Assembly (NCBI GenBank): GCA_014879945.1
Contig: JACSRE010000140.1
Coordinates: 1 to 64,000, forward strand
Source: Myxococcus sp.
GTDB taxonomy: Bacteria; Myxococcota; Myxococcia; Myxococcales; Myxococcaceae
DNA: 64,000 nt
Direction: 5' to 3'
Position 1 is the first letter of the stretch. Every line of letters starts with the position of its first letter. The translations under genes were made by a program, and so were the position numbers. The notes under the pieces were generated by a model. The model had not been told where the DNA came from, did no database searches, and saw only the letters and a list, made by a program, of their open reading frames with translations. Of the stretch, positions 1 to 64,000 are shown piece by piece.

Positions 1-1
1 C

Positions 2-781
2 AACAGTTGCCCGTGCGCGCCCGGCTGGTGCGAGCTCGACCCGTGCCGCGACGTCGACGGCGACGGCTACGCGTTCACCAACGACCCGAGCATCAGCTGC
101 CCTGGGAAGCAGAAGGGTGACTGCAACGAGGGCAACAAGGCGCAATACCCCGGCGCGACCGAGTACTGCGCCAACGGCGTCGACGACGACTGCGACGGGC
201 TGACCGACCGCTTCGACCCCTCGTGCCAGATGTGCACCAGTGACTCCCAGGCCTGCAATGACGCCAGCGAGTGCGCCTCGGGCAATCGGGTGGGCGCCGT
301 GAAGTGTGAGCGCGGCTGCTGTCAGGCCTGCCCGGCGCTCGAGCCGGTGACGTGCGGCGCGGGCGAGACCCAGGTCGGTGGGGGGCTCGACCCGGTGACG
401 GCGTGCCGGGTGGCCCGCGTCTGCATCGACTGGCGATACTGCGCGAACACCGCGTACGACCCCGTGTGCAGCACCGAGTTCGCGAGCTACCGCAACCCCT
501 GCCAGGCCGCGCAGGCCGGCGCGTCGGTGCTGCACCGGGGCAACTGCCTCTGGAACGAGGGGCGGCCCTGCTCGATGACCCCGGTCGGCCAGGAGGGCGC
601 GTGCGAGAACGGCCAGTACTGCCGCCTCGACGCCGTCGCCGGGAAGCGCTGCACCCGCGTGGGGGCCTGCCTGGTGGACGCCGACTGCCCGGCGGGGGTC
701 ACGGCGCAGCCCCGGTGTGGCAGTGACGCCGGCTCGACGTGGTCGTGCCAGCAGGGCCAGTGCGTCGCCCAGTGCCTCTGA
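2..781 (+). CDS. Partial MopE-like Cys-rich surface protein with Kazal-like domain (5' end outside window)
   Basis: The frame is open from the window edge, so the N-terminus and any signal peptide are missing. The first 70 residues carry a MopE-type Asp-rich putative metal-binding module (DVDGDGY, then GDCNEGN, PGATEYCANG and DDDCDG). It is followed by a Cys-rich stretch and a Kazal-like inhibitor module around nt 421-545 (YDPVCSTEFASYRNPCQAA ending in GNC). The C-terminal third is again Cys-rich, with paired cysteines typical of secreted disulfide-bonded domains. The modules imply an extracellular or outer-membrane protein that may bind metal and possibly proteases, but no enzymatic residues are visible. 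It ends convergently 148 nt from the desaturase stop. A Kazal-like fold is inferred from cysteine spacing only. Confidence 0.75.
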   Translation, partial: NSCPCAPGWCELDPCRDVDGDGYAFTNDPSISCPGKQKGDCNEGNKAQYPGATEYCANGVDDDCDGLTDRFDPSCQMCTSDSQACNDASECASGNRVGAVKCERGCCQACPALEPVTCGAGETQVGGGLDPVTACRVARVCIDWRYCANTAYDPVCSTEFASYRNPCQAAQAGASVLHRGNCLWNEGRPCSMTPVGQEGACENGQYCRLDAVAGKRCTRVGACLVDADCPAGVTAQPRCGSDAGSTWSCQQGQCVAQCL

Positions 782-929
782 GGCGCGTGCGCGACCGGCT
801 CGAGGGCGCGCGGGTCGCGGAGGCGACGCCCAGCCTCGGAAGATGCCGCGCGATGGGCTCCTGCGCCTGGGCGCTGGTGGCAGTCGCGCGAACCCGGCGA
901 CGGTCGCGGCGTCGGCGCTCCGCCGCCCC

Positions 930-2006
930 CTATGCAGCCGCTGCGACCGCCGCGGCCTCTGGCGCGCGGCCCATCTGCGCCAGCCACCGCCCGTGCGACG
1001 CCAGCGCGAACGGCACGCTCGGCATCACCTGGTACTTCACGCCGTGCTTCTCACACACCGCGCGCACCAGCGGGGCCAGGGCCGGGTAGTGCACGTGACA
1101 GACGCGGGGAAAGAGGTGGTGCTCGAGCTGGTAGTTGAGCCCGCCGAGGTACCAGGTCCAGAACGGGTGGCCGGGCGCGAAGTCGATGGACGTCATCACC
1201 TGGTGCACCGCCCACTCCCGCTCGCCCTCACCCGAGGGGAACGCCGCGCCCTCGACGCAGTGCGCGGCCTGGAACGTCAGCCCCAGCGCGAGGCTCACCA
1301 CCACCGACGTCACCACGTACCCCAGCAGCACCTGCCACACCGGGTGGAAGAAGAGCGGAATCACGAAGGCCCAGGTGAAGAAGAACGCCTTGCCGCCGAT
1401 GAACGCGACCAGGTCGGCGCCTCTGGGCCTGGGGAACGCGCGCTTGCCGATGCGGCCGGTGATGACGTCTTTGAAGTCGTCGACGAAGTGCCACTTCATC
1501 GCCAGCAGCGCGTACAGGAACCATGTGTACAGGTGTTGGTACCGGTGCGCGGGGCGCCACGCCTGGTCGGGCGAGAGCCGCACGAAGGGCTCGATGTCGA
1601 TGTCGGAGTCGTGGCCCACCACGTTCGGCGTCGTGTGGTGCTGCACGTTGTGCTTCCAGTGCCAGATGTATGAGCTGCCGCCGAGCACGTCGAGCGTCAG
1701 CGCCATGGCCTTGTTCCAGCCCTGCGCGTCGGACGTCGCGCGGTGGCCGCCGTCGTGTTGAATGTTGAAGCCGATGCCCGCCATGGCGAGCCCCAGCGAC
1801 ACGGCCGCCAGCAGCGCCTGCCACCAGGTGGACGCCGCGAACACCAGCACGGCCCAGGAGCCGACGAACCAGCTGAGGATGAAGGCCGTCTTGAACCACA
1901 TGGCCGCGGTGGCCTGGCGCGTCTTCTTCGTCTCGTCGAAGTAGCCGTCGACGGCCTGGGTGAGGTCACGGAAGAACGCTCCGTGGGGCAAATACCGACT
2001 CGTCAT
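930..2006 (-). CDS. Membrane fatty acid / lipid desaturase (FADS-like)
   Basis: A 358-residue integral-membrane di-iron desaturase. All three histidine boxes are present: HDGGH (84-88), HNVQHH (119-124) and QLEHH (293-297). The QxxHH form of the last box is typical of front-end or linoleoyl-CoA desaturase-like enzymes, though no cytochrome b5 domain is fused. Hydrophobic segments lie near 42-60, 63-82 and in the middle of the protein. Start chosen at ATG 2006, preceded on the minus strand by TTGGAG about 5 nt upstream; the open frame extends far upstream, but that extension is low-complexity and overlaps the divergent gene. It likely inserts a double bond into membrane acyl chains using O2. 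Substrate and regiospecificity cannot be read from the sequence. Confidence 0.92.
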   Translation of the reverse strand: MTSRYLPHGAFFRDLTQAVDGYFDETKKTRQATAAMWFKTAFILSWFVGSWAVLVFAASTWWQALLAAVSLGLAMAGIGFNIQHDGGHRATSDAQGWNKAMALTLDVLGGSSYIWHWKHNVQHHTTPNVVGHDSDIDIEPFVRLSPDQAWRPAHRYQHLYTWFLYALLAMKWHFVDDFKDVITGRIGKRAFPRPRGADLVAFIGGKAFFFTWAFVIPLFFHPVWQVLLGYVVTSVVVSLALGLTFQAAHCVEGAAFPSGEGEREWAVHQVMTSIDFAPGHPFWTWYLGGLNYQLEHHLFPRVCHVHYPALAPLVRAVCEKHGVKYQVMPSVPFALASHGRWLAQMGRAPEAAAVAAAA

Positions 2007-2127
2007 GACTGCTCCAACGAGGCGGATTTTGGTGACCACCACCAAGGCGAACTCGTGAGGCCACGGTAACACCCGGGCCGCTGCGCGCGTCATGCCATCG
2101 TCACCGTTCGCACTTCTCGGCGCCCGT

Positions 2128-2133
2128 GCTAGT
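2128..2133 (+). promoter_or_regulatory. Candidate -10 element for the GT2 gene
   Basis: GCTAGT lies 11 nt before the ATG at 2145, with a TTCGCA hexamer 15 nt upstream. No Shine-Dalgarno sequence lies in between, so the transcript would have almost no leader. This rests on position and composition only. Confidence 0.3.
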
Positions 2134-2144
2134 CGCCTCGCGCG

Positions 2145-2867
2145 ATGGCTCAGACGCTCAGCATTCTCATCCCCGTGTTCAACGAAGAGCGCACGGTGCG
2201 CAAGCTGCTCGACCGCGTGCGCTCGGTGCAGTTCATCGGCGGCGTGAAGACGCAGCTGGTGGTCGTCAACGACTGCTCCAGAGACGGCACCGACGGCGAG
2301 GTGCGCGCCTTCATGAAGGAGCACCCCGAGGTCGACGTCGTCTACCGCCAGCACGAGAAGAACCAGGGCAAGGGCGCCGCGCTCCACACCGCGCTCGCCG
2401 CCTTCACCGGTGACTTCGCCGTCGTTCAAGACGCCGACCTCGAGTACGACCCGAACGAGATCAACGTGCTGCTCAAGCCCGTGCTCGATGGGCACGCCGA
2501 CGTCGTCTACGGCTCGCGCTTCATGGGCGCCCACCCGCACCGGGTGCTCTACTTCTGGCACACCGTCGGCAACCGCGTGCTCACCACCATGTCGAACGCG
2601 GTGACCAACCTGAACCTCACCGACATGGAGACCTGCTACAAGTTGTGGCGCCGCGACGTCATCAAGCAGGTCGCCCCGACGCTGAAGGAGAAGCGCTTCG
2701 GCTTCGAGCCCGAGGTGACCGCCAAGGTGGCGCGGCTGCCGGGCGTGCGCATCTACGAGGTCGGCATCTCGTACTTCGGCCGCAGCTACGAAGAGGGAAA
2801 GAAGATCAACTGGAAGGACGGCGTCTCGGCCGTGCGCTGCATCTTGAAGTACGGGCTGGCTCGATGA
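2145..2867 (+). CDS. Family 2 glycosyltransferase (polyprenyl-phosphate sugar transferase-like)
   Basis: A 240-residue GT-A fold enzyme. The N-terminal strand reads LSILIPVFNEERTV (5-18), followed by VVVNDCSRDGT, which contributes to the nucleotide site. The DxD-type motif is QDADLEYDP near residue 95, and KNQGKGAALHTA matches dolichol-phosphate mannosyltransferase-like GT2 proteins. No C-terminal membrane anchor is visible, so it is the soluble catalytic type. Its stop overlaps the following methyltransferase start (ATGA), implying translational coupling and a joint role in making or modifying a glycolipid or surface glycan. The donor sugar is not determinable. Confidence 0.9.
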   Translation: MAQTLSILIPVFNEERTVRKLLDRVRSVQFIGGVKTQLVVVNDCSRDGTDGEVRAFMKEHPEVDVVYRQHEKNQGKGAALHTALAAFTGDFAVVQDADLEYDPNEINVLLKPVLDGHADVVYGSRFMGAHPHRVLYFWHTVGNRVLTTMSNAVTNLNLTDMETCYKLWRRDVIKQVAPTLKEKRFGFEPEVTAKVARLPGVRIYEVGISYFGRSYEEGKKINWKDGVSAVRCILKYGLAR

Positions 2868-3586
2868 GCGAAGGCGGCGCCGGCCACGACGCCGTCGGCG
2901 CGGCGGCCCTCGAGACCCTCTCGGAGCTCGGCCACTTCAACCGGTGGATGTACGAGACCGTTCGGCCCCACTGCGACGGCCGGCTGCTCGAGATCGGCAG
3001 CGGCATCGGCAACCTCTCGCGCTACTTCCTCGACGAGGGCCGCGACCTGGTGATGAGCGACGTGCGCGAGGGCTACGTCGAGCGCCTCGAGCAGGCCCAC
3101 CCGGGCAGGCGCGTCGTCTCCATCGACCTGGTGCACCCGCGCTTCGAGGCCGTGTACTCGCACCACCTCGGGCAGTTCGACACCGTGGTCTCGCTCAACG
3201 TGCTCGAGCACATCGCCGACGACGTGCGCGCGCTCGAGAACTGTCGCCGGTTGGTGCGCCCGGGTGGCGCGGTCGTCATTCTGGTGCCGGCCTACGAGTG
3301 GCTCCACAACCGCCTCGACGTGCAGCTGGGCCACTACCGCCGCTACACGCGCCGCACCCTCTCGGCGGCCTTCGCCCGCGCCGGCCTCGAGGTGTCGCGC
3401 GCCTTCTACTTCAACGCGGTGGCCACCCTGGGGTGGGCCGTGACGGGCCGGCTGCTCGGGCGCGACCAGATCCCGCAGGCCGAGGCCACGCTCTTCGACA
3501 GGCTGGTGCCGGTGTGGCGCCTGGTGGACCGCGCGGTGTCGTCGCGGGTGGGCCTGTCGGTCATCGCGGTCGGCCGGGTGCCCTGA
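2864..3586 (+). CDS. SAM-dependent class I methyltransferase
   Basis: A 240-residue Rossmann-fold methyltransferase. Motif I is LLEIGSGIGNLSRYF (about 43-57), the acidic end of strand 2 is VMSDVREGYVERL, and the post-II and III region reads FDTVVSLNVLEHI followed by LVRPGGAVVILVPAYEWL. It belongs to the Methyltransf_11/23 type frequently paired with GT2 enzymes. ATG 2864 overlaps the glycosyltransferase stop by 4 nt, which fixes the start; the longer open frame upstream is a shadow of that gene. The target is probably the lipid or glycan handled by the upstream enzyme, an inference from coupling only. Confidence 0.88.
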   Translation: MSEGGAGHDAVGAAALETLSELGHFNRWMYETVRPHCDGRLLEIGSGIGNLSRYFLDEGRDLVMSDVREGYVERLEQAHPGRRVVSIDLVHPRFEAVYSHHLGQFDTVVSLNVLEHIADDVRALENCRRLVRPGGAVVILVPAYEWLHNRLDVQLGHYRRYTRRTLSAAFARAGLEVSRAFYFNAVATLGWAVTGRLLGRDQIPQAEATLFDRLVPVWRLVDRAVSSRVGLSVIAVGRVP

Positions 3587-3663
3587 CGCGCGCGCCGTCC
3601 GCCCCGTGCGCCAGCGCGCCCCCCCACCGTCGGTTCGATATCGCGAAGCAGGCGGTGAGGCGC

Positions 3664-3703
3664 CCGTCGAGCCTGCGCGGACCGCGGTGGGCTCGAGCGA
3701 CGG
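3664..3703. terminator. Possible bidirectional hairpin between convergent genes
   Basis: CCGTCGAGCC (3664-3673) can pair with GGCTCGAGCGACGG (3690-3703), leaving a small bulge. It lies in the 142-nt gap between the stops of the methyltransferase and the aminopeptidase. There is no T-tract, so it is only a candidate. Confidence 0.3.
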
Positions 3704-3728
3704 CGTGGCGGCGTCGCCTCCCAGTGTG

Positions 3729-5498
3729 TCAGCGCGGCTTCGCCAACAGCCCCGCGATGACGGCGCGCGCGATGGGGTGCAGGCGCGGCCGGCTCTGCTC
3801 GAACAGCTTCGTCGCGAGCGCGCGGGTGGCCGGCTTTCGCTGCAGCGCCGTGTAGAGCGGCTTGAGGTACTTCATGCGCCCCACGCGCAGCACGAAGGCC
3901 TCGACCTGCGGCAGCACCTCGTCGAAGCCGCACTGCAACGCCAGCAGGAGCCAGCCGACGTGCACCTCGGCGTTGGTGGATCGGGAGAAGCCGAAGCGCT
4001 CGTCGAGGGTCTCGAGCTCGCGCGCGCTCAAGGTGTGCGGGCTCCACTCGAGGAAGAGCTGCCAGTCGAGCGCCGTCCACCCTTTGGTGGCCTCGGCGGT
4101 GGGCACCGTGCCGGCCAGCGCCTTCACGGCCTCGAGGCGCCTCGAGGTGGGGCGCGGCGCGTCGCTGGGCACGCCGGGCCCATCAATCCACTCCAGGGCG
4201 CGCACCCGCTCGAGCAGGCCGGGGGCCGCCTTCGAGAAGTGCGCGAGGAAGTCGTCGGTGGTGACCGAGCCGAAGCGGTGGGTGCCGAGCCACGACTTCA
4301 GCAGCCGGTCGAACGCCTCGCGCCCCGCCGCGACCTCGAGCGCCTTGAGCAGCAGCGCGCCCTTCTCGTAGGGCACCACGCTGAAGGCCTCGTCGGGGTC
4401 GACGCCAGCGAGCTGGGTGCGCAGCTTCGTCAGCGCCGGCGTCCCGGCGGCCATGAAGCGGGTGACGGCCGCGTCGAGGTCGTTGCGGCCCAGCGCGGCG
4501 TGCAGCGCGGCGAGGTCAGCGCCCTCGAGCGCCTCGAGAATGCGCCGCTCGGCGTACACGGTGAAGCCCTCGTTGAGCCAGAAGTGCTCGGCGTTCAGGT
4601 TGGTGACGAGGTTCCCCGTCCACGAGTGCGCCAGCTCGTGCGCCACCACGTTCACCAGGCTGCGGTCGCCCGCCAGCAGCGTCGGCGTGAGGAACGTGAG
4701 CCGCGGGTTCTCCATGCCGCCGTAGGGGAAGGACGGCGGCATCACCAGCAGGTCGAAGCGCTCCCAGTCGTAGGGGCCGAAGAGGGCCTCGGCGGCGGTG
4801 AGGTGCCGCTCGACGTCGGCGAACTCCCAGGCCGACTGCTCGAGCAGGCCCGGCTCGCTCCACACCCGCGAGCGCGGCGAGAGGTCTCTCGAGGCGAGGT
4901 CGCCCACCGCGAAGGCCAGCAGGTAGGGGGGAATGGGCTGCGGCATCTCGAAGTGAAAGGTGGTGCGTTCGCCCTTCGCCTCGTGGCGCAGCGGCGCCGC
5001 GGCCATCACCGCGACCAGCTTTGACGGCACGGTGAGCGACGCGCGGTACGAGACGCGGCGGGCTGGCGTGTCCTGGCAGGGGAGCACCGAGCGCGCGTGA
5101 ATCGCCTGGCACTGGCTGAAGAGGTACGGGCGCTGCCCGCCGTGCGTCTGCGAGGGCTCGAGCCACTGCAGCGCCGAGGCGTCGGGCGCCGTGCGCGACT
5201 CGAGGCGCACGCCAGAGGCGCCCTTCGGCAGGTGGAGCCGCAGCGGCGTGCCGAGGATGGCGTCGGGGGTGAGCAGCTCCCAGCGCAGCGCCTGCCCGGT
5301 GAGGTCCGTCGCCGCCGTCACCTCGAGCCCGCGGGTGTCGAGGTCGAGCGGGCCGGCGTCGGGGGTCGGCGCCTCGAAGTGGAGGGTGGTGGTGCAGCCG
5401 AGCCGGCGCGCGGCGAAGTCCACCACCGCGTCGAGCTCGAGGCGTCGGGTGACGGGCTGGGTGTCGTCGGTCACCGAGTGCGGGTCTGGTCGTGCCAT
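3729..5498 (-). CDS. M1 family metallo-aminopeptidase (leukotriene A4 hydrolase-like)
   Basis: A 589-residue zinc aminopeptidase. The exopeptidase signature GGMEN lies at 260-264 and the zinc site HELAH at 287-291, with the third ligand E310 in WLNEGFTVY (HExxH-18-E). The N-terminal beta-rich domain (1-200) and the C-terminal helical region (about 470-589, with KxLKPLYTALQ-like repeats) match the LTA4H/cold-active aminopeptidase subfamily in order and length. No signal peptide is evident, so a cytoplasmic peptidase role is likely. Start ATG 5498 is 99 nt from the divergent GH3 gene. Confidence in family is high; any epoxide hydrolase activity is not predicted. Confidence 0.95.
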   Translation of the reverse strand: MARPDPHSVTDDTQPVTRRLELDAVVDFAARRLGCTTTLHFEAPTPDAGPLDLDTRGLEVTAATDLTGQALRWELLTPDAILGTPLRLHLPKGASGVRLESRTAPDASALQWLEPSQTHGGQRPYLFSQCQAIHARSVLPCQDTPARRVSYRASLTVPSKLVAVMAAAPLRHEAKGERTTFHFEMPQPIPPYLLAFAVGDLASRDLSPRSRVWSEPGLLEQSAWEFADVERHLTAAEALFGPYDWERFDLLVMPPSFPYGGMENPRLTFLTPTLLAGDRSLVNVVAHELAHSWTGNLVTNLNAEHFWLNEGFTVYAERRILEALEGADLAALHAALGRNDLDAAVTRFMAAGTPALTKLRTQLAGVDPDEAFSVVPYEKGALLLKALEVAAGREAFDRLLKSWLGTHRFGSVTTDDFLAHFSKAAPGLLERVRALEWIDGPGVPSDAPRPTSRRLEAVKALAGTVPTAEATKGWTALDWQLFLEWSPHTLSARELETLDERFGFSRSTNAEVHVGWLLLALQCGFDEVLPQVEAFVLRVGRMKYLKPLYTALQRKPATRALATKLFEQSRPRLHPIARAVIAGLLAKPR

Positions 5499-5597
5499 GG
5501 CCGCGTCATGGCACAGCGCGGGGCGGCCTCAACGGGCGGGGAAGGGAAGCGGCGCGCCGGCGGTTTCGGTGGTGGAGTACGACGTCTGGAGTCTTCC

Positions 5598-6773
5598 GTG
5601 CGCCCCTCTGCCCGAGTCGTCGTCTTCGTCAGCCTCTGCTCGTTCGTCGTCTTCGCCGAAGGTGCCCGCGAGGGCGTGGTGCCGGCGCCCGTCACCCCCG
5701 CGGCCGCAGGCCCGTCGCTGCCGGCGCCCGAGGTGATGCCGCCACGGCTCAAGGCCTTTCCGCTGGAGCGCAAGGTCGACGACGCGCGCGTCGAGCGGGT
5801 GCTCGCCAGCCTCGACACCCGCGCGCGGGCGGCCCAGGTGCTGCTCGCCTACCCGCAGATCGACAAGACGGGCCCGGTGCACGTCGGCGGCGTCATCTTC
5901 CTGAGCACCATGCTGCGCAACACCTCGAAGGCGAAGGAGCGCATCGACGCGGCCCGCGCGCGCGCGGTGGTGCCGCCCTTCTTCGCCGTGGACATGGAGG
6001 GCGGCCGCTCGAACCGGCTCTCGAGCGTCAAGGCCCTCAGAGAGATGCCGTCGGCGCGCGAGATGGCGCTGCTGCCGGACGACGAGGTGCAGGCCTGGGG
6101 CAAGAAGGTGGGCAGCACCATGCGGTGGCTGGGCCTCAACCTGAACCTGGCGCCGGTGCTCGACGTCGCGCCGTCGGGGCACATGGAGCGCAACGGGCGC
6201 TCCTACTCGGGCGACCCGGCCGTGGTGGTGGCCAAGGCGCGGGCCTACTCGCGCGGGCTCCTCTCAGAGGGCGTGGTGCCCATCGGCAAGCACTTCCCCG
6301 GCTACGGCGACATCGACGGCGACTCCGACCACCACCTGGTGACGTGCGAGTGGCCGAAGGCGCGGGTGCTGGCCGAGGTGAAGGCCTTCACCGACGCGGC
6401 GCCCGAGCTCGGGGGCGTGATGTTGGCCAACGTCGCCTACGCCGCCTTCGACGGGAGGCCCGCCATCCTCTCGCCGTCGCTGGTGGCGCTGGTGCACGAG
6501 CGCGACTGGCTGGCCGTCACCGACGACATCGCCATTCAGGTGCTGGCCGACGCCATCGAGGGCACGCCCGAAGACGTGCTCAAGCAGGCCTTCCTCGCGG
6601 GCAACGACATCATCCTCACCACCGCGCCGCCCGACTGGGACAGAGGCATCGACCCCATCGGCGTGCTGGTGCGCCTGGCCGAAGACGACCCGAAGGCGAT
6701 GAAGCGCCTCGAGGAGTCCACCCGTCGCGTGCTGCGCCTGAAGGACCGAATGGGCCTGCTCGACGGCCGCTGA
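5598..6773 (+). CDS. Secreted glycoside hydrolase family 3-like protein (beta-N-acetylhexosaminidase type)
   Basis: A 391-residue GH3 (NagZ-like) TIM-barrel protein. GTG 5598 is chosen because it begins a signal peptide (RPSARVVVFVSLCSFVVFA), giving an exported enzyme, unlike cytoplasmic NagZ. The substrate-binding signature KHFPGYGD is at 231-238, and the likely nucleophile is D309 in TDDIAI. The usual catalytic DSH dyad reads DSDHH (242-246), so the acid/base His is shifted by one residue. The expected role is removal of N-acetylglucosamine from peptidoglycan or chitin fragments, but the altered dyad leaves activity uncertain. An upstream ATG (5508) would add 30 residues of basic sequence before the signal and is less likely. 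Confidence 0.85.
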   Translation: MRPSARVVVFVSLCSFVVFAEGAREGVVPAPVTPAAAGPSLPAPEVMPPRLKAFPLERKVDDARVERVLASLDTRARAAQVLLAYPQIDKTGPVHVGGVIFLSTMLRNTSKAKERIDAARARAVVPPFFAVDMEGGRSNRLSSVKALREMPSAREMALLPDDEVQAWGKKVGSTMRWLGLNLNLAPVLDVAPSGHMERNGRSYSGDPAVVVAKARAYSRGLLSEGVVPIGKHFPGYGDIDGDSDHHLVTCEWPKARVLAEVKAFTDAAPELGGVMLANVAYAAFDGRPAILSPSLVALVHERDWLAVTDDIAIQVLADAIEGTPEDVLKQAFLAGNDIILTTAPPDWDRGIDPIGVLVRLAEDDPKAMKRLEESTRRVLRLKDRMGLLDGR

Positions 6774-6811
6774 GTTGCGCTGGGCGCCGAGCGTGTGACG
6801 CTGCGGGGCTC

Positions 6812-8026
6812 GTGCAACGAAACGTCATCTTCGCCGCGGCGGCTGGCACCTACGATGTGATGCGCTTCGTGCGCGCCCTCTCGCGGCTCGAGGGGGTTCG
6901 GCTGCTCGGCGTCTTCGGGCGTCTCGACGACGAGGTGCGCGCGCTCTGCCACGACGTCGCGCGGGTCGACGACGCCACCAGCCTCGACGACCTCTCCGAA
7001 GCCGTCTCGCTGCTGACGCGCAAGCACGGGAGGGCCCACCGCATCGTCGGCATCAACGAGGTGTTGATGGTGCAGCTGGCCCAGGTGCGGGAGCGCTTCG
7101 GCGTGCCGGGCACCTCGGTACGGGCGGCCACGCTGTTTCGCGAGAAGGCGGCCATGAAGGACGCGCTGCGGGCCGCCGGGCTGCCGGTCGCTAGGCACGC
7201 GCTGGTGGCGTCGGAGCGCGAGGCCTTCGCCTTCGCCGAGGCGGTGGGGTTCCCCCTGGTGCTCAAACCCCCGGCGGGCGTCGGCGCGAAGTCGACGTAC
7301 CGCGCGCGGAGCGGCGACGAGCTGCGCGCCACCCTGGCCCTGATGCGGCCGTCGGCGTCGCGCCCGGTGCTGCTGGAGGAGATGCTGCGCGGCACCGAGC
7401 ACAGCTTCGAGACGCTCACCGTCGGCGGCGTCCCCCGCGCCTTCTCGTTCTCGAACTACCTGCCCGGCCCGCTCGAGGTCGTCGAGAACCCGTGGATGCA
7501 GTGGGTCTGCCTCTTGCCGAGAGAGACGAAAGGCGCCGTCTTCGAGCGCGCGCGCGTCGCAGGGCTGGCCGCCATTCGCGCGCTCGGCCTCGACGACGGC
7601 ATGACGCACATGGAGTGGTTCGCGCGGCCCGACGGCTCCATCGCCATCGGCGAGATTGCCCAGCGCCCGCCGGGGCCGCAGCTCTGCCAGATGACGGGGC
7701 TGGTGAATGACGTCGACATCTACCGCGCGTGGGCGCGCGCCGTCGTCGAGGGCGTGCTCGACGCGCCCTGGCACCGCACCTTTGCGGCGGCGACGGCGTG
7801 GCTCCGCGGCGTGGGGCAGGGCCGGGTGGCGTCGATTCGCGGCGTGCGCGAGGCCTACCAGGTGCTCGCTCCGCACCTCGTCGAGGCGCGCCTGCCCACC
7901 ATCGGGAAGCAGAAGAACGACGGCTACGAGGGTGATGGCTACGTCGTCATCAATCACCACCGCACCGAAGAGGCCACGGCCCTCATTCGCGCTGCCATCG
8001 AGACGATTCGAATCACCTACGCGTAG
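6812..8026 (+). CDS. ATP-grasp carboxylate-amine/thiol ligase-like protein
   Basis: A 404-residue protein with a pre-ATP-grasp domain (NVIFAAAAGTYDVMRFVRAL) followed by an ATP-grasp fold. Visible ATP-site elements are the REKAAMKDAL region (K112), FPLVLKPPAGVGAKST (K152), and the hinge LLEEMLRGTEHS (187-198); HMEWFARPDGSIAIGEIAQRPPG near residue 270-290 carries the Mg-ligand Glu. Such enzymes join a carboxylate to an amine or thiol through an acyl-phosphate. GTG 6812 is the first plausible start after the GH3 stop, 38 nt away. Substrate is unknown, and no partner peptide or NRPS-like gene lies adjacent. Confidence 0.85.
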   Translation: MQRNVIFAAAAGTYDVMRFVRALSRLEGVRLLGVFGRLDDEVRALCHDVARVDDATSLDDLSEAVSLLTRKHGRAHRIVGINEVLMVQLAQVRERFGVPGTSVRAATLFREKAAMKDALRAAGLPVARHALVASEREAFAFAEAVGFPLVLKPPAGVGAKSTYRARSGDELRATLALMRPSASRPVLLEEMLRGTEHSFETLTVGGVPRAFSFSNYLPGPLEVVENPWMQWVCLLPRETKGAVFERARVAGLAAIRALGLDDGMTHMEWFARPDGSIAIGEIAQRPPGPQLCQMTGLVNDVDIYRAWARAVVEGVLDAPWHRTFAAATAWLRGVGQGRVASIRGVREAYQVLAPHLVEARLPTIGKQKNDGYEGDGYVVINHHRTEEATALIRAAIETIRITYA

Positions 8027-8060
8027 CGAGCGAGCCGCGAGGCCGAGTGCGGAGGATGCA

Positions 8061-8936
8061 ATGCGGACAGCGGGAGTCGTCGAGGCCGCCGATGGAACGC
8101 CCATCGCGTTTCACACCCACGGCGCCTCGCGCGGGCCGGTGGTGCTGCTCACCAACGGCATCGGCACCACCGAGAACTTCTGGCGGTTCCTCGTGGCAGA
8201 CCTCTCGGTCGACCACACCGTCGTGCACTGGGACTACCGGGGCCACGGGCACACCCCGACCGCTGCCTCGCGCGACTATCGGCTGCGCACCCACGCCGAC
8301 GACCTCGGGCGCGTGACGCGTCGGGTGATGGAGCGCGATGGCCGGCCCCCGGTGCACCTCGCCTTCTCGATGGGCGTCGCGGTGTTGCTCGAGCTCTACC
8401 GGACTCAGCCGGAGCTGGTGCGCGCCATGGGCCTCATCGCGGGCGCCCCCGACGCGCCGGGCACCGGCGTCGGCCTCTTTCGGCTGCCAGGCGCGAGCGC
8501 GGCGGTGCGCACGGCGGCGGCGCTGGCCACGCCGGTGGTTCCCCTCGTCGCCCCGTTGGTGAAGCTGTTCCTGCGCTCACGGCTGCCGTACCCGGTGGCG
8601 CTCGCGGCGGGCGTGCTGCAGCCGGGCGCCGCCCGGGCAGACATCGACCAGTTCCTCGCCGGGGTGGCCGCGATGGACCCGCTGGCCTACTGGCACACGC
8701 TCCGCGGGTTGCTGGGCGCGCTGGGCTCTGACGTGTTGCCGCGCGTCTCGGTGCCAGTGCACCTCATCGCGGCGTCGAAGGACCGGTTGATGCCGGCCGC
8801 CCAGCTCGAGGCGATGCGCCGGGCCCTGCCGCACGCCACCTTCACCCGCATCGACGACGCAGGGCACGCCGGCCTGGTGGAGAAGGGCCCCGAGATGGCG
8901 CGCGCGGTGAGGCAGCTCCTCTCGTCGTTGCGGTGA
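8061..8936 (+). CDS. Alpha/beta-fold hydrolase
   Basis: A 291-residue hydrolase with a full triad: nucleophile S103 in HLAFSMGVAV, D241 in AASKDRLMP and H269 in DDAGHAGLVEKG. The nucleophile elbow is AFSMG rather than the usual GxSxG, a tolerated variation. The oxyanion region is LLTNGIGTTENFW. Start ATG 8061 follows GGAGG at 8051-8055. A cap domain occupies about residues 125-215. It sits 34 nt after the ATP-grasp gene and is probably co-transcribed. The substrate is not predictable. Confidence 0.9.
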   Translation: MRTAGVVEAADGTPIAFHTHGASRGPVVLLTNGIGTTENFWRFLVADLSVDHTVVHWDYRGHGHTPTAASRDYRLRTHADDLGRVTRRVMERDGRPPVHLAFSMGVAVLLELYRTQPELVRAMGLIAGAPDAPGTGVGLFRLPGASAAVRTAAALATPVVPLVAPLVKLFLRSRLPYPVALAAGVLQPGAARADIDQFLAGVAAMDPLAYWHTLRGLLGALGSDVLPRVSVPVHLIAASKDRLMPAAQLEAMRRALPHATFTRIDDAGHAGLVEKGPEMARAVRQLLSSLR

Positions 8937-8937
8937 G

Positions 8938-9636
8938 CTACCGCCTGGCGACCCGCGCGAAGTGGTGGGCCAGCCGCTCGATGACGGCGCGGTTCTCGGC
9001 CTCGGCCGCGCGCAGCTTGCCCACCTGCGCCTTCAGCTCCGCGACGTCCTTGCCCGCGGCCTCGAGCAGCTCCCGCCCTTCCGAGAGCCAGCCGTCGAAG
9101 GCGTCGCCCGACAGCTCGAGGTGAAACTGGAACGCGAAGCTGTCGCCGAGGCGAAACGCCTGCTGGGTGTAGCGGTCGGTCGAGGCCAGCAGCGTCGCGC
9201 CCTCCACCGGCGTGAAGGTGTCTTCGTGCCAGTGGGCCACGGTGGACTTCGGCTTGAGCCCCGCCAGCACGGGGTCTTCGAGGCCCTGCTTCGTCCACCG
9301 CACGGGGCCGACGCCCACCTCGAACCCGTTCTTGCCGCGCGTCACCTCGCTGCCCGCGGCCGCCGCCAGCACCTGCGCGCCCAGGCAGATGCCCAGGCAG
9401 GGCCGCCCCAGCGCCAGCCGCTCGATGAAGAAGGCCAGCTCCTCGTTGAGGAACGGGTGCGCCGCGGTGTCTGACACGCTCATCGAGCCGCCCAGCGACA
9501 CCACCAGCTCGGCCTCGAGGTCGTGGTGCTCGACGCCGCGAAAGCGCCGGGTGAACGAGAAGCCCTCGGCAGCCAGCGCGGGCTCGAACAGCCCCAGGTC
9601 TTCGTGGGCCTCGTGCTGAAGGATGACGGCGCGCAT
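8938..9636 (-). CDS. Class I glutamine amidotransferase-like protein
   Basis: A 232-residue stand-alone GATase1 domain. The catalytic Cys is C84 in PCLGICLGAQ, and the His/Glu pair is H172/E174 in FQFHLEL; LVVSLGGSMSV forms the oxyanion strand. It resembles GMP synthase (glutamine-hydrolysing)-related or YfeJ-like proteins. The last 45 residues form a charged helix (AGKDVAELKAQVGKLRAAEAENRAVIERL) that looks like a coiled coil and is not part of the core domain. Start ATG 9636. It is convergent with the hydrolase, with one base between the stops. No synthase partner is adjacent, so its acceptor is unknown. Confidence 0.88.
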   Translation of the reverse strand: MRAVILQHEAHEDLGLFEPALAAEGFSFTRRFRGVEHHDLEAELVVSLGGSMSVSDTAAHPFLNEELAFFIERLALGRPCLGICLGAQVLAAAAGSEVTRGKNGFEVGVGPVRWTKQGLEDPVLAGLKPKSTVAHWHEDTFTPVEGATLLASTDRYTQQAFRLGDSFAFQFHLELSGDAFDGWLSEGRELLEAAGKDVAELKAQVGKLRAAEAENRAVIERLAHHFARVARR

Positions 9637-9734
9637 GGGCTGACTCGACACACAACGCCCCGGGCGGTCAACTGCCGCGAGGGGGGAAAGACAGCCGTGC
9701 GCAGAAGAACCGGCGAGCGCGGCGGCAATCGGCC

Positions 9735-9740
9735 TACTCT
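9735..9740 (+). promoter_or_regulatory. Candidate -10 element for the DUF2378 gene
   Basis: TACTCT ends 8 nt before ATG 9749, in an otherwise GC-rich divergent intergenic region. There is no Shine-Dalgarno sequence between them, suggesting a leaderless transcript. No convincing -35 element is visible. Confidence 0.35.
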
Positions 9741-9748
9741 CGGCCACG

Positions 9749-10297
9749 ATGATGGTGCCGGTCTCCCAGCGGGTCATCTTCCCAGTCCAGGCCGAGGGGT
9801 TGCTGCGCGGGCTCGACCCCGACGTGAAGGGCACGTTGAAGCAGCGCCTCCAGGAGGCCGGGCTCGACCCCGACCGCGCGCTGCCTCCCGGCTGGCCCGC
9901 CTCGAAGCTCAAGGAGTGGCTCGACATCGCGTCGGCCGAGCTCTACCCGTCGCTCCCGCTCGACGAGGCCCACCGCCGCATCGGGCGCCGCTTCCTCGAC
10001 GGCTGGCAGCGCACCGTGCTGGGCGCGGCGTCGGCGCAGTTCCTCAAGGTGCTGGGCGTCAAGCGCACGCTGGAGCGCCTCTCGCGCGCCTTCCGCACCG
10101 GCGACAACTACACCGAGACGGCCGCCGAGTTCCCCGAGGAGCGCGTGGCGGTGTTGACCGTCGTCTCGCAGCAACTGCCGCACTACATCGCCGGCATCCT
10201 CGACGGCGGGCTGATGCTGTTGAAGGTGAAGGGCAAGGTCAGCATCGAGCAGGCCTCGGGAGACACCATGTCGTTTCGCGTCGAGTGGGAGCCGTGA
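9749..10297 (+). CDS. DUF2378 family protein (myxobacterial)
   Basis: A 182-residue protein of the DUF2378 (TIGR02265) family, a lineage-specific family expanded in myxobacteria. Recognisable features are the N-terminal VIFPVQAEGLLRGL, the LPLDEAHRRIGRRFLDGWQRTVLG helix and the C-terminal beta segment with HYIAGILDGGLMLL. Function is unknown; the fold is thought to be alpha/beta with a C-terminal sheet. Two adjacent in-frame ATGs (9749 and 9752) could start it. Its stop overlaps the next gene's GTG by 4 nt, so the two are co-translated, tying this protein to the cyclase-like lipoprotein. Confidence 0.85.
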   Translation: MMVPVSQRVIFPVQAEGLLRGLDPDVKGTLKQRLQEAGLDPDRALPPGWPASKLKEWLDIASAELYPSLPLDEAHRRIGRRFLDGWQRTVLGAASAQFLKVLGVKRTLERLSRAFRTGDNYTETAAEFPEERVAVLTVVSQQLPHYIAGILDGGLMLLKVKGKVSIEQASGDTMSFRVEWEP

Positions 10298-10965
10298 CGC
10301 GGCTCCGCTGGGTGGCGCTGCTGGCGGTGAGCGGCTGCGTGACGAGCGGGCCGTCGTTTCAGAAGCCCGACCTCGACGCCGTGCTCGACGCGCGCATCGC
10401 GGCCGAAGATGGGAAGGACGAGGCGAAGGCGAGCCAGCACGACGCGGCGCTGCGCGCGCGCATGGAGCCGCTGGCGGTCTTCATCTCGGACATGAGCGGC
10501 TTCTCGAAGCTCACCCGCGAGAAGGGCATCGCCTGGTTCCTCGCGCAGATTCGTCGCATGGAGCGCGTGGCCCTGCCGCTCCTCGAGAAGCACGGCTGCG
10601 AGCTGGTGAAGCAGTACGGCGACGACCTCTTCGTGGTGTCGAAGGACGCGGCGCGCCTGGTGGCGTTCGCCCGCGACTTCCTGGCGGCGCTCGAGCTCGA
10701 GAAGCAGCGCGGCCACCCGCTCAACGTCTCCATCGGCATCACGAAGGGCGACGTGCTGCGGGTGGGGAGCGACCTGTTCGGCGACGCGGTGAACCGGGCC
10801 TCGAAGCTGGGCGAAGACCTGGGCGAGGCCGAGGAGCTGCTGCTCGGGCTCGAGGTGTACGAGGCGCTCCCGGTCGAGGCGAAGGCCGGCTGCACCGTTC
10901 AGCCCGAAGGCACGCGCGAGGCGAAGTTCTCGTTCGCCCTCTGCGTGAAGCCCGCGACGCCTTGA
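10294..10965 (+). CDS. Lipoprotein with class III nucleotide cyclase-like domain
   Basis: A 223-residue protein. GTG 10294 overlaps the DUF2378 stop and yields a lipoprotein signal (RLRWVALLAVSGC, lipid Cys at 15). Residues 60-185 match a class III adenylate/guanylate cyclase domain: metal-binding D66 (FISDMSGFSKL), K106 and D110 (KQYGDD), and D164/N167 in FGDAVNRASKL. The transition-state Arg, four residues after the Asn, is Lys (K171). A lipobox puts the domain outside the cytoplasm, where ATP is absent, so it may be a nucleotide sensor, a binding scaffold, or a cyclase kept inside if the signal is not used. It ends 113 nt from the convergent chorismate mutase. Confidence 0.8.
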   Translation: MTRLRWVALLAVSGCVTSGPSFQKPDLDAVLDARIAAEDGKDEAKASQHDAALRARMEPLAVFISDMSGFSKLTREKGIAWFLAQIRRMERVALPLLEKHGCELVKQYGDDLFVVSKDAARLVAFARDFLAALELEKQRGHPLNVSIGITKGDVLRVGSDLFGDAVNRASKLGEDLGEAEELLLGLEVYEALPVEAKAGCTVQPEGTREAKFSFALCVKPATP

Positions 10966-10989
10966 GCTCCGGCCCCTGGCTCGTCACCG

Positions 10990-11046
10990 CCGCCCGGGCC
11001 CAGCAGACGCGCACCGCCCCGGAGCGCGTGTTCCAGGCCCGGGCGG
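10990..11046. terminator. Strong bidirectional hairpin between convergent genes
   Basis: CCGCCCGGGCC (10990-11000) is a perfect 11-bp inverted repeat of 11036-11046. Inside the loop, ACGCGC (11007-11012) pairs with 11024-11029, making a two-tier stem. It lies between the stops of the cyclase-like gene and the chorismate mutase, as expected for a shared terminator. There is no T-run. Confidence 0.5.
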
Positions 11047-11078
11047 ACGCGACGCTGGTGGCGCCCGCCGCCGCCCGC

Positions 11079-11351
11079 TCAGCCGCCCGTGAGCTTTCGT
11101 CCGACGATGGCCCGCAGCACGTCGCGCACGGCGTCGCTGTCGAGGCCCAGGTCTCTCGCGCGCGACACCAGCCGCTCCACCAGCTCGGCCTCACGGCGCG
11201 GGTCGGTCTGCGGAAGGCCCTCGGCCTGCTTCCACGCCCACAGCGCGTCGACCACCCGCCCCCGCTCGGCCAGGAGCGCGAGCAGCCGCTCGTCGAGCGC
11301 GTCCACCTGCGCGCGCACCCTCGCGAGGTGACGTTGCTGCTCGGGCGTCAC
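11079..11351 (-). CDS. AroQ-type chorismate mutase domain protein
   Basis: A 90-residue all-helical chorismate mutase (CM_2/AroQ type), the usual length for a monofunctional enzyme. Helix 1 carries LARVRAQVDALDERLLALLAERGRVV, with the conserved Arg residues; the loop has WKQAEGLPQTDPRREAELVERL, with the Lys and Arg that contact chorismate. Expected reaction: chorismate to prephenate, towards Phe and Tyr. GTG 11351 overlaps the U32 stop by 4 nt (GTGA), so translation is coupled to an apparently unrelated rRNA/tRNA-modification-type gene. No secretion signal is present. Confidence 0.85.
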   Translation of the reverse strand: MTPEQQRHLARVRAQVDALDERLLALLAERGRVVDALWAWKQAEGLPQTDPRREAELVERLVSRARDLGLDSDAVRDVLRAIVGRKLTGG

Positions 11352-13996
11352 GGCGCCCTCACGGGCTCGAGCACCCGCATGGTGCCCGCGGTGACGCCGA
11401 ACTGCTCGTGCGCCGCGACGCGGGTGACGACCTCGTGGGCCGAGGCGGTGCCGCCCAACAGCGCCTTCCACGCCTCGAGCACGGCGGCGCAGGTCGCCTC
11501 GTCTTCCCACACGAACTCGACGCGAAAGCGCCTCACGCCGGCGGTGAGCAGCCTGGGCACCGCCCGCGCGGCGGTCTGCGCCTGCGCGTTGAAGACGGTG
11601 TTGCGGCAGCCGACGTCCACCACCACCGGGTGCTCCTTGCCCTCTCGGTCCTTGAGCGCGAGCCGGTGCGCCTCACACGGCCGGCCACAGGTGCGGAAGT
11701 CGCGGCCCTGCGAGAGCGTGTGCGCGTAGACGCAGTGCTCGGTGTGGAAGGTGGCGATGTGGTGGTGGCCGACGACGGTGAGGCGCGCGGCGGGCACGTT
11801 CGCCAGCAGCTCGTGCAGCTGCGCCTCGTCGAGGTCGTGCGCGGCGGTGAGCGAGTCGCAGCCCAGCGCGAGCAGTTGGTGGGCGGTGACGCTGTTGGTG
11901 ACGTTGAGCGAGAAGTCACCGTGCACGACGGGGCGGTCGGCCAGCTTCGAGAAGTGCACCAGGCCGCCCCAGTGACGCACCAGCACCCCGTCGGGGGCCA
12001 GCCGCGTCAGCCGTGAGTCGATGCCCTCTTCGCCGGGCTTCTGCACGCGGGTGGTGGCGATGGTGACGAAGAGCCCCGCCTGCTTCGCGCGCGCGACCGC
12101 CTTCTCGAGGCCCACCAACTCCATCCAGTCGAGCTCCACCTCGGGCAGCTTCGCCGCGATGACGGCCTCGAGCTGGGCCGGGGTGCGCACCAGGGGCACG
12201 AGGGTCGGCGTCGTCGGCGGCGTCCACCGGGTTGGCGCCTGCAGCTTCGCGGCGGCCTCGTGCACCGACGCGGCGACCGACGTCGTCGCGACCGCGTGGC
12301 GACCGCGCTCGAGCACGCGCTGCTCCAGCGTCGGCAGCAGCGCTCGGCGCAGCGCCTTCAAGCACGAGACGGGCAGGTGGAGCCCGCTGGGGAACCCGTC
12401 GAGGTCGACCGAGGCGAGCCGAAACGGCGTGCCGCCAAACGCGCCCAGCTTGTCAGAGAGCACCTCGACGCCGAGGCCCGCACCCGTGGCGGCGGTCAGC
12501 GCTTCACTCGTCGCGCCTTCGACGCTGACGCCCTTGCCCACGGGCCCCGTCGCGGTGAGCGTCACGTGCAGCGGCGCGCCCGCCGTGCCCGTCACCGTCA
12601 TCGTCACCGGAATTCGCCCTGACACGCCCCGCGCGCCCGCCTCGACGGCGTCTTTCGCCTCCGCCGTGAGGCGTGGGTCGGACGAGAGGAACACCTGGTG
12701 CCCCGGCCTCACGCGCGACAGCGCTGGCCCCGGGCGGCCGAACCGGAGCCACCAGCCGTTGGGCGCGGGCTCGACGCCGAAGAGGGGACCGCCCGGCTCC
12801 TCGTCTTGCGGGCGCCCGGTGTCGAAGCCCACGCCGCAGCCGGGAATCGGCTCAGGCACCTCGAGCGGCACGCCCCGCGCGTCTTCGGCCGAGGCGCCGC
12901 CGATGACGGGCAGCGCCACCTTCGTCGCGCCCTCGGCCGCGCCACCACCGACGCCAGCGCCGCTCGAGGCGCGCCTCGTCGCGCGCTCCACCCGCACCAG
13001 CTGGCCCTTCACCTCGGCGACCCGGCCCAGCAGCGCTCCGCGGTGTTTGGGGAAGCGGCCCTCGACGAGGTCCTGGTGGTCGGCGCCGGCGAAGAAGCCG
13101 TCGGAGAAGCCGCGCGAGTAGGCCACCGCCATGCGCCCCAGGTCCTTCTGGAGCTGGTGCTGCGCCGCCTCTGACGCCTGCTGCTTCGTCAGCACCACCT
13201 CGCGCCAGCGCCGGTAGCCCTCGACCGCCGTCACCACGTACGCGGGGCCCTTGAGGCGCCCTTCAATCTTCAGGCTCGCCACCCCGATGTCGGCCAGCGC
13301 CTCGAAGGCGCGCGCTCCGGCGAGGTCGAGCGGGCTGAGCAGGTAGGCCACGTCTCCCAGCGGGCGGACCGCGCCGTCGATGATGAGCTCGTACGGCAGG
13401 CGGCACGACTGGGCGCACTGGCCGCGGTTGGCCGAGCGCCCGCCCCACGCCTCGCTGGTGAGGCACTGGCCGCTCCACGACATGCAGAGCGCGCCGTGAA
13501 CGAAGACCTCGAGCTCGAGCGTGGTGCCCTTCGCGAACGCGCGAATCTCGTCCACCGACAGCTCGCGGGGCACCACGACGCGGGTGATGCCCAGGGCCTG
13601 CGCGAACGACGCGGCCTCGGGGCTCGACACCGTCATCTGGGTCGAGGCGTGCACCTCCATCGTCGGCGCGACGGCCCGCGCCAGCACCGCGACCGCCGGG
13701 TCCTGCACGATGACGCCGTCCACGCCCGCGCGCGCGCACGCGCGGAGCAGCGCCTCGACGGCCGGCAGCTCGTTCTCGAACACCAGCGTGTTGAGGGTGA
13801 CGTACGCGCGGGCGCCGGCGCGGTGCACGTGGTCGAGCGTCTCGCGCAGCGTCGCCACCGAGAAGTTGGTCGCCCGGGCCCGGGCGTTGAGCCCCTCGTC
13901 GAGCCCGAAGTAGACGGCGTCAGCCCCAGCGGCCAGCGCGGCGTTCAGGCTGTCGGTGTCGCCGGCAGGCGCGAGGATCTCGGGGGTCGAAGGCAC
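11348..13996 (-). CDS. U32 family protein (tRNA/rRNA hydroxylation type) with extended C-terminus
   Basis: An 882-residue member of the U32 'peptidase' family. The N-terminal domain (1-300) has the TIM-barrel opening EILAPAGDTDSLNAALAAGADAVYFGL and the family cysteines C171, C178, C194 and C198, which in TrhP/RlhA-type proteins hold an Fe-S cluster. A DUF3656-like middle region follows (about 400-560), then a second barrel-like repeat near 600-800. TrhP is about 450 residues and RlhA about 650; this is the long DUF3656 form. Family members assist hydroxylation of tRNA or 23S rRNA cytidine/uridine rather than acting as proteases. Start ATG 13996. Which RNA is modified here is inference only. 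Confidence 0.88.
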   Translation of the reverse strand: MPSTPEILAPAGDTDSLNAALAAGADAVYFGLDEGLNARARATNFSVATLRETLDHVHRAGARAYVTLNTLVFENELPAVEALLRACARAGVDGVIVQDPAVAVLARAVAPTMEVHASTQMTVSSPEAASFAQALGITRVVVPRELSVDEIRAFAKGTTLELEVFVHGALCMSWSGQCLTSEAWGGRSANRGQCAQSCRLPYELIIDGAVRPLGDVAYLLSPLDLAGARAFEALADIGVASLKIEGRLKGPAYVVTAVEGYRRWREVVLTKQQASEAAQHQLQKDLGRMAVAYSRGFSDGFFAGADHQDLVEGRFPKHRGALLGRVAEVKGQLVRVERATRRASSGAGVGGGAAEGATKVALPVIGGASAEDARGVPLEVPEPIPGCGVGFDTGRPQDEEPGGPLFGVEPAPNGWWLRFGRPGPALSRVRPGHQVFLSSDPRLTAEAKDAVEAGARGVSGRIPVTMTVTGTAGAPLHVTLTATGPVGKGVSVEGATSEALTAATGAGLGVEVLSDKLGAFGGTPFRLASVDLDGFPSGLHLPVSCLKALRRALLPTLEQRVLERGRHAVATTSVAASVHEAAAKLQAPTRWTPPTTPTLVPLVRTPAQLEAVIAAKLPEVELDWMELVGLEKAVARAKQAGLFVTIATTRVQKPGEEGIDSRLTRLAPDGVLVRHWGGLVHFSKLADRPVVHGDFSLNVTNSVTAHQLLALGCDSLTAAHDLDEAQLHELLANVPAARLTVVGHHHIATFHTEHCVYAHTLSQGRDFRTCGRPCEAHRLALKDREGKEHPVVVDVGCRNTVFNAQAQTAARAVPRLLTAGVRRFRVEFVWEDEATCAAVLEAWKALLGGTASAHEVVTRVAAHEQFGVTAGTMRVLEPVRAP

Positions 13997-14084
13997 GCGG
14001 GCCTTCTATGGGACAACCGGTCACGAACTCCACCCATCGAGGGCCCGGCGGCGAAACTGACGCCCACGGCCGCCGAGTGCGCGC

Positions 14085-14090
14085 TAACCT
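14085..14090 (+). promoter_or_regulatory. Candidate -10 element for the FHA-NtrC gene
   Basis: TAACCT ends 9 nt before ATG 14100 with no Shine-Dalgarno in between. This fits a leaderless transcript. A matching -35 at 16-18 nt is not obvious. Confidence 0.35.
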
Positions 14091-14099
14091 CGGCGCCCG

Positions 14100-15551
<1,452 letters not shown>

Positions 15552-15995
15552 TCAGAGCTGATCGAGCACGTCGCCCGCCGGAACACCCAGCGCGCGGGCC
15601 AGCGTCTCGGCGGCGCGCTTCTCGGCCGCGCTGATGGTGCCGTTGGCGCGCACCACCTCGACCGCCAGCTTCAGCGCGTCGCGGCGGAAGTCACCCTCGA
15701 GCACCTCGGCGATGCCGGCGACGTAGGCCGCCTCACCCTCGGCGTGCAGCGCTCGGGTGGCGGCGCGCGCGGTGTCGAGCAACACCGGCACGGTGGCGTA
15801 CTCGTCGACGTTCTCGGCGCCGACCGCGCGGGCCATCACGGCGCGCAGGTGGTCGACGAGCGCTTCGACCTCGGGCTCCTCGACCTTGCCGTCGGCGGCG
15901 GCGAGGTACACCGCCGTTCGCACCAGCGCGCGCACCGTCGCCTCGAGCTTCGGGCGGGCCAACCTCGAGGTGAACAGGTGTCGAACCGGGGTCAC
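15552..15995 (-). CDS. TerB-like domain protein
   Basis: A 147-residue all-helical protein resembling the TerB/DUF533 tellurite-resistance family: YLAAADGKVEEPEVEALVDHL (a D-G-x-V-x-xx-E acidic pattern) and a second repeat VEVVRANGTISAAEKRAAETLARALG. TerB-type proteins bind metal through acidic residues at the two repeats. No other ter genes are nearby, so tellurite resistance is not implied. GTG 15995 overlaps the upstream Cys-rich gene stop (GTGA). The stop abuts the convergent NtrC stop with no gap, leaving no separate terminator. Confidence 0.75.
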   Translation of the reverse strand: MTPVRHLFTSRLARPKLEATVRALVRTAVYLAAADGKVEEPEVEALVDHLRAVMARAVGAENVDEYATVPVLLDTARAATRALHAEGEAAYVAGIAEVLEGDFRRDALKLAVEVVRANGTISAAEKRAAETLARALGVPAGDVLDQL

Positions 15996-16213
15996 TTGCG
16001 GCAGCCCTCTCGGCATGGCCTCACCTGGGCCTCGCACGTCTTGAGGCACTCCATCAGCCGCTTCGCCTGGTCGGGCTTCGAGGCGTCTTTGGGGTCGCCC
16101 GCGCACGCCTTGAGGCAGTCGGACGCCTGCTGGTTGCACTTCGCCTCGCACGGCGACTGCGCCGCGACCGAGGCGGCGAGCGCGACGAGAGAGGTGATCA
16201 GGAGTCGCTTCAT
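15992..16213 (-). CDS. Small secreted protein with duplicated CX3C-X6-CX3C hairpin
   Basis: A 73-residue protein with a signal peptide (MKRLLITSLVALAASVAAQ). The mature part has eight cysteines at 22, 26, 33, 37 and 56, 60, 67, 71. The two halves are spaced identically and offset by exactly 34 residues, so it is an internal duplication of a CX3C-X6-CX3C unit, compatible with two antiparallel helices locked by four disulfides. The linker is charged (AGDPKDASKPDQAK). I recognise no named family. It is coupled to the TerB-like gene by a 4-nt overlap, suggesting a shared, perhaps metal- or redox-related role. Confidence 0.75.
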   Translation of the reverse strand: MKRLLITSLVALAASVAAQSPCEAKCNQQASDCLKACAGDPKDASKPDQAKRLMECLKTCEAQVRPCREGCRK

Positions 16214-16237
16214 GAGGACGCCGACGACGTTACACCG

Positions 16238-16254
16238 GACACGCGCGGCGTGTC
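16238..16254. promoter_or_regulatory. Inverted repeat GACACGC-N3-GCGTGTC upstream of two genes
   Basis: GACACGC (16238-16244) and GCGTGTC (16248-16254) form a perfect 7-bp inverted repeat with a 3-nt centre, in the divergent region between the CX3C mini-protein and the VIT/vWA gene. The right half continues as GCGTGTCAGTGACG, nearly identical to the right arm of the operator candidate at 24190. It could be a repressor or activator site. Confidence 0.35.
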
Positions 16255-16386
16255 AGTGACGGCGCTGCCGGCGCGCTGTTCACCCGAAGGTGCTTGTCCT
16301 TCGAGGGGGTGCGGAACAACCTCGCGGTGCGCGACGTCTGTGGGTCCATGTCGTCGTCGCCGAGACCCCATCACCTGAGGGCCGCC

Positions 16387-19254
16387 ATGCGCCGTCTGCT
16401 CCCGTGGTTGTTGTGCCTGACCTCGACGTTCGCGCTGGCGGGCGAAGACGCGCCGGTGTCGCTCACCGCGTCTGACGGCACCGGGCTGAAGTTGGTGAAG
16501 CTCGAGGCGCGCGGCGTGGTGGCCGACCCCTTGGCCTTCACCGAGCTGACGCTCACCTTCCAGAACCCGCTCGACCGCGTGCTCGAAGGCCAGTTCAAGG
16601 TGACGCTGCCCGAGGGGGCGACGGTGAGCCGCTTCGCGATGAAGCTCGACGGGCGCTGGCAGGAGGGCGAGGTCGTCGAGAAGCAGGCGGCGCGGCGCGC
16701 CTACGAAGACTTCCTCCACCGGCGGCAAGACCCGGCGCTGCTCGAGCAGAGCGGCGGCAATGAGTTCACCGCGCGCGTCTTCCCCATTCCCGCGAAGGGC
16801 CAGAAGGAGCTGGTGCTCTCGTATTCGCACGAGCTGGTGCAGCAGGGCTCCCTCTATGTGGTGCCGCTCAAGGGGCTGCCCGAGGTGGGTGAGCTCGACC
16901 TGCAGGTGTCGGGCGTCACGGGAGAAGGCGTGCTCAAGCGCGCGCGCTTCGTGCCGTCGGCAGACTTCGTGGCCACGCCGCGTCGCAACCAGCTCGGCGC
17001 GCGCTCGGGAGACCTGGTGGTGGCGCGCGTGGTGCCCGTCGAGGCCAGCGCCGCCGACCCGGTGACGCAGCTGACGGTGCTGGTGGACTCCTCGGGCAGC
17101 CGCGCGCTCGGGTGGCAGCAGCAGACGGCGTTGGTGCAGAAGCTCCTGCAGGCGATGCCGACGGCCACGGTGAACGTGGTGGCCTTCGACCAGGAGGTCG
17201 CGCCGCTCTACAGCGGGCTCGCGTCGGGCTTCGGAGACGCCCAGCTCAAGCAGCTCCGCGCGCGCCGCGCCCTCGGCGCGTCGAACGTCGCGCTCGCCCT
17301 CGAGTACGTGCGGAGCAAGCCCACGGCCCGGGTGGCCCTGGTGTCAGACGGCGTCTTCACCGCGGGCGTGACCGAGGGGCCGAACCTCACCGCGCTGCTG
17401 CTGAAGCTGAAGGCCGCCGGGGTGAAGCGGCTCGACGCGGTGGCGCTCGGGGGGCTGCGAGACGGCGCGTCGCTGGCGCGGCTGACGACGGGCTCGCTGG
17501 AGCGCGACGGCGCGCTGCTGGACGGTGACGCAGGCGCCCTCGAGGTGGCGCGCCGGCTGGGCCTCTCGACGAAGTCGAAGCTTGAGGTGAAGGTCGAGGG
17601 CGCGGTCGCGGTGTGGCCCAGGACGCTCTCGGGCGTGCAGGCCGGTGACGCGGTGCTCGTCTACGCGCAGTTGACGAAGGGCGGCTCGTTCAAGGGCTCC
17701 ATCGGAGGGCGGCCGGTCGCGGTGACGGACGCGCAGCTCGCCAGCATCGAGCGGCCGCTGCTCGAGCGCGCGTGGGCGAAGGCGAAGCTCGAGCAGCTCC
17801 AGGCGCAGCTCGAGGTGGCCGACGGCGCGCCCCAGCGGGACGCCATCAAGAAGCAGATGGTCGAGCTGTCGACGAAGAGCCGGGTGCTGTGCCCGCTCAC
17901 CGCCCTGCTCGTGCTCGAGACCGAGGCCGACTACGCGCGCTTCAACATCGACCGCCGCGCGCTCGCCGACATCCTCACCGTGCAGCAGGGCCAGGTGACG
18001 CGGCTGGCGCGCAGCGCCGAGTCGGTGGTGGTGGCGGCCGTGGCGAAGAAGCCACCGCCCCCGCGCAAGCTCGAGTTGGCGAAGGAGAAGGCCGATGCGC
18101 GCGACGAGGGCGGCGCTCCACCGGCGACGGGAGAGGAGGAGAAGGCGGACGGGAAGCTGATGGACGAAGCGCCGAAGGCGGAGCCACGAGCCGACCCGCC
18201 CAGGCCGCCCGCCTCGGCCCAACCGGCGAGTCCTCCTCCGCCCCCGCCTCCCTCGGCAGTGGCCGCCGCCGAGCCCGCGGAGCGCCACGGCGCACGCCTT
18301 CGGCAGGACGTCTCGGCGCCCGAGCAGAAGCCGCAGGTGGACCCGTACACCGGCACCTTCAAGCAGGTGATGGACGCGCTCAAGCACGACAAGGCGAAGG
18401 CGGTGGCCCTCGCCACCGGCTGGCACGAGGAGCAGCCCGGAGACCTGCTCGCGCTGGTGGCGATGGGCGAGGCGCTCGAGGCGTCGGGAGACCTGGCCAC
18501 CGCCGCGCGCGCGTACGGCAGCATCATCGACCTCTTCCCCGCCCGCGCCGACCTGCGCCGCTTCGCAGGCGTTCGGCTCGAGCGCATCGCCGCCGCCGCC
18601 GAGCTGGCCATCGACACCTTCGCCCGCGCCGCGGAGCAGCGCGCCGACCACCCGCAGAGCCACCGCCTGCTCGCGTTCTCGTTGCTGCGCGCAGGCCGCT
18701 TCGAGAAGGCCTTCGCGGCCATCGAGGTGGGCCTCGCGCAGCGCTACCCGTCGGGGCGCTTCGCAGGCGTCGACCGGATTCTGCGCGAAGACGCGGGGCT
18801 CATCGCCGCGGCGTGGGCGAAGGCCGAGCCGAGGCGCAAGGCTGAGGTTGGCTCGCGCCTCAAGACCATCGGCGGCGCCGTCGAGGACCAGCCCTCGCTG
18901 CGCTTTGTCTTGAACTGGGAGACCGACGCCAACGACGTCGACTTTCACATCACCGACGCGAAGGGTGGGCACGCGTTCTACTCGCAGCGCACGCTCGCCT
19001 CGGGCGGAGAGCTCTACGCCGACGTCACCACCGGCTACGGGCCCGAGTGCTTCACCATTCGGCTGCCGAAGGGGAAACGCGCGGCGCCGTATCGGCTGCA
19101 AGCCCACTACTACTCCATCGGGCCGATGGGCGCGGGCATGGGCAAGCTCGAGGTCATCGAGCACGACGGCAACGGTGGTTTGCGGTTCGAGCAGCGGCCC
19201 TACGTGGTGATGGTGAACCAGGCCTACGTCGACCTCGGCGTCGTCAAAGACTGA
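16387..19254 (+). CDS. Secreted VIT / von Willebrand A / TPR / DUF2135 protein
   Basis: A 955-residue exported protein starting at ATG 16387, with a signal peptide (MRRLLPWLLCLTSTFALAG). Domain order: VIT domain (about 25-150), vWA domain with the MIDAS motif DSSGS (234-238), a basic/acidic then proline-rich linker (about 560-640, with a run of eight prolines), TPR-like helices (about 660-800), and a C-terminal DUF2135-like beta domain (about 838-955, NDVDFHITDAKGGHAFYSQ). VIT-vWA proteins are inter-alpha-trypsin inhibitor heavy-chain-like and act in adhesion or protein complexes, not catalysis. Longer starts upstream add non-signal sequence. The stop overlaps the next gene's ATG (TGATG). Confidence 0.88.
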   Translation: MRRLLPWLLCLTSTFALAGEDAPVSLTASDGTGLKLVKLEARGVVADPLAFTELTLTFQNPLDRVLEGQFKVTLPEGATVSRFAMKLDGRWQEGEVVEKQAARRAYEDFLHRRQDPALLEQSGGNEFTARVFPIPAKGQKELVLSYSHELVQQGSLYVVPLKGLPEVGELDLQVSGVTGEGVLKRARFVPSADFVATPRRNQLGARSGDLVVARVVPVEASAADPVTQLTVLVDSSGSRALGWQQQTALVQKLLQAMPTATVNVVAFDQEVAPLYSGLASGFGDAQLKQLRARRALGASNVALALEYVRSKPTARVALVSDGVFTAGVTEGPNLTALLLKLKAAGVKRLDAVALGGLRDGASLARLTTGSLERDGALLDGDAGALEVARRLGLSTKSKLEVKVEGAVAVWPRTLSGVQAGDAVLVYAQLTKGGSFKGSIGGRPVAVTDAQLASIERPLLERAWAKAKLEQLQAQLEVADGAPQRDAIKKQMVELSTKSRVLCPLTALLVLETEADYARFNIDRRALADILTVQQGQVTRLARSAESVVVAAVAKKPPPPRKLELAKEKADARDEGGAPPATGEEEKADGKLMDEAPKAEPRADPPRPPASAQPASPPPPPPPSAVAAAEPAERHGARLRQDVSAPEQKPQVDPYTGTFKQVMDALKHDKAKAVALATGWHEEQPGDLLALVAMGEALEASGDLATAARAYGSIIDLFPARADLRRFAGVRLERIAAAAELAIDTFARAAEQRADHPQSHRLLAFSLLRAGRFEKAFAAIEVGLAQRYPSGRFAGVDRILREDAGLIAAAWAKAEPRRKAEVGSRLKTIGGAVEDQPSLRFVLNWETDANDVDFHITDAKGGHAFYSQRTLASGGELYADVTTGYGPECFTIRLPKGKRAAPYRLQAHYYSIGPMGAGMGKLEVIEHDGNGGLRFEQRPYVVMVNQAYVDLGVVKD

Positions 19255-19568
19255 TGCCGCCGAGGCTGCGCGCGTTTGGGCTGTTGCTGGTGGCGACGGT
19301 GAGCGGCGGGCTCTCGGCCTGGTCGCGCGGGTTCCTCGGCTTCCCCGATGGGCACCTCACCGAGGTGGAGCGGGTGGACTCGCTCGTGCTGTTGGCCTTC
19401 ATCGCGGTGTGTGTCGCGGTTGGCCTGGGCGCGGCCGTGGTGGTGGTGCGACCTGCGCGCGCGCCGATGCTCCGCTTCCTGGCCATCGGATGGGCGGTGG
19501 CCCTCGCGTCGGTGCTGGTGCTGCATCTGGTCGCGGCGCGCACGCTCGACGGCGGGGGCGGAGGCTGA
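19254..19568 (+). CDS. Small three-helix membrane protein
   Basis: A 104-residue hydrophobic protein with three predicted membrane segments (about 6-24, 46-66 and 75-96), the last followed by a Gly-rich tail. ATG 19254 overlaps the VIT/vWA stop by one base, so it is translationally coupled. I do not recognise a family. Co-translation suggests it anchors or assists the upstream exported protein. Confidence 0.7.
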   Translation: MPPRLRAFGLLLVATVSGGLSAWSRGFLGFPDGHLTEVERVDSLVLLAFIAVCVAVGLGAAVVVVRPARAPMLRFLAIGWAVALASVLVLHLVAARTLDGGGGG

Positions 19569-19619
19569 CGACCGCATGCGCGTCTCGGCTCCGCCTCGGC
19601 TTCGTGCTTGAACCCGCCC

Positions 19620-21008
19620 ATGGCTCGCTCGTCCTTGAACGTCGCCCGGCTCGAGATCGCCCCGCTCGTCGAGACCGCCGTCCGGCTCGCCGACCGGGTG
19701 AAGGTCGAGCTCCCCACGCACGAAGGGCTGGCGCGGGCCTCGGCGTCCATCACCCAGGCGGTGCGCAACGCGCAGGTCATCACCGCGCGCATGCAGCGGC
19801 CGTACAGCATTCACCGGCTCCCGGTCATCTTCCTGGCCGTGGCGCTCGTGCTCCTCGTCGGGTGGACGTACGTGACCTTCTTTCGCGTGACGGGGCTGAG
19901 CCTCGCGCTGCCCGACCGCGACGCCGCCGGCCTCAAAGACGTGCTGAAGGCCGACCCGCGCCTGGCCATCGAGGTCGTCGAGGTGCCGGGGAGCAGGGAA
20001 GCAGCGGCGTTCGTCGCGACGGGGCAGGTCGACCTCGCCTTCGTGCAGGGCGGCATTCCGTTGCCGGCCACCCTTCGCCGCGCCGAGCTGCCCGGCCGAG
20101 AGCTGGCGCTGGTGTTCCTCAAGCCGGGCGTCAGCAGCCTGCTCGACGCGCGCATCATCATGACGTCGACGGCGCAGCAGGGCAGCCACGCGGTGTTGAC
20201 CGACGTGCTCGGCGTGCTCGGGCAGCAGGCGGTGCCGGTGCTGCGCCACGACTGGGCCTCGCTCACCACCGAGGCCGCGGTCGAGGTGCCGACCGAGGTC
20301 GACGCCGTCTTCGTGGTGAAGGACCCGTCGGACGAGAAGACGATGCGGGCGGTGTCACGCCTGGCGAGGGCGGGCTTCGCGCTGACCGACCTGCCGCTGG
20401 GCGCGCGCGCGCAGCGCCTCGACTACCTCGAGCGCACCACCCTCGAGCCCGGCTGGTTGTCACAGGCGCCGATGGTGCCCGCGCAGCCGATGCCCGCGTG
20501 GAGCGTCTCGACCTGGCTCGTCGCGCGTGACGGGTTGACGCCGCGGCTGCTCGCGCAGGCGTCACGGCTCCTCCGCCCGAACCGGAGCCTGGCCGACGAG
20601 GCCGTCGCGCCGTCACCCGAGGCCACCAGCGAGGTGCTGCAGGGCGTCGACGCGTTCTTCAGCATCCTCATCAACATCGGCCTGGCCTTCTTCGCCCTGC
20701 TGGGGGTCGACGCCATGGGGTGGCGCCGGCAGTTCCACGAGCTCAACTCCCTGGTGTCGGTGCTCAGCCAGCTGCAGTCGAACAAGGACGTGCTGGCGCT
20801 CAAGGACGACGCGCTGCGGAAGGAGAACATGCACTACCTGTCGCTGGTGTCCGACCTGCTCGGGCTCATCAGCCAGGTGAGCAGCTATTACACGCAAGAG
20901 AACAGCGCCCTGGTGTTCAACAACCTCTCCGACGTCATTCACGAGCGCTGCGACGCGCTCAAGCTCAACATCCAGCTCAAGCTGCTGCAGTCGGCGATTC
21001 GCGACTGA
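19620..21008 (+). CDS. Membrane-anchored TAXI/TRAP-type solute-binding protein with cytoplasmic tail
   Basis: A 462-residue protein. A 66-residue N-terminal segment precedes a membrane helix (67-88). The next ~240 residues resemble a TAXI-family periplasmic substrate-binding fold (AAFVATGQVDLAFVQGGIP; AVLTDVLGVLGQQAVPVLRHDW). A second membrane helix (about 343-363, FFSILINIGLAFFALLGV) is followed by 94 residues rich in heptad-like leucines (LVSVLSQLQ, LKDDALRKENMHYLSLVSDLLGLI). The layout is that of a sensor or receptor rather than a free binding protein; no TRAP permease genes are adjacent. ATG 19620 is preferred over an upstream TTG. The ligand is unknown. Confidence 0.78.
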   Translation: MARSSLNVARLEIAPLVETAVRLADRVKVELPTHEGLARASASITQAVRNAQVITARMQRPYSIHRLPVIFLAVALVLLVGWTYVTFFRVTGLSLALPDRDAAGLKDVLKADPRLAIEVVEVPGSREAAAFVATGQVDLAFVQGGIPLPATLRRAELPGRELALVFLKPGVSSLLDARIIMTSTAQQGSHAVLTDVLGVLGQQAVPVLRHDWASLTTEAAVEVPTEVDAVFVVKDPSDEKTMRAVSRLARAGFALTDLPLGARAQRLDYLERTTLEPGWLSQAPMVPAQPMPAWSVSTWLVARDGLTPRLLAQASRLLRPNRSLADEAVAPSPEATSEVLQGVDAFFSILINIGLAFFALLGVDAMGWRRQFHELNSLVSVLSQLQSNKDVLALKDDALRKENMHYLSLVSDLLGLISQVSSYYTQENSALVFNNLSDVIHERCDALKLNIQLKLLQSAIRD

Positions 21009-21016
21009 GACGGTCG

Positions 21017-21559
21017 ATGCGCCCGCTCTCGAAGCGCTTCGCCGCGCGAGACACGGTCGAGGTCGCCCGCGACCTGCTGGGGCGGCTCCTCGTTCACCAG
21101 GTGGGCGCCGTCGCGCGCGTCGGGCGCATCGTCGAGACCGAGGCCTACCTGGGCCCGCACGACCTCGCCTGCCACTCCTCGAAGGGCCGCACCGCGCGCA
21201 CCGAGGTGATGTTCGGCCCGCCCGGGCACGCCTACGTCTTCCTCGTCTACGGCATGCACCACTGCGTGAACGTGGTGACGGGGGGCGGCGCCGCGGTGTT
21301 GATTCGCGCGCTCGAGCCGCTCGAGGGCCTCGCCGACGACGCGCGCTGTGACGGGCCGGGCCGGCTGACGCGCGCGCTCGGCATCACCCGTGCGCTCGAC
21401 GGCGCGCCGCTCGACCGGGCGCCGCTCTTCCTGGGCCGGGGCCGCCCACCGCGCCGCATCGCCACGAGCGCCAGGGTGGGGGTCGACTACGCCGGCGTCT
21501 GGGCCGGCAAGCCGCTGCGCTTCTTCGACGCCGAGTCGACGTTCGTGAGCGCGCGCTGA
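21017..21559 (+). CDS. Alkyladenine (3-methyladenine) DNA glycosylase, AAG/MPG family
   Basis: A 180-residue monofunctional DNA glycosylase that excises alkylated purines in base excision repair. The active-site stretch IVETEAYLGPHDLACH aligns with human AAG: E42 corresponds to the catalytic Glu125, Y44 to the intercalating-loop-region Tyr127 and H53 to His136. FGPPGHAYVFLVYGMHHCVNVV is the next family signature. The length is typical of bacterial members. ATG 21017 is 8 nt after the TAXI stop, so it is probably co-transcribed with that gene without functional relation. Confidence 0.95.
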   Translation: MRPLSKRFAARDTVEVARDLLGRLLVHQVGAVARVGRIVETEAYLGPHDLACHSSKGRTARTEVMFGPPGHAYVFLVYGMHHCVNVVTGGGAAVLIRALEPLEGLADDARCDGPGRLTRALGITRALDGAPLDRAPLFLGRGRPPRRIATSARVGVDYAGVWAGKPLRFFDAESTFVSAR

Positions 21560-21610
21560 AACAGGTTTGGCGGCCGCCCGTACGCCCTGCTGAGCGAGGT
21601 GAAGCGTCCG

Positions 21611-22285
21611 ATGGGTCCCACCAATCGACCGATGACAGCGAATGGGAAGCGGCTTGACCCGCTGCCCGGAAGTGACGACGGTTCGTTCCCCGTGGACACC
21701 GACGAAGACAGCGCGCTGCTCGTGCGAGCGCAGCAGGGCGAGATGGCGGCCTTCGAGCAGCTGGTCGAGCGCCACCAGCAGCGCGTCTTCGCGATGACCT
21801 CCCGCATGTTGCGCAGCGACGACGACGCCGCCGAGGTGGTGCAAGAGGCCTTCCTCGCCGCCTACCGCCACCTCAAGGAGTTTCGCGCCGAGGCCGCCTT
21901 CGGCTCGTGGGTCTACCGCATCGCCTCGAACTTCGCCCTCATGCGCCTGCGGCACCGCAAGGTGGCGGCGCAGGTCGAAGAGCCCGAGGGCGCCCCGAAC
22001 TTCAACGAGCGCGGCAGCCTCATCGACGACGTGGCCGACTGGAGCCGCGACGCCGAGGAGCAGACCCTCGACGCCGAGCTCCGCGGCGCCATCGACACCG
22101 CGTCGGCCCGACTCCCCGAGGAGCACCGGCAGGTCTTCCTGCTCCGCGACGTCGAGGGCCTCTCATACGAAGAGATCGCGCAGGCCACCGGCGACTCGGT
22201 GCCGGCCATCAAGAGCCGGCTGCACCGGGCCCGCCTCTCGCTGCGCGCGGCCATCGACCGCTTCTACGCCGAGCGCGCCACGTGA
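21611..22285 (+). CDS. ECF-type RNA polymerase sigma factor
   Basis: A 224-residue group IV sigma factor. Sigma region 2 spans about 35-105 (FEQLVERHQQRVFAMTSRML, DDDAAEVVQEAFLAAYRHL, SWVYRIASNFALMRLR), and region 4 about 160-215 (LPEEHRQVFLLRDVEGLSYEEIAQATGDSVPAIKSRLHRARLSL). An acidic linker joins them. ATG 21611 is preferred because GAGGTGA (21596-21602) sits 8 nt upstream; GTG 21599 is within that ribosome-binding site. The next gene encodes a zinc-binding anti-sigma factor, forming a standard switch. Targets are not visible. Confidence 0.93.
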   Translation: MGPTNRPMTANGKRLDPLPGSDDGSFPVDTDEDSALLVRAQQGEMAAFEQLVERHQQRVFAMTSRMLRSDDDAAEVVQEAFLAAYRHLKEFRAEAAFGSWVYRIASNFALMRLRHRKVAAQVEEPEGAPNFNERGSLIDDVADWSRDAEEQTLDAELRGAIDTASARLPEEHRQVFLLRDVEGLSYEEIAQATGDSVPAIKSRLHRARLSLRAAIDRFYAERAT

Positions 22286-22392
22286 GCGCTCCTCACGCAT
22301 CGGCCGTTTGGCCTCTGGGCGGCGCATTTCGGGTTGCGTGCGTCCGGCCGCCCTCGCAGTAGACTGGTTGTCTCATCCCGTGTGGGGTTCTC

Positions 22393-22653
22393 TTGAGTCA
22401 CCCGAAGACCTGTCAGGAATGCCTCGACCTGCTCACCGACTACGTCGACGGTGAGCTGCCGTCGGACCTGCAGGGGCGACTCGAGGAGCACTTCGGCGAC
22501 TGCCAGCCCTGCGAAGACTTCGTGGCCACCTACCGCGCGACCTCATCGGTGTGTCGAAAGGTGCTGGCGCGCACGATGCCCGAGTCGGTCGCGGCCCGGC
22601 TGCGGAGCTTCCTCCGCAGCGAGATTGAGAAGGACAAGGCGAGCGGCGGCTGA
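22393..22653 (+). CDS. Soluble zinc-finger (ZAS/zf-HC2) anti-sigma factor
   Basis: An 86-residue protein started from TTG 22393. The anti-sigma zinc motif is complete: TCQECLDLLTDYVDGEL, then EEHFGDCQPC (H-x3-C-x2-C). Unlike most zf-HC2 anti-sigma factors it has no membrane helix after the ZAS domain, so it should sense a cytoplasmic signal, as RsrA or ChrR do. The tail is short and basic/acidic. It lies 107 nt after the ECF sigma gene. The TTG start may keep its level below that of the sigma factor. Confidence 0.85.
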   Translation: MSHPKTCQECLDLLTDYVDGELPSDLQGRLEEHFGDCQPCEDFVATYRATSSVCRKVLARTMPESVAARLRSFLRSEIEKDKASGG

Positions 22654-22657
22654 GCCG

Positions 22658-23998
22658 TTACCTCGCGGTGTTCTGGAGCAGCGCCGCGTCGATGGGCGCT
22701 CCTTCGAGCGACTTCAGGAACTCGACCAGGTCGGCCTTCTCGGCCGTCGTCAGGCCCAGCGGCGCGATTCCCGGGGCGAGGGTGCCTCCATCGGGGACCG
22801 CGCCGGTGCCCTTGTCGTAGAACTCGACGACGTCCTCGAGCGTCTTCAGCTGCCCCGAGTGCATGTAGGGCGCCGACGTCGTCAGGTTGCGCAGGCTCCG
22901 CGTGCGGAAGGCGCCCAGCTGCGCGGCGCTCTGGGCCACCCCGGTGAGCTTGCCGGTAGACTTGTCGTCGCTGAAGTCGCCGTTGCTGTTGAAGGGGCTG
23001 GCGAGCAGCGGCACGACGTCGGTGAAGCGGCCGAGGTCGGTCGCGGGCACCTTGTCGCCGGTCTGCGGCACGCCGATGGCGTGGAAGGCGTCGTCCGAGA
23101 AGGTCGGCCCCTTGTGGCAGGTGGCGCAGGCGCCCTTGCCGGTGAACACCTTGAAGCCCCGCTTCGCGCTCGCTGAGAGGGCGCTGGTGTCACCCTCGAC
23201 GAAGCGGTCGAAGGGCGCGCCGCGGCTGACGTGCTTGCGCGTGTAGGCGGCGAGGGCCTTGCCGTAGTTCACGAAGATGCGGTTGACGATGGCGCGGTCG
23301 GCCGGGGCCATCTGCTCCCACGGGCCGTCGGCGTCGGCGGCCGTCGCCTTGGGCTTTCCAGCCGGGGGGAAGCGCGCGGCGTCGGGGGCCGTGGCGCTGA
23401 GCGCCGCGTCGAGCGGCACGGGGAAGATGGCGTCGTAGTCGGCGCGGTACTTGTCGAAGAGCAGGTGGGCCACCTCGAGGCGCGTCGACTTCATGATGCG
23501 GGCGTTCTCGGCCACCGCCAGCGGCAGCGACCACTGCGAGTCGAAGCGCCCGCCCCAGTTCGTCCACACGTTGAAGGCCGAGTTCACGATGGGCAGGGCG
23601 TTGCGGGTGCCGAAGTCGGTGCCGAGCGAGACGTGGTTGGGGCGGGTGCGGTTGTCGTCGCCTGACGCCGAGCCGTGGCACGACACACAGGCCACCTTGC
23701 CGCGCTCACCGACGGCGCCCAGGCCGCCGTTCATGCCGTCACTGCCCACGGCCAGCGCGCCGCTGTACGACGCGTCGAAGTACAGGCGCTGGCCGAGCAC
23801 CGCGGCCGCCGGGTTGTCGGCCCACGCGTTGGTGGTGTCGGGCGGCACCGCGGGCAACGGCGAGAACGTCTTCGCGAGCGCCTGGTCCACCGCGGTGAAG
23901 TCGTCGGTGCTCCCAGCGTCGGGCGTCGACACCATGGGGCTGCAGGCACACCACAGCATCGCGGTCGCAGCCGCCGTCATCGTCTGTCTGGCGTTCAT
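22658..23998 (-). CDS. Di-haem cytochrome c peroxidase / MauG-like protein
   Basis: A 446-residue exported di-haem protein. Haem c sites are CVSCH (104-108) and CATCH (291-295). The low-potential haem region and APYMHSG, with M379 as likely distal ligand, place it in the bacterial cytochrome c peroxidase/MauG family. The N-terminus has a hydrophobic stretch ending in LWCAC, consistent with a lipoprotein or signal sequence. Start ATG 23998. Likely roles are periplasmic H2O2 reduction or a MauG-like oxidative modification. It is divergent from a hemerythrin-like gene with a 270-nt intergenic region carrying an inverted repeat, and convergent with the anti-sigma gene (4 nt apart). Confidence 0.92.
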   Translation of the reverse strand: MNARQTMTAAATAMLWCACSPMVSTPDAGSTDDFTAVDQALAKTFSPLPAVPPDTTNAWADNPAAAVLGQRLYFDASYSGALAVGSDGMNGGLGAVGERGKVACVSCHGSASGDDNRTRPNHVSLGTDFGTRNALPIVNSAFNVWTNWGGRFDSQWSLPLAVAENARIMKSTRLEVAHLLFDKYRADYDAIFPVPLDAALSATAPDAARFPPAGKPKATAADADGPWEQMAPADRAIVNRIFVNYGKALAAYTRKHVSRGAPFDRFVEGDTSALSASAKRGFKVFTGKGACATCHKGPTFSDDAFHAIGVPQTGDKVPATDLGRFTDVVPLLASPFNSNGDFSDDKSTGKLTGVAQSAAQLGAFRTRSLRNLTTSAPYMHSGQLKTLEDVVEFYDKGTGAVPDGGTLAPGIAPLGLTTAEKADLVEFLKSLEGAPIDAALLQNTAR

Positions 23999-24104
23999 CT
24001 CGGTTCTCCCCGCGCCGTCGAAGGCGCCCCCGAAGGGTGCGAGCAGTTCGCGGCTCGTTCGCGTGAGCGCGACGAAGAGCACGGGCCGTGCCGCTGGGGC
24101 CGGT

Positions 24105-24199
24105 GTGTCACCCGCCGCCGCCAGGTGCCCGAGAGGTGTGGGGTCGAGGGGCTCCGCAGCGCCTCGAGTGACACGCACGCGCGGTGACGGCGTGTCACT
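24105..24199. promoter_or_regulatory. Operator candidate: AGTGACACGC-N13-GCGTGTCACT plus a GTGTCAC half site
   Basis: A perfect 10-bp inverted repeat (24167-24176 with 24190-24199, 13-nt spacer) lies between the divergent peroxidase and hemerythrin-like genes. A third GTGTCAC copy is at 24105-24111. This is the only sizeable symmetrical element in the region. It may bind a dimeric regulator controlling both genes; a transcribed hairpin in the hemerythrin leader is the alternative. Confidence 0.5.
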
Positions 24200-24255
24200 G
24201 ACGCGTGGCGCTGGAGGCGGTGACCGTCGGCACAGAGCCCAGGCCTGCCGCGTGG

Positions 24256-24261
24256 TACAGC
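24256..24261 (+). promoter_or_regulatory. Candidate -10 element for the hemerythrin-like gene
   Basis: TACAGC ends 7 nt before ATG 24269, with no Shine-Dalgarno sequence, again suggesting a leaderless or nearly leaderless transcript. Confidence 0.3.
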
Positions 24262-24268
24262 GCTCGTC

Positions 24269-24811
24269 ATGCAGCCGCTGACGACCTGCGCGCCGATGCC
24301 GGATGACGTCGTCGAGGCGTTCCTGCAGAGCCACGCCTTCGCGCGCTCGATGCTGTCGCTGGCCGAGCGCCTGTGCTCCGCGCCCGCCGACGCATCGACG
24401 TCTGCGACCGCGAGGCGGGTGCAGGCGTTCTTCACCCATCACCTCGAGGTGCACTTCGTCGACGAGGAGCGCTCGCTCGCGCCCCGCATACAGGGCCGTC
24501 ACAAGGCCATCGACGACGCCATCGCCGCGATGCGCCTGGAGCACCTTCAGGTGCACGCCCTCATCTCGCGGGTGACGTTCCTCTGTCAGTTGGTGGCGCG
24601 CGACGGCTCACGGTTGATGGCGGTGCGGTTCGACCTCTCGACGGCGGTCGAGCACCTCAAGCGGTGCCTCGAGTCACACCAGGCGCGCGAGGAGTCGATG
24701 CTCTTCCCCGCGGTGCGCCGGCTGCTCGACTGGCAAGACGTCGAAGAGATGCGCGCTGAGATGGCGCTGCGGCGCGCGCCGGGCGTCGAGCTCTCTGACG
24801 CGGCCGGTTGA
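24269..24811 (+). CDS. Hemerythrin HHE-domain-like protein
   Basis: A 180-residue four-helix-bundle protein. Ligand-type residues follow the HHE order: H22, H57/H58 with H62 and E66 (FFTHHLEVHFVDEE), H92/H96 (EHLQVH) and H137 with E141 (SHQAREESMLF). Hemerythrin-like proteins bind a di-iron centre that carries or senses O2, NO or peroxide. No fused signalling domain is present. It is divergent from the di-haem peroxidase, which supports a shared redox-responsive control. The stop is 9 nt from the convergent DUF4325 gene. Confidence 0.85.
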   Translation: MQPLTTCAPMPDDVVEAFLQSHAFARSMLSLAERLCSAPADASTSATARRVQAFFTHHLEVHFVDEERSLAPRIQGRHKAIDDAIAAMRLEHLQVHALISRVTFLCQLVARDGSRLMAVRFDLSTAVEHLKRCLESHQAREESMLFPAVRRLLDWQDVEEMRAEMALRRAPGVELSDAAG

Positions 24812-24820
24812 AGCGCGCCC

Positions 24821-25288
24821 TCACGGCCTGGCGCGGGCAGGGTCCCGCAGCGTCGAGCGCCTCGCGAAGGCGAAGAACGCCAACGCGAGCTTCGAGGGCA
24901 GGTGCGCGACCTTCAGCGTCACCGCCGGGTGCGCGGGCGCCCAGACGAGGAAGAGCTCCTCGAGGAACTCGTCGCCCAGCTCCGTCACGCCCGTGAAGTC
25001 GACCGTCACCTCGCCGGCCTGCACCTCGAGCATCAACAGGCGCGCCGAGAGCCGATAGCGCGAGCCGGCCGAGGCGACCTCCACGCGCTGCCGCAGCGGC
25101 GTCACCGGCGTGTACCGCACCGCCCGGGCCCGGCCCGACGCCACCAAACGGCCCTGGGCGACGAGCGCCCGCAGGTGCTTGTGCACGGCCTGACGCGAGA
25201 CGCCGGTGAGGGCCGCGAGCTGCCGGCTGCCGAAGGGGGCGCCCGCCTCGAGCAGCTGCGCGAGCGTCTGGTTGACGATTCCCGACAT
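24821..25288 (-). CDS. Winged-helix regulator with STAS-like DUF4325 domain
   Basis: A 155-residue protein. Residues 5-60 form a winged HTH (LAQLLEAGAPFGSRQLAALTGVSRQAVHKHLRALVAQGRLV), and residues 75-145 a STAS-like DUF4325 domain (LLMLEVQAGEVTVDFTGVTELGDEFLEELFLVW). Proteins of this architecture are regulators of unknown targets. Start ATG 25288, with TACCCT ending 8 nt upstream and no Shine-Dalgarno. Three GTTGACGAT repeats lie just upstream and a fourth overlaps codons 4-6, pointing to autoregulation. Directly upstream is the remnant of an AbiEii-type toxin gene on the same strand, so it may be a surviving partner of that system. Confidence 0.82.
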   Translation of the reverse strand: MSGIVNQTLAQLLEAGAPFGSRQLAALTGVSRQAVHKHLRALVAQGRLVASGRARAVRYTPVTPLRQRVEVASAGSRYRLSARLLMLEVQAGEVTVDFTGVTELGDEFLEELFLVWAPAHPAVTLKVAHLPSKLALAFFAFARRSTLRDPARARP

Positions 25289-25379
25289 GGAGCCGAAGGG
25301 TAGGGCAGCGGCCGTGAGGCTCCAGTTTTCGGCCGGGTTGACGATGGGCGGTTGACGATTCGCGCGGCGGTTGACGATT
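25271..25379. repeat. Four direct repeats of GTTGACGAT(T)
   Basis: Copies at 25271-25280, 25337-25345, 25351-25360 and 25370-25379, all in the same orientation (AATCGTCAAC on the minus strand). Two upstream copies share the longer GCGGTTGACGATTC. Relative to a start site near 25290 inferred from TACCCT (25297-25302), three copies would fall at about -47 to -89 and one at about +10. Single copies elsewhere (23282, 26998) are coding Ile-Val-Asn codons, so the cluster, not the 9-mer, is the signal. Confidence 0.7.
25297..25302 (-). promoter_or_regulatory. Candidate -10 element for the DUF4325 regulator
   Basis: TACCCT on the minus strand ends 8 nt before the ATG at 25288. No Shine-Dalgarno is present. 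It sits between the in-gene repeat copy and the three upstream repeats. Confidence 0.35.
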
Positions 25380-25441
25380 CAGCGGGTGGGCTTGAGCCGC
25401 TCGATGCGGCTCCACAAGAGGGCGCGGGGCACCCGGTCCAC

Positions 25442-25689
25442 CTACAGCGCCGTCATGCACGCCTCGAGGCGGCCGCGCCGCTCACCGAGCCTCACGATGG
25501 ACTTCACCAGGTCGCGCTCGACGCCTTGAGCAGCGCTCGGCTGAGCACCGGGCGGGGCAGCACCAGCATCGCGAGGTCGATGAGATCGCGGCTAAAGGTG
25601 GCGTCGTCAGCCCAGCGGTCGGAGTTCGCCAGGAGCTTCGGGGCCGCCAGAAGCACAAGGCCAAAGCCCTCGGCGACCCGCGGCTGGCA
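25442..25689 (-). pseudogene. Frameshifted C-terminal remnant of an AbiEii/AbiGii-type nucleotidyltransferase toxin
   Basis: On the minus strand, one frame reads AAPKLLANSDRWADDATFSRDLIDLAM and continues to VLSRALLKA, then hits a stop at TGG TGA. One frame over, the text resumes as GVERDLVKSIVRLGERRGRLEACMTAL and a proper stop (25442-25444). Both halves match, in order, the C-terminal part of AbiEii-like nucleotidyltransferase toxins (the KLLANxDR, SRDLIDLA and RLxxCM blocks). The N-terminal catalytic half is absent: an in-frame stop lies at 25690-25692 and the next gene begins at 25713. It is therefore truncated and frameshifted. This gene-free stretch (25289-25712) otherwise holds only the repeats described separately. 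Confidence 0.65.
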
Positions 25690-25712
25690 TCATCCGTGCT
25701 CCTGGAGCGGTG

Positions 25713-26114
25713 ATGCACTCCAGCGAGGACGACCTGCTGCGCCGGCTCACCCGGGAACTCGAAGAAGAGACGCTGCTTCACGAGGCCTCAGCCCAGCTCC
25801 ACCAGGAAGCCGAAGCGCGCGCGGCGCGACGGGCTGTCGAGCTGGCCCAGCAGCGGCGTGACAATTCGGCAGCGCAGGTCGCGGCGCTGCTCACCTCGGC
25901 TGATGCCTGGGCGCGCCGGTCAGCGCTGCGTGACGCGGGGCTCCTCGACGGGAGGGAGCGGTTCCAGCCCCTCGGGTCGTCGCTGGTGCGGGTCGTCTTT
26001 CGGCTCGCGCTGACGGTGACGTCGATCGTCACGTTCTTCACCGAGCGAACGCCGCTGGCGCTGGTGCCGCTGGCGGTGCTGTGGGTCGCCGCCCTGCTCC
26101 CGGAGCGCCCATGA
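25713..26114 (+). CDS. Small coiled-coil membrane protein
   Basis: A 133-residue protein of no family I recognise. Residues 5-60 are a charged helix with coiled-coil character (LLRRLTRELEEETLLHEASAQLHQEAEARAARRAVELAQQ). One or two hydrophobic segments follow near the C-terminus (about 94-110 and 115-130). ATG 25713 has TGGAG at 25703-25707; a GTG at 25710 is the alternative. It overlaps the next gene by 4 nt (ATGA), so the two membrane proteins are probably one unit. It borders the toxin remnant. Confidence 0.7.
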   Translation: MHSSEDDLLRRLTRELEEETLLHEASAQLHQEAEARAARRAVELAQQRRDNSAAQVAALLTSADAWARRSALRDAGLLDGRERFQPLGSSLVRVVFRLALTVTSIVTFFTERTPLALVPLAVLWVAALLPERP

Positions 26115-26557
26115 GTACAGCGGTGCGCGCGCGCTTCGAGGTCGCGCAGGCCGAGCGCCGGCTGCAGCTCAGCCCCGCCTGCGCGCCGCCGAACGAGGCG
26201 CTCGCGTCACGGCTGCGTGCGCTCCAGCGTGAGGCCGAGCGGCTCGACCAGGCCGCCTCGGTGCTGCGGCGTCGCCTCGCTGAACACCACGCGCGGCACC
26301 GCCTGCTCGACGAGGTGCGCAGCGGCCGACCGGTGCACCCGGGGGCCTGGCTCGCGCTCCCGCTGGCCTGGGTGATGTTCGCCGTCGAGCTGTCCATGGC
26401 CAGGCCGTGGGGCGTGTGGTGGCTCGTCGCCCTCTCGAGCGTCGAGGCGTGGGCCTGGGTCAGGCAGGTGAAGCGGAGCCGGCGCCTGGCAGGTGACCTG
26501 CTGGCGCCGAGGCGAGAAGCGCCACCGCCCGAGGGCTACTCCACGTCTTCTTCGTAG
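26111..26557 (+). CDS. Small coiled-coil membrane protein, partner of the preceding gene
   Basis: A 148-residue protein with a long N-terminal helix (about 5-75, with ALQREAERLDQAASVLRRRLAEHHA) and a hydrophobic hairpin (about 80-115: LALPLAWVMFAVELSM and WGVWWLVALSSVEAWAWV), then a basic tail. No family recognised. Its layout mirrors the upstream gene, with which it is coupled (ATGA). Its last 22 nt overlap the 3' end of the convergent HPr kinase gene, an unusual tail-to-tail overlap that may indicate later insertion or loss of a spacer. Confidence 0.7.
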   Translation: MSTAVRARFEVAQAERRLQLSPACAPPNEALASRLRALQREAERLDQAASVLRRRLAEHHARHRLLDEVRSGRPVHPGAWLALPLAWVMFAVELSMARPWGVWWLVALSSVEAWAWVRQVKRSRRLAGDLLAPRREAPPPEGYSTSSS

Positions 26558-27567
26558 TGCGGCGTCGGCCTCGGCGTCGGCAGCGAGGGCGCGGCGAGTC
26601 GGCCGTGCGAGGGCGTACCGCCCTGCTTCGAGATGGCCCGCGAGAGCCGGTCGGCGAACTCCTGCGCCGAGTGGTGGCCGCGCAGCTTCAGCAGGTGGTT
26701 GCGCGCGGCGACCTCGACGATGGTCGTCATGTTGCGGCCCGGGCGCACCGGCACCACCGCGTGCGGCAGCTCGGCGCCGAGGATGTTCATCGACTCCTGC
26801 TCCAGGCCCAGCCGGTCGTACTCGGCGCCCGAGTTCCACTCGACCAGCTCGATGACCAGCTCGATCTTCTTGCGGTCGCGCACCGAGGCCACGCCGAAGA
26901 GGTCCTTGATGTTGAGAATGCCCAGCCCACGAATCTCCATGTGGTGTTGGATCATCTCGTTGCCGTGGCCGTAGACGTCGCCGCCCCGCCGCACGAGGTT
27001 GACGATGTCGTCGGCCACCAGGCGGTGCCCGCGCATCACCAGGTCGAGGGCGATCTCGCTCTTGCCGATGCCCGACTTGCCCAGCAGCAGCACGCCCACG
27101 CCGAACACGTCGACCAGCACGCCGTGCAGGCTGCTCGAGGCGGTCAGCGACTCTTCGAGGAACGACTGCACCTGCGAGATGAAGGCCGACGACACCAGGG
27201 GCGTGCGCATCAACGCCAGCCCGGTGCGCTGGCACCCTTCGATGAGTGGCGCCGGCACCTCGAGGTCCTTCGTCACCACGACGCACGCCAGGTTCGACTC
27301 GAACACCTTGTGGAGCACCGTCTGCTGCTGCTCCAGCGTCAGCGTGCGCAGGTAGCTGATCTCGGTGTTGCCGAAGACCTGCAGCCGCTCGGGGTGCAGG
27401 TGCTCGGTGAACCCGGTGAGCGCCAGGCCCGGCTTCTGGATGCGTGAGCTCGAGATGCGCCGGTCGAGGCCCGACTGCCCAGCGACCAGCACCAGCTTCA
27501 GGTCGTACTGCACGTCGTCGAGCAGTTGCTGAATCGTGCACGACGGCGTGGTCGCGGTGGTGATCAT
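26536..27567 (-). CDS. hprK: HPr kinase/phosphorylase
   Basis: A 343-residue bifunctional HPr(Ser) kinase/phosphorylase. The N-terminal HprK_N domain spans about 8-135. The C-terminal kinase domain has H148, Walker A GKSGIGKSE (163-171), the catalytic VADDIV (184-189) and the HprK signature MEIRGLGILNIKDLFG (about 212-227). About 40 extra Pro-rich residues follow at the C-terminus. ATG 27567 overlaps the cyclic-nucleotide-binding gene stop (ATGA). No ptsH, ptsI or other PTS gene is in the window. In proteobacteria HprK usually regulates nitrogen/carbon PTS branches, so a regulatory role is expected. Confidence 0.95.
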   Translation of the reverse strand: MITTATTPSCTIQQLLDDVQYDLKLVLVAGQSGLDRRISSSRIQKPGLALTGFTEHLHPERLQVFGNTEISYLRTLTLEQQQTVLHKVFESNLACVVVTKDLEVPAPLIEGCQRTGLALMRTPLVSSAFISQVQSFLEESLTASSSLHGVLVDVFGVGVLLLGKSGIGKSEIALDLVMRGHRLVADDIVNLVRRGGDVYGHGNEMIQHHMEIRGLGILNIKDLFGVASVRDRKKIELVIELVEWNSGAEYDRLGLEQESMNILGAELPHAVVPVRPGRNMTTIVEVAARNHLLKLRGHHSAQEFADRLSRAISKQGGTPSHGRLAAPSLPTPRPTPHYEEDVE

Positions 27568-28001
27568 CCCGTGAACTCGTCTTCCCGGCCCTGGAGCCGC
27601 TTGGCCAGCGCGCGCACCAACTGGAGCGACATGGAGCGGTTGGAGCGCATGGCGTCGCGGAAGTCGTGCTCGCTCAGCACCAACAGCTCGACGTTCTCGA
27701 GCGCCACCACCGTCGCGGAGCGGGGCGCCGGGTTGATGATGCTCAGCTCGCCGAAGCACTCGCCGCGCTTCATCAGGTTGACCCGCTTGCTGCCGCGCCG
27801 GCCCTCGCGCCGCACCTCGCAGGTGCCGCTGATCAGGAAGTACGCCGCCGCGCCGCTGGCGCCCTCTTTGATGATGACCGAGCCGGTGCGGTGCTGCTCG
27901 ACGGTCAGCCGGCGCGCCAGCTTCTCCAGCTCTCCGTGTGGCAGGTCGGCCAGCAGGGGCATGGCCTTCAGCGCGTTCGTTCGTTGGGTCAGCTCGTCCA
28001 T
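27564..28001 (-). CDS. Cyclic-nucleotide-binding domain protein
   Basis: A 145-residue single CNB domain protein. The beta-barrel runs LADLPHGELEKLARRLTVEQHRTGSVIIKEGASGAAAYFLISGTCEVRR, and the phosphate-binding cassette region reads LMKRGECFGELSIINPAPRSATVVA, with the E of FGEL and the R of APRSATV that normally contact the cyclic phosphate and ribose. There is no HTH, so it is not a CRP-type activator itself. Its 4-nt overlap with hprK suggests that it modulates HprK or its partner in response to a cyclic nucleotide. Confidence 0.88.
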   Translation of the reverse strand: MDELTQRTNALKAMPLLADLPHGELEKLARRLTVEQHRTGSVIIKEGASGAAAYFLISGTCEVRREGRRGSKRVNLMKRGECFGELSIINPAPRSATVVALENVELLVLSEHDFRDAMRSNRSMSLQLVRALAKRLQGREDEFTG

Positions 28002-28057
28002 GGCCCGTGGTTACCACGCTGCCTGCGAGGGCACGCAAGTTGCCTGAGGGCTCCACC

Positions 28058-30196
28058 ATGCGACGCGTCTGGTTGGCGATGGTGGTGGTGGGCTGCTCGG
28101 GGCCTGCCGTGGTTACGACAGGTTCGGGCGAGCTCGCGGTCCCCGAGGCGCTCTCCTTTCCCCCGACCGCCCTCAGCTTTTCGAGGGTGCAGCCGCTGCT
28201 GGTGCTCAACCGCGCGCGCGCGCCCCGCACGGTCGAGGTCTCGGTCGACGGGCCCTTCGCGGCGGTGCAGTCGCTCGACGTTCCAGGCGGCGCCGAGGTG
28301 ACGCTCGAGGTGCACTTCGCGCCGACGGCGGCGGGCCCCGCGACGGGAACGCTGCGCCTCGACGGCCGCGAGGTGGCGCTGTCGGGCGAAGGGGTGCCGG
28401 CGCTCGACTGCGGGGCCGGCTCGGTCTGTGAGTCCGTCGCCTTCGACCCCGAGACGCTGCGCTGCGTCCGCACGCCGAGGCCCGACGGCACGGCCTGTGA
28501 GGACGAGCTCGCCTGCATCGAGGGCGGCACCTGCCAGGCCGGCGCGTGCCTGGGCCGCGCCGCGCGCTGTGACGACGGGAACGCGTGCACCACCGACGCG
28601 TGCTCCGTCGGCGCGGGGTGTCAGCACACCACCATGGCCTGCGCCGCGCCCACCAACCCGTGCCTGGCGCCGCGCTGCGACCCGGTGCTGGGCTGCAGCG
28701 CCGCGCCCGTTCAAGACGGCACGCCGTGCGGTGCGGTGAGCTGCGAGCTCGCCAACGTCTGCCTCCTGGGGGCGTGCCGCGCCGTGGTGCCGCCCGAGGG
28801 CTTCACCTGCTCCCCCGAGTCGGCGTGCCGCGGGGAAGGCGTGTGCCGGAACAAGGTCTGCGAGCGCCCCGCCGAGCGGGAGCTGCTGCCCAGGTGGACC
28901 GTCACCGCGTCGAGCTCCGACTTCCGCTTCGACGGCGTCAGCGACGCGCAGGGCAACTGGTACTGGGTCGAGTGCGCCAGCCAGGCCGTGCGCATGGGGA
29001 CCCCCGACGTGCCCGCGCGGCCCGGCCACCGCTGTGAGGTGCACTCGCGCACGCCCGAAGGGCTCGAGCGGTTTCGCGCCGAGGTGACCGGCGTGGGCTC
29101 GCTGCGCGGCACCTACGCCGACACCCAGCTCATCGCGCAGGGGCTCTTCATCTTCGCGGTCAACGACGCCACCCTCGCGGCCGTCAACGTCACCACCGGC
29201 GTGGTGCAGTGGCACCAGCCCATCAGGTCGTCGACCAGCGGCTACCAGGGCATCGAGGCGCTCGCAGAAGACGGGCGCGGTGGGCTGTGGGTCATCGTCC
29301 GTTCCGACGCCGAGTCCTCGTCCTGGGCCCTGGCGCGGGTCGACGTGGCGACGGGCCGGGTGCTGGCGACGAGCGACCGGCCGAGCCGGGTGCGCGGGCT
29401 GGTGGTGGACGGGAGCGGCCGCGCCTTCGTGCTGCGAGACGACGCGTCGAAGCCGCTGCCGGCGCGCTCGTACCTCATCGAGCGCCACGAGCTGGACGGC
29501 TCGGTCGGCTTCTCGGTGCCCACGCCGTCGCGGCACGCCCCGGTGATGGTGTTGGGTGACGCGCTGGTGATGGCCGATGACGAGGTGCGCAGCGCGCTCG
29601 ACGGCCGTCAGCTCGAGCCTCGCAGCGGGTCGGAGTGGAGCACCTTCGAGTGGGTCGGCGTCGGGCAGGCCGGCGCGTCGAGCCGCCTGCGCCTGGCCCG
29701 GCTCACCGCGCTCCCCGAAGCGCCGCCGACGTCGGCGCCTCGCGTGGGGCTCCAGCGCGTCGACGCCAGCGGCGCGCGCAGCCAGGTGTTCACGGCCGTC
29801 GCCGACCGCGCGAGCGAGGCGTACCTGACGGCGGCGGGCGAGGCGCTCTTCGTGACGTCGGGCTCGAGGCCGACGAGGCCGGGCGGGCCCGCGCTCGAGA
29901 CGCGCGTGCGCTCCGTTCACCCGCTGGGGCTCGAGCTGATGAGCTGCGCGCTCAACGACGAGTCGTTCTCGGGCACGCCGGGCGTTCAGCCCGTGCTGCT
30001 GGGCGGAAAGTCGGCCTTCAACGGCCGCTTCCTCGCGGTGCAGTCGGTGCCCCTCGACGTCAACTGCTTCGACTGTGACATCTGGGCGCCCCTGCGACTC
30101 GCCTTCTTCGACCTCGGCCGACCCGGGCCCGGCGTCGCAGCCACCGGGTGGACGGGGCCCCGCGGCACCCCCGGGGGCAGCGCGCGACCCCGGTGA
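28058..30196 (+). CDS. Large Cys-rich lipoprotein with HYDIN-like and beta-propeller regions
   Basis: A 712-residue lipoprotein; ATG 28058 gives MRRVWLAMVVVGCSG with the lipid Cys at 13. Residues 27-105 resemble an Ig-like ASPM/HYDIN domain (VTLEVHFAPTAAGPATGTLRLDGREVALSGEG). A Cys-rich block (about 110-280) has repeated CDDGNACTTDAC-type units. The remaining 430 residues look like a PQQ-type beta-propeller, with blades such as LAAVNVTTGVVQWHQPI and LARVDVATGRVLATS. These surface lipoproteins are abundant in myxobacteria and lack known function. The gene is divergent from the CNB gene, 56 nt away. Confidence 0.8.
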   Translation: MRRVWLAMVVVGCSGPAVVTTGSGELAVPEALSFPPTALSFSRVQPLLVLNRARAPRTVEVSVDGPFAAVQSLDVPGGAEVTLEVHFAPTAAGPATGTLRLDGREVALSGEGVPALDCGAGSVCESVAFDPETLRCVRTPRPDGTACEDELACIEGGTCQAGACLGRAARCDDGNACTTDACSVGAGCQHTTMACAAPTNPCLAPRCDPVLGCSAAPVQDGTPCGAVSCELANVCLLGACRAVVPPEGFTCSPESACRGEGVCRNKVCERPAERELLPRWTVTASSSDFRFDGVSDAQGNWYWVECASQAVRMGTPDVPARPGHRCEVHSRTPEGLERFRAEVTGVGSLRGTYADTQLIAQGLFIFAVNDATLAAVNVTTGVVQWHQPIRSSTSGYQGIEALAEDGRGGLWVIVRSDAESSSWALARVDVATGRVLATSDRPSRVRGLVVDGSGRAFVLRDDASKPLPARSYLIERHELDGSVGFSVPTPSRHAPVMVLGDALVMADDEVRSALDGRQLEPRSGSEWSTFEWVGVGQAGASSRLRLARLTALPEAPPTSAPRVGLQRVDASGARSQVFTAVADRASEAYLTAAGEALFVTSGSRPTRPGGPALETRVRSVHPLGLELMSCALNDESFSGTPGVQPVLLGGKSAFNGRFLAVQSVPLDVNCFDCDIWAPLRLAFFDLGRPGPGVAATGWTGPRGTPGGSARPR

Positions 30197-30342
30197 GACG
30201 TGACTCTTCGCGCCGCGCCTGACCGCGCGTCGTGCCCGCGGCCCGTGCCGGCGGGAATGCTGCGGTGTGCTGACACCCCCAAGAGCCCCGCGCTCCCGGC
30301 CCTCGACGCCCCTCGACGTTTCGCGCTTTGTTCGTCCGGGCC

Positions 30343-32241
30343 ATGAGCGACGCGTTCTTTCAGGGCGAGCGGGTCGGCCGCTACGAGCTGGTCACCCGCC
30401 TGTCCATCGGCGGCATGGCCGAGCTCTTCCTCGCGCGGCTCGAAGGCCCTGGCGGGTTTCAGAAGCTCGTCGCGCTCAAGATGATCCTGCCTGACGTCGC
30501 CAGCGACGAGCGCTTCGTGCAGATGTTCCTCGACGAGGCCCGGCTCAGCGCGGAGCTGAGTCACCCCAACCTCGGCCAGGTGTTCGACCTCGGGCGCCAG
30601 ACGAGCGGCGAGCTCTACCTCGCGATGGAGTTCCTCTCAGGCCAGAAGCTGGGCGCCGTGATGCGGGCGGCCGCGCGAGGGCCCGGGCGGTTGCCGCTCC
30701 CGGTCATCGCGCGAATCGTTCGCGACGTCTGCCTGGGGCTGCACGCGGCGCATTCGCACGTCGACGGCGCGGGCGCGCCGAGGCCCGTCATTCATCGCGA
30801 CGTGGCGCCGAAGAACGTGATGGTCACCTTCGACGGGCACGTGAAGGTCATCGACTTCGGCATCGCGCACGCGAGCGGCCGGCGCACCCGAACGCAGACC
30901 GGCGTGGTGAAGGGCACGCCCTCGCACATGGCGCCCGAGCAGCTGGCCGGCGAGCCGCCCACGCCCGCGACCGACGTCTACGCCGTCGGGGTGATGCTCT
31001 ACGAGTGCCTCATCGGCGATCGCCTCTTCGCTGACGGCAACGAGCTGGCGCGGTTCTCGGCGCAGCCACCGCCGAGCTCGAGGAACGCAGACCTCTCGCC
31101 GCAGCTCGACGCGGTCTGCCTCAAGGCCCTGGCGGTGGAGCCCGAGCGCCGGTACCAGACGGCGCGAGAGTTCGCGAAGGCGCTCACCGAGGTGGTGCCC
31201 TCGCTGGCTGACGAAGAAGAGCTCGCGACCCTCATGGCCGAGCTCTTCCCCGGCCAGCGCGCGGACCTCGCCAGGCTGGCCGAGACCGCGAGAGACCCCG
31301 CCCAGCCCAGCCAGCAGCTCTCGAAGCTGGCGCGCCGCGCCCTGGTCGCCGAAGCGACGCCGGCGGCGCTGCCGGAGCCGGCGGTGACGACCAACGTCAC
31401 CGCCCGCGCCACGACACGAAGCGACGATGCGCTGCCGTTCTTGAGCTCGACGGACAAGGGCACCAGGCGCATCCTCGCGGGTGGCGCCGCCCTCTCACTG
31501 GCCGTGATGGGCGCCCTCACCGTGGCCTTCGGCAACGAGGCTGAGCCGGTCGCGCTCGTCGCCGATGGGCCCTTGCCCGGGGCCGAGCTCAGGCGGCCGC
31601 AGGCCCCGCCGCCTCCAGTGGAAGCGCCGAAGTCGAACGAGACGCTCATCGCCGAAGCCGAGCGCGCGCTCTCGCGGGCTGACGTCGACACCGCCGAGGC
31701 GCTGCTTCGTCAGTGCAAGGTCGGCACGAGCCTGTGCCCCCGGGCGATGTCCCTGCTCCCCGGCTTTCCCCAGGCGCGCCGGCACGCGGTGCTGCTGGAG
31801 GGCGCGAAGCACTCGCTCAGCGAGGGAGACCTCGAGAAGGCCGACCAACTCCTCGCCGAGGTCGGCGAGGCGACGCTGCTTCGAGCGCGCGCCCTCGAGC
31901 TGCGCACCCTGCGCGCGGCGGCCGTCACCGCGCGCCTCGAGCCGCCCGCGCCCGACCCCTCGAGCCCAGAAGTGGCCCGCCTGCTGCAACTCGGGAAAGA
32001 CGCGAAGCGCGACCGTCAGTACGGCCCCGCCATCGCAGCGCTGCAGCGGTGCCTGACGCTCTCACCCCGGAACGCCGAGTGCGCCGTCACGCTGGCGAGC
32101 ACCTACGCGACACGTGGAAATCAAGCGAACGACGAACGCGACAACCTGAAGGCCCGGCAGTTCTACGAGCTCTTCCTCAAGGTGTGCGCGCCCGGCGACC
32201 CGCGCATCTCACGGGTGAAGGAGATTCTGCGCGGCCACTGA
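30343..32241 (+). CDS. Membrane Ser/Thr protein kinase with TPR region
   Basis: A 632-residue Hanks-type kinase. Kinase domain 12-270: Gly-rich LSIGGMAELFLA, ATP-anchoring K46 (VALKMI), E65, the catalytic loop HRDVAPKN (D153), DFG (171-173) and APEQLAG. HRDVAPKN is the typical myxobacterial variant. A linker leads to one membrane helix (about 378-395, ILAGGAALSLAVMGALTVAFG), then a Pro-rich stretch and TPR-like repeats (about 430-620), presumably outside the membrane. ATG 30343 is preferred over TTG 30328. Substrates are unknown; FHA-containing activators such as the one at 14100 are plausible phospho-readers. Confidence 0.93.
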   Translation: MSDAFFQGERVGRYELVTRLSIGGMAELFLARLEGPGGFQKLVALKMILPDVASDERFVQMFLDEARLSAELSHPNLGQVFDLGRQTSGELYLAMEFLSGQKLGAVMRAAARGPGRLPLPVIARIVRDVCLGLHAAHSHVDGAGAPRPVIHRDVAPKNVMVTFDGHVKVIDFGIAHASGRRTRTQTGVVKGTPSHMAPEQLAGEPPTPATDVYAVGVMLYECLIGDRLFADGNELARFSAQPPPSSRNADLSPQLDAVCLKALAVEPERRYQTAREFAKALTEVVPSLADEEELATLMAELFPGQRADLARLAETARDPAQPSQQLSKLARRALVAEATPAALPEPAVTTNVTARATTRSDDALPFLSSTDKGTRRILAGGAALSLAVMGALTVAFGNEAEPVALVADGPLPGAELRRPQAPPPPVEAPKSNETLIAEAERALSRADVDTAEALLRQCKVGTSLCPRAMSLLPGFPQARRHAVLLEGAKHSLSEGDLEKADQLLAEVGEATLLRARALELRTLRAAAVTARLEPPAPDPSSPEVARLLQLGKDAKRDRQYGPAIAALQRCLTLSPRNAECAVTLASTYATRGNQANDERDNLKARQFYELFLKVCAPGDPRISRVKEILRGH

Positions 32242-32249
32242 CGCACTTC

Positions 32250-32864
32250 TCAGTGCTCGTGGGTGACGGTGACCGCGCCGGTGCGCTTGTCGACGTCGAA
32301 GCGCTGCGCCCAGAGGTCGTTCCTCCCCGAGACGTAGGAGCTGCTCAACAGGCTGTCGCCCGTGCGCACCAACCACGACACCTGCTTGCCGTCGGGGTCC
32401 CGGTAGTTGACGGCCTCTGCTTCGGTCGCGAACTTCTTGAACGTCGTGTCGTCATCGACCTGTGACGCGCGCGACTGGGCGATGGTGTCGACGCTCACGC
32501 CGCTGCCGGAGGCAATCTGGTACGCCTCCATCACCGCGAAGCCGAGGCTGGGCTCACGCGCCAACGCTGCGGCCGCCTCGGTCTTCGAGAGGGTCGCCGC
32601 GCCCCTCCCGCGAGGCTGGTTCACCTCGCCGATGAGCTGGTTGGCGCGGGTGGCGACGAAGGCCTCCATCGCGTCGACGGTGATGCGCGCGCTTGGCTTC
32701 TTGGCCCGCAGCACGTTCGCCGCGTCGCTCAGGTACTTCGGCGCCTTCGCCTGCTCCGCGCGCGAGAGCACGCCGTTGGTGCCCGCGGCCGCCGCGAGGT
32801 CTCGCTTCACCAGCGCCTTGAGCACCGTCGACACGTTCTCGACCGTCGTTCGAACCTTTGGCAT
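32250..32864 (-). CDS. Hypothetical protein
   Basis: A 204-residue protein that I do not recognise. It has no signal peptide or membrane segment. The N-terminal two thirds are helical, with weak internal similarity between GTNGVLSRAEQAKAPKYL and GRGAATLSKTEAAAALAREP, reminiscent of degenerate calcium-binding-like loops but lacking the Asp ligands. The C-terminus is beta-rich (VNYRDPDGKQVSWLVRTGDSLLSSSYVSG; RTGAVTVTHEH). Start ATG 32864. It is convergent with the kinase (8 nt between stops). Confidence 0.65.
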   Translation of the reverse strand: MPKVRTTVENVSTVLKALVKRDLAAAAGTNGVLSRAEQAKAPKYLSDAANVLRAKKPSARITVDAMEAFVATRANQLIGEVNQPRGRGAATLSKTEAAAALAREPSLGFAVMEAYQIASGSGVSVDTIAQSRASQVDDDTTFKKFATEAEAVNYRDPDGKQVSWLVRTGDSLLSSSYVSGRNDLWAQRFDVDKRTGAVTVTHEH

Positions 32865-32906
32865 GCGCCGGTTTTGGCACGCCGAGAGGCGCGCGCGGAG
32901 CCGAAG

Positions 32907-33473
32907 TCAGCTCAGCGAGCGGAAGAGGGCCAGCGCGCTCTCGGAGAGGAACACCACCGCGGCGACGGGCACCACCAGGCCCAGCGCGCTGCCCATCAGG
33001 TGGTGGTGCTGACGTACCGGCGAGAGGGCGAGCGCGTAGTTGAGCGGCGGGCTCAACAGCATCACCGCGCGGAGCGAGGCGATGGTCAACACCGGCCGGC
33101 GCTCCAGCCCCGCGAGGATTCGCCGCGCCGGGCCCCAGGTGACGTCGCCCAGCGGCTGGCCGCCGAGGGTGCGCACCAGCAGGAAGCCGACGCCCGCGGC
33201 GACGAGCGCGCCCACGTAGGCGTTGGTGAAGCCCAGCACCGGGCCCCAGGCCGCGCGCGCGGCGAGCACGAAGACGACGCCCGGTACCTGGAGCAGCTGG
33301 CCGACGGTGAAGCACACCACGAAGACCACGAAGCCCCACACGCCTGCCTCGACGACGGCCTGCTGGAGCCGCTCGGCGGTCAGCACGGCGCGCACCTCAG
33401 GCAGGCTCCCGACGAGGAGCAGCCCCACCACCAGGAGCACCAACGCGATTCGGCCGAGCCACGCCTTCTTCAT
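32907..33473 (-). CDS. TVP38/TMEM64 (VTT/DedA-like) membrane protein
   Basis: A 188-residue integral-membrane protein with about five hydrophobic segments. The VTT-domain core is visible: VPGVVFVLAARAAWGPVLGFTNAYVGALVAAGVGFLLVRTLGG, followed by the amphipathic segment and LRAVMLLSPPLNYALALSPV. Such proteins are related to lipid scramblases of the DedA/TMEM41 superfamily. ATG 33473 (MKKAWLG) is chosen over a start 18 codons earlier because it gives a normal membrane N-terminus. Confidence 0.85.
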   Translation of the reverse strand: MKKAWLGRIALVLLVVGLLLVGSLPEVRAVLTAERLQQAVVEAGVWGFVVFVVCFTVGQLLQVPGVVFVLAARAAWGPVLGFTNAYVGALVAAGVGFLLVRTLGGQPLGDVTWGPARRILAGLERRPVLTIASLRAVMLLSPPLNYALALSPVRQHHHLMGSALGLVVPVAAVVFLSESALALFRSLS

Positions 33474-33560
33474 GGGCGTCGAGGTGTAGCCAGCCCTCGG
33501 CGCGGGCGCCCGCGCTCGAGCCCGCACCTATCGACGACACGGTTTCGCGCGCGGCTGTGG

Positions 33561-34469
33561 CTACCGACGCTTCGCGCGGCTGTGTCGCAGCGCCAGCACC
33601 TGCACCAGCCAGACCTCGACGAAGCGCCCCGAGTTGCGACGAAGCCAGGGCAGGCCGTCAGCCGACTCGTCGACCTCGAACCCCGCGCTGCTGGCGAGCC
33701 GCGCGAGCACGCCGTCGTCTTCGTCGGGGCTGCCCAGCGAAGGCGCAGGAGACGCCAGCAACAGGGCGCCGCCAGGCTTGAGCGCCAGCTTCGCCGAGGT
33801 GAAGAAGCCCTCGGCGTCTTCCAGCAGGTCCACGACGTTCTCGGCGACGATGGCGTCGAACGCGCGGGCGCGAAGCGGGAGCGCCTGCGCGTCCATCACC
33901 ACGGGCACGGCGCCGCTGCGGTGCGAGGCGGCGAGCACCGCGCGCAGCGAGACGTCGCCCACCATCAACGAGCGGCGCTTCGTGTTCAGCCTCGCGGAGG
34001 TCGCGCCGGCGCCGCAGCCCAGCTCGAGCACGACGCCGTCGGGGGTGCGGTGCTCGAGCCACAGCGACGGCGCCTGCAGGGCGGCGATCTTGAGCAGCTC
34101 AGCGAGCGCGTCGGCGCCCGGCCCCTCGTGGAGCTCGGGCGGCGCGGCGCCCGCCGCTTCCCACGCCGTCCAGTCGTCAGAGAAGCGACTCGCCTCGGCG
34201 CCAGGCGCGGCGTCGGCGAAGGCCTTGAGCGTCTGCACCGCCACCCGCGAGGCGAGGTCGGCTTCGGCGAGGGCCGACAGCGCCGCGTCGTAGAACGTCG
34301 CGCACCACCTCGCCGGCTCGGGAACCAGCACCGGCACGCCCGCCAGCACCGGGTAGGGGCCGCAGTCTTCGCAGCGGGTCACCGTCGTCTGCTTCGCGGC
34401 CAGCCCCGAGAGCGCTCCTCCACATCGGGGACACGCCAGCGCTGCGCTCGCCCACTTCGGCATCGTCAT
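33561..34469 (-). CDS. Zinc-ribbon plus class I methyltransferase
   Basis: A 302-residue protein. The N-terminus has a Trm112-like zinc ribbon (CPRCGGALS...CEDCGPYPVLAGVPVLVP). After a helical linker, the SAM-binding domain shows motif I VVLELGCGAGATSARL and the motif III region FDAIVAENVVDLLEDAEGFF, then LKPGGALLLASPAPSL. It may methylate a small molecule, or modify RNA or protein given the fused ribbon. Possible starts are GTG 34478, ATG 34469 and ATG 34463; none has a good Shine-Dalgarno, and 34469 is a compromise. Confidence 0.85.
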   Translation of the reverse strand: MTMPKWASAALACPRCGGALSGLAAKQTTVTRCEDCGPYPVLAGVPVLVPEPARWCATFYDAALSALAEADLASRVAVQTLKAFADAAPGAEASRFSDDWTAWEAAGAAPPELHEGPGADALAELLKIAALQAPSLWLEHRTPDGVVLELGCGAGATSARLNTKRRSLMVGDVSLRAVLAASHRSGAVPVVMDAQALPLRARAFDAIVAENVVDLLEDAEGFFTSAKLALKPGGALLLASPAPSLGSPDEDDGVLARLASSAGFEVDESADGLPWLRRNSGRFVEVWLVQVLALRHSRAKRR

Positions 34470-34597
34470 GGGCGCCACGTCACATGAAACGGCGCGTCTG
34501 AACAGCCCGTGCTTTCTCTGGCGTGGCTGGCGCCGCCCATCTATTCCCGAGGGGCGCGCGGCCCCGGACGCGGCGCGCCATCTCAGAACGAGGCAGC

Positions 34598-35236
34598 ATG
34601 CGAACTTCGACCCTTCTTCTCTGCGCCATCGCCCTCACGCTGGTCTCGACCCAGGCCGCGGCCGCGCGGCTGCTCCTGCCAGATGACCTCCCACCGGGCG
34701 CCGCGGCCGTCTCGACGACGCCGTCGGCCGTGAGCGTGAACGAGCCCCCGTCCTTCGGGTTGCAGTTCGGCGTCGCGGCGGGCGCGGGCCTCATCGGGGC
34801 GCCGCTGGGGTTCCTGCTGGCCAACGTGCTGGGCAACCTGAGCAACGCGCTCATCCCCACCGCGATTCTGGGGCTGCTCCCCATGGGGCTGGTGGCGCCC
34901 GCCTTCACCGCCATCGCGGCGTGGCTGTTCGGCAACTGGAAGCTGACCGAGGCCGACGGGCGCTTCAACTTCTGGCTGGGCTTCGCGGCGGCGGCGGTGG
35001 TGCACATCGCGGCCACCGTCATCGCCGGCTTCGCGGGGTTGAGCCTCGCGGGCATTCCCGGCCTCATCCTCTTCTCGGTCATCGACGGCGCCGCGATGGG
35101 CGCGGCCAGCGTCGGCGCCATGCGCTTCTTCCGCAAGCCGTCACCGTCACCGTCGCCCGCCACCGCCGTGCTGCCCTCCTTCACCCCGAGCGTCAGCGGC
35201 ACCACCTTCGTGCCGCTCACCTCGCTGCCCTTCTGA
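34598..35236 (+). CDS. Hypothetical exported membrane protein
   Basis: A 212-residue protein with a signal peptide (MRTSTLLLCAIALTLVSTQAAA) and four hydrophobic segments in the rest (about 48-66, 70-98, 120-140 and 146-168). The C-terminus is Pro/Ser-rich (KPSPSPSPATAVLPS). ATG 34598 has GAGG at 34590-34593, which decides the start. I recognise no family. It lies 13 nt before the serine hydrolase gene and is probably in one operon with it. Confidence 0.7.
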   Translation: MRTSTLLLCAIALTLVSTQAAAARLLLPDDLPPGAAAVSTTPSAVSVNEPPSFGLQFGVAAGAGLIGAPLGFLLANVLGNLSNALIPTAILGLLPMGLVAPAFTAIAAWLFGNWKLTEADGRFNFWLGFAAAAVVHIAATVIAGFAGLSLAGIPGLILFSVIDGAAMGAASVGAMRFFRKPSPSPSPATAVLPSFTPSVSGTTFVPLTSLPF

Positions 35237-35249
35237 AGAGGCGCTCCCC

Positions 35250-36425
35250 ATGAATCGACTCCTCTTCCTCTCGCTCGCCGTCACCAGCGTGCTCGCCCAG
35301 GCCCAGCAGTGCCGCGCGCGCGCCAGCTGGCCCACCGAGAAGTGGCCCGAGGCCCTCGTCAACCCGACCGCGAAGGCGGCCGAGCTCAAGGCGCTCGAGG
35401 ACTACGCCTTCACCCTCGTCGGCAAGCCTGAGGAGCGAAAGGGCTACCGCACCAACGCGCTCGTCGTCGTGAAGAACGGCGCCATCGTCTACGAGAAGTA
35501 CGCGCGCGGGTGGGACGCGTCGGGCCGGCAGCTCTCGTGGTCGGTCGCCAAGAGCGTGTCGAGCACCCTGGCCGGCGTGGCGGTGCAGCAGGGCCTGATG
35601 AACCTCGACGACTCGGTCTGCAAGCACCTGCCGGAGTACGCCGACGACCCGGTGGTGTGCGCCATCGCGGTGAAGCACTTCCTCACCTTCGGCTCGGGGC
35701 TGCAGTGGCAGGAGGAGTACGAGGACAAGGGCTACCAGGTGTCGAGCGTCATCGCGATGCTGTTCGGCGTCGGCCACAAGGACCAGGTGCGCCACGTGCT
35801 GACGCACCGCAAGCTCCGCGAGCCAGGCACGCAGTTCGTCTACTCTACCGGTGACGCCCACGTGGTGGGCGCGCTCGCCAAGAAGGCGCTGACGGCGAAG
35901 CACGGCCCCGACGCGTTCTGGACGCAGTTGTTCGAGCCCATCGGCATGAAGAACGTGGTGTTCGAAGAGGACCTCGCCGGCAGCCCGCTCGGCGGGAGCT
36001 TCGTGTACGCCACGGCCCGCGACTTCGCGAAGCTCGGGTACCTGATGCTCAACGACGGGTGTTGGAACGACCAGCGGCTGCTGCCGGTGGGCTGGGTGCA
36101 GCGCGCCACCACGCCGAGCGAGACCTTCCGCGCGAACCGGGGTGACTGCTCTGGCGCCACGCTGCCTGCCAACGAGTTTCAGCTCCCGTGTGAAGGGACG
36201 CCCAACGGCTACATGTGGTGGCTCAACCGCCCGCCCGCGGACGGCGTCGAGAAGCCCTGGAAGGACGCGCCCGACGACACCTACGCGGCGCTCGGGCACT
36301 GGGGCCAGCGCATCATCGTGATTCCGTCGGAGGACCTCGTCATCGCGCGCAACGGCGACGACCGCGAGGGCAGCATTCCCGTCAATGAGTTGGTGAAGCT
36401 CGTGCTCCCGCTGGTGAGGCCATGA
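35250..36425 (+). CDS. Secreted serine hydrolase, class C beta-lactamase fold
   Basis: A 391-residue exported protein (signal MNRLLFLSLAVTSVLAQA). The penicillin-binding SxxK motif is S98-V-A-K101 in QLSWSVAKSVSSTLAG; the second motif is a YxT form (QFVYSTGDAH), and the KTG equivalent is GHWGQRI near residue 350. This matches esterase/D-aminopeptidase-like members (Beta-lactamase family) rather than true beta-lactamases. Odd features are several cysteines (CKHL, VVCAIA, DGCW, DCSG, LPCEG) likely forming disulfides. It is coupled to a small lipoprotein by an ATGA overlap. Substrate unknown. Confidence 0.9.
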   Translation: MNRLLFLSLAVTSVLAQAQQCRARASWPTEKWPEALVNPTAKAAELKALEDYAFTLVGKPEERKGYRTNALVVVKNGAIVYEKYARGWDASGRQLSWSVAKSVSSTLAGVAVQQGLMNLDDSVCKHLPEYADDPVVCAIAVKHFLTFGSGLQWQEEYEDKGYQVSSVIAMLFGVGHKDQVRHVLTHRKLREPGTQFVYSTGDAHVVGALAKKALTAKHGPDAFWTQLFEPIGMKNVVFEEDLAGSPLGGSFVYATARDFAKLGYLMLNDGCWNDQRLLPVGWVQRATTPSETFRANRGDCSGATLPANEFQLPCEGTPNGYMWWLNRPPADGVEKPWKDAPDDTYAALGHWGQRIIVIPSEDLVIARNGDDREGSIPVNELVKLVLPLVRP

Positions 36426-36739
36426 CGAAGACCCTGCTGACCGCGAGCCTGGCCGCCGCGCTCCTCGGCACCGGCTGCGCACAAGACGACGCCAAGCTGC
36501 GCACCTACGACAACAACGACCTCGAGCTGGCCGTCGGCAACGCCGCCAAGATGAACTGCACCTGCCGCTTCGTGATGCTGCGCGATGAGGCGTACTGCGC
36601 CGACTGGGTGCGCGCGTCGCCGAACGTGGCGCGCTTCGCGGTCGACGAGGCCAACAAGACGGTCGTCGGCACCGCCTTCGTCTCGTGGACGGCGAAGGCC
36701 CGCTACGTCGACGACAAGCACGGCTGCGTGCTCGAGTAA
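36422..36739 (+). CDS. Small lipoprotein coupled to the serine hydrolase
   Basis: A 105-residue lipoprotein (MTKTLLTASLAAALLGTGC, lipid Cys at 19). The mature domain has five cysteines in a short beta-rich fold (MNCTCRFVMLRDEAYCADWVR; DDKHGCVLE). No family recognised. Its start overlaps the serine hydrolase stop by 4 nt, so it may be a dedicated partner, anchor or inhibitor of that enzyme; that is inference from coupling. Confidence 0.75.
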   Translation: MTKTLLTASLAAALLGTGCAQDDAKLRTYDNNDLELAVGNAAKMNCTCRFVMLRDEAYCADWVRASPNVARFAVDEANKTVVGTAFVSWTAKARYVDDKHGCVLE

Positions 36740-36796
36740 CCGGGCGCCGCCTCCAGCGTCGTTGCGCAGCCCCGTGCGCACCCCTCGTCGGGCGGA

Positions 36797-38083
36797 ATGC
36801 GCACCGACCTGGGCCGTTCCGCCCGCATGCCCAACGCCGAGCGCCTGCGCTTCGAGACGATGCTCCCCCCGCCGCTGCGTGGCGCCCTCGCGGGCCTCGA
36901 GCAGCGTCAGGCGGCCCGCGCGCCGACCGGCCTCCGCTTCGCCTTCGCCGACACCCTCGCGGCGCTGAGCGCCACCGCGTGGGACGAGGTGACGGCCCGG
37001 TCTGGGCTGATGCTGTCGCGCGCGTACCTGGCGGCCCTCGAGAGCGCCGCCACCCCGAACGTCGAGCACCGCTACGCCCTGGGCTTCGACGGCGCGCGGC
37101 CGGTGTTGGCGATGGCGATGCAGTTGCTCGACGTCGGCGTCGACCGACTCCGTCCCGCGGCGGCGAAGGGCGTCATCGAGGGCCTCGACACCGCGGCGCT
37201 CGAGCAGAGCGTTCGCCAGCGCGTGCTGGTGTGCGGCAACCTGCTGTCCTCGGGGCTCGACGGGGTGGCCACCTCACTCGAGCCGGGCCTGGCCTACCGC
37301 GCGGTGGGTGAGGTGCTCTACCGGGTGCGGCGCGCCGAGAAGCTGCGGGGCCACGCCAACCTGGTGGTGGTGAAGGACTTCACCGACGCCCAACGCCGGG
37401 CCAGCCGCGCGCTCGAGGCCTTGAGCTACCGCGCGCTCGACGGAGGGCCGACCATGGTGCTGCCGCTCGAGCCGACGTGGAAGACGCACGACGACTACCT
37501 GGCCAGCATGGTGTCGAAGTACCGCAGCGCCGTGAGGCGCAAGGTGTTCGCGCCGGTGCTCGAGGGCGGGTGCCGGGTGGTGCGGCTGTCGGTCGACGAG
37601 GTCGAGCGCCACGCGGCGCGGCTGCAGGCGCTGCATCTGGCGGTGCAGGACCACGCGACGGTGCGGCCGGTGACGGTGTCGCGCGCGTACTGGCCGGCGA
37701 TGGCGCGGCTGGGTGACAGCAACGTCTTCAACGCCGTGATGCGGGGCGACGAGGTGCTGGGCTTCCTGCTGGTGCAGGTGGACGGCGCCGAGGCGCGCGC
37801 CGCGCAGATTGGCTTCGACCGCGAGGCCGCGAAGACGCTGCCGCTCTACCTGCGGCTGCTCCACGGCGCGGTCGAGGTGGGCCTGGCGCGGCGGTCGGCG
37901 CGCGTGGTGCTCGGCCGCACGGCGCTCGAGCCGAAGGCGCGCATGGGCGCCAGGCCCGTCGACACCTTCTTGTGGGTGCGCCACCGCGTGCCGGTGGTGA
38001 ACGCCCTCACGCGCGGGCTGGTTGACCTCGTGCGGCACGAGCCGGCGCCTGACATCGACCCGTTCAAGCGCGGCGACGCGTGA
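36797..38083 (+). CDS. GNAT-like (peptidoglycan-type acyltransferase family) protein
   Basis: A 428-residue cytoplasmic protein resembling the BioF2-like / DUF482 GNAT acyltransferases. The C-terminal half has the telling elements: YLASMVSKYRSAVRRKVFAPV, FNAVMRGDEVLGFLLVQVDG, AAQIGFDREAAKTLPLYLRLLHGAVEVGL, and the terminal LGRTALEPKARMGARPVDTFLWVRHR. The two halves probably form tandem GNAT folds as in FemX-type enzymes. Starts at 36797 or 36827 are both possible, and neither has a well-spaced ribosome-binding site. Acceptor and acyl donor are unknown. A 205-nt GC-rich gap without genes follows. Confidence 0.72.
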   Translation: MRTDLGRSARMPNAERLRFETMLPPPLRGALAGLEQRQAARAPTGLRFAFADTLAALSATAWDEVTARSGLMLSRAYLAALESAATPNVEHRYALGFDGARPVLAMAMQLLDVGVDRLRPAAAKGVIEGLDTAALEQSVRQRVLVCGNLLSSGLDGVATSLEPGLAYRAVGEVLYRVRRAEKLRGHANLVVVKDFTDAQRRASRALEALSYRALDGGPTMVLPLEPTWKTHDDYLASMVSKYRSAVRRKVFAPVLEGGCRVVRLSVDEVERHAARLQALHLAVQDHATVRPVTVSRAYWPAMARLGDSNVFNAVMRGDEVLGFLLVQVDGAEARAAQIGFDREAAKTLPLYLRLLHGAVEVGLARRSARVVLGRTALEPKARMGARPVDTFLWVRHRVPVVNALTRGLVDLVRHEPAPDIDPFKRGDA

Positions 38084-38288
38084 GCGCCCAGGTCGGCCGC
38101 CCAGGCGCGTCGAGGGACGGTCGCCGCTTCGTCCGAGCACGTGTGACTCGCTCCCGGGAACGCGTTTCCGCGCGGTCGTCGAGCCGGCCCGGGGGCTCCT
38201 GGCTCTCTGCCGCCCACCGCGCCCGTCGGGCTGAGCGGCGGCGCAGGGAGCGCCCGTCGGCGAGCCGCGCGCCCGCCCGGTGACGGCG

Positions 38289-39107
38289 TCACGCGCTGCG
38301 GGTCGTCGAGTCGGTCGAGGCGGTGACGAGCCGCTGCACGGCCGCCGACAGCTCCACGCCGTGGAACTTCTGCAGGTCGTGGCCACCGTCGGGGAAGTGC
38401 AGGCGCTGCCAGTCGGGGCGCGCGCGGGCGAGCTCCTCGTGAAAGCGGCGCGGCACCAGCGCGTCGTCGTCGGCCCAGCTCTGCAGCACCGGGAGCGCCA
38501 CCCTCGCGATGTTGGCGCGGTGCCGCTCGAAGTCCGTGTGGGCCGCGTCGATGACGGTGCGCAGCGCCCCTTCGTCCGTCATGTCGCGCAGCGAGAAGCC
38601 CAGGCGCCGGTAGGCGAAGCGCGCGGCCTGCACCAGCGCCGGCTGGAGTGGCCCGACGCTCAGCAGCCGAGCCGTGGCGCGCCACGTGCGCTCCGGGTAG
38701 TGCGGAGTCGGGCCGGGGGTGGCCACCAGCGTCGCGCTGCGCACCCGGCTGGCGTGCCGCGCGGCCACCTCGAGCGCGATGACGCCCCCCATGGAGTGGC
38801 CGACCAGCGAGACCTCGTCGAGCGCCAGGGCCTCGAGCGCGCGCGCCACCAGCTCGCCCCGCGCCTCGAGCGACAGCGGCTTCACCGGCCCCGCGAGGCT
38901 CGCCTCACCGAAGCCCGGCAGCTCGAGCCGAATGAAGCGCGCCCACTCGAACAGCGGGGTGGCCAGCCACCGCCAGTGGTGGTGCGCGCCAGGCAGCCCC
39001 GAGAGCGCCAGCACGACGGGCCCTCTTCCTTCGTCGGTGTACGAGAGGGTGACGCCGGGCAGCGCGAGCTTCGAGCGGGGCGGGTCACGAGGTGCTGCCG
39101 GCTGCAT
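38289..39107 (-). CDS. Alpha/beta-fold hydrolase
   Basis: A 272-residue hydrolase. The elbow GHSMGG is canonical (LVGHSMGGVIALEVAARH), the Asp lies in QSWADDDALVP and the His in FPDGGHDLQKFHG. The oxyanion region LALSGLPGAHHHWRWLATPLF and the second motif ELPGFGEASLAGP match small-molecule hydrolases such as those of lipid or aromatic pathways. ATG 39107 is chosen; longer forms add a basic, low-complexity N-terminus. It is divergent from the LURP-one gene. Confidence 0.9.
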   Translation of the reverse strand: MQPAAPRDPPRSKLALPGVTLSYTDEGRGPVVLALSGLPGAHHHWRWLATPLFEWARFIRLELPGFGEASLAGPVKPLSLEARGELVARALEALALDEVSLVGHSMGGVIALEVAARHASRVRSATLVATPGPTPHYPERTWRATARLLSVGPLQPALVQAARFAYRRLGFSLRDMTDEGALRTVIDAAHTDFERHRANIARVALPVLQSWADDDALVPRRFHEELARARPDWQRLHFPDGGHDLQKFHGVELSAAVQRLVTASTDSTTRSA

Positions 39108-39211
39108 GCGGGCGCGTTTGTCGCCTTTCCGCAGGCCCGGCAACTGCTTCTGCATCGACGGTGCGGCCGCGCCCGAAGCGCGCCACGATGCCGGCAACCT
39201 TCGGAGCCGCC

Positions 39212-39721
39212 ATGAAATACGTCGTGAAGCAGAAGCTCTTCTCGTTCGGTGACGACTTCGCCATCAAGGACGAGTCGGGCCGTGAGGTGTACTCGGTGGA
39301 CGGCAGGGCCTTTACGCTGCTGCGCGAGAAGCTGGCGTTCCTCGACGCGCAGAAGCGCGAGGTGGCCTTCATTCGAGAGCGCCTCGTCGCGTTGACGCCC
39401 TCGTATGAGATTCTGCGCGACGGCAAGGTGGCCGCGGTGGTGAAGAAGGACTTCATCAACCTCTTTCGAGTCGGCTTCACCGTCGACGTGCCCGGGCCCG
39501 ACGACCTCGAGGCCACCGGCAGCCTGCTCGAGCACGAGTACACCTTCAAACGGGGTGGGCGCGTGGTGGCCGAGGTCTCGAAGCGGTGGTTCTCGCTCAC
39601 CGACACCTACGGCGTCGACGTGGCCGAGGGCGAAGACGAGGTGCTGGTGCTGGCGAGCACCGTCGTCATCGACATGCTCTGCCACCCCGACGCGAAGAAG
39701 GTGAAGGCCGCGACGACGTAG
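39212..39721 (+). CDS. LURP-one-related (LOR/Tubby-like) protein
   Basis: A 169-residue protein of the LURP-one-related family, a Tubby-like beta-barrel around a central helix. Diagnostic stretches are MKYVVKQKLFSFGDDFAIKDESGREVYSVDGRAF, ERLVALTPSYEILRDGKVAAVVKKDF and FKRGGRVVAEVSKRWFSLTDTYGVDVA, with the C-terminal helix LASTVVIDMLCH. Start ATG 39212 follows GGAG at 39202-39205. Bacterial members have no established role; lipid or membrane binding is suspected by analogy with Tubby. The stop lies 3 nt from the convergent YkgJ-type gene. Confidence 0.88.
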   Translation: MKYVVKQKLFSFGDDFAIKDESGREVYSVDGRAFTLLREKLAFLDAQKREVAFIRERLVALTPSYEILRDGKVAAVVKKDFINLFRVGFTVDVPGPDDLEATGSLLEHEYTFKRGGRVVAEVSKRWFSLTDTYGVDVAEGEDEVLVLASTVVIDMLCHPDAKKVKAATT

Positions 39722-39724
39722 CGG

Positions 39725-40291
39725 TCAGCCCGGCTCCGACCGCGGGGCCCGGCGCGGAGGGCGCGCGGCGTCAGGGTCAGGCACCCGCTGGGGCCCCGTG
39801 GCGGTGCCGCCAGCCGCGGGGGTGTCGACCTCTTCGTTGAGCATCGACAAGAAGTGCTTCTTCAGGTGGTACGCGGTGCGGTCCCAGGCGCGCTTCGCCT
39901 CGTCCGAGAGCTCCTCCGGCGCCTCCTCCCAGGTGCTGACGGCGAGCGGGAGCTCGGGGTCGAAGGGGATGAGCTCCTTCACGTTGTCCACCAACGCGCG
40001 GCCCTCTTTGATGAGGAGCACCGCTTCGATTTCGGTCAGCTCGTCGCGCGCCACGCCGCGCAGCACCCCGCAGACGTAGCGGGAGCAGGTGTCGGGCCGG
40101 TCTTCGTAGATGCTGCAGCCCTTGCCGGTGTGCAGCACGCAGGGCTCGTCGAAGGTGTCCTGGCCGTTGCGCTCCTTGAAGACGAGCTGCGGGTATTTGG
40201 CGAGCTTCGGCATGTCGTCAGGCAGGAGCGTGACGTAGTTGAAGAGCGTGCCGTTGCAGCACATGCCGCAGTCTTCACAGAGGTCGATCAG
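39725..40291 (-). CDS. YkgJ-type Cys-cluster protein, probable CTG start
   Basis: A 188-residue protein if started at CTG 40291. The family's CxxCxxCC motif is at the N-terminus (C5, C8, C11, C12 in IDLCEDCGMCC), with further conserved cysteines in CVLHTGKGCSIYEDRPDTCSRYVCG. Members probably bind zinc or an Fe-S cluster. The only ATG (40264) would cut off C5 and C8, and no ATG, GTG or TTG lies between it and the in-frame stop at 40322-40324. GGAG (40298-40301 on the minus strand) sits 6 nt before CTG 40291, so that codon is the best start. The C-terminus is Pro/Arg-rich. Function unknown. Confidence 0.78.
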   Translation of the reverse strand: MIDLCEDCGMCCNGTLFNYVTLLPDDMPKLAKYPQLVFKERNGQDTFDEPCVLHTGKGCSIYEDRPDTCSRYVCGVLRGVARDELTEIEAVLLIKEGRALVDNVKELIPFDPELPLAVSTWEEAPEELSDEAKRAWDRTAYHLKKHFLSMLNEEVDTPAAGGTATGPQRVPDPDAARPPRRAPRSEPG

Positions 40292-40417
40292 AGGGCGCTC
40301 CAGAGGCGAAGAGAGACGCCATCACCAACCGCGTCAACGTCGTGCGTAGCGTGCCCGGGCGGCATTTGTAAGCCCGACCGGCGCCTGAACGCCGGCCAGC
40401 CCGTGGTAGGAGCGCGC

Positions 40418-41815
40418 ATGCAGACGACGCGCGCACCAACTCCGAAGGCCGTGCTGGTGGGCGTGCAGGTGCAGGGCGTCTCTGACGTCGACCACGCCGC
40501 CGACCTCGCCGAGCTCGGCCGCCTGGTGCACACCCTGGGCTACGAGGTGGTCGCGACCGTCAGCCAGAAGCGCGACGGCGTCGCCTCGGGCACGGTGCTG
40601 GGCAAGGGCAAGCTGAAGGAGCTCGCGCACCTCACCGGCGGCACCGGCGTCATTCCCTCGAGCGCGAAGGACCGCACCTCGAAGGCGAAGGAGGCGTGGG
40701 AGGCCGAAGAAGCCGAGGAGGCGGAGGAGGCGGAGGAGGCGGCCCGGCCCCCGGAGGAGGACGAGGGCGTCGAGGGCGAAGCCGCGCCGGCGTCGGTGCG
40801 CGCGACGGTGGTGGTGGTCGACCACGAGCTGTCGCCCAGCCAGGCCCGTAACCTCGAGAAGGCCACCGGCGCGCAGGTGCTCGACCGCACCGGCGTCATC
40901 GTCGACATCTTCCACCGGCACGCGAAGAGCCGTGAGGCGCGCATGCAGGTGGAGATCGCCCGCCTCACCTACGTCGCCCCGCGGCTGCGCGAGTCGTCGG
41001 GCGGCACCGAGCGGCAGCAGGGCCGCGGCGCGGGCGAGTCGGCGCTCGAGCTCGACCGGCGCAAGATTCGTGACCGCATCGCCGAGCTCAAGGGGCAGCT
41101 CGCCACCATCGCCGCCGACCAGGACCAGCGCCGCTACGCGAGGCGAGACCAGCTCCGCGTCGCGCTCGTCGGCTACACCAACGCCGGCAAGTCCTCGCTC
41201 ATGCGCGCGCTGACGGGCAGCGAGGTGTTGGTGGCCGACCGCCTCTTCGCCACCCTCGACACCACGGTGCGCGCGCTCCAGCCCGAGACGCGCCCGCGCA
41301 TCCTCGTCTCGGACACGGTGGGCTTCATCAAGAAGCTGCCGCACGACCTGGTGGCGTCGTTCAAGTCGACGCTCGACGAGGCGCTCGAGGCGTCGCTGCT
41401 GCTGTTGGTCGTCGACGCGTCGGACCCGACCTGGCCGGCGCAGCTCGAGGTGACGCAGGGCGTGCTGGAGGAGATTGGCGCGGGCCCCGTGACGCGGCAG
41501 TTGCTCTTCAACAAGGCCGACCGGCTCGACGCGGCCGCGCGCGCGGCGCTGCACGAGAGGTTCCCCGAAGGCGTGGTGCTCTCGGCCCACGCCGCCGACG
41601 ACGTGGCGGCGTTGCGCGAGCGGCTCATCGCCCACTTCGAGGCGTCGATGGTCGAGGGCGAGCTCGTCATTCCCTACGCGAAGCAGGCGGTGGTCGCGCA
41701 GGTGTACGAGCACGCGCGCGTGGTGGCCGAGACGTTCGATGAAGCGGGTCGCCGCCTGGTGGTGCGCGCGCTCCCGGGCGCGATGGCCCGGCTGGCGCGG
41801 CTCATCGACGGCTGA
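40418..41815 (+). CDS. hflX: Ribosome-associated GTPase HflX with an acidic insertion
   Basis: A 465-residue GTPase. The N-terminal HflX domain (10-200) includes LGKGKLKEL and VVVVDHELSPSQARNLEKATGAQVLDRTGVIVDIFHRHAKSREARMQVE. The G domain has G1 GYTNAGKSS (252-260), G3 DTVGFI, G4 NKAD and G5 near LSAHA. HflX rescues stalled or heat-damaged ribosomes by splitting 50S and 30S. An insertion of about 55 residues at 73-128, rich in Glu/Ala and encoded partly by a 9-nt repeat, interrupts the N-terminal domain between the KELA helix and the VVVDHEL strand. Start ATG 40418 with TAGGAG 5 nt upstream. Confidence 0.95.
   Translation: MQTTRAPTPKAVLVGVQVQGVSDVDHAADLAELGRLVHTLGYEVVATVSQKRDGVASGTVLGKGKLKELAHLTGGTGVIPSSAKDRTSKAKEAWEAEEAEEAEEAEEAARPPEEDEGVEGEAAPASVRATVVVVDHELSPSQARNLEKATGAQVLDRTGVIVDIFHRHAKSREARMQVEIARLTYVAPRLRESSGGTERQQGRGAGESALELDRRKIRDRIAELKGQLATIAADQDQRRYARRDQLRVALVGYTNAGKSSLMRALTGSEVLVADRLFATLDTTVRALQPETRPRILVSDTVGFIKKLPHDLVASFKSTLDEALEASLLLLVVDASDPTWPAQLEVTQGVLEEIGAGPVTRQLLFNKADRLDAAARAALHERFPEGVVLSAHAADDVAALRERLIAHFEASMVEGELVIPYAKQAVVAQVYEHARVVAETFDEAGRRLVVRALPGAMARLARLIDG
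40715..40741 (+). repeat. Triplicated GAGGAGGCG within hflX
   Basis: Three perfect tandem copies of a 9-nt unit coding Glu-Glu-Ala, part of a longer acidic low-complexity tract. It is a site where copy number could change by slippage in steps that keep the frame. Confidence 0.8.
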
Positions 41816-41822
41816 GGAGTCG

Positions 41823-41888
41823 CTCGAGGGTCTCCTCTCGAGGCGTGAGCACCTGTGATGCGGCGGGAGCGGAAGGCCGCGCGCGGCC
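41823..41888 (+). terminator. Hairpins downstream of hflX
   Basis: CTCGAG (41823-41828) pairs with 41837-41842 across an 8-nt loop, starting 8 nt after the hflX stop. Further on, a perfect 14-nt palindrome GGCCGCGCGCGGCC lies at 41875-41888. No T-tract is present, so factor-dependent termination or RNA protection is as likely as intrinsic termination. Confidence 0.35.
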
Positions 41889-41930
41889 CTCGTACTCCAC
41901 GTGAGGTAGGGCACGCTTCGACTGGCTTGC

Positions 41931-41936
41931 TACCGT
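41931..41936 (+). promoter_or_regulatory. Candidate -10 element before the ZU5-like reading frame
   Basis: TACCGT ends 7 nt before ATG 41944 in a relatively AT-richer patch, without a Shine-Dalgarno. Confidence 0.3.
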
Positions 41937-41943
41937 TTCTTGT

Positions 41944-42295
41944 ATGTCAATTCGTCTCGGTCGGGCGTCGAGTGCTGCAATTGCGCTGGTGCTGGGGGTG
42001 GTCGCGGGGGGCTGTTCACCCGTTCGCATGAACCCGGCGGGGACCGGCGAATCGAAGTCGCAGGCGATCGACGAGATGGGCGGCTCCGTCGAGCTCGAGG
42101 GTACGACCCTCACCGTCCCCGCGGGAGCGCTGCCTGATGGTCAGACCATCACGGTGACCTCCAGCACCACGCCCGGGCACCTCGGGCTCGGCGATGCTCA
42201 ACCTCACCCCCGGGGTGCACGAGCTCCGCGCCGACGCGCGCTCGATGTTCACCGGGCAGGTCGCCTCGCGGACCATCTCCATCACGGTCTACTAA
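41944..42295 (+). pseudogene. Broken lipoprotein gene with ZU5-like start and Ig-like end
   Basis: The first frame gives a lipoprotein signal (IRLGRASSAAIALVLGVVAGGC) and a ZU5-like strand set (MGGSVELEGTTLTVPAGALPDGQTITVTSS), then degenerates near 42175 into Arg/His-rich text. From about 42180 another frame reads TSGSAMLNLTPGVHELRADARS and then MFTGQVASRTISITVY before TAA 42293-42295, which looks like the last strands of an Ig-like domain. The simplest reading is an internal deletion plus frameshift in a larger surface lipoprotein. A sequencing error alone would not explain the very short distance between the two domains. Confidence 0.6.
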
Positions 42296-42302
42296 CCGGC
42301 CT

Positions 42303-42346
42303 CCATCGCGCCAGGCGACCGCTGCGCCGTCGTCGCCTCGCGATGG
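42303..42346. terminator. Long imperfect hairpin between convergent frames
   Basis: CCATCGCG (42303-42310) pairs with 42339-42346 and AGGCGAC (42313-42319) with 42332-42338; only a 2-nt bulge separates the two stems, and the loop is 12 nt. It lies between the broken lipoprotein gene and the convergent gene ending at 42383, so it may terminate both. Confidence 0.5.
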
Positions 42347-42382
42347 CGTCGCGCCTCCCTGCTTCATCTCTCGAGGGACGGC

Positions 42383-42988
42383 TCAGTCGAGCGCGACGGG
42401 GTCAAACGTCACCGAGACGCCGACCTGGGCGCTGGTGATGTCCAGCTTCGTCAACGGCGCGCTCGGGTCCGCGCCGGTGAGCCAGGTCTGGGTGACGTCG
42501 AGGCTCACCGCGACGTCAGACGCTGACAGGCGCGCGGCGATGACGTTCAGCCCACCACCAACCCGCGCCGCGCTGACGGGCACGTCGACGTCGTTGATCG
42601 CCCCCAGGAGCAGCACGCCACCCTTCACGTAGAGCGAGACGCGCGAGACCAGGTTCACCATCAGCAGCGGCAGGACCTGAAGGCCGGCCAGCTTCACGCC
42701 TGCGGTCGCACCCTCGAGCCGCCCTCCCGACCCGAAGTAGCCGGCGACGACGCCCAGCCCGAAGCGCTCCCAGGTGACGAGCGTCTGGAGCGTCGCCTCC
42801 ACGGTCAACCCGTGCCGCACCTGCTCCGGCGTCGGGTTCTCTTGCGTGCTCACCCACGAGGGACCGAGGTGGAACCAGGGCGTGACGCCGAAGCCGAAGC
42901 CATGCCCGTCGTCGTAGGCGGGCCCGTTCTTCTTCGCGGCGAAGGCGGGGAGGGCGAGCAGGAGCAGCAGCGCGGTGAGCCGGTTCAT
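42383..42988 (-). CDS. Exported beta-barrel-like hypothetical protein
   Basis: A 201-residue protein with a signal peptide (MNRLTALLLLLALPAFA). The rest alternates hydrophobic and polar residues with repeated Gly (GFGFGVTPWFHLGPSW, FGLGVVAGYFGSGG, VSLYVKGGVLLLG, VGGGLNVIAARLSASDVAVSLDVTQTWL), consistent with a small outer-membrane beta-barrel, and ends in VSVTFDPVALD. Start ATG 42988 follows GGAGGG. It overlaps the upstream small lipoprotein gene by 4 nt, suggesting an envelope pair. No family recognised. Confidence 0.7.
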   Translation of the reverse strand: MNRLTALLLLLALPAFAAKKNGPAYDDGHGFGFGVTPWFHLGPSWVSTQENPTPEQVRHGLTVEATLQTLVTWERFGLGVVAGYFGSGGRLEGATAGVKLAGLQVLPLLMVNLVSRVSLYVKGGVLLLGAINDVDVPVSAARVGGGLNVIAARLSASDVAVSLDVTQTWLTGADPSAPLTKLDITSAQVGVSVTFDPVALD

Positions 42989-43197
42989 CGGGCCCTCCGG
43001 CAAGCGGCCTGGCGGTCGCGGCTGCTCGCGTCAGTGCCGTTCACGCAGCCCTTGTCGTCATAGACGTCCCCCTCGGTGCTCTTCGAGGCAGGCCCCGAGG
43101 GAATCGAGTTCGACTCCCAGGGCCGGTTGATGACCCCCGGGCTGATGCGGCCACACCCAGAGGCAAGGAGGACGAGGAGCACGACGACGAGGCGCAT
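42985..43197 (-). CDS. Small lipoprotein
   Basis: A 70-residue lipoprotein (MRLVVVLLVLLASGC, lipid Cys at 15). The mature part is short and polar with two more cysteines (DKGCVNG, QAACRRAR). No domain can be assigned. ATG 43197 is used; an upstream TTG would add six residues. It is coupled to the barrel-like gene by an ATGA overlap. Confidence 0.65.
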   Translation of the reverse strand: MRLVVVLLVLLASGCGRISPGVINRPWESNSIPSGPASKSTEGDVYDDKGCVNGTDASSRDRQAACRRAR

Positions 43198-43258
43198 GCG
43201 CCGGCATTTTTTCAAGCGCGCGCCGGGCCCGCAAGCGCGACGGAGCCCGCGGCCAGCG

Positions 43259-43687
43259 CTACGCCTGCGCGTCTTCGAAGAGGGCTTCGCTGGCAGGCGC
43301 CACCTTGCGGGGCCGCCCGCGCTTCTTCGGCGCCTCGGCGAGGGTCAGCCCGTCGCCCGTCGTCGTCGGCGCGGCCTTGCGCAGCCGCGGCAGCACCAGG
43401 TCGGCCAGCTTCGCGCGCAGCGGCTCATCGGCCTCGGCCATCACCGTCAGCCACGCGTAGAGGCGGTGGGCCTTTCTCAGCAGCGCCTCCTGCTCCTCGT
43501 CGAGCGCGCGGCGGGCGGCCTCGAGCTGCGCCTCGGCAGCCGCGACGGCCTGATGGCGCTCCTTCACCTGCGCCACCAGCTCGTGCAGCATCGGCGCGTC
43601 CACGTCGGGGAACTTCACCTCGGGCAGCGCCGAGAAGAGCTGAATGAGGCGGTGCACGTCGGGGCTGATGGGGTCGGGGTCGTTCAT
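43259..43687 (-). CDS. Coiled-coil protein with C-terminal AT-hook-like motif
   Basis: A 142-residue cytoplasmic protein. Residues 32-78 form a helix with coiled-coil character (LHELVAQVKERHQAVAAAEAQLEAARRALDEEQEALLRKAHRLYAWL). Near the C-terminus KKRGRPRK (121-128) is a textbook AT-hook core (RGRP flanked by basic residues), the minor-groove-binding motif also found in myxobacterial CarD-type proteins. An acidic tail (SEALFEDAQA) follows. A nucleoid-associated or regulatory role is plausible. Start ATG 43687. Confidence 0.72.
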   Translation of the reverse strand: MNDPDPISPDVHRLIQLFSALPEVKFPDVDAPMLHELVAQVKERHQAVAAAEAQLEAARRALDEEQEALLRKAHRLYAWLTVMAEADEPLRAKLADLVLPRLRKAAPTTTGDGLTLAEAPKKRGRPRKVAPASEALFEDAQA

Positions 43688-43778
43688 GGGGCTCCCTTGG
43701 GTGGCTGAATGGGTGTTCAGTGTCTCACCGCTTCAGGCGCGACGCAACGAAACGCTGGCGTCTGGGTGGGGCTCGTCG

Positions 43779-44735
43779 ATGCTGCGGTCCGTGAACTCCT
43801 CCCGACCGATGTTGATCAGCTGCCTGGCGCTCACGCTCGCTGCGGGGTGCGCGCCGCGGCTCCACCTTCGCCACGAGACGCCGCCGGTGCTCGACGCGGC
43901 AGGCGTCACCTCGGTGACCGTGCAGGGCGTCACCCCACAGGCGGGCCCGAACGTGTTGCAGGCGCTCATCGACCCCATGAGCGGGCTGGCCGCCGCGATG
44001 CTCGAGCCCGAGGCCGTCGCGATGACCGAGCGCCAGCTGGTGCAGACCTGCGCGATGGCGGTGCCGAGCCAGTGCCGCGCGCCGCCCTGCCCGCTGCCCG
44101 AGGCGACCCTCTCGGTCGAGCTGCGCAGCGTCAGGGCCACCGGCGGCGTCGCGCCCGTTCCAGGCCAGACCAGCGGCACCCAGCTGTCGGTGCGCACCGA
44201 CGCCATCTTCACGCTCACCCGCAACGACGGCACCCGCATCTTCTCGCGCGACTACTTCGGGCGGCGCCACGGGCCGACGCCCACCATCTCGAAGAGCGGC
44301 AACAACTTCAGCGAGTCGCTCATCTCGGTGCAGAACGCCGCGCGGCTGGCGCAGCAGGCCCTGCACGCGATGGTGAGCGCGTTCGTCGCGGACCTGAAGC
44401 CGGGCGAGACGACCGACACCCTGCTGCTCGAGGAGCCGGCGCCGCTCAAGGGCGCGGTGAAGGCCGCCGTCGACGGCGACCTCGACGGCGCGCTGCAACA
44501 GCACCAGGCGTACCTGGCCAACAACCCCAACGACGCGCGGGCCTGGTCGAACGTGGGCGCGCTCCAGTCGGTGCGCGGGGAGTTCGCCGAGTCGCTGGCA
44601 GCCTACGAGCGCGCGGCGCAGCTGGGCGGCGACGAGCGCTTCGGGCGTGAGGTCGTCTACGCGCGCAACCGCATGACCCAGCTGCAGTACCTGCAGACGC
44701 TCAAGCGCGCGGCGTGCGGGCCTCCGGCGCGCTGA
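43779..44735 (+). CDS. TPR-containing lipoprotein
   Basis: A 318-residue lipoprotein. ATG 43779 gives a positively charged n-region before LISCLALTLAAGC (lipid Cys at 24); ATG 43809 would give a signal without positive charge. The central part is beta-rich (ATLSVELRSVRATGG, TDAIFTLTRNDGTRIFSRDYFG), followed near the end by TPR-like repeats (AAVDGDLDGALQQHQAYLANNPNDARAWSNVGALQSVRGEFAESLAAYERAAQLG). Likely envelope scaffold. No catalytic motif. The stop is 3 nt from the convergent MaoC-like gene. Confidence 0.75.
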   Translation: MLRSVNSSRPMLISCLALTLAAGCAPRLHLRHETPPVLDAAGVTSVTVQGVTPQAGPNVLQALIDPMSGLAAAMLEPEAVAMTERQLVQTCAMAVPSQCRAPPCPLPEATLSVELRSVRATGGVAPVPGQTSGTQLSVRTDAIFTLTRNDGTRIFSRDYFGRRHGPTPTISKSGNNFSESLISVQNAARLAQQALHAMVSAFVADLKPGETTDTLLLEEPAPLKGAVKAAVDGDLDGALQQHQAYLANNPNDARAWSNVGALQSVRGEFAESLAAYERAAQLGGDERFGREVVYARNRMTQLQYLQTLKRAACGPPAR

Positions 44736-44738
44736 CGG

Positions 44739-45605
44739 TCACGGCGCGGGCCGGCCGACGCTCGCGAGCAGGTGGGCCTTCTCGCCGTCTGGCGAGTACA
44801 GCCCGAAGCCCTCGGCGGTCTTCACGAACGCGACCTCGGCCGGCAGGTAGACTGGTGAGAGGAAGCGGAGCTCCACGCGCAGCGGCGCGCTCGCCACGCC
44901 CATCGCAGACAGCCCGCGCGCGCCCAGCCACATGCCGTGCATCAGCGCGCGCCGGTGGCCCATCAGCCGGGCCGACCAGCGGCTCATGTGAATCGGGTCG
45001 ACGTTGTTCGAGAGCGCCGCGTACCGGCGCCCGTACCCGTCGGGGAGCGCCCACCGCTCCGCGCCCTCGAGGCTCGGCGGCGGCGGCCGGGTCTTCGGCG
45101 GGGCCGCGGCGACCGGGGAAGGCGAGCGTCGGAAGGCGAGCGTGGTGCTGCGCCAGACGAGGGCGCCGTCGACCGACAGCTCGCTGGTGATGGAGAGCTC
45201 ATGCCCGCGCTCGACCTCGGTGATGGAGCGCAGCTCGCACCGCATCCTCCACGCGCCCGGTGCGAGCGGGGTGAAGACCTCGATGGTCTCTCTCTTGTGA
45301 ATGAGCCCCAGCGGCGGGAACGGAAAGCGCGCGTCGTTCACCAGGGAGAAGTGCAGGTGGGTGAGCAGCGCGTAGGGCCAGGTCGGCGGGAGCCCATCGC
45401 CCGTCCACCCCACGAACGCGGCGAACCGCGCGGCCTGCTCGCGGCCACAGCGCAGCGGGCCCTCGCGGACGATGCCGGAGACGGCGGTCGCGTCATCGGG
45501 TGTGCGGCGCTTGCGGGCGGTGTTGATGAGGGCGCTCCCGGCGTCGAGGAGCAGCGACAGGCGTGGGGAGCTCACGGGGCGGGGAGCTTCGCACACCACG
45601 CGCAC
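44739..45605 (-). CDS. MaoC-like hot-dog dehydratase/hydratase
   Basis: A protein of up to 288 residues with a double hot-dog layout. The C-terminal half has the hydratase-type sequence YAALSNNVDPIHMSRWSARLMGHRRALMHGMWLGARGLSAMG, with the N/D-x-x-P-I-H catalytic pattern of MaoC-type R-hydratases. The N-terminal half (about 30-150) is a degenerate hot dog. The start is uncertain: GTG 45605 or GTG 45575. The likely reaction is reversible hydration of 2-enoyl-CoA or ACP. It stands beside a glycosyltransferase, an OleD-like reductase and a KAS III enzyme, together resembling a small lipid pathway. Confidence 0.82.
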   Translation of the reverse strand: MRVVCEAPRPVSSPRLSLLLDAGSALINTARKRRTPDDATAVSGIVREGPLRCGREQAARFAAFVGWTGDGLPPTWPYALLTHLHFSLVNDARFPFPPLGLIHKRETIEVFTPLAPGAWRMRCELRSITEVERGHELSITSELSVDGALVWRSTTLAFRRSPSPVAAAPPKTRPPPPSLEGAERWALPDGYGRRYAALSNNVDPIHMSRWSARLMGHRRALMHGMWLGARGLSAMGVASAPLRVELRFLSPVYLPAEVAFVKTAEGFGLYSPDGEKAHLLASVGRPAP

Positions 45606-45679
45606 AGCCCACCCCTCAGCGCGAGATCCTCTACGATGGCGGCCCTGGTGAGCCTCGAACTCCGAAGGCGGTTCGAACC

Positions 45680-46900
45680 ATGCGCGTCGTAATCGGCGCC
45701 TTCGGCACCCGTGGCGACGTGCAGCCCATGATTGGCCTGGCGCAGGCGCTCTCGAAGAAGGGCCACTCCGTCTGGGCGGCGGTGCCGCCGAGCTCCCTGG
45801 CGCTCGCCCGGGCGCACGGGCTCGACGTCAGCGCGGTGGGCCTCGACTACGAAGGGGTCAGCCGCCGCAGCGCCAACGGCACCTTCGCCGAGCTCGTCGC
45901 CCTCGCCCGCCTGTTGCGCGGTGAGGTGGAGGTCCAGGTGCAGGCGCTCGAGCCCCGGGTGCGCGAGGCCGACCTGCTGGTGGGCTCCTCGGTGCTGGCC
46001 GCGGGCGCGCTGCTCGAGGAGCTCGTCGGAACGCCCTACGCCTTCTTCGGGTTCTGCCCGCAGCTCTTCCGCTCGGCCCATCACCCGACGCCCTCGGTCC
46101 CCTGGCAGCGCCTGCCCCGGTGGCTCAACCGCCTCTCGTGGGCCGGCAACGAGGCCCTGTGGGGCCTGATGCTGAAGCCGGCGCTCGACGCTGCCCGTGC
46201 ACGACGCGGGCTGCGCCCCAGCCCCGCCGTCTGGGCCTCGTTGACGAGCGCGCACCCCTTCCTCGCCTGTGAGCCCTCGCTCGCGCTCAGCCCGCCCGAC
46301 CACTCGCCCGCCGTCACCCAGGTCGGCGCCCTGGTGATGCACGACGCCGGCACGCTGAGCGCGGCGACCCGGGCCTTCCTCGACAGTGGGCCCGCGCCGG
46401 TCTTCATCGGCTTCGGCAGCATGTCGGACCCGAACCCCGCGAGGACGACGGAGCGCCTCGTCGACGCGGTGCGCTCGGTGGGCGTCAGGGCCATCATCTC
46501 GCGCGGCTGGGCGCGCCTGGGCATGGAGGACGCGGGCCCGCACCTGCACTTCGCCGACGCCGAGCCGCACCCCGCGCTCTTCCCCCGGTGCGCCGCCATC
46601 GTTCACCACGGTGGCGCCGGCACGCTCCACGCCGCGGCGCGCGCGGGCGTGCCTCAGGTGCTGATGCCGCAGCTGCTGGACCAGCACTACTGGGCCAACC
46701 GGGTGCTCGAGCTCGGCCTCGGCCACGTCGTGCCCCGCCACGACGAAGACCCTTCGCGCCTGGCCGACGCGCTGCGCGCCTGCCTCGCTGACGGGGCGCT
46801 CCAGGCGCGGTGCCGGGCCCAGGCCCTCGCCATGCGGAGCGACGGCGTCGACGTGGCCATCGAGCACCTCGAGGCGCTCGCGGCACGCCGGGGCGGGTGA
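45680..46900 (+). CDS. GT1-family glycosyltransferase (macrolide/sterol UGT-like)
   Basis: A 406-residue GT-B enzyme. The N-terminal acceptor domain begins MRVVIGAFGTRGDVQPMIGLAQALSKKGHSVWAAVP, as in MGT/sterol glucosyltransferases, and the donor-binding stretch reads VHHGGAGTLHAAARAGVPQVLMPQLLDQHYWANRVLELGLG. FIGFGSMSDPNPARTT is the inter-domain signature. It transfers a sugar from a nucleotide donor to a hydrophobic acceptor such as a polyketide, sterol or lipid. It faces the KAS III and OleD-like genes, so the acceptor may be their product. The acceptor cannot be read directly. Confidence 0.92.
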   Translation: MRVVIGAFGTRGDVQPMIGLAQALSKKGHSVWAAVPPSSLALARAHGLDVSAVGLDYEGVSRRSANGTFAELVALARLLRGEVEVQVQALEPRVREADLLVGSSVLAAGALLEELVGTPYAFFGFCPQLFRSAHHPTPSVPWQRLPRWLNRLSWAGNEALWGLMLKPALDAARARRGLRPSPAVWASLTSAHPFLACEPSLALSPPDHSPAVTQVGALVMHDAGTLSAATRAFLDSGPAPVFIGFGSMSDPNPARTTERLVDAVRSVGVRAIISRGWARLGMEDAGPHLHFADAEPHPALFPRCAAIVHHGGAGTLHAAARAGVPQVLMPQLLDQHYWANRVLELGLGHVVPRHDEDPSRLADALRACLADGALQARCRAQALAMRSDGVDVAIEHLEALAARRGG

Positions 46901-46911
46901 CGAGGGCGTCG

Positions 46912-47874
46912 TCAGCTGCCGGCGCCGGTGCCCGGAAAGAGCGCGCGTGCGTCCATCGGGACGACGCCCAGGTCCCGCTTCATGCGCTCGACCGAGAACC
47001 AGTGGGCGCGCGAGAGCATCACGACCCGGTACCGGTTGATGACCGGCGCCCAACCCGGAAACGGCGCGTGAACGCACTCCGCCAGCGTCGCCAGGCCCAT
47101 GGCGAGCCGACGGGGAAGGCGCAGGACCCGGGGCGCCCGGCCGAGCCTTCGGCCGACCTCCGCCTGCAGCACCTGGGTGAGAGACAGCGCCGGCTCATCG
47201 GCCACGAAGTACGCCGCTCCAGACGGCCCGCCACCCAGGAGGTGCTCCGCGGCCCGAAGGTGCGCGCCGACGCAGGTGTCGATCGACGTCATGCTCACGG
47301 CGACGTCGCGGTCGCCGATCACCACGACCGTGCCGATGGCAGCCATCGCGTCGATGAGGCGGCCAAGGTGGCGCTCGCCCGGCCCGATGACGGCGTGCGG
47401 CCGAAGGGCAATCGTCTTCATGTCGCCGCAGTGCGCGCGCACGACGAGCTCGGCGCGCGCCTTCGATCGTGAGTACTCACTCAGCGCACGGGCCGGCGCC
47501 GCCATCGACTCGTCCTCGCCCTCGATGTCGCGGTCGCTCATCAACGCCGAGGGCGAGCTCGTCAGCACGAACACCTTCACGCCCGCGGCCTCGGCCGCCT
47601 CGAGCAGCCGCGCCGTCGCCTGCACGTTCTCGCGCTCGTAGTCGCGCCGGCGCCCCCAGTCGCCCACCCGCGCGGCGACGTGGAAGACGACGTCCACCGA
47701 CTCCAGCGCGCGGCGCGGCACGGGGTCCGACAGCGCCCAGCGCACGAACGTGGCGCCCGCTGGCGTCGAGCCGGGCCTGCGACCGAGCGCGACGACCTCC
47801 CAGCCCTCGTCGAGCAGCCGGCCCGCGAGCGCACCGCCGATGAAGCCCGACGCGCCAGTCACCAGCGCCCTCAT
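46912..47874 (-). CDS. NAD(P)-dependent 3-beta-HSD/OleD-like short-chain reductase
   Basis: A 320-residue extended SDR. Rossmann motif GASGFIGG (7-14) and catalytic Y134xxxK138 (LSEYSRSKARAEL), with S106/S107 and the substrate loop RPHAVIGPGERHLGRLIDAM, match the 3-beta-hydroxysteroid dehydrogenase/OleD subfamily. Its ATG 47874 overlaps the KAS III stop (ATGA), reproducing the functional pairing of OleA and OleD, in which OleD reduces a 2-alkyl-3-ketoacid. No OleB or OleC homologue is in the window, so the complete olefin pathway is not indicated here. Confidence 0.88.
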   Translation of the reverse strand: MRALVTGASGFIGGALAGRLLDEGWEVVALGRRPGSTPAGATFVRWALSDPVPRRALESVDVVFHVAARVGDWGRRRDYERENVQATARLLEAAEAAGVKVFVLTSSPSALMSDRDIEGEDESMAAPARALSEYSRSKARAELVVRAHCGDMKTIALRPHAVIGPGERHLGRLIDAMAAIGTVVVIGDRDVAVSMTSIDTCVGAHLRAAEHLLGGGPSGAAYFVADEPALSLTQVLQAEVGRRLGRAPRVLRLPRRLAMGLATLAECVHAPFPGWAPVINRYRVVMLSRAHWFSVERMKRDLGVVPMDARALFPGTGAGS

Positions 47875-48815
47875 GACGACGCTCCCCAGGTGAGCGACAT
47901 CACCGAGGCCGAGAGCCCGCTCCCTGCTCCGAGCAGCGTCACCGGGCCCGGGCGAAGGCCGTTGGCGTCGGCGGCCCGCGCGAGCGCCAGCGGCATGCCG
48001 ACGGGGCCGGTGTTGCCCAGGTCGCGGAAGACGGCGCCCCTGGGGTGCAGGGTGAACGCCAGCGCCTTCTCGAGCGCCTTCACGTGCGCGGCGCCCACCT
48101 GGTGCATGAACACCTGCTCGAGCGTGGCGCCGTGGCGACGGGCCTCGGTGAACGTGGTGACGACCAGCGCGACGCCTTGTCGGAGAATGCCCGCGCCGTT
48201 GGCCCGCACGGTCAGCCGCCCGTCGTCTTCGATGCGCCCGACGCAGAGCTCGGAGTGCTGGGCCAGGTTCCTGGTGAGGCATCGATCGATCGACGCGGCC
48301 CCCGGCGCGACGCGTGACGAGCACAGCACCCACGCCACGGCGCCGCAGCCCATCGTGAGGGGAACCCAGAGCTCGGGCGTCAGCGCGCCCGCCTCGAGCG
48401 CCGCGTCGATCGAGGCGTCGATGGCCCGGCGCATGCCGCCAGCTTCGGCGGCGACGACGATCGCCACGTCGACGACGCCCGCCTCGATTCGATCGGCCGC
48501 GACCGTCACGGCGTCGAGGAAGCCCAGGCAGGCGTTGCGCACGTCGAACAGCTGCGCGTCCGAGCCGACGCCCAGGTGGCGGCCGACCAGGTGCGCACCC
48601 GAGGGTTCGAAGAAGCGGTGGTCGATGCTGGCGTTGATGATGAGGCCGACGTCACGGGCTGGAAGCCCGGCCTTCGACAGCGCGGCCTCGGCCACGCGCG
48701 CCGCGACGGTCTCGGGGTCGACGGCTCGAGGACGTCGTCGCGAGTCGTCACGCCCACCGGCGAAGACCGCCGGCGCTGGACGACGCGACGGTATGCTGCG
48801 CGCCACGATGACCAC
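47871..48815 (-). CDS. KAS III / OleA-like thiolase-fold enzyme, N-terminally short
   Basis: Up to 314 residues. The catalytic triad is complete: C96 (VRNACLGFLDAV), H238 (VFMHQVGAAH) and N268 (LGNTGPVGMP), and the C-terminal LLGAGSGLSASVMSLTW is typical of KAS III/OleA. However, C96 lies about 16 residues earlier than in FabH and about 45 earlier than in OleA: the first strand of the fold is missing. The frame is closed by a stop at 48834-48836, and the only starts (GTGs such as 48815 or 48806) overlap the divergent aceK start. The gene may be 5'-truncated, or the family may use a short N-terminus. Coupled to the OleD-like gene. Confidence 0.75.
   Translation of the reverse strand: MVIVARSIPSRRPAPAVFAGGRDDSRRRPRAVDPETVAARVAEAALSKAGLPARDVGLIINASIDHRFFEPSGAHLVGRHLGVGSDAQLFDVRNACLGFLDAVTVAADRIEAGVVDVAIVVAAEAGGMRRAIDASIDAALEAGALTPELWVPLTMGCGAVAWVLCSSRVAPGAASIDRCLTRNLAQHSELCVGRIEDDGRLTVRANGAGILRQGVALVVTTFTEARRHGATLEQVFMHQVGAAHVKALEKALAFTLHPRGAVFRDLGNTGPVGMPLALARAADANGLRPGPVTLLGAGSGLSASVMSLTWGASS
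48792..48797 (+). promoter_or_regulatory. Candidate -10 element for aceK
   Basis: TATGCT ends 10 nt before ATG 48808. If real, it lies inside the possible KAS III N-terminal codons and supports 48808, not 48793, as the aceK start. Confidence 0.3.
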
Positions 48816-50559
48816 GCCCCGCCCCGTCGAAGCTCAGGTCGCCCGCGCGCTGCTCGACGGCTTCGAGACGCACTACGCGCTGATGCGGCAGACGGGCCAC
48901 GCGGCGAAGGGCCTCTTCGAGGCGCGCGAGTGGGCCTCGCTGATGCGGCTGCAGGCCGAGCGCATCGGCTGGTACGACACCCGGGTCGCCGAGAGCGTTC
49001 AGCGGCTGCGCAAGGAGTTCCCCGCCGAGGTCTTCTCTGACGAGCACTGGGGCGCGGTGAAGCTCGCGTACATCGTGCTGCTGCTCGAGCACCAACAGCC
49101 GGCGCTCGCCGAGGTCTTCTTCAACTCGGTCACCACGCGCGTGCTGCACCGCCGCTACTTCCAGAACCAGTTCATGTTCGTGCGGCCCAGCGTCTCGACC
49201 GAGTACCTCGACCTCGAGGAGCCCTCGTACCGCTGCTACTACCCGGCGCGCACCGGGCTGCGAAAGACGCTCGCCACCCTGGTGAAGGACTTCGGGCTGA
49301 CGCCGCCGTTCGCCGACCTCGAGCGCGACGTCAACTGCGTGGTGCGCGCGCTGCGCCGGGCGATGCCGCGCCCGCTGGTGGTGGAGTCGAACTTCCAGCT
49401 CCAGGTGCTCGAGGCCCTGATGTTCCGCGGCCAGGAGGCGTACGTCGTCGGCCGCGCCATCAACGGCGTCACCATGGTGCCCTTCGTGGTGCCCATCGTC
49501 TTCGACGCCTCGGGCCGCCTCACGCTCGACGCGGTGCTGCTCGACGCCGGGCAGCTGTCGATTCTCTTCTCGTCCACGCGCGCCTACTTCCTCGCCGACA
49601 TCGACGTGCCCTCGACGTGGGTGCACTTCCTCAAGCGCATGCTGCCCACCAAGCCGACGTGGGAGCTCTACGCGATGATCGGCTTCGGCAAGGCGTCGAA
49701 GGCCATCTTCTACCGCGACTTCCTCCACCACCTGCGGCACTCGACCGACGTGATGACGCTGGCGCCGGGCATCGAGGGCCTGGTGATGCTGGTCTTCACG
49801 CTCCCGTCGTTCCCGTACGTGTTCAAGCTCATCCGCGACCGGGCGCGGCCGCCCAAGGACATCGACCCCGCGATGGTGAAGAACCGCTACCACCTGGTGA
49901 AGCGGGCCGACCGCGCCGGCCGCATGGCCGACACCCTGGAGTACGCCGACGTCGCGGTTCCCCGCACCCGGCTGTCGGCGGCGCTGCTCGAGGAGCTCCA
50001 GCGCGAGGTGCCCAGCCAGCTCACCTTCGACGGCGACCGGGTGGTGTTCCGCCACGTCTACATCGAGCGACGGATGACGCCGCTGGACCTCTACCTGCGC
50101 AAGGCGAGCACCCCCGAGCTCGAGGCGGCCACCGACGACTTCGGCCGGTGCCTCAAGGAGCTCGCCGCGGCCAACATCTTCGCGGGCGACCTGCTCTACA
50201 AGAACTTCGGCGTCACCCGCCTGGGCCGCGTGGTGTTCTACGACTACGACGAGGTCGACCTCGTCACCCAGGTGAACTTCAGGCAACTGCCGAAGGCCCG
50301 CGACGACGAGGACGAGCTGCGCGCCGAGCCGTGGTTCCGCGTCGGGCCCAAAGACGTGTTCCCCGAAGAGTGGCGCCCCTTCCTCTTCACCGACCCGCGC
50401 GTGCAGGCGGTGCTCGAGGCGAAGCACCCGGAGCTCTTCGAGGCCTCGTTCTGGAACGGCCTCAAGCAGCGCCTCGAGTCGGGGCGGCCGGTGCACGTGC
50501 GCCCCTACCCCGACGCGGTGCGGTTCCCCCGGACGCGGCCGGCCGCCCCGGGGGCCTGA
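48808..50559 (+). CDS. aceK: Isocitrate dehydrogenase kinase/phosphatase
   Basis: A 583-residue protein, close to the 578 residues of E. coli AceK, and similar from the N-terminal regulatory domain (VEAQVARALLDGFETHYALM) to the kinase/phosphatase domain (FGKASKAIFYRDFLHHL, VFTLPSFPYVFKLIRDRARPPKDIDPAMVKNRYHLVKRADRAGRMADTLEY, VVFYDYDEVDLVTQVNFR). It phosphorylates and dephosphorylates isocitrate dehydrogenase, diverting isocitrate to the glyoxylate bypass. No aceA or aceB lies in the window. An ATG at 48793 would add five residues. No Shine-Dalgarno is visible at either start. Confidence 0.96.
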   Translation: MTTPRPVEAQVARALLDGFETHYALMRQTGHAAKGLFEAREWASLMRLQAERIGWYDTRVAESVQRLRKEFPAEVFSDEHWGAVKLAYIVLLLEHQQPALAEVFFNSVTTRVLHRRYFQNQFMFVRPSVSTEYLDLEEPSYRCYYPARTGLRKTLATLVKDFGLTPPFADLERDVNCVVRALRRAMPRPLVVESNFQLQVLEALMFRGQEAYVVGRAINGVTMVPFVVPIVFDASGRLTLDAVLLDAGQLSILFSSTRAYFLADIDVPSTWVHFLKRMLPTKPTWELYAMIGFGKASKAIFYRDFLHHLRHSTDVMTLAPGIEGLVMLVFTLPSFPYVFKLIRDRARPPKDIDPAMVKNRYHLVKRADRAGRMADTLEYADVAVPRTRLSAALLEELQREVPSQLTFDGDRVVFRHVYIERRMTPLDLYLRKASTPELEAATDDFGRCLKELAAANIFAGDLLYKNFGVTRLGRVVFYDYDEVDLVTQVNFRQLPKARDDEDELRAEPWFRVGPKDVFPEEWRPFLFTDPRVQAVLEAKHPELFEASFWNGLKQRLESGRPVHVRPYPDAVRFPRTRPAAPGA

Positions 50560-50625
50560 GTGGGCCGGCGAGGGCCCGAGGAGGGACAGGCCCGCCGGGG
50601 CGGTGTAGGTCTGCCCCTGGAGCTG

Positions 50626-52845
50626 ATGTCCCCCTCTCGCCTCGCGCCTCTGGCTGTCGCTGCGCTGCTCGCGCTGACGGTGGGGTGCGCGACGCCGAAG
50701 CCCGCGCCCGACTCGCTGCGCGTTGACGCGCTGCAGTTCGAGGGCATGAAGGCGCTCAAAGAGGCCGACGTCACCAGCCGCATCGTCACCAACGCCACCC
50801 CCTGGCTGTCGAAGACCTTCCCCTTCCTCGGCGGCACCGAGTGGTTCGACGTCAACACCTGGCAGGCCGACCTGCGCCGCATCGCGCGCGTCTACGAGTC
50901 GCGCGGCTACTACCAGGCGCGCGTGCTCGACGACCTCATCACCGACACCGGCAAGGGCACCGTGACGCTCAAGGTGACGCTCACCGAGGGCGCCCCCGCG
51001 CGCCTGCGCAGCCTCGCGCTCAACGGGCTGGCGGCGGTGCCCAACCTCGAGCCGGCGCTGCGCGCGAAGGTGCCGCTGAAGCTGGGCGTGGTGTTCCTCG
51101 AAGACACCTGGGCCGAGGCCAAGGCGGTGTTGACCCAGCAGCTCCACGAGGCGGGCTTCGCCGAGGCGAAGGTCGAAGGTGAAGCCGTCGTCGACCTCGA
51201 CACCCCGGCGGTGGACGCGCGCCTCGACGTGGACCCCGGCGTGCGGTTTCGCTTCGGGCCCGTCTACGCGCCGGTGATGGGGCAGGTGGTGCCCTCGAAG
51301 CTCATCATCGACGTGGCGCAGCCCGAGCTCCCGCGCGGCGCCTGGTACTCGGACTCGGCGCTCGCCGAGGCGCAGGCCCGCGTCTTCCAGATGGGCGTCT
51401 TCGGCGCGGTGAAGGTGAACCGCGGCATCCCCGACCGCGAGCGCCAGGAGCTGCCCATCATCATCGACGCGCGCGAGGCGCCGCTGCGCAGCCTGCGGTG
51501 GGGCGGGGGCGCGGGCGGCGACCTCATTCGCAACGAGGCGCGCCTCTTCATCGAGTACACCGACCGCAACCTCGGCTTCGCCAGGATCTTCTCGCGCGGC
51601 GCGCTGCTCGACAAGCTCACCTTGAAGGGCAAGGCCGGCTACGCGGTGCTGCCCAACCTGCCCGACTTCATCAACCGCGTGGTGGCGGGCAACGAGAGCG
51701 TTCGGCACGGCTTCGTCTTCGACACCTCGGCGCAGTACGAGGTGCCGCGCGTCTTCAACACCCGCACGGTGTCGCTGCTGGTCGCCCTCGGCGTCAACCG
51801 CACCCTCGACGCGGCGTTCGACTACGGCGCCACCGAGGGCAAGCTGGGCTTCCTCTGGCGCCCGCGGGTGGACCTGAGCGTCTACCCGTCGCTCAACCTC
51901 AACGGCTACCTGCTGCAGAGCCCGGTGGTGCAGATGGCCGGCGTCTCGGCCGCGCCCAGCGCCGCGGTGGGCTGCCCGACGGTGGTGGCGCCGCTGGGCT
52001 TCGAAGACCTCTGCGTCGTCAGCTTCTTCGACGTCACCGCCGAGTGGGACAGGCGCGACAACAAGCTCGAGCCCAAGTCGGGCTTCTTCCTCTCGGCCGC
52101 CGCGCAGGCCGGCCTCTCGCGCACCACCCAGCTGACGCCCTTCGTGAAGTTCGTGCCCGAGGCCCGCGCCTACTGGAGCTTCGGCGCCGACCGGCAGTTC
52201 ACCCTCGCCGGGAAGGTGCGGGCCGGCACGCTGGTTGGGTTTGGAGGCGGTGAGACTCCCATCGTGGCGCGCTTCTTCTCGGGTGGCTCCAACATGCGCG
52301 GCTTCAACCAGCGGCGGCTCTCGCCGATGGCGGTGGTGCAGACGGGCGTCGGGCCCTTGCCGTCCAACGAGCTCGCCGCGGGCCTGCTCGGGCGCACCGG
52401 CGAGGTGTTGTGCCAGCGAGACGCGCTCGGCGACTGCGTCATCGGGCCGCTCGGCGCCACGGTGCCCATCGGCGGCAACGGGCTGCTCGAGGTGTCGCTC
52501 GAGTTCCGCGTGGAGCTGACCGACTCCATCGTGCTGGCCCTCTTCTTCGACAACGGCCTGGTCACCGCCGAGCCGCTGGGGGCCAACACCGACCTCCTCA
52601 ACGCCTTCTACAGCGCGGTGGGCGTGGGCCTGCGCTACCGCACGCCGCTGGGGCCGATTCGTGGAGACTTCGCCTTCCGGCTGCCCTTCGTCGGCGGGCC
52701 GCTGCTGCAGAAGAACCCGCTCGACCCGGCCTACGCCTCGCAGTCGGGGTGCTTCTTCAACCTCGGGCACTCGGGGGCGGTGGACTACTCGGGCGCGCCC
52801 GACAACCTCTGCACCTTCCACCTCTCCATCGGAGAAGCGTTTTGA
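50626..52845 (+). CDS. tamA: Omp85-family outer-membrane assembly protein (TamA/BamA-like)
   Basis: A 739-residue Omp85 protein. Three or so POTRA modules occupy about 30-290 (RIARVYESRGYYQARVLDDLI; VLTQQLHEAGFAEAKVEGEAVV), followed by a 16-strand-type barrel. The substrate-loop motif RGF appears in SNMRGFNQRRL (about 557), and the last strand ends FHLSIGEAF with the terminal aromatic. Its TGA overlaps a TamB gene start, so it is most likely the TamA partner, though myxobacterial TamB may pair with BamA-like proteins. The N-terminal signal has a lipobox (LALTVGC, Cys 21), unusual for this family. Start ATG 50626 with TGGAG 3 nt upstream. Confidence 0.9.
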   Translation: MSPSRLAPLAVAALLALTVGCATPKPAPDSLRVDALQFEGMKALKEADVTSRIVTNATPWLSKTFPFLGGTEWFDVNTWQADLRRIARVYESRGYYQARVLDDLITDTGKGTVTLKVTLTEGAPARLRSLALNGLAAVPNLEPALRAKVPLKLGVVFLEDTWAEAKAVLTQQLHEAGFAEAKVEGEAVVDLDTPAVDARLDVDPGVRFRFGPVYAPVMGQVVPSKLIIDVAQPELPRGAWYSDSALAEAQARVFQMGVFGAVKVNRGIPDRERQELPIIIDAREAPLRSLRWGGGAGGDLIRNEARLFIEYTDRNLGFARIFSRGALLDKLTLKGKAGYAVLPNLPDFINRVVAGNESVRHGFVFDTSAQYEVPRVFNTRTVSLLVALGVNRTLDAAFDYGATEGKLGFLWRPRVDLSVYPSLNLNGYLLQSPVVQMAGVSAAPSAAVGCPTVVAPLGFEDLCVVSFFDVTAEWDRRDNKLEPKSGFFLSAAAQAGLSRTTQLTPFVKFVPEARAYWSFGADRQFTLAGKVRAGTLVGFGGGETPIVARFFSGGSNMRGFNQRRLSPMAVVQTGVGPLPSNELAAGLLGRTGEVLCQRDALGDCVIGPLGATVPIGGNGLLEVSLEFRVELTDSIVLALFFDNGLVTAEPLGANTDLLNAFYSAVGVGLRYRTPLGPIRGDFAFRLPFVGGPLLQKNPLDPAYASQSGCFFNLGHSGAVDYSGAPDNLCTFHLSIGEAF

Positions 52846-55800
52846 AGCGCCGGCGCCTCGGGCGGAGACTGCTGGGCGTCGCGCTCCTGCTGGTGGGGCT
52901 GGTGCTGCTGCTCCTCATCGGCGGCCTCGTCTGGTTCAAGAGCGCGGCGGGGCAGGGCTTCATTCGTGCGCAGGTGGTGAGCGCGGTGAAGGGCGCCATC
53001 GCGGGGCGGCTCGAGTTCGGCGGGGTGGACTTCGAGGGTGGCCACCTGGTGCTGACGGGGCTCGAGCTCTACACGCCCGAAGGCGAGCTGGTGGCGAAGG
53101 TGGCGCGGGTGGAGCTGGACGTGGACCTCGTCGCGGCCCTGCGTGAGGACTACCGCGTCAGCCGCGTGCGCATCGTCGAGCCGCGCCTGACGCTGGTGCA
53201 GGACGAGCGCGGGCTCAACCTGCTGCGCGCCATCGCCTCGACGAGCCCGCCCGCGCCCGCGTCGCCCGCGTCGAAGCTGAAGCTGACGGTTGACGGCGTG
53301 GAGCTGGTCGACGGCGACGCCTCGTTCACCGACGGCGCGCGCACGGTTCGCCTCGAGCAACTGGCGGCCACGGGAGAGGCGCGCCTCACCACCTCGCCGC
53401 TGACGGTGCGCTCGAGCCTGGCGCTCCACGCGACGGGCCTCGACCCGGTGAAGGGCCCGGTGACGCTCACCGTGTCCACGACCAGCCCCCGGCCCGACAC
53501 CGTGCGCGCCGACGTCGACCTGCGCTTCGCCGACGAGGTGGTGAAGGGCGCCTTCGACTGGCCCGCCCTCTCGGCCGAGCTGGAGCAGGTGCGCGTCACC
53601 CCGGCCCTCGTCGAGGCGCTGACGGGCTCCAGCGCCCTGCGTCGCCCCGTCGAGCTCAGCGGCGCCCTGTCGCTCACCGGCGCCGACGTGAAGCTCACCG
53701 GCGGAGCGGCGAGGGTGTCGGTGAAGACCGCGTGGGACCTCGACGCGCAGACGGTGTCGTCCTTCGCGCTCGAGGCCGACGAGGTCGACCTCTCGCAGTG
53801 GCTCGACGGCGCCGCGCCCTCACGGCTGAGGCTCTCGCTCCGGGGCAGCGCGCCCAACCTCGCCCTCGAGCGCCTCACCGGCGCGCTGGCCGGCGAGCTG
53901 ACGTGGAAGACGCCCGAGGGGCAGACGTTGGTCGAGGGCGCCGTCGACCTGCGCGCGGCCGAGGGCCAGGCCTCGGTGACGACGCTGCGCGCGAAGGTGC
54001 CCGGCGCCTCGGTGTCGTTGAGCGGCAAGGCGTCGCTGACGGCGCTGGCCCTGGCTGGCGCGCTCGAGGCCACCGACCTCGCCAAGCTCCCCGCGATGGT
54101 GAAGGCCTTCACCGGCGTCACCGTGCCCAGGCTCGCCGGTCGCGGGGTGCTCGCGGTGCAGCTCTCGGGCCCCACGCGGCGGCCGGAGGTGGCGGTGCAG
54201 GGCAAGCTCGAGGACCTGCGCGTGGACACCGTCTCGGCGCGCGCCTTCGAGGTGGACGCCACCGTGCCCGACGTCACCCACCCGCTCGACGCCGACGGCA
54301 CGGTGACGGCGACGAGGCTGTCGCTGGGCGACCAGTTGGTGGAGGAGCTCCGCGCCGTGGTGGCGACCCGCGGGCGCGAGCTCGACCTCGGCCTCAGCAC
54401 GAAGGGCCTGGGGGACGTGGGCGTGCTGCTGCGGGGCACCCTCGACGCCGACAACGAGGGCCTGCGCATCGCCTCGCTGCAGCTCGACACCGGCACCGAC
54501 CGCTGGGTGCTCGACCGGCCCACGCACGTCGGCTGGGGCGACACGCTCCGCCTCGAGCCGGCCGCGTTGAGCAGCGGCGCCCAGCGGGTGCGCGTCGAGG
54601 GCACGCTGCGCGGCCAACAGGTGAAGGGCGCGCTGGCGACGACCGACCTCGACCTCGGGCGGCTGCCGCGGCTGGTGGTGCCCGCCGACCTGGGCGTGGC
54701 CGGCCTGGTGACGCTCGAGGGCACCGTCGAGGGGGCGCTCCAGCGGCCTGACGTGGTGGCGAAGGTGTCGGTGCGCGGCGGCGCGGTGAAGGGCGTCACC
54801 GGCCTCGAGGGCACCGTCGACGGGCGCTTCATCGCGGGCCGCGCCACGGGCACCGCCGAGGTCGGCTCCTCCCTGGGCGCCGTTGACGCGCGCTTCGACG
54901 TGCCCGTCTTCGGCGTGCGCGACGCCACCAGCGAGGGGCTCGACCTGCAGCTCGACGTGAAGGACGTGAGCCTCGAGGCGCTTCAGAGCTGGCGCGCCGA
55001 GACGTGGCCGGCGACGGGCACGCTGGCGGCGCACCTGGGCGTCAAGGGCCCCGCGAACGACCCGGCCGTCACCGTCACCGTGCGCGCCGACGCGCTCACC
55101 CTCACGCGCGGCGGAGAGCTCAAGCGCAACCTCACGCTCGCGCCGGTGGTGCTGTCGGTCGCCTCGAAGGACAGCGGGGCCCTCACCGCGACGCTCGCCG
55201 CCAGCACCCTGGGCGCGCGGGTCACCAGCACGCTCGACACGCCGCTGACGGTGCCGGGGTTGAGGCGGCAGCTCCCCAACGCCGCGGCGCTCAAGGCGAT
55301 GGTGGTGACGCTGGCGCTCGACGTCGAGGGGGTGGCGCTCGAGACGCTCAAGACGCTGGGGGTCTCGGGCGTCGACGACGTCTCGGGCCGCGCGTCGCTC
55401 AAGGCGCGCCTGAAGGGCAGCCTCGAAGACCCGACGGGGCAGGTGACGCTGCAGTACCAGCAGGTGAACGCCCCGCCGCTCGAGGCCCTCTCGGGCGAGC
55501 TCGAGCTGACGGCGTCTGACACCCTCACGCGGCTGGTGGGCAAGGGCACCATGCAGGGCAAGCCCCTGTTCGACCTGCTCGCCCTCATCGACACGCCGGT
55601 GAAGCGGCTCGAGCTGCTCGACGCGCTGGGGCCCGAGCACGTCACCGCGCACCTGAGCGTGGCGCCGATGCCGCTGGCCCGGCTGATGCCGAAGCGCGAC
55701 GACGAGGTGGTGGCCACCGGCTCGGTGAGCCTCGAGCTCGACCTCAAGGGCACGCTGCTCGAGCCGAAGCTCACCATCGACGGCACCGCGCAGAACCTCT

Positions 55801-57356
55801 CGTTCGGCAAGGTGCCGCTGGGGCAGGCCCGGCTGGTGAGCCGCACCCTGGGCAACGCCCAGACGCTGGGGCTGACGCTCAAGGCCGCAGGCAACAGCGA
55901 GCTGCGCGCCACCGGCACCATCGGGGTCGACCTCTCCATCGACACCGTGCGCAAGGGCCTGTCGTGGGCGGCGATTCCGCTCGAGCTGGGCGTCACCGCG
56001 AAGGACTTCGACCTGGGCTTCCTCTCGGGCGTCACCCCGATGGTGCGCACGGTGGGCGGCCAGCTGACGTTGAGCCAGTTCAAGGTGACGGGCCTGGCCG
56101 GCAACCCCGACGTGCGCGGCGAGGTCGGCTGGAAGAAGGGGCGCCTGGCCCTGGCGAGCTACGGCGACTACCGGGACATCACCCTCGACACCACGGTGAC
56201 GCGGGAGCGCATCGACGTGCAGACGTTCTCGGTGCGCTCAGGCGGCGGCGGCTTCGCCCTCGACCCCAGCAGCGCCCAGCGGCAGGCCACCGGCGCCTGG
56301 AAGCTCACCTCGAGCGGCACCGCGACGCGCTTCCCGGTGGTGATGGGCGACCAGCTGCTGGCCATCGTGGGGGTGAAGTACGCGCTCGACGGCGACCTCA
56401 CCGACACGCTCCTCAACCTCTCGCACCTCGACCTCGCGCGCGTGGACGTCGAGCTGCCCGAGGTGAAGCGCAAGGACATTCAGGACCTCGAGCGCCCCTC
56501 CGACCTGGTGCTGGTGCGGGGCGGGCGCGTCGTGGCGGGTCGCCGGCAGGCAGACGGCGTGCCGACGACCGCCACGACCGAGCCCTCGCGCACCTACCGC
56601 GCCGTCATCAACGCGCCGCGGAACATCTGGGTGCGCAGCTCCGACTTGAACCTCGAGCTGGGGCTCTCAGAGGGCTTCCGCCTCGAGTACGCCGGCGCCA
56701 CGCAGCTGTTCGGCGAGGCGCAGGTGTTGGGGGGCCGCATCGACGTCATCGGGCGCGAGTTCAAGGTGAACCGCTCCAACGCGGGCGGTAACCGGAGCGA
56801 CTCGACCGTGCGCTTCGCCGGGCCCGCGAAGCAGCCCTACGTCAACGTCACCGCGCTGCACGTCAACGAGCGCGAGAAGGTGAAGGTGACGGTGAGCGCC
56901 GTGGGCCGCGGCACCGACGTGGTGTTGAAGGTGACGTCGGAGCCGCCGATGAGCGAGTCCGACATCTACACGCTGCTGGCCACGGGCCGGCGAGACCTGC
57001 GCCGCTCCTCGGGCGCGTCGGTCACCGCGGAGCAGGCCGTGTCGGTGGTGGGCTCGCTGGCGGCCAACCAGCTCAAGAGCGCGGTGCTCAAGCGGCTGCC
57101 CATCGACCTGGTGGACGTGGTGTCCATCGACACCGGCTCCGAAGGCCTGGCCTCGACGCGGGTCGAGGTGGGCAAGTACCTGAGCGACTCGCTGTTCCTC
57201 GGCTACACCTTCCAGCCCGGCGCCAACCAGTCGCGCGGCGAGAACACCCACGCAGGGCGGCTCGAGTATCAAATCTCCCGAGACGTCTGCCTCGAGGCCA
57301 CCGCGGGCACCGCCCCGGCGTTCGGCGCCGACGTGGTGTGGAGCCGCGACTTCTGA
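52842..57356 (+). CDS. tamB: TamB / DUF490 translocation and assembly protein
   Basis: A 1504-residue AsmA-like bridge protein, longer than E. coli TamB (1259). TTG 52842 overlaps the TamA stop (TTGA), with GGAGAAG 4 nt upstream. It has one N-terminal membrane helix (about 10-30, LLGVALLLVGLVLLLLIGGLVWF), a very long beta-helical groove region of repeated strands, and the C-terminal DUF490 domain (SEPPMSESDIYTLLATGRRDL; DVVSIDTGSEGLASTRVEVGKYLSDSLFLGYTF; final DVVWSRDF). TamB-like proteins move phospholipid or assist outer-membrane protein assembly across the periplasm. The extra length may fit a wider periplasm or added strand repeats. Confidence 0.95.
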   Translation: MKRRRLGRRLLGVALLLVGLVLLLLIGGLVWFKSAAGQGFIRAQVVSAVKGAIAGRLEFGGVDFEGGHLVLTGLELYTPEGELVAKVARVELDVDLVAALREDYRVSRVRIVEPRLTLVQDERGLNLLRAIASTSPPAPASPASKLKLTVDGVELVDGDASFTDGARTVRLEQLAATGEARLTTSPLTVRSSLALHATGLDPVKGPVTLTVSTTSPRPDTVRADVDLRFADEVVKGAFDWPALSAELEQVRVTPALVEALTGSSALRRPVELSGALSLTGADVKLTGGAARVSVKTAWDLDAQTVSSFALEADEVDLSQWLDGAAPSRLRLSLRGSAPNLALERLTGALAGELTWKTPEGQTLVEGAVDLRAAEGQASVTTLRAKVPGASVSLSGKASLTALALAGALEATDLAKLPAMVKAFTGVTVPRLAGRGVLAVQLSGPTRRPEVAVQGKLEDLRVDTVSARAFEVDATVPDVTHPLDADGTVTATRLSLGDQLVEELRAVVATRGRELDLGLSTKGLGDVGVLLRGTLDADNEGLRIASLQLDTGTDRWVLDRPTHVGWGDTLRLEPAALSSGAQRVRVEGTLRGQQVKGALATTDLDLGRLPRLVVPADLGVAGLVTLEGTVEGALQRPDVVAKVSVRGGAVKGVTGLEGTVDGRFIAGRATGTAEVGSSLGAVDARFDVPVFGVRDATSEGLDLQLDVKDVSLEALQSWRAETWPATGTLAAHLGVKGPANDPAVTVTVRADALTLTRGGELKRNLTLAPVVLSVASKDSGALTATLAASTLGARVTSTLDTPLTVPGLRRQLPNAAALKAMVVTLALDVEGVALETLKTLGVSGVDDVSGRASLKARLKGSLEDPTGQVTLQYQQVNAPPLEALSGELELTASDTLTRLVGKGTMQGKPLFDLLALIDTPVKRLELLDALGPEHVTAHLSVAPMPLARLMPKRDDEVVATGSVSLELDLKGTLLEPKLTIDGTAQNLSFGKVPLGQARLVSRTLGNAQTLGLTLKAAGNSELRATGTIGVDLSIDTVRKGLSWAAIPLELGVTAKDFDLGFLSGVTPMVRTVGGQLTLSQFKVTGLAGNPDVRGEVGWKKGRLALASYGDYRDITLDTTVTRERIDVQTFSVRSGGGGFALDPSSAQRQATGAWKLTSSGTATRFPVVMGDQLLAIVGVKYALDGDLTDTLLNLSHLDLARVDVELPEVKRKDIQDLERPSDLVLVRGGRVVAGRRQADGVPTTATTEPSRTYRAVINAPRNIWVRSSDLNLELGLSEGFRLEYAGATQLFGEAQVLGGRIDVIGREFKVNRSNAGGNRSDSTVRFAGPAKQPYVNVTALHVNEREKVKVTVSAVGRGTDVVLKVTSEPPMSESDIYTLLATGRRDLRRSSGASVTAEQAVSVVGSLAANQLKSAVLKRLPIDLVDVVSIDTGSEGLASTRVEVGKYLSDSLFLGYTFQPGANQSRGENTHAGRLEYQISRDVCLEATAGTAPAFGADVVWSRDF

Positions 57357-57408
57357 GGCCGGCGCGAATGTCTTGCCGCGCGCCCCGTCGAGATGCGCCA
57401 GACTGCCC

Positions 57409-57987
57409 ATGGTGCTCCCGCTCGTGCTCGCCCTCTCGTTGTCTGCCGCTGACGCCGGCGTCGCGTCGCTGACGTGGGACGAGCGCTCGGCCGTGAAGCT
57501 CGTCGAAGGCCAGGCGCTGGCGCTGACGCTGAAGAAGGCGCCCAGCCGCATCGCCGCCAGCGACCCGAGGGTGTGCGACGTCGTCGCCGAGAAGGACACG
57601 GTGCTCAAGCTGACCGCCAGGAGGCCCGGCACCACCGTCATCGCCCTCTGGTACGGCATGGGCTTCAAGGGGCTGCAGGTCGAGGTCGCGTCGAAGAACC
57701 CGAAGGTGACCGCCTCGTCAGATGGCGGCGTGCCCTTCTTCTCGTGGGACGGCAACAAGGGCCTGCGCGTGCCGCTCGACACCGACTTCGTGGTGCAGGG
57801 CCCCGGCGGGCTCGAGCGCGTCGCGCCCGGCAGTCACCGGCGCTGCACCATGACGTCCATCGGGAACGACCAGCTCCGCTTCACCTGCGCCGACCCCGGG
57901 CCCGTCTCGGTCTTCCTCTGGTACGCCAACAACCGCGAGCGCACGCTGGAGCTCGAGGTGCTCGGTCCCGACGGCGGCAGCCGGTAG
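57409..57987 (+). CDS. Exported pilus/secretin N-terminal-domain-like protein
   Basis: A 192-residue protein with a signal peptide (MVLPLVLALSLSAADA). Residues 25-95 resemble the T2SS/T3SS pilus-assembly N-terminal domain of CpaC-type secretins: VKLVEGQALALTLKKAPSRIAASDPRVCDVVAEKDTVLKLTARRPGTTVIALWYGMG. The rest is a second beta-sandwich-like repeat (LRVPLDTDFVVQGPGGLERVAPGSHRR; SVFLWYANNRERTLELEVLG). No secretin barrel follows, so it is a stand-alone N-domain protein of unknown partner. It abuts the convergent next gene, with no base between the stops. Confidence 0.78.
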   Translation: MVLPLVLALSLSAADAGVASLTWDERSAVKLVEGQALALTLKKAPSRIAASDPRVCDVVAEKDTVLKLTARRPGTTVIALWYGMGFKGLQVEVASKNPKVTASSDGGVPFFSWDGNKGLRVPLDTDFVVQGPGGLERVAPGSHRRCTMTSIGNDQLRFTCADPGPVSVFLWYANNRERTLELEVLGPDGGSR

Positions 57988-58899
57988 TCACGGCGCCTGA
58001 GCGGCCAGCGCGGGGCCCGGCGACGACTCGGGCGGCACCACCACCAGCTCGAGCTGCTCGCCGGCCTCGATGGAGACGAGGGTCTTCTCGTCGAGGGCGC
58101 GCCGCTCGCTGCCGTGACGAAGCTCGAGGCGCGGCTCCCGGTCGGCCAGGCGGCGCTTCTCGATGCGCGGCTCGTACGGCCTCGAGAACACCCCGTCGAC
58201 CAGCCGCGTCTGCACCATCGCCACCTCGGCGTCGGTGCACGTCATCGAGAACTTCTTGAGCACCTCGGGCAGCAGCTCCTTCTCGTAGTGCTCGGTCAGC
58301 TCGGCCAGGAGGGCGGGCTGTCGCTCCTTCGTCACCGTGCCCATGGCGAGGACCTCGAGCTGCGTCTGGCAGGGCTTCGGCGAAGGGGCGGGCGTGAAGG
58401 TGACGCGGTACTGGCCGATGGGCAGTCGTGAAGGCTGCTCGGCCACGGCCCCGGAGGCCGTCTGGCGCTCCAGCGTGAGGGTGCCCGCGGCCCCGACGGT
58501 GATGGTGGAGAAGGGCCGCTGCGCGATGGCCACCGCGCCGGCGTCGTAGAAGAGGTCTGGCTTCAGCTCGAGCGACACGTCCTTCTTCGCCGCCACCAGG
58601 TTGTGGGGCACGCGCTCGAACGACACCTCGAGGCTGCGCACCTTGCGCGGCCCAAGCCACGCGCGAAGGCAGTCGCCTTTGGCGCGCGTCAGCCGCTCGG
58701 GCGCGACGCCGTCGAACCGCACGTCGAGGTCCATCATCCACGTGCCCGGGCCCAGGGCGCGCTTGAAGGGCCCGGCCTCGGTCGAGAAGAGCGCCTCACC
58801 CGGGGGCAGCTCGACGCACACCTGCACCGCCGCCGGCTTCACCTCGGCCCGGGCCTGCACCGCCACCACCACACCCACCAGCATCAGGAGCGCACGCAT
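57988..58899 (-). CDS. Exported hypothetical protein
   Basis: A 303-residue protein with a signal peptide (MRALLMLVGVVVAVQARA). Regions of beta sandwich with cysteines (VQVCVELPPGEALFSTEAGPFKRALGPG; GDCLRAWLGPRKVRSLEVSFERVP) alternate with helices (LLAELTEHYEKELLPEVLKKFSMTC). No family recognised. It is convergent with the secretin-N-like gene and shares no overlap. A periplasmic role is assumed from the signal peptide. Confidence 0.7.
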   Translation of the reverse strand: MRALLMLVGVVVAVQARAEVKPAAVQVCVELPPGEALFSTEAGPFKRALGPGTWMMDLDVRFDGVAPERLTRAKGDCLRAWLGPRKVRSLEVSFERVPHNLVAAKKDVSLELKPDLFYDAGAVAIAQRPFSTITVGAAGTLTLERQTASGAVAEQPSRLPIGQYRVTFTPAPSPKPCQTQLEVLAMGTVTKERQPALLAELTEHYEKELLPEVLKKFSMTCTDAEVAMVQTRLVDGVFSRPYEPRIEKRRLADREPRLELRHGSERRALDEKTLVSIEAGEQLELVVVPPESSPGPALAAQAP

Positions 58900-58975
58900 G
58901 CCGCCCCGTGAATTCACGGCGCGTGCCCTTCTCATCGCTCGGCGGTTTCGGCCGGTTAGGCGACCGGGGCCTGGG

Positions 58976-59662
58976 TCACGCCTGCGCCACGGGTCGCCGC
59001 AGCGTGTGGAGCGCGATGGTGTCGTCGTACCCCTCCCAGCTGGTGAGGGCGGTCACCGAGGTGTGTGCGTAGCCCTCGTCACGGAACCGCTGCACCAGCA
59101 CGTCGGCCAGCTCTGCGCGCGCCGTCGGGCCGGCCAGCACCAACAGGCCGCCAGGCGCGAGCAGGCCCGCGGTGTGCGCGAGCGCGTAGAGCGCGTCAGG
59201 CGACGACGCCTCGTAGACGAGGTCGGAGGCGAGCAGGAGCCGCGTCGAGGTGGTGACGGCGTCGCTCCACTCGAGGCGGCTGGTGGTGAGGCCGGTGACG
59301 CCGTTGCGCTCGGCGTTCTCGAGGGCGAGCGCGATGGCGAGCGGCTCCCGGTCGGTGCCGTGGGTGGCGAGGCCGAGGTGGGCGGCGGTGACGCTGACCA
59401 GGCCCATGCCGCAGCCCAGCTCCAGCGCCTCGGCGGGCAGGCTCGCGCGGGGTTGGTCGAGCAGCCAGCGGCTCATCGCCAGCGCCGTGGGCCACACCCG
59501 CGCCCAGTGGTTGGGCCGCGGCTGCGCGACGGCCTCGAGCAGCTTGAAGACGACGTCGGGGCGCAGCTCGACGTGAACGGTCCTCACCGCGTAGTCGCGG
59601 GGCCGCCGCGTCAGGTCATCCGCCGAGCCCAGGTCGTCGTGAACATGCGGCAGGTGTACCAC
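58976..59662 (-). CDS. Family 16-type SAM methyltransferase (METTL21/ETFB-KMT-like)
   Basis: A 228-residue methyltransferase. Motif I is ALELGCGMGLVSVTAAHLG, followed by THGTDREPLAIALALENAERNGV and the post-motif II region LLLASDLVYEASSPDALYALAHTAGLLAPGGLLVLAGP. The N-terminal HWARVWPTALAMSRWLLD matches the family that methylates protein lysines. GTG 59662 is the only start giving a full domain. It lies 9 nt downstream of the DUF1501 gene in the same orientation, possibly in one transcript. Confidence 0.85.
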   Translation of the reverse strand: MVHLPHVHDDLGSADDLTRRPRDYAVRTVHVELRPDVVFKLLEAVAQPRPNHWARVWPTALAMSRWLLDQPRASLPAEALELGCGMGLVSVTAAHLGLATHGTDREPLAIALALENAERNGVTGLTTSRLEWSDAVTTSTRLLLASDLVYEASSPDALYALAHTAGLLAPGGLLVLAGPTARAELADVLVQRFRDEGYAHTSVTALTSWEGYDDTIALHTLRRPVAQA

Positions 59663-59671
59663 GCGCCACCG

Positions 59672-61213
59672 TCAGCCCCGCTTGAAGGCGCTGGCGTCGG
59701 GCAGGCCGCTGCCCGAGAGGTCGGCGCCCATGGCCGTCAGCACGCCGGAGTAGAGGTCGGCCTCGTTCGAGCTCACCTTGCCCGGGAGCGGCGCGCCGGT
59801 GCGGGCGTCGAAGCCGTACGTCAGGGTGGTGGCCGGGTCGACGCCGCCCAGCAGCGTGTTGCCCTTCACCATCGGCGACACCATCAAGAAGCCGTTGTTG
59901 AGGTCGTGCCCCGAGCCGAACTCGGCGGCGTTGTCGGGCCGGCTGCGGGTGCGCCCGAAGTCGGTCGCCACGTAGATGAGCGTGCGGTCCCACAGGCTCT
60001 CGCCCGTCGCCTGGTCGAAGGGCTCGGCCTTGAGCAGGGTGATGAGGGTGTCGATGCTCGAGAGGATGCGCGACCACATGAAGCCCTGGGTGGCCCGGTG
60101 GTCGTTGTGGCTGAAGTCGAAGGCGAGCGGCGGGTTGGCCAGGCCGCTGGCGCCGCCCAGGGTGACGTTGAAGTCGGGGCCGATGGTGACGGCCACCGAC
60201 ACCCGGTACTTGAGCAAGAGGAACGCGAGCGCCGACTGGGTGGCGAACGGGTCGTCGAAGAAGGCGGGAAAGGCCGCGCGCACCTTCGCGCCATCGGGAG
60301 AAGAGTCGAGGCCGTAGGCCGTCAGCGGCACCTTCGGCGGCAGGTTGGGGATGACGTTGAGCCGGGTGATGAGGTCTTGCGCCTCGAGCCGCGCGCCCTC
60401 CGACACCTGCGCCCGCCAGCGCTTCAGCGCGTCGGCGTCTTGAAAGGTGGTGCCGAAGACCGAGCTGACGTCGAGGTCGGCGCGGGCGCCGCGGGCCAGG
60501 GCGATGACGTCGCGTGAGGGTGCGCCCCGAATGCCGCGCGCGCCGTCGAGGCCCAGCGGCCACAGCGAGGGGCTGGTGACGGTCTCGGCGTAGACCGACG
60601 CGGGCAGCGAGTCGTCGGCGCCGCGCTCTCCGTAGCCGCCCACCGCCATGTTGACGTTGGGGAGCGGAAACCCCTGGCCCCACTGCAGCGCCACCGCCTC
60701 TTGCAGCGTGCGGCCCTTCCACGCCCCGTTGCCGTTGAGCGAGCGCTTCTGCGCGATGACGTGGTTCACCGAGGTGCCGACCGACGCCGCCACCAGCATG
60801 TCGTCGCGGTGCTGCTGCACGAAGGCGAGCTGGTCGGCGTTGACCGCGATGGGAATGCTGCCGAGCTTCGGCGCGCTCACCTTCACCGCGCGAAACGGGC
60901 TGCCTGAGACGGCCTGCACCTGCGCGTCGGGGAAGGTGTTGAAGCGCGCCGCGTTCATGCCGGCCTCTGACGCGCGCACCGCCATGAAGCTGTCGACGAT
61001 GCTGGCCCCGCCCGACGCGGCGATGACGATGAGGAACTTCGGCTTGCCGTCGAGCGCGTCGCGCCGCAGCCCGCGCTCCACGTCCTGGGGCGACTGCAGC
61101 GACTGCCTGCAGCCCGCGAGGAGCGGCGACAACGAGGTCGAGCCCGCCCCCGCGAGCGAGAGCGCCTTCATCACTTCACGACGAGAGAGCCTGCCGGTGC
61201 CTTTGAGTGCCAT
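59672..61213 (-). CDS. Tat-exported DUF1501 family protein
   Basis: A 513-residue protein with a Tat-type signal (LSRREVMKALSLAGAG, R11-R12, followed by LLAGC). The DUF1501 domain is an alkaline-phosphatase-like fold: KFLIVIAASGGASIVDSFM at the N-terminal metal-site strand, FDFSHNDHRATQGFMWSRI in the middle and TLIYVATDFGRTRSRPDN near the C-terminus. In planctomycetes and myxobacteria these genes travel with DUF1592/1588 cytochrome-containing genes, as here. Catalytic function is unproven. It forms an operon with the two upstream genes (10-nt gap, then an 11-nt overlap). Confidence 0.85.
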   Translation of the reverse strand: MALKGTGRLSRREVMKALSLAGAGSTSLSPLLAGCRQSLQSPQDVERGLRRDALDGKPKFLIVIAASGGASIVDSFMAVRASEAGMNAARFNTFPDAQVQAVSGSPFRAVKVSAPKLGSIPIAVNADQLAFVQQHRDDMLVAASVGTSVNHVIAQKRSLNGNGAWKGRTLQEAVALQWGQGFPLPNVNMAVGGYGERGADDSLPASVYAETVTSPSLWPLGLDGARGIRGAPSRDVIALARGARADLDVSSVFGTTFQDADALKRWRAQVSEGARLEAQDLITRLNVIPNLPPKVPLTAYGLDSSPDGAKVRAAFPAFFDDPFATQSALAFLLLKYRVSVAVTIGPDFNVTLGGASGLANPPLAFDFSHNDHRATQGFMWSRILSSIDTLITLLKAEPFDQATGESLWDRTLIYVATDFGRTRSRPDNAAEFGSGHDLNNGFLMVSPMVKGNTLLGGVDPATTLTYGFDARTGAPLPGKVSSNEADLYSGVLTAMGADLSGSGLPDASAFKRG

Positions 61214-61223
61214 GGAGGTGCTT

Positions 61224-61880
61224 TCAGTAGAAGACGGACTCGGCCGACGAGAGGACCGCGAAGCACACCGCCTGCATCCACGCGCGCGCGGGCTCGGCGT
61301 TGCCGCTGGCCTCGATGTCCTTCGCGAGCTGCAGGTAGCGGGCGACCTCGTTGGTGTACGGGTCTCGTTGGAGCGCCCGGTGGGTCAGCTCCCCGATGGC
61401 CGTCGTCAGCTCGGGGCCGTCGACGTTCGCGAGCTTCGCGCCGGTCTGTGGCAGGCCCTTGAAGATGAGCGCCGCGCCCGGCGTGGCGAGGTCCTTGTCC
61501 ACGCGCCTGGTGCACGCCGAGAAGGCCATGCGGTCCACCACGAGCGGGGTGGTGACGGCGGTGACGCCCGAGGGCTCGTAGAGGCCGCGGCCGAAGGGGT
61601 CCACCCCGCCGAGCGCCACCGTGTGCACCAGCCCCGCGCACTGGTACTGGCCCAGCTCGGTGCACACCTCGTCGGCGTTGAGGCCGAGCGCGTTGCTGAA
61701 GTCGTTGGTGAGGCGCTCCGGGCCCTTGAAGCGCAGGTTGCCCCGGGCCGACCGCGCGAGGCTGCCGGCGTCGGGCAGCTCCATCACCGTCACCGGCTGT
61801 GAGGGCTCGGTGATCTTCCCGGGGCAGCCGACCCCGAGCGCGAGCGTCGCGGCGAGCAGCACCAGTCGTTCAGGGCGCAC
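61224..61880 (-). CDS. Lipoprotein of the DUF1501 locus
   Basis: A 218-residue lipoprotein (MRPERLVLLAATLALGVGC, lipid Cys at 19). The mature part is helical with four further cysteines (DEVCTELGQYQC, SACTRR, AVCFAVL) and no haem motif. I cannot assign a family. It overlaps the upstream haem-containing gene by 11 nt and lies 10 nt before the DUF1501 gene, so it is an integral part of that operon, probably a structural or docking protein. Confidence 0.75.
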   Translation of the reverse strand: MRPERLVLLAATLALGVGCPGKITEPSQPVTVMELPDAGSLARSARGNLRFKGPERLTNDFSNALGLNADEVCTELGQYQCAGLVHTVALGGVDPFGRGLYEPSGVTAVTTPLVVDRMAFSACTRRVDKDLATPGAALIFKGLPQTGAKLANVDGPELTTAIGELTHRALQRDPYTNEVARYLQLAKDIEASGNAEPARAWMQAVCFAVLSSAESVFY

Positions 61881-63291
61881 CGTAGGCCTCCGTCTTCACG
61901 ATGTCGTGGAGCAGCTTCTGCACGCGGTGCTGGTGCTCACCCTTGAAGCGCTTCCAGGTGGCGACGAACTCGGCGTTCTCGTCGGGCCTGGGGTGGTGGC
62001 CCAGCAGCAGCTTCCAGTAGTCGGTGGTGGTCGAGATGGCGAAGGCGTCGCTGTTGGCTGCGACGGTGGCCCACTCGCGCAGGTCGTTGACGCGCTGCCC
62101 GAAGATGACGCCGGCCTCGGGCGTCTGCGTGATGCGCGGGGCGAGGGTGCTGAAGCCGAGCTCGAGCCGGTTGGGGATGTAGCGGGTCGCGTACATCGCC
62201 GACGAGATGCCGTTGTAGTTGCGGAAGGGGTAGGTGAGCGGGTCGAGCGTGGCGTGGCAGGCGGCGCACTCGGCGGCCTGCACGCCCTTGGCGTCGTAGT
62301 CCTGTGGCTCGTTGGGCACGCTGTAGAGGCCCTCTTGCTTCGCGATGTCGAGCCCGAGGTACGCCCGGTACATCTGCGAGGCGGCGTTGCGCGGGAGCGC
62401 GGTGAACATCACGAAGTAGGTGAGGGTCCACGCGGTGGTCATGTTCCCGGCGCGGTGCGCGCGGTCCACCTTCTGCGACAGCGGCAGGTCGGCCACCCTC
62501 GTGTAGCGGGTCGGGTTGGTGGTGCGGCGCACGAAGAAGTCGGCCGTCAGCACCTCGCGCGCGTCGTGGTCGTCGGTCTGCGAGTAGGCGAAGAGCGCGT
62601 AGTCGTCGTAGTAGTCGGCGAGCGGCACGCCGCCTTTGTCTTCGCCCTCCTTCAGCGAGCCCAGCGGGCGGATCTTCGGGTGCGCCACCTTCCACAGCTG
62701 GCCATTCTTGCCGCGCCAGAACTCGCTCTGCAGGCAGCGGTCGAGCTCGGTGCCGAGGAAGGCGGTGCGGCTGGCGTCGTCGGTCATCGCCGTGAAGGCC
62801 TTCGTCTCGGTGAAGGTGGGCGAGGCGCCACAGAAGTCGAGCAGCACCTTCTTGTAGACGTACCGCAGGTCGTACCGACAGACGCTGAACTGCGGGTTGG
62901 TCGAGCCCTGGCACGCGCGGTCGACCGGCTTGCTGCCCGGGTCGGCGGGGTGCGTGCCTTGCTGGAGTTCCACCAGGTTCGAGACGCCGTCGCCGTCGGC
63001 GTCGAGCGCCTCGACCGCCTTCAGGGCGGCCGGCAGCGCCATCGAGAAGTCGCCGTCGGACAACGGCCGGCTCGCGCCGGGCACGAGCTTCGCCTCGAGC
63101 GAGGCGCCGAACACGTTCCGCTGCGGCGGCGCGACGTGGCAGTAGGCGCACGACGGCTGCTTGCCGACGCACTCCGGCGCGCTCGGGTACGTCGCGCAGA
63201 ACACGCCGCCGGCCGGTGGTTTGGCCAACGCGGCTCCGGCCAGGAGCACGACGAATGCGCTCCACCGGGTGGAGGGACTTCCTGGCGTCAT
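61870..63291 (-). CDS. Exported haem-binding protein (DUF1592/1588-like, two CxxCH)
   Basis: A 473-residue protein with a signal peptide (WSAFVVLLAGAALA). One haem c site is at the N-terminus (SCAYCHVAPPQ) and another in the C-terminal part (ECAACHATLDPLTYPFRNYNGI), the latter a DUF1588/1592-type signature. A calcium-binding repeat DADGDGVSNLVELQQGTHP (about 95-113) lies between. Start ATG 63291 follows AAGGAG. It likely carries electrons or acts in an oxidative step with the DUF1501 protein in the periplasm or outer membrane. The physiological substrate of this gene family is not established. Confidence 0.87.
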   Translation of the reverse strand: MTPGSPSTRWSAFVVLLAGAALAKPPAGGVFCATYPSAPECVGKQPSCAYCHVAPPQRNVFGASLEAKLVPGASRPLSDGDFSMALPAALKAVEALDADGDGVSNLVELQQGTHPADPGSKPVDRACQGSTNPQFSVCRYDLRYVYKKVLLDFCGASPTFTETKAFTAMTDDASRTAFLGTELDRCLQSEFWRGKNGQLWKVAHPKIRPLGSLKEGEDKGGVPLADYYDDYALFAYSQTDDHDAREVLTADFFVRRTTNPTRYTRVADLPLSQKVDRAHRAGNMTTAWTLTYFVMFTALPRNAASQMYRAYLGLDIAKQEGLYSVPNEPQDYDAKGVQAAECAACHATLDPLTYPFRNYNGISSAMYATRYIPNRLELGFSTLAPRITQTPEAGVIFGQRVNDLREWATVAANSDAFAISTTTDYWKLLLGHHPRPDENAEFVATWKRFKGEHQHRVQKLLHDIVKTEAYGAP

Positions 63292-63413
63292 GCGGGGGCT
63301 CCTTCGAGAAACGCCGACTGGAATGAAGGAGACACCGGAGCCCGGAGAAATAGAAAGGCGTCCTGTGGAATTGTGGTGACGGTGTGTGGGCGCGTGAAGC
63401 ACACCACCGCACG

Positions 63414-63432
63414 GCGTCGGTGCCGCCGACGC
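63414..63432 (-). terminator. Hairpin after the partial gene
   Basis: GCGTCGG (63414-63420) pairs with CCGACGC (63426-63432) around a 5-nt loop, 11 nt downstream of the stop at 63444-63446 on the minus strand. There is no T-run. Confidence 0.4.
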
Positions 63433-63443
63433 GCCGCGCTCGG

Positions 63444-64000
63444 TCAGTTCGAGAGGCTGAGGCGATAGCCGCCGGAGCCGGGCATCGTCGAGCGTCGCAG
63501 CGTGCCGTGGAGGCGGGTGTCCCACGCGTTGACACCCATGGGCCAGCAGGCGCCGCCGCACACCACCGCGGGCCGGCACCCCAACAGGAAGTTGGGCGCG
63601 CCCGGCGCGTCGCGCAGCTCGGCGCACTCCCAGAGGTAGTTTCCTTCGCCGGTCTGCGGGTACAGCCTGGTGACGTACGCCTTCTCGAGGAACAGCGGCA
63701 GGTTCACCTGGGCGACCCGGTTGGTCCACGTGGACGCGACCGTGTCGACGCTCGAGCCAGAGTAGGTCCACGCGGCCGAGCCCGAGGCGAGCGCGGTGAC
63801 GGCCGTCGCGCCGATGCCCGGACGATTCGCGAAGTCGGCCACCGACGCCCACCGGGTGCGCTGCCACACCCCGTTCGGGTCGAAGGAGCCCGTCTCGTAG
63901 GCGATGAGGCGGGCCGCGTCGGGCAGCGCCGCCAGCTCGCTGAAGCGCGCGCGGTTGAGGTAGTCGACGGCGTGGCAGGCAGCGGCCTTCGTGAAGACGA
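63444..64000 (-). CDS. Partial exported-type hypothetical protein (5' end outside window)
   Basis: The frame is open to the window edge, giving at least 184 residues. Visible text includes AAACHAVDYLNRARFSELAALPDAARLIAYETGSFDPNG and a C-terminal part with four cysteines (LWECAELRD, LLGCRPAVVCGGACWPMG). GTG 63869 inside it is not the real start. It precedes the haem protein by 152 nt in the same orientation. No domain can be named; disulfides suggest a secreted location. Its own start, signal peptide and possible haem sites cannot be judged. Confidence 0.7.
   Translation of the reverse strand, partial: VFTKAAACHAVDYLNRARFSELAALPDAARLIAYETGSFDPNGVWQRTRWASVADFANRPGIGATAVTALASGSAAWTYSGSSVDTVASTWTNRVAQVNLPLFLEKAYVTRLYPQTGEGNYLWECAELRDAPGAPNFLLGCRPAVVCGGACWPMGVNAWDTRLHGTLRRSTMPGSGGYRLSLSN

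Follow-up and report, generated by a model that had tools for sequence, protein, structure and literature searches.

A clade of predicted exported cyclase-homology proteins in myxobacteria, coupled in one genus to a DUF2378 protein with a predicted, haem-less H-NOX fold

Background

The closest described relatives of the protein analysed here are the class III cyclases (PF00211; Ma1120, Rv1625c, CyaC), whose domains are known as cytosolic catalysts and with which it has in common the fold, the two metal-binding Asp residues, the purine-specifying Lys-Asp pair and the Asn. Unlike them, it has Lys at the position of the transition-state Arg, followed by a family-specific LGED motif, and it possesses neither a transmembrane nor a sensor domain, but a predicted export signal and a C-terminal pair of Cys residues. 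The cyclase-like sets described in the available text of PMC4886424 are other, cytosolic ones. Literature searches for a class III cyclase with a lipoprotein signal peptide or in the periplasm, and for an adenylate cyclase with a lipobox in Myxococcus, found nothing, and a search for secreted class III cyclases returned other topics only, among the matches listed.

The DUF2378 gene that precedes the cyclase-homology gene invites comparison with H-NOX domains and soluble guanylate cyclase (sGC), because its product has an H-NOX fold and the gene order is H-NOX fold followed by cyclase fold. H-NOX-like folds form a clan in Pfam. Unlike sGC, the locus encodes two separate proteins, which the inner membrane is predicted to keep apart, and unlike H-NOX, DUF2378 does not conserve the haem His and the Y-x-S-x-R motif. 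The next fold after H-NOX for DUF2378 is that of TRAPP Bet3 (V4R), with a weaker and shorter match. According to the available text of PMC9257966, DUF2378 is found in myxobacteria exclusively, its function is not known, and one DUF2378 is up-regulated by the quinolone signal HHQ in two myxobacteria; literature searches for DUF2378, TIGR02265 or PF09536 yielded nothing on point besides that paper, and those linking myxobacteria with H-NOX nothing on point. The SitA toxins are likewise myxobacterial lipoproteins with an enzyme-like domain, but the protein described here has no immunity gene downstream and is not polymorphic.

An exported clade that retains the nucleotide pocket raises the question of whether nucleotide chemistry or sensing takes place in the myxobacterial envelope, and with an envelope protein of the cyclase fold in hand, the existence of a source or sensor for the outside cAMP and cGMP treated in the available text of PMC12288465 would become directly testable.

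Results and discussion

The cyclase-homology gene and its family

The window (64,000 nucleotides from an assembly of Myxococcus sp., contig JACSRE010000140.1) contains an ORF at 10294-10965 that aligns with solved class III cyclases and scored 32.6 bits against PF00211 in a profile search (curated cut-off 21.9); its product begins M(GTG)TRLRWVALLAVSGC-VT (Table 1). A sequence-only reading of the window had proposed this ORF, its boundaries and its cyclase motifs, with Lys in place of the transition-state Arg, a lipobox and translational coupling to the DUF2378 gene, and each of these points was borne out: PF00211 exceeds its cut-off, D66, K106, D110, D160 and N167 are present, residue 171 is Lys, V-S-G-C is encoded ahead of the core, and the two genes overlap by 4 nt. 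The exported cyclase-homology clade, whose genes in one genus are coupled to that of a haem-less protein of H-NOX fold, is a real and conserved feature, and the carriers of the pair are uncultured soil bacteria related to Myxococcus, represented by metagenome-assembled genomes (MAGs). A 480-aa open frame (9523-10965, + strand) also covers the cyclase-homology ORF and runs antiparallel to an amidotransferase gene; it was rejected as a gene and attributed to high G+C.

Table 1. Features of the cyclase-homology gene and its DUF2378 neighbour (coordinates in the window)
Feature	Coordinates	Strand	Remarks
DUF2378 / TIGR02265 gene, 182 aa	9749..10297	+	predicted H-NOX fold without haem ligands
Cyclase-homology protein, predicted lipoprotein, 223 aa	10294..10965	+	PF00211 32.6 bits; AF2 pLDDT 88.2; VIA Z 22.7 to Ma1120
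GTGA stop/start overlap (translational coupling)	10294..10297	+	DUF2378 stop and cyclase GTG
Predicted lipoprotein signal peptide (residues 1-14)	10294..10335	+	hydrophobic prefix absent in cytosolic relatives; Cys15 invariant 7/7
Lipobox V-S-G-C	10327..10338	+	Cys codon 10336-10338
N-terminal helical pair (residues 24-56)	10363..10461	+	corresponds to the N-terminal helices in cytosolic relatives
Cyclase-homology core (residues 57-197)	10462..10884	+	
D66, first metal Asp	10489..10491	+	invariant 30/30
K106, purine-specifying Lys	10609..10611	+	invariant 30/30
D110, second metal Asp	10621..10623	+	invariant 30/30
D160, adenine-specifying Asp	10771..10773	+	29/30, Glu in L048
N167, transition-state Asn	10792..10794	+	invariant 30/30
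S-K-L-G-E-D family motif; K171 at the transition-state Arg position	10801..10818	+	L172, G173, E174 and D175 invariant 30/30
C200, first of C-terminal Cys pair	10891..10893	+	strand 200-203
C217, second of C-terminal Cys pair	10942..10944	+	strand 214-217, facing 200-203

A survey of the order (145 genomes, threshold E 1e-10) found the protein in ten genomes, its own counted. Within the genus, orthologues at 71-78% identity are present in five further genomes, the matches on named MAG contigs being these same loci, and G094 carries one at about 40% identity. When 195 genomes of the phylum were searched with a profile of seven exported proteins (A1), 95 had matches at E 1e-12; the majority of these lie in long open frames, which is what ordinary multi-domain cyclases would give. 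The family set consists of 30 translated loci, with about 100 further listed matches outside it; eight exported proteins in the set score at least 196 bits against A1, and 22 short proteins without an export signal score at most 115 bits. In a tree of the eight exported proteins, the 22 cytosolic ones and four ordinary cyclases, the 30 family members are split from the ordinary cyclases (support 100/99) and the exported proteins form one clade (support 99/95), the finer placing being unsure because some branches are long.

The window gene appears to encode an exported member of a small family of cyclase-homology proteins that stand alone in myxobacteria, here named the SKLGED family. The 22 cytosolic members examined in Myxococcota share with it the core, the N-terminal helices, the catalytic residues and the SKLGED motif, but lack both the hydrophobic prefix and the C-terminal Cys pair and start about 47-50 residues ahead of the metal motif. 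The comparison shows that the conserved core of the exported clade is that of the cytosolic relatives, extended by a hydrophobic prefix that ends in Cys and by the two C-terminal Cys residues. The cytosolic loci (L035-L056) encode short proteins with the motif V-N-x-A-x-K-L-G-E-D and are spread across many families of Myxococcota. Another genome (G135, contig C103) contains a fragment (L021:1501-1707) that resembles the exported cyclase-homology protein (approximately 58% over residues 103-159); its frame does not continue as a member of the SKLGED family and looks like a broken second copy.

Lys for Arg, which the sequence-only reading had noted in the window gene, is not peculiar to it but turned out to be the rule in a wider and mostly cytosolic family of stand-alone proteins (Lys in 29 of the 30 members, Arg in L017), and the idea that Lys171 reflects recent decay of this gene was rejected on the same count. 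The substitution is probably older than export, since Lys is found throughout the family and the exported proteins form a single clade. It is not exclusive to the SKLGED family, because the position is Arg in three of the four ordinary cyclases and Lys in the fourth (L010). The latter, an ordinary multi-domain cyclase on contig C216 of the same genome as the window, has the sequence VNLAAKL here.

Export signal and C-terminal Cys pair

Judged from its predicted N-terminus and the features kept across the clade, export of the window protein is very likely, and the extracytoplasmic location that the sequence-only reading had proposed gains support from the joint conservation of the lipobox and the C-terminal Cys pair. 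Seven of the eight exported proteins have a lipobox-like N-terminus, and the eighth (from G157) begins like a signal peptide but has no lipobox, and its n-region contains no Lys or Arg. Only Cys15 and Thr17 are invariant within the first 26 residues of the seven aligned lipoprotein-type proteins. A relaxed lipobox pattern (basic n-region, hydrophobic stretch, [AGS]-Cys), composed after inspection of the homologues on which it was scored, fits all seven, which is more than chance would give: among the 3471 start codons in the window with 26 open codons it fits 16, and among the 223 ORFs of at least 100 aa it fits 3. A strict PROSITE-type pattern is passed by two of the six same-genus proteins and failed by four, among them the window protein, because Arg5 lies within the six-residue stretch in which the pattern admits no D, E, R or K; the h-region is short in this protein, nine residues separating the last Arg from the Cys.

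The best hydrophobic 9-mer ahead of the core has a Kyte-Doolittle value of 1.84-2.86 in all eight exported proteins, against at most 1.67 in the cytosolic relatives at the start that they commonly use, 45-50 residues ahead of the metal motif, 3 of the 22 having no start in the range examined; a far-upstream alternative start in one cytosolic row gave 1.77, near the exported minimum. No excess of change at the third position was found in the codons of the prefix (0.40, 0.39 and 0.41 by codon position), and the codon pattern is therefore no proof of translation there.

The C-terminal Cys pair is present in 8/8 exported proteins (offset by a few residues in the alignment in that of G157), and in the cytosolic relatives both columns are Cys in 0/22 and one is Cys in 2/22. 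In the AF2 model of the window protein, C200 and C217 sit on facing strands, which may be read as a hairpin.

Translation from a start downstream of the lipobox, the outcome that the sequence-only reading had set against its own proposal, would yield a cytosolic enzyme. In-frame starts are available, including ATG 10462 and GTG 10381, and Met57 is kept in all six same-genus proteins, but a start at 10462 would drop the N-terminal helices that the cytosolic relatives retain, the coupled start beside the DUF2378 stop is kept in 5/5 pairs, and the lipobox Cys and the C-terminal Cys pair occur together. No evidence for such a start was found, and this origin of the protein is considered very unlikely.

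The DUF2378 partner

The coupled upstream gene belongs to DUF2378 (PF09536, 131.5 bits against a cut-off of 22.2; TIGR02265, 99.4 bits against 25), and no export signal was seen in its 182-aa product. The AF2 model (pLDDT 87.7, from a shallow alignment of nine rows) has H-NOX domains as its best Foldseek matches (E about 1e-7), and in VIA comparisons it matched the H-NOX of T. tengcongensis (3iqb; Z 16.1, 2.5 A, 165 residues), human sGC beta (Z 14.2, 3.3 A, 168 residues) and Bet3 (Z 10.8, 3.6 A, 135 residues). Alignment of 34 DUF2378 with 20 H-NOX sequences by hhalign gave 97.0% (E 1e-10, 151 columns), and a shallower set gave 86% over 168 columns, against 0.06% for an unrelated control. A direct search for PF07700 found no match in the DUF2378 protein (E up to 1; DUF2378 was the only family returned) or in the genome of the window, and when PDB sequences were searched with profile A2, built from DUF2378, nothing useful emerged, the one match being a chance hit to dynein (E 0.76).

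The proximal His and the Tyr, Ser and Arg of Y-x-S-x-R, the haem-associated residues of H-NOX, are invariant in 20/20 H-NOX sequences. The window DUF2378 protein has T, V and S/Q at the positions of the triad, the His column falls at about L108 or S112 in two profile alignments, and no His is shared in the facing helix, these columns included, among the 34 DUF2378 rows. Because the haem His, Tyr, Ser and Arg are absent, DUF2378, as modelled, has the H-NOX fold but is no haem H-NOX, and a role as a haem gas sensor was rejected on these grounds. Of 193 genomes of the phylum, 117 contain DUF2378, frequently as many copies, whereas none of 14 control genomes does; the H-NOX fold provides a structural starting point for this multi-copy family.

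Nucleotide pocket and proposed role

The AF2 model of the 223-aa cyclase-homology protein (pLDDT 88.2, likewise from a shallow alignment, of seven rows) has Ma1120 (5d0e) as its best VIA match (Z 22.7, 1.9 A, 159 residues). In the exported clade, within which sequence identity falls as low as 39%, 36 of 141 core columns are invariant, including all five catalytic positions (hypergeometric p 0.0009). Conservation of the pocket makes a mere scaffold less likely than a protein that binds a ligand or catalyses a reaction; it cannot distinguish these two and is equally compatible with catalysis. The chances that the exported protein binds a nucleotide or similar ligand are judged about even, and catalytic turnover is judged unlikely. 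Lys171 stands in place of the Arg expected of a class III cyclase, and for that reason the protein is classed by its cyclase homology and is not counted among the proven cyclases.

The preferred reading, held tentatively at a probability of roughly 0.45, is that of an exported, lipid-anchored nucleotide-binding (pseudo)cyclase made together with a cytosolic, haem-less H-NOX-fold DUF2378 protein. Signal peptidase II would cleave ahead of Cys15, leaving a lipoprotein that faces the periplasm from either the inner or the outer membrane, in which Cys200 and Cys217 would form a disulfide and which would dimerise as class III domains do. The pocket might bind a metal complex of an adenine nucleotide, or another phosphorylated ligand of that kind, which could reach the envelope from, for example, lysed cells or prey, so that the main role might be that of a ligand-binding (pseudo)cyclase and not of a cytosolic source of cAMP. 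DUF2378 would be a cytosolic protein translated in a coupled manner from the same message, which most likely either forms the cytosolic part of one shared response or helps to produce the lipoprotein; contact between the two across the inner membrane would not be expected, as they are predicted to lie on opposite sides of it.

An active class III cyclase outside the cytoplasm, with Lys171 replacing Arg, would convert periplasmic or surface ATP (from prey lysis or vesicles) to cAMP, which would act as a signal outside the cell or belong to the handling of nucleotides. To our knowledge, no steady supply of ATP exists in the periplasm. The metal and purine residues and the Asn are kept and position 171 is always basic (Lys in 29, Arg in 1 of 30). 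Loss of one transition-state residue may be tolerable, since Ma1120 is active with Ala for the usual Asn, according to the available text of PMC4215837, but both Asn and Arg are reported as essential in a mammalian cyclase, according to the title of a reference therein. In the accessible part of PMC12288465, cAMP is stated to induce fruiting-body formation and cGMP to attract aggregating M. xanthus, in keeping with an active enzyme. On balance, such activity is unlikely.

A lipoprotein without nucleotide binding, in which the cyclase fold has been turned to a structural or protein-binding use, would suit a compartment generally regarded as poor in ATP, the substitution of Lys for Arg and the small single domain with its added Cys hairpin; the catalytic positions, however, are kept in the exported clade beyond expectation, despite its low minimum identity, and this alternative is likewise unlikely. 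A split, sGC-like pair, consisting of a disulfide-stabilised, lipid-anchored cyclase outside the cytoplasm that would make a cyclic nucleotide signal from extracellular or periplasmic ATP and a coupled haem-less H-NOX-fold protein with the membrane between them, is quite unlikely.

Gene neighbourhood and conservation of the pair

The DUF2378-cyclase pair, whose recurrence elsewhere the sequence-only reading had suggested checking, was found in five of the six same-genus genomes with the exported cyclase-homology gene. The junction is a 4-nt overlap in four of the five (the window, L022, L024 and L025) and a 4-nt spacer in L023. Upstream, the window has a divergent glutamine amidotransferase gene, as do three of the other four paired loci; on the downstream side, genes for chorismate mutase and/or U32 peptidase occupy the opposite strand. 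Orthologues of the paired DUF2378 (64-81% identity) were found only at paired loci in the ten genomes searched, the closest DUF2378 proteins in G131 and G134 being 35-39% identical.

The sixth same-genus genome (G131) has the cyclase orthologue without an adjoining DUF2378 gene and has no close copy of the paired DUF2378 elsewhere, so the pairing is not obligatory and the functional link is weakened. Its orthologue (L026) is preceded by a HypD-like gene on the opposite strand and followed by a gene for a protein kinase. The exported cyclase-homology genes of G094 and G157 are also unpaired, with DUF2378 genes located elsewhere in both genomes. Recurrence of the pair within the genus agrees with the 'dedicated system' of the sequence-only reading as far as it goes, but the unpaired genes and the membership of DUF2378 in a large paralogous family with varied neighbours do not. 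Coupling of the two genes shows co-expression, not contact.

The gene next downstream of the cyclase-homology gene in the window encodes chorismate mutase on the - strand, in convergent orientation. This bears on whether the product could be an effector that moves from cell to cell by outer-membrane exchange, in the manner of SitA, and acts with ATP in the cytoplasm of the recipient. Myxobacteria do exchange outer-membrane lipoproteins, SitA toxins included, but SitA loci carry an immunity gene immediately downstream (both statements from the available text of PMC12288465), a place occupied here by the chorismate mutase gene, and each genome has one conserved orthologous locus that is not polymorphic. 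Such an effector is extremely unlikely.

The genes next after 14 other DUF2378 loci vary (for example protein kinase, MgtC-like protein, aminotransferase or a second DUF2378), with none in range for two. In ten distant genomes, DUF2378 genes and cyclase matches are on different contigs, except for one pair each in G164 and G182 that shares a contig at a distance of about 25 and 71 kb, respectively. DUF2378-cyclase pairing as a general rule in myxobacteria was rejected on the strength of these varied neighbours and separate contigs. Two other arrangements were observed around DUF2378 genes: G094 has tandem DUF2378 genes with a 4-nt ATGA overlap (L112:1474-2582), and in G000 (L002:1501-3526) and G133 (L117) a protein-kinase-like gene follows 49 nt after the DUF2378 gene, the kinase-domain test covering L002.
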